A program made the translations under genes and the position numbers. This document shows positions 1 through 5,828 of a DNA stretch of 5,828 nt, one piece after another; the stretch's first letter is position 1; every line of letters starts with the position of its first letter. This DNA is from Lachnoclostridium sp. UBA739 (GTDB taxonomy: Bacteria; Bacillota_A; Clostridia; Lachnospirales; Lachnospiraceae): positions 1 to 5,828 of the forward strand of contig DBKX01000219.1 in assembly GCA_002297865.1 (NCBI GenBank), read 5' to 3'. The notes under the pieces are model-generated. The model did not search any database. It saw only the letters and a list, made by a program, of their open reading frames with translations, and was not told the origin of the DNA.

Positions 1-196
1 TGATAAAGTTGGTCTTTCTCAACCTGCATTGGAGAAAGGAAAAGAGTTAACCTGGTATCAGGCAGCTTTAACTTCTGACCTGTCACAGACATTTGGTGAT
101 ATGCAGGACGATGCATATAAAGTTGGCGATAAGATTACAACATTTAAAGCAGAGGAAGGCGTTATGACTGTAGATTCTACAGGAGTGGTAAAATAG
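1..196 (+). CDS. C-terminal part of an unrecognised protein (5' end outside window)
   Basis: An open frame enters from the left edge (first complete codon at 2-4) and ends at TAG 194-196, giving 64 visible residues. The tail is hydrophilic and rich in Asp, Lys and Thr, with no membrane segment. It contains a stretch reading TWYQAALTSDLSQTFGDMQD and ends TVDSTGVVK. The fragment has no motif I can tie to a family. The closing 'TVDSTGVVK' resembles strand-rich bacterial Ig-like repeats, but that is too little to name it. The frame is judged coding because it stays open to the window edge and is followed 25 bases later by a strong terminator. An opposite-strand frame covering the same bases is regarded as a shadow. 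Function is not assignable from this piece. Confidence 0.7.
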   Translation, partial: DKVGLSQPALEKGKELTWYQAALTSDLSQTFGDMQDDAYKVGDKITTFKAEEGVMTVDSTGVVK

Positions 197-221
197 AGTA
201 GATAACTGAATAATTGGAGAT

Positions 222-263
222 AAAAAAACTTGCCGGGAATTTTGATTTCAGGCAAGTTTTTTT
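222..263. terminator. Bidirectional intrinsic terminator between convergent genes
   Basis: A perfect 13-bp stem joins AAAAAAACTTGCC (222-234) to GGCAAGTTTTTTT (251-263) around a 16-nt loop. Because the stem has an A-run on one side and a T-run on the other, both strands read as a hairpin with a U-tract. It lies 25 bases after the stop of the + strand gene and 12 bases beyond the stop of the minus-strand gene, so it can end both convergent transcripts. Confidence 0.9.
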
Positions 264-275
264 GTTAAAAAAGTT

Positions 276-809
276 CTAATGATGAATCAGACCAAAGCTC
301 TTTGTTAATCCATCTTGAAATAACGGAATTCTAGGAGGAATAAAGGTACAGATTATAAATACTAGAATCATAAGTATAAAAAGCATAAAGCCAATTGTGT
401 TATTTATTGAAAAAATATTATTTTTTATAAAATATATGCATAGAATATAAGTAACAGCAGTACAGAAAAAGTAAATCAAAAGATCTATGAAAAACAGGTT
501 TGTACCTAAGGCACCATGAAGAGTATAAAAAGAGCTGATGGTTAGTAGCATTCCTGCTAGTATTGCAATAAAATTTCCAAATAATATATTTTTGCTATTC
601 CTTTTTGTAAAAATATATAGTATAATAGTAAATATAAGATATGGGAAAAACAATAGTTTTAAGTGTTCCCAAGGACTTTCATTGATTGGTGAGAATAAGC
701 CAACAACTCTACTGTAATTACTCAATTCGTAGAAAGAATGCATAAAAAATCCAACACAAACCGATAACAAAAAGCCGATATAAAATACTTTTTTTGATTT
801 CGTAGTCAT
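276..809 (-). CDS. DUF6512-like integral membrane protein
   Basis: A 177-residue, very hydrophobic protein with about five to six predicted membrane segments (roughly 8-28, 50-68, 75-95, 104-127 and 137-157) and no export signal distinct from the first helix. Conserved-looking polar motifs lie between helices: H24..YE28, SPINESPWEHLKLLFFP (40-56), FYTLHGALG (94-102) and FIPPRIPLFQD (156-166). The NES.WEHLKLLFFP block and the C-terminal PP.IPLF.D block match my memory of the DUF6512 family, small clostridial membrane proteins of unknown role. The name is recalled, not searched. The ATG at 809-807 is supported by AAAGGAG (824-818) with 8-nt spacing. The gene is monocistronic, with its own promoter at 937-909 and a roughly 90-nt leader. 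It converges on the preceding + strand gene at a shared terminator. No biochemical function is known to me. Confidence 0.85.
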   Translation of the reverse strand: MTTKSKKVFYIGFLLSVCVGFFMHSFYELSNYSRVVGLFSPINESPWEHLKLLFFPYLIFTIILYIFTKRNSKNILFGNFIAILAGMLLTISSFYTLHGALGTNLFFIDLLIYFFCTAVTYILCIYFIKNNIFSINNTIGFMLFILMILVFIICTFIPPRIPLFQDGLTKSFGLIHH

Positions 810-817
810 TTTGATTA

Positions 818-844
818 CTCCTTTACTAAGCAGTTTTGCTGCTT
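818..844 (-). promoter_or_regulatory. RBS with an adjacent small hairpin in the leader of the DUF6512-like gene
   Basis: On the minus strand AAAGGAG (824-818) lies 8 nt before the ATG at 809. Immediately upstream AAGCAG/CTGCTT (844-839 with 833-828) forms a 6-bp stem with a 5-nt loop, ending four bases before the Shine-Dalgarno. The hairpin may only set accessibility of the site. A regulatory role is conjecture. Confidence 0.5.
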
Positions 845-908
845 TCCAATAAGCTGCGTTTTCAGTTTGAAATAGTAGTTATTATTAAGTGTATAGAATA
901 TTTAGAAA

Positions 909-937
909 ATTATACAAAATACATAAATGTTTAACAA
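909..937 (-). promoter_or_regulatory. Sigma-A type promoter of the DUF6512-like gene
   Basis: On the minus strand TTGTTA (937-932) and a perfect TATAAT (914-909) are separated by exactly 17 bases. Transcription would start near 902, leaving a leader of about 90 nt. The box sequences and spacing are directly visible; activity is inferred. Confidence 0.75.
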
Positions 938-1004
938 TTTTGCTTCATCGACTAATTCAAAAGAATTGGCATGAAATAGAGAATTCGCTAGGGGAGGTGA
1001 AATT

Positions 1005-1235
1005 ATGGAAAAGGTTCAAGTTTTGCTTAATTCCATTGATAAAGTAAGAGAATTTGTAGATATTGCAAGTTCAGTAGAATACAATTTCGACCTAAAATCT
1101 GGAAGATACATAATCGATGGAAAGTCCATAATGGGTATATTTAGTCTTGATTTGTCGCAGCCACTTGAATTGGTAGGAACCAATGAGAGTGATAGGGCTG
1201 AGATTGTAGATGCTTTTCAAAATTTTATTTATTGA
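1005..1235 (+). CDS. HPr-like (Crh-like) protein lacking the phosphocarrier histidine
   Basis: A 76-residue protein with the HPr fold signature. The segment K40-S41-I42-M43-G44 followed by IFSLDLS corresponds to the regulatory Ser46 region (KSIMGVMSL) of Bacillus HPr, and overall length is close to HPr (about 85-88). An ungapped alignment on this motif puts S10 where catalytic His15 would be and D12 at Arg17. The protein contains no histidine at all, so it cannot carry the PEP-derived phosphate of the PTS. Keeping the Ser46-type site while losing His15 is the pattern of Crh, the catabolite-repression paralogue that works with HPr kinase and CcpA. A similar signalling role is inferred, not shown. 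The ATG at 1005 follows GGAGGTGA (993-1000) with 4 nt to spare. The gene stands alone, divergent from the membrane-protein gene and closed by its own terminator. No convincing promoter could be placed in 860-990. Confidence 0.88.
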   Translation: MEKVQVLLNSIDKVREFVDIASSVEYNFDLKSGRYIIDGKSIMGIFSLDLSQPLELVGTNESDRAEIVDAFQNFIY

Positions 1236-1308
1236 TTCGAAGAAAATTCTATTCAATATTAAATATATAACTTTAAGGGAGTTAAAAATAAGAAAAGATG
1301 TTATATAG

Positions 1309-1364
1309 AACAATGCGAAACATGTCTGCCAGATTATGAGCAGACAGTTTCGCATTGTTTTTTT
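1309..1364 (+). terminator. Long hairpin terminator after the HPr-like gene
   Basis: AACAATGCGAAAC (1309-1321) pairs perfectly with GTTTCGCATTGTT (1347-1359). After a single bulged A (1322), TGTCTGC (1323-1329) pairs with GCAGACA (1340-1346) around a 10-nt loop. The 20-bp stem runs into a T-tract ending at 1364. A U-tract is present on the + strand only. It lies 73 bases after the HPr-like stop. Confidence 0.93.
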
Positions 1365-1383
1365 ATCTTTTAACCTGTATAAT
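1355..1383 (+). promoter_or_regulatory. Promoter of the cysteine hydrolase-MYG1 unit, overlapping the upstream terminator
   Basis: TTGTTT (1355-1360) and a perfect TATAAT (1378-1383) are 17 bases apart, predicting a start near 1390 and a leader of about 24 nt. The -35 box is made of the last bases of the preceding terminator stem and the start of its T-tract. Confidence 0.7.
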
Positions 1384-1413
1384 TAGAAAAAGATTAGGAC
1401 GGGAGGAGAAACT

Positions 1414-1941
1414 ATGGCAAAAATATTAATTGTTGTGGATATGCAAAAAGATTTTGTAAATGGTCCTTTAGGGACACAAGAGGCAGTAGCGATTGTTCCC
1501 AAGGTAATTGAAAAAATAAAAAATTTTGATGGAAGTGTTATTTACACAAGAGATACACATCATAAAGATTATCTGAACACACAAGAAGGAAAGAATCTTC
1601 CAGTAGAACATTGTATCGAGAAAAGTTTAGGCTGGGAACTGGTTTCTGGTATAAAGGAAATACAGGAAGCAGAGGGGGCTCTTGTATTTGACAAAGAAAC
1701 GTTTGGTTCAGCTGCTTTAGGTGAATATTTAAAAGAAAAGGCCAAAATGGAAACCATAGAGGAAATTTCATTGGTAGGATTGTGTACCGATATATGTGTG
1801 ATTTCTAATGCTATGCTTGTGAAAGCATTTTTGCCAGAGGTGCCAATTGTTGTAGATGCTTCCTGTTGTGCAGGCGTTACAAAACAAAGTCATGAAAATG
1901 CATTGAAGGCAATGGAGATATGCCAAATTCGTATTATTTAG
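1414..1941 (+). CDS. Isochorismatase-family cysteine hydrolase, nicotinamidase-like
   Basis: A 175-residue protein with the full fold of the isochorismatase/nicotinamidase superfamily. The catalytic triad is visible: D9 in ILIVVDMQKDF, K94 in VFDKETFGS, and C128 in GLCTDICVISNA. The metal site of true nicotinamidases (Asp-x-His plus two further His) is partly present: D47-T-H49 and H66-C67 are in place, but the middle histidine has no clear equivalent near Y53-N55. The likely reaction is hydrolysis of an amide such as nicotinamide to nicotinate plus ammonia in the cytoplasm (NAD salvage). Another amide substrate is possible, so no gene symbol is given. The ATG at 1414 follows GGAGG (1402-1406) with 7-nt spacing. 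It is the first gene of a unit with the MYG1 gene, whose start lies 35 bases after this stop with no terminator between. Confidence 0.9.
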   Translation: MAKILIVVDMQKDFVNGPLGTQEAVAIVPKVIEKIKNFDGSVIYTRDTHHKDYLNTQEGKNLPVEHCIEKSLGWELVSGIKEIQEAEGALVFDKETFGSAALGEYLKEKAKMETIEEISLVGLCTDICVISNAMLVKAFLPEVPIVVDASCCAGVTKQSHENALKAMEICQIRII

Positions 1942-1976
1942 TGGATGAAAGGTAAAAGTTTTTAAGGTAAAATGAA

Positions 1977-2807
1977 ATGAAACGTTATATTGATATTGAG
2001 AGAGGATTTACCCACAGTGGTAAGTTTCACGCAGATGATGTGTTTTCCGCTGCGTTATTAACAATTCTTAATCCGGATATAAAGATTGAAAGAGGATTTG
2101 AGGTGCCAGAGAATTTTGATGGTATCGTGTTTGATATTGGATTTGGTGAATATGACCATCATCAGCAGGACCGTGCTGTAAGAGAGAACAACATACCATA
2201 TGCAGCGTTTGGATTGCTTTGGAGAAAATTCGGAACAATGCTGGTAGGAGAAGAAGAGGCAAAACGCTTTGATGAAAAGTTCATTCAAGGCCTTGACCTA
2301 AACGACAATACAGGTGCAGACAGTCAGCTGGCAGAAGTGATAGGCAAATTCAATCCGCCTTGGGATTATTCGATATCTTCGGATAAAGCATTTGAAGAGG
2401 CAAAACAAGTAGCATATCAGATTTTAGTTAAGGAAATAGAATATATTAAAAGTATTAATCGTGCTGAGGATCTTGTAACGAAGGCATTATCCAAATGTGA
2501 AGATGGAATTCTTATCATGCCTCGTTCAGCACCGTGGAAAAAGTTTGTAAAGGAAAAGGAAGTGTACTTTGTGGTTGCACCGTCAAATCGAGGCGGCTAC
2601 ACTGCTCAAGCTGTTCCACGAGATGAGAAACCAAATGAGTTAAAAATACCTTTCCCAGAAGCCTGGAGAGGTGTGGAGAAAGAAAGTATCGGCAAAGTAA
2701 GTGGAGTAGAAACTCTTCAGTTTTGTCATAACAGCGGTTTCTTGATTTCAGCACTTACGAAAGAAGATGCAATAAAGGCCTGCAAAATAGCAAAAGAAGG
2801 CAAATAA
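1977..2807 (+). CDS. MYG1 family protein (DHH-type metal-dependent phosphoesterase/exonuclease relative)
   Basis: A 276-residue cytoplasmic protein. The N-terminal block H13-S-G-K-F-H18-A-D20-D21 and the DIGFGEYDHHQ block, with D53 and the D60-H61-H62 triad, are MYG1/UPF0160 hallmarks that supply metal ligands as in DHH phosphoesterases. Further family-like blocks are DLNDNTG (107-113), WKKFV (187-191), NRGGYTAQAVP (204-214), FPEAWRG (226-232) and FCHNSGF (249-255). Eukaryotic MYG1 is a 3'-5' RNA exonuclease. The bacterial members are poorly characterised, so nuclease or nucleotide phosphoesterase activity here is inferred. Length is near that of bacterial members. The start at 1977 has only a modest AAGG (1964-1967) with about 9-nt spacing, and an ATG at 1972 opens a frame that stops after two codons. 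It is probably co-transcribed with the cysteine hydrolase; the two activities have no obvious shared pathway. Confidence 0.93.
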   Translation: MKRYIDIERGFTHSGKFHADDVFSAALLTILNPDIKIERGFEVPENFDGIVFDIGFGEYDHHQQDRAVRENNIPYAAFGLLWRKFGTMLVGEEEAKRFDEKFIQGLDLNDNTGADSQLAEVIGKFNPPWDYSISSDKAFEEAKQVAYQILVKEIEYIKSINRAEDLVTKALSKCEDGILIMPRSAPWKKFVKEKEVYFVVAPSNRGGYTAQAVPRDEKPNELKIPFPEAWRGVEKESIGKVSGVETLQFCHNSGFLISALTKEDAIKACKIAKEGK

Positions 2808-2829
2808 GCAAAGAGTATTGATTGCGTAT

Positions 2830-2869
2830 AAAGAGATTAAGTCACGATTCGATTTAATCTCTTTTTTTT
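2830..2869 (+). terminator. Intrinsic terminator after the MYG1 gene
   Basis: AAAGAGATTAA (2830-2840) pairs perfectly with TTAATCTCTTT (2854-2864). The stem can extend inward by GTC/GAT (2841-2843 with 2851-2853, one G-U) to about 14 bp with a 7-nt loop. Eight Ts (2862-2869) follow. Confidence 0.93.
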
Positions 2870-2880
2870 CATTTATAGCT

Positions 2881-2908
2881 TTCTAATTGCGAGAAAGTCT
2901 GATATGAT
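2881..2908 (+). promoter_or_regulatory. Putative extended -10 promoter of the gtrA-like gene
   Basis: TGATATGAT (2900-2908) fits an extended -10 element (TG-n-TATGAT). A poor -35 candidate, TTCTAA (2881-2886), lies 16 bases upstream of TATGAT. An alternative pairing of TTGCGA (2887-2892) with TATAAC (2908-2913) has only a 15-base spacer. Predicted leader is about 25 nt. Confidence 0.5.
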
Positions 2909-2939
2909 ATAACTAATACATAAGGAATGGAGAAGAAAG

Positions 2940-3341
2940 ATGAAAAAACTGATAATACAATTTATGAAATTTGGTGTTGTTGGTGGTATTGCATTCGTTG
3001 TTGATTATGGTATTATGGTATTTCTTACAGAAGTATTTGGAGTGCAGTATTTAATTTCTTCCTGTATTTCTTTTTGTGTATCTGTGATTGTGAATTACTT
3101 ACTGAGTATGAGGTACGTATTTGAGAGCAGAGATGACATTAAGAAACAGACAGAATTTGTAGCATTTATCATTTTAAGTGTGATTGGGCTAGGTATCAAT
3201 CAGGTTGTAATATATCTGGTAGCAGATGTCTGGCTTGGGGATAAGATTAAGAGAGCTTACTTAATTGCTAAGATTGTCGCAACTTTTGTGGTAATGGTCT
3301 GGAATTTTGTCTCAAGAAAAATATTTTTAGAGAAGAAATAA
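2940..3341 (+). CDS. GtrA family membrane protein
   Basis: A 133-residue protein with four predicted membrane helices (about 10-30, 38-57, 73-95, 107-124), the standard size and topology of the GtrA family. Signature positions are visible: FMKFGVVGGIAFVVDYGI (8-25), N52-Y53 with R58-Y59-V60-F61 at the end of helix 2, and W121-N122-F123..R126-K127 at the end of helix 4. Family members take part in cell-surface polysaccharide synthesis, in some cases moving or presenting polyprenyl-phosphate-linked sugars across the membrane. No glycosyltransferase is adjacent, so its substrate cannot be guessed. The ATG at 2940 follows GGAG (2929-2932) at 7 nt. It starts after its own promoter. The hairpin after its stop is weak, so read-through into the agrB-like gene is possible. 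Confidence 0.92.
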   Translation: MKKLIIQFMKFGVVGGIAFVVDYGIMVFLTEVFGVQYLISSCISFCVSVIVNYLLSMRYVFESRDDIKKQTEFVAFIILSVIGLGINQVVIYLVADVWLGDKIKRAYLIAKIVATFVVMVWNFVSRKIFLEKK

Positions 3342-3347
3342 CCAAAG

Positions 3348-3384
3348 AGAAAGGCCTTAATCTGGAATGGAGTAAGGTCTTTTT
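3348..3384 (+). terminator. Weak terminator or attenuating hairpin between gtrA-like and agrB-like genes
   Basis: AAAGGCCTTA (3350-3359) pairs with TAAGGTCTTT (3373-3382) with one G-U pair, extendable by AG/TT outside, around a 13-nt loop. Only five Ts (3380-3384) end the structure and most are already paired, so termination is probably partial. No clear promoter for the next gene is visible between this hairpin and its start, which favours read-through. Confidence 0.6.
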
Positions 3385-3416
3385 GAAAAATGATAATAAA
3401 AAGTGAGGATGGGAGA

Positions 3417-4007
3417 ATGAAAATAGTAGACCGTTTAGTAGTGAAGCTAATTAATGATGGAGCAATTGAAGAGGAAGATCGTGAGATTTATGAATATGGA
3501 TTTCATCATGGAATCATTACGTTGATTAATATTATCTGTACCATAGTCATAGGAATAGCAATGAAGATGTTTTGGGAAGTTATTATTTTTATGGCTGCGT
3601 ATATTCCACTACGAACCAATGCTGGAGGATTTCATGCTAAGACACAGCTTAGGTGCTTCTTTTATTCCAATTTTCTTGTAGTAATTATATTAGCATTTTC
3701 AAGAATTTTGGCAGGATCCTCTATCCTTTTAGTAATACTAAGTATTGCTGCGGCAGCTATTATAATTCCTTTGGCTCCTGTAGAGGATCAGAATAAGCCT
3801 TTGGATGAGAAGGAAGTTTTGGTGTACGGCAGGAAGGCAAGACGTGTTCTGCTGGCGGATCTTATATTGGCAGGAGGATTTAAACTTTTATCTTTTGAGA
3901 GAGGCTGCTCTACGGTGATAGTCTCAGTGTTTTGTCTGTCAGTGTTTTTGGTAATGGGTTATATCAAAAACATAATGTTGAAGCGTAAAAGAAATGAGGC
4001 AGAATAG
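3417..4007 (+). CDS. AgrB-like accessory gene regulator membrane peptidase
   Basis: A 196-residue integral membrane protein of the AgrB family. AgrB trims the C-terminus of the AgrD propeptide and closes the thiolactone ring of the quorum-sensing peptide. The catalytic pair is visible in RTNAGGFHAKTQLRC: H73 and C80, seven residues apart exactly as in staphylococcal AgrB (H77/C84). The N-terminal cytoplasmic region is followed by about five to six hydrophobic segments, and the tail is basic (LKRKRNEAE). The frame also opens at an ATG at 3390, but that codon sits just behind the preceding hairpin and has no Shine-Dalgarno. The ATG at 3417 follows GAGG (3405-3408) at 8 nt, so it is preferred and gives the usual family length. 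No AgrD-like peptide, AgrC kinase or AgrA regulator is seen, making this an orphan in the window. Confidence 0.9.
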   Translation: MKIVDRLVVKLINDGAIEEEDREIYEYGFHHGIITLINIICTIVIGIAMKMFWEVIIFMAAYIPLRTNAGGFHAKTQLRCFFYSNFLVVIILAFSRILAGSSILLVILSIAAAAIIIPLAPVEDQNKPLDEKEVLVYGRKARRVLLADLILAGGFKLLSFERGCSTVIVSVFCLSVFLVMGYIKNIMLKRKRNEAE

Positions 4008-4190
4008 ATGATAATATTGTTTTTAATAATCTTTTTGGCAAGCACACATATTTGGGATGACTTGAATACAGAACTGTTTTCAAATACTCATGATATGAAA
4101 TTTTGTCCAAGTTGTGGCACAGAGAATATAATTGTTTGAGATTCAACGGGGAAATGTCACTGTTTTTATTGTCAAGAAGAGCTTTTGTAA
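4008..4190 (+). pseudogene. Small frame in the agrD position: hydrophobic segment plus zinc ribbon split by an in-frame TGA
   Basis: An ATG at 4008 begins directly after the agrB-like stop (TAG 4005-4007) and has GAGG (3996-3999) at 8 nt, inside the end of agrB. It encodes 43 residues to TGA 4137-4139: a hydrophobic start (MIILFLIIFLASTHIW), a polar linker, then KFCPSCGTENIIV. The same frame stays open after the TGA for 16 more codons, DSTGKCHCFYCQEELL, ending at TAA 4188-4190. CPSC (33-36) and CFYC (52-55) on either side of the stop form a typical zinc-ribbon pair, suggesting one original 60-residue product broken by a nonsense change. It does not look like AgrD: there is no amphipathic leader, ring cysteine and acidic recognition tail in the usual order. 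Alternatives are a real 43-residue peptide, or stop read-through. I see no convincing selenocysteine hairpin. Confidence 0.5.
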
Positions 4191-4221
4191 AGAATATTAA
4201 ATAGAAGTTATGAGGAATAAT

Positions 4222-4259
4222 AAGAGATGTAGCATTGGTTTGCTAGGTCTCTTGTTTTT
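4222..4259 (+). terminator. Terminator closing the agrB-like unit
   Basis: AAGAGAT (4222-4228) pairs with GTCTCTT (4247-4253, one T-G wobble). After a G-G mismatch (4229/4246), TAGCA (4230-4234) pairs with TGCTA (4241-4245) around the loop TTGGTT. It is followed by GTTTTT (4254-4259). The T-tract is also the left edge of the next palindrome. Confidence 0.8.
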
Positions 4260-4304
4260 AACTTATAGGAAAGTCCTCTGTGAGTCCTTCCTATAAGTTA
4301 AAAA
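4255..4304. repeat. 17-bp perfect palindromic hairpin with T-run before and A-run after
   Basis: TTTTTAACTTATAGGAA (4255-4271) is the exact reverse complement of TTCCTATAAGTTAAAAA (4288-4304), around a 16-nt loop that contains AGTCC twice (4272-4276, 4283-4287). On either strand the hairpin is preceded by Ts and followed by As, so it is not an intrinsic terminator in either direction. It could be a dispersed hairpin repeat, part of the following RNA's leader, or a protein binding site. The sequence alone does not decide. Confidence 0.75.
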
Positions 4305-4337
4305 AGTCTATAAAAAAGTTAAAAAATTCTCTAAAAA

Positions 4338-4475
4338 ACAGGGACTGGATGCACACGAACGGGTAAGGAAGTTAGGCGCTAAAAAACAGCAACATCCGTT
4401 CGGTGCGGTAAAGTGTGAGTTCCTTTTCGAGAACTTAAGTCGCGAGGGTGTGAGGAACTTATACTTTGTTCTTGT
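4338..4475 (+). ncRNA. Putative structured non-coding RNA with a three-way junction, class unknown
   Basis: Stem P1 joins ACAGGGAC (4338-4345) to GTTCTTGT (4468-4475), 8 bp with two G-U. P2 joins GCAC-A-CGAACGG (4351-4362) to CCGTTCGGTGC (4396-4406), 11 bp with one bulged A. P3 joins AAGTGTGAGTTCC (4411-4423) to GGAACTTATACTT (4454-4466), 13 bp with two G-U, plus A4410-T4467. Junction linkers are TGGAT, about GGT, and none to one base. P2 may carry GTT/AAC and GCT/AGC inner pairs (4371-4380 with 4388-4393). P3 may continue as TTTTCG/CGAGGG (4424-4429 with 4443-4448, three G-T). The wobbles pair only if the + strand is transcribed, since the minus strand would have C-A mismatches. The segment is clearly GC-richer than its flanks and has no coding frame. 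No clear promoter was found directly upstream. It precedes the DUF2156 promoter, so it is more likely a separate RNA than that gene's leader. Confidence 0.65.
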
Positions 4476-4487
4476 ACATTTTAAAGG

Positions 4488-4516
4488 TTGAATATTCTGT
4501 ATGATATTTGTATAAT
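4488..4516 (+). promoter_or_regulatory. Sigma-A type promoter of the DUF2156-GNAT unit
   Basis: TTGAAT (4488-4493) and a perfect TATAAT (4511-4516) are 17 bases apart. Transcription should start near 4523, leaving a leader of about 75 nt before the ATG at 4597. It lies 12 bases after the last paired base of the putative RNA. Confidence 0.8.
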
Positions 4517-4596
4517 ACCAAAGAACATTTACACTAAGAAAAGCTAATATTGGGAAATGAATGGTAGTAAAAAGGACAACAGCGAAAGGACAACGT

Positions 4597-5493
4597 ATGA
4601 TAAATTTTAAAGATATAGAGTTAAGTGATAAACAATGGATAGATGAGTGTATGAGTATATCAGACTTTCAAGGATGTGAGTATGTATTTACTAGTGTTTA
4701 TATTTGGAGAAATATTTACCACACACAGGTTGCGAAAGTGGATGAAATGTGCTGCTTACGAACTGGTTATGGAAAAAATTATAGATATACGTTTCCAACA
4801 GGAAATGGAGATACCAAAAAGGTAATAGAAGAGATGATGAAGGATGCGAAAGAGCGTGGCTATCAGTTTATGTTAAGAGGAATTACTAAAGATCAAATTC
4901 CTAAGATGGAAGAATGGTTTCCGGGGATGTTTCAATTTGAACTATTAAGAGATGAGAGTGATTATATCTACACAGTAGAAAAGTTAAGTAAATTAGCGGG
5001 TAAAAAACTACATGGAAAAAGAAATCATATACGTCGTTTCCAGGATTCTGATGATTGGGAGTACCAGCCAATTAGTGCGGCGAATATAAATGAGTGTGAA
5101 AAGATGAATCAGGAGTGGATAGACAAATATATAACAGAAGAGGATGAATCCTTATTGGACGAATCGAAGGCTGTGAAAGAAGCTTTTCGTTATTTTCATG
5201 AACTAGGATTAGTAGGCGGGATGCTAAAACGAGAAGGAAAAGTGGTTGCATATACAATTGCAGAGCCATTAAATAGTAATACCTATGTAATTCATATTGA
5301 AAAAGCTTTTCATGAGATACAAGGTGCGTATCCAATGATTAATCAGCAGTTTGTACTTCATAACTGTCAGGATTATGAATATGTGAATCGTGAGGAAGAT
5401 ACAGGAGATGAAGGGCTTAGAAAGGCAAAATTATCTTATTATCCTGATATTTTATTGGATAAGTTTAATGCTGTTTTAATTGAGGAGGAGTAA
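4597..5493 (+). CDS. DUF2156 domain protein (LPG-synthase C-terminal-like, acyltransferase fold)
   Basis: A 298-residue soluble protein with the arrangement of clostridial DUF2156 proteins. There is an N-terminal half with DFQGCEYVFTSVYIW (23-37) and YRYTFPTG (62-69), then the basic block GKKLHGKRNHIRRF (135-148), and the strongly conserved YVNREEDTGDEGLRKAKLSY (262-281) near the end. The fold is two GNAT-like halves, related to the catalytic domain of phosphatidylglycerol lysyltransferases (MprF) that take aminoacyl groups from tRNA. There is no membrane domain here, and its substrate is unknown. An in-frame ATG at 4561 would add 12 residues (MVVKRTTAKGQR) with only a weak GGGA before it. 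The ATG at 4597 has AAAGGA (4585-4590) at 6 nt and gives the usual family N-terminus (MI.FK.I.L.DK.WID), so it is preferred. The gene is followed after 6 bases by a GNAT gene. Confidence 0.9.
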   Translation: MINFKDIELSDKQWIDECMSISDFQGCEYVFTSVYIWRNIYHTQVAKVDEMCCLRTGYGKNYRYTFPTGNGDTKKVIEEMMKDAKERGYQFMLRGITKDQIPKMEEWFPGMFQFELLRDESDYIYTVEKLSKLAGKKLHGKRNHIRRFQDSDDWEYQPISAANINECEKMNQEWIDKYITEEDESLLDESKAVKEAFRYFHELGLVGGMLKREGKVVAYTIAEPLNSNTYVIHIEKAFHEIQGAYPMINQQFVLHNCQDYEYVNREEDTGDEGLRKAKLSYYPDILLDKFNAVLIEEE

Positions 5494-5499
5494 AGTAAT

Positions 5500-5828
5500 A
5501 TGGTGACCAAAGCAACACCAGATATGCTGCCAAGAATGAATGAATTATGGTCCAAGTATTTTGGTGACAGTGTGGAATACAGTTCTTTCTTTTTTGAACA
5601 GCATTTAAAAGGGAAAACCGAATATGAAAATCAATTTGTGTACCTTGAAAATGGACAAGTTGCTTCGATGCTGACAGTTATAGAAGGGGAACTAAGCAGA
5701 AGAACAAAAAAAGATAGATTCTGGTATATTTACGCAGTTGTGACGGATGAGAAATATCGTAAAAGAGGTTATGCAGGCAAGGTCTTAAAATATGTACTGG
5801 ATTTGGCTAAGAAGGAGAATGTCATTGT
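5500..5828 (+). CDS. GNAT family N-acetyltransferase, N-terminal part (runs off window)
   Basis: The first 109 residues of an acetyltransferase of the GNAT superfamily, which moves an acetyl group from acetyl-CoA to an amine. The central strand WYIYAVVTDEKYRKRGYAGK holds the acetyl-CoA pyrophosphate-binding motif R87-K88-R89-G90-Y91-A92 (R-x-x-G-x-A), followed by the helix VLKYVLDLAKKEN. The substrate cannot be told from this part. The ATG at 5500 is served by AGGAGG (5483-5488, extended to 5490), which lies inside the last codons of the DUF2156 gene. The two genes are therefore in one operon and probably translationally coupled. The 3' end lies outside the window. Confidence 0.9.
   Translation, partial: MVTKATPDMLPRMNELWSKYFGDSVEYSSFFFEQHLKGKTEYENQFVYLENGQVASMLTVIEGELSRRTKKDRFWYIYAVVTDEKYRKRGYAGKVLKYVLDLAKKENVI

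What the first reader, a model, noticed from the sequence alone, without database searches (positions are those of the whole stretch)
4338..4475. Unassigned structured RNA: compact three-way junction with strand-informative G-U pairs
Seen directly: three stems (8, 11 and 13 bp) nest exactly into a P1-P2-P3 junction with linkers of at most five bases, in a locally GC-rich island without coding potential. P1 and P3 each have two G-U pairs that become C-A mismatches on the other strand, so selection seems to act on + strand RNA. The sequence does not match the riboswitch cores I can recall (purine, SAM, lysine, glycine, cobalamin, c-di-GMP, T-box), nor RNase P, SRP or tmRNA cores. It could be a known orphan motif of Firmicutes that I cannot recall, or a new one.
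Basis: partly seen in the sequence, partly recalled or inferred. Interest (0 to 1): 0.75.

Follow-up and report, generated by a model that had tools for sequence, protein, structure and literature searches.

The report
Dispersed hairpin element behind gene terminators
The folded stretch is one copy of a short, scattered DNA element of gut-type bacteria (Lachnospiraceae) that usually sits directly behind the stop signals of genes in many genomes; it looks like a mobile piece of DNA that folds into hairpins, rather than a lone regulatory RNA.

Summary
The fold is real and has no Rfam match at gathering score, but it is not a single-locus RNA. Window 4255-4472 is one copy of a ~220-bp dispersed element: hairpins H1, H2, P2 (with P2a), P3. 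Relatives occur in at least 60 of 397 sampled genomes of one family, with 0-66 matches per genome in 15 searched more deeply. Four copies in one genome are 88-96% identical while their flanks resemble shuffled ones; one site is empty in two congeners. A host intrinsic terminator directly precedes 67 of 104 copies, against 8 of 831 random positions. P2 beyond its foot has almost no wobble pairs (9 G-U, 10 A-C, 718 Watson-Crick), unlike neighbouring terminators (79, 10, 583); its foot pair is mostly U-G. Loop motifs favour the minus strand. Best reading: a non-autonomous mobile DNA repeat, folding as minus-strand single-stranded DNA and landing behind terminators. The enzyme is unknown; Y1 transposase and reverse transcriptase do not track with it.

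The parts
4216..4259 (+). host intrinsic terminator behind the agrB operon: imperfect stem AAGAGA..TAGCA / TGCTA..TCTCTT, then TTTTT; the place behind which the element sits
   Evidence: inverted repeat I2, 79%; neither the simple terminator scan nor my own scoring (which missed H1 here) listed it; same arrangement seen in relatives
4255..4304 (.). H1, long palindrome of the element (17-base arms, perfectly complementary); its 5' end shares the T-run of the terminator
   Evidence: inverted repeat I1, 100%; conserved core ATAGGAA..TTCCTAT in relatives
4295..4336. 21-bp tandem duplication between H1 and H2, not noticed in the other copies printed
   Evidence: direct repeat D1, 90%
4328..4344 (.). 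H2, small hairpin UCUCU-AAAAAAC-AGGGA, degenerate here; GCACCCT-AAAAAAC-AGGGTGC in Anaeromicropila
   Evidence: alignment of copies
4350..4407 (.). P2, conserved hairpin: arms 4350-4363 and 4395-4407, bulged A at 4355, 11-base bulge TAAGGAAGTTA at 4364-4374
   Evidence: columns 2-59; covariation; wobble counts
4375..4393 (.). P2a, apical hairpin of P2 (two mismatches in this copy; tandemly repeated in G280)
4409..4468 (.). P3, terminal hairpin: arms 4409-4423 and 4454-4468, followed by TTCT; alternative inner hairpin 4448-4464
4349..4472 (.). core of the element as modelled (R1/R2)
   Evidence: R1 match 121.7 bits, R2 97.9 bits; both models were built with this copy included
4488..4516 (+). 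promoter-like site TTGAAT-17-TATAAT downstream of the element, possibly for the gene at 4561; it would leave the element in the spacer between terminator and promoter
   Evidence: consensus match only; 6 such sites found, 2.4 expected

Best explanation
The structure is the 3' part of one copy of a short (~220 bp) dispersed, probably non-autonomous mobile DNA element of Lachnospiraceae. Shown: many similar copies at unrelated sites; a strong bias to lie directly behind host intrinsic terminators in one orientation; strongly compensated hairpins; few wobble pairs in most of P2 and in P2a; minus-strand loop motifs; absence from one orthologous site in two congeners. Inferred: the minus strand, single-stranded during replication or transfer, folds into H1-H2-P2-P3 and is the form that an enzyme recognises; insertion is directed to the T-run behind a terminator hairpin; because P3 plus its T-rich tail looks like a terminator, the element recreates its own target, which would explain the tandem copies. 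Not known: the enzyme, and whether the element does anything for the host.
For: Dispersal: 13 matches at E<=1 in G001 with the window copy, 39 with a G001 copy; 21 in G079, own locus included; 50 in G368, own locus and partial matches included; 66, 41, 30, 22 and 18 model matches in G164, G368, G684, G685 and G079; element identity 0.88-0.96 among 4 G001 copies against 0.47-0.59 for flanks and 0.50-0.55 for shuffled flanks. Genome-specific sequence types: a G368 copy finds 50 matches at home and 1 in 7 congeners by blastn although 6 of the 7 carry the family by model. Empty site: the locus around L157 in G164 is 88% and 90% identical downstream in two congeners, which lack the element there. 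Target: terminator score >=18 directly upstream in 67/104 copies, 8/831 at random positions, 6/107 downstream sense, 4/107 downstream antisense; upstream gene running towards the element in 78 of 97. Structure: 304 cells with both sides changed against 79.6 shuffled, 0/500. DNA rather than RNA: P2 without its foot pair WC 1110, G-U 9, A-C 22, one copy per genome 465/5/9, against host terminators 583/79/10. Minus strand: H2 GNA triloops in 45 copies of 21 genomes on minus, 1 copy on plus; tandem G.A in 26 copies of 13 genomes on minus, 0 on plus.
Against: No transposase or recombinase partner was found. Excision, circles or new insertions were not observed. The outermost P2 pair, left out of the wobble counts above, is U-G in 73 and U-A in 22 of 107 copies; with it P2 has G-U 82 and A-C 22, as a + strand RNA would. 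Beyond the bulge P2 shows no strand lean (9 against 10); the A-C excess comes from one pair. P3 has G-U 38 against A-C 16; H1 57 against 77 of 1717 WC. The insertion ends are not base-precise: flanks next to the site have diverged or hold another repeat. 37 of 104 copies, the window's among them, have no terminator by the scoring used, some because H1 was missed or the loop is long, some truly. Most congeners of G368 carry the family, so within a genus it is not simply present or absent.
Confidence: 0.62

Rival explanations
1. A + strand structured regulatory RNA, acting in cis or as a small RNA of about 140 nt.
For: Fold z -3.9; covariation; the foot pair of P2 is U-G or U-A; P3 has more G-U than A-C (38 against 16) and ends in a T-rich tail.
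Against: P1 not conserved; P2 beyond its foot has hardly any wobble while RNA hairpins next door have much; loop motifs on the minus strand; tens of copies in one genome; it lies behind a terminator and, in the window, before a promoter-like site, so a + strand transcript would need read-through.
Confidence: 0.12
2. A minus-strand RNA (a retrotransposed or regulatory RNA) ending at H2 plus its U-run, which reads as an intrinsic terminator on that strand.
For: GNA and GNRA loops and tandem G.A motifs lie on the minus strand; H2 is followed by a T-run on that strand in many copies; some copies are cut short at the H1 side.
Against: Wobble pairs of that strand are rare too (A-C 22 to WC 1110 in P2 without its foot), and the foot pair would be a C-A mismatch; I noticed no constant promoter inside the element but ran no search for one; RVT_1 genes do not track with it: 14/20 against 9/20 genomes, none at E<=1e-5 in G318 and G360.
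Confidence: 0.15
3. A host-useful spacer: a domesticated repeat that insulates genes by adding a second, two-way terminator behind the first.
For: Position and orientation behind terminators; T-rich ends of P3 and of H2 on the minus strand; presence in 6 of 7 congeners of G368.
Against: Copy number swings from 0 to 41 within one genus; often redundant with an existing terminator; in G164 one copy lies in the leader of a gene.
Confidence: 0.1

Closest known systems
REP / BIME palindromes with RAYT (Y1) transposases
   Same: short intergenic hairpins with bulges, high copy number, 3' of genes, single-strand recognition (the last recalled)
   Different: no tie to Y1_Tnp genes (12/20 against 10/20 genomes); P2 starts ATGCGCA, not the GTAG foot that I recall for REPs; composite of four hairpins
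BOX, RUP and SPRITE elements of Streptococcus pneumoniae
   Same: hairpin repeats of Firmicutes, found bunched and inserted into one another; SPRITE is terminator-like (passages of PMC10969869)
   Different: other host group; here the element sits behind host terminators; I did not compare the sequences
MITEs
   Same: short, non-coding, dispersed, multi-copy
   Different: the two ends seen here are not inverted repeats of each other (by eye); no target duplication established; no parent transposon found
Group IIC introns
   Same: insertion just behind intrinsic terminators (recalled)
   Different: no intron match in Rfam in 20 loci, far too short, RT genes do not track
Integron attC sites
   Same: hairpin with extrahelical base and variable tip, recombined as one folded strand (recalled; papers only listed)
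   Different: no attC core sequence as I recall it; integrases and cassettes were not searched for

Membership tests
Rfam RNA families | score at or above gathering threshold | tested here: not met
   0 matches in the window; 20 relatives' loci gave only an FMN riboswitch and a tRNA outside the element
MITE | terminal inverted repeats | tested here: not met
   by eye on the copies printed: left end (ATTTGATAGG-like) and right end (TTTGTTCT-like) are not inverted copies
MITE | target site duplication | tested here: inconclusive
   congeners lack the element at one site but flanks diverge near it
MITE | parent transposon with shared ends | tested here: inconclusive
   14 loci with Y1 or RT genes: clear elements only in L308, two tandem copies about 700 bases from a broken Y1 gene, not at its ends
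REP/BIME with RAYT | bulged palindrome, intergenic, many copies | tested here: met
REP/BIME with RAYT | RAYT (Y1) transposase in the genome | tested here: not met
   no Y1_Tnp match at E<=1e-5 in 8 of 20 genomes with four or more element matches (drafts may miss genes)
Group IIC intron | insertion behind an intrinsic terminator | tested here: met
   67/104 against 8/831
Group IIC intron | intron ribozyme core | tested here: not met
   no Rfam intron match in 20 loci
Integron attC | recombination core sites and integrase | not tested
   core sequence only recalled; integrase not searched
+ strand structured RNA | wobble pairs of the expressed strand tolerated | tested here: inconclusive
   P2 foot pair U-G in 73 of 107; rest of P2 G-U 9, A-C 22, WC 1110; P3 G-U 38, A-C 16, WC 1220; host terminators G-U 79, A-C 10, WC 583
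+ strand structured RNA | transcript | not testable with these tools
   no expression data

The most novel reading that the evidence does not exclude
A class of mobile element of its own: a gene-free DNA unit moved as folded minus-strand single-stranded DNA by an unidentified recombinase that reads terminator hairpins as landing sites, and that rebuilds its own target at its 3' end.
Probability: 0.28. Interest if true: 0.8.

Novelty: new variant of a known kind. Interest (0 to 1): 0.55.

Why it matters
Lachnospiraceae are among the commonest gut bacteria (recalled), and an element with tens of copies per genome at the ends of genes would shape transcription boundaries and genome change there. 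If the targeting is real, it joins the few known cases of insertion aimed at terminators. The comparison with neighbouring terminators suggests a way to tell DNA-level from RNA-level structure in other unexplained motifs, and it warns that covariation alone does not prove an RNA.

Tried and rejected
Rfam at gathering and at E<=10 and on relatives: only matches far below gathering score, the best of them microRNA and leader models on the palindromes (E 0.0076 and 0.00079), taken as chance. blastn against phages and plasmids with the window copy, with one relative against phages and one against plasmids: none. Exact patterns in viral contigs: 111 stretches; compared with the island they align over 18-36 bases, best E 0.025, taken as chance. 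A first terminator detector was wrong because the stem ran on into the T-run; one search replaces it. A first gene-context count was unreliable because it used stop-to-stop frames; one search replaces it. Partner genes, in all 20 genomes with four or more matches and 20 of the 337 without: Y1_Tnp 12/20 against 10/20, RVT_1 14/20 against 9/20. A three-strand switch in P3 (inner copy of the 5' arm pairing with the 3' arm) is seen in the window-like subgroup but not in short-P3 copies, so I did not build on it. Nine paper searches aimed at such an element listed no description of it; a tenth was on attC. Of the papers I saw listings, and passages of PMC2267715 and PMC10969869.

Full report
What was checked first. 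The stretch 4338-4475 folds better than all 200 shuffles (-48.6 against -34.3 +/- 3.7 kcal/mol, z -3.9), lies in a GC-richer island and has no listed ORF of 40 aa or more across it. Rfam 15 gives no match at gathering score in the window, and only matches far below it at E<=10 around the island. The neighbours are agrB (PF04647) upstream and an LPG_synthase_C protein (PF09924) downstream.

It is a repeat. The window's own genome is not held. The nearest named relative found through the downstream protein is Anaeromicropila populeti at 61% identity. In its genome (G001) the window island has 13 matches at E<=1 by blastn, six of them at E<=1.3e-8 and nearly full length (69-73% identity). With a G001 copy as query, G001 gives 39 matches, G280 14, G164 40 (40 of 81 candidates were scored), G267 3, G121 1. 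Among 299 genomes of that family 5, G001 included, have a blastn match at E<=1e-3. Four G001 copies are 88-96% identical in the element, while their flanks are 47-59% identical, like shuffled flanks (50-55%; three further copies were meant to be included but the script did not pick them up).

Anatomy. Reading on the window strand: host terminator with T-run; H1, a long palindrome with core ATAGGAA..TTCCTAT (window 4255-4304); an A-run; H2, a small hairpin (window 4328-4344, degenerate); ATGCGCA and P2, a hairpin with one bulged A and an 11-base bulge around AAGGAA; P2a at its tip, repeated up to four times in G280; P3 with a T-rich tail. Some copies lack the middle of P3 (L131, L133, L134) or H1 or part of it (L126, L130, L135, L156, L159). 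A second subgroup (L180, L184, L192, L193, L249, L254) shows no H1/H2; in most of it P2 follows the terminator T-run directly.

Covariation. On 21 copies aligned without structure, 90% of cells pair, with 56 double changes against 17.9 in shuffles (0/500) and a covariation score of 0.240 against 0.108 (0/500); two other measures do not stand out (pairs with a double change 11 against 9.2, 84/500; further pair types 29 against 28.5, 246/500). On 38 copies aligned with model R1, 92.6% pair, 304 double changes against 79.6 (0/500), 30 of 33 pairs with a double change, slid versions at most 48% paired; that alignment was fitted to the structure and leans towards it.

Distribution. Model R1 finds a match at E<=1e-3 in 60 of 397 genomes of the family, with only 8 candidates scored per genome. 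Model R2 finds one at E<=1e-5 in 4 of 291 genomes of the class, G001 among them, with 12 candidates scored. Both are lower bounds: G058, which one search places in the genus of G368 and which is not among the 60, has one match when 150 candidates are scored. So the family looks concentrated in Lachnospiraceae, but I have not shown that it is confined to them. I examined 107 copies from the window and 43 genomes; these are the stronger hits, the weaker part of the 60 genomes remains unchecked, and L259 looks doubtful (coding-like flank, no H1).

Within genera. With a G368 copy as blastn query, G368 gives 50 matches (own locus and H1-only matches included; 40 of 187 candidates scored), and its 7 congeners give 1 between them. 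With R2 the same genomes give 41 (G368), 30, 22, 15, 12, 2, 1 and 0. So the family is in 6 of 7 congeners, but each has its own sequence type and copy number, as expected if copies spread within a genome. In the genus of G164 the counts are 66, 12 and 8; for G079 and its congener 18 and 0; for G360 and its congener 8 and 2. At the locus of L157 the element is in G164 but not in two congeners that are 88% and 90% identical downstream; one of them holds a different repeat there. The site of L252 in G079 has no element in its congener G683, but the alignment is too diverged for exact ends.

Position. Directly upstream of the element (of H1, or of P2 where no H1 was found) a hairpin with T-run scores >=18 in 67 of 104 copies (3 of 107 dropped for short flanks), against 8 of 831 random positions in the same loci, 6 of 107 downstream in the same sense and 4 of 107 downstream in antisense. 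The random positions are mostly coding, so the downstream counts are the fairer control. The window's own copy scored as negative, because the script missed its H1; its terminator rests on the inverted repeat. With simple gene calls, the upstream gene runs towards the element in 78 of 97 copies (10 of 107 dropped because a gene call covered them). Tandem copies follow the P3 tail of the previous one (L172, L174, L216, L228, L258, L212). In the window the element lies between the terminator behind agrB and a promoter-like TTGAAT-17-TATAAT at 4488-4516.

DNA or RNA, and which strand. In 12 pairs of P2 the 107 copies have 1110 Watson-Crick pairs, 9 G-U and 22 A-C (A-C would be G-U on the other strand); P2a has 507, 6, 4; P3 1220, 38, 16. 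With one copy per genome P2 has 465, 5, 9. These P2 counts leave out its outermost pair, which is U-G in 73 and U-A in 22 copies; with it P2 has 1132, 82, 22. That foot pair and P3 speak for the + strand. The stem beyond the bulged A has 718, 9, 10, no lean either way, and the A-C excess elsewhere comes from one pair. Hairpins of host terminators beside the elements, found with a score blind to G-U against A-C, have 583, 79, 10 (50 terminators). So the neighbours behave like + strand RNA, and most of P2 and P2a do not. H1 has 1717, 57, 77. In the first loop count GNA triloops in H2 were 38 on minus and 0 on plus of 61 hairpins found (46 copies gave none); in P2a 19 and 0, GNRA 8 and 0, of 107. 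A second, laxer count gave H2 45 copies in 21 genomes on minus and 1 (the window's degenerate H2) on plus; P2a 17 copies in 7 genomes on minus and none on plus; tandem G.A in P2 26 copies in 13 genomes on minus and none on plus. That GNA loops and tandem G.A are specially stable in folded strands is recalled knowledge. Loops thus point to the minus strand, and the scarcity of wobble to DNA; both steps are inference, and the foot pair and P3 stand against the first.

Mechanism. Best supported is a mobile, gene-free DNA repeat recognised as folded single-stranded minus-strand DNA and directed to terminators. The enzyme was not found: Y1_Tnp occurs in 12 of 20 carriers and 10 of 20 others, RVT_1 in 14 of 20 and 9 of 20; two carriers with at least 7 matches each, G318 and G360, have neither at E<=1e-5, though they are drafts. 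Of 14 loci fetched around such genes the model finds elements only in L308, two tandem copies about 700 bases from a broken Y1 gene (one further weak blastn match, E 0.001, in L301).

Known or new. Nine searches of the paper library aimed at such an element listed no description. A survey of stem-loop repeat families lists Clostridium perfringens and C. tetani and does not contain the word Lachnospiraceae (passages of PMC2267715). A MITE review treats BOX, RUP and SPRITE as clustered pneumococcal repeats and contains neither Clostridia nor Lachnospiraceae (passages of PMC10969869). I file it as a new variant of the known kind of short palindromic dispersed repeats; it fails tested marks of MITEs, RAYT-REPs, group IIC introns and Rfam families.

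Noticed in passing
window 4008-4190: Behind agrB I saw no agrD-like frame (no Pfam match for the 43-aa frame); instead a small frame with a zinc-ribbon-like CPSCG..CHCFYC pattern is split by an in-frame TGA.
   Followed up: partly
H1 of G001 and G318 copies (L125, L127, L128, L133; L170, L211, L213): The outer bases of the H1 arms differ between otherwise similar copies of one genome but stay largely complementary, as if one arm were copied from the other.
   Followed up: no
L143, L148, L310: Another dispersed palindromic repeat (CATGAGAA..TTCTC type) is nested in or beside copies, and a repeat of that look sits near the orthologous place in G691.
   Followed up: no
L147, L150, L153, L156, L159: P2a is repeated two to four times in tandem in G280 (17-bp unit), like the variable boxB number of BOX elements (recalled).
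   Followed up: no
L156, L159: Copies shortened at the H1 side lie directly behind what looks like a reading frame, whose stop codon may come from the element.
   Followed up: no
window 1005-1235: A 76-aa frame resembles HPr of the PTS weakly, below the Pfam cut-off (20.7 against 23 bits).
   Followed up: no
L238 1261-1397: An FMN riboswitch lies near one copy.
   Followed up: no
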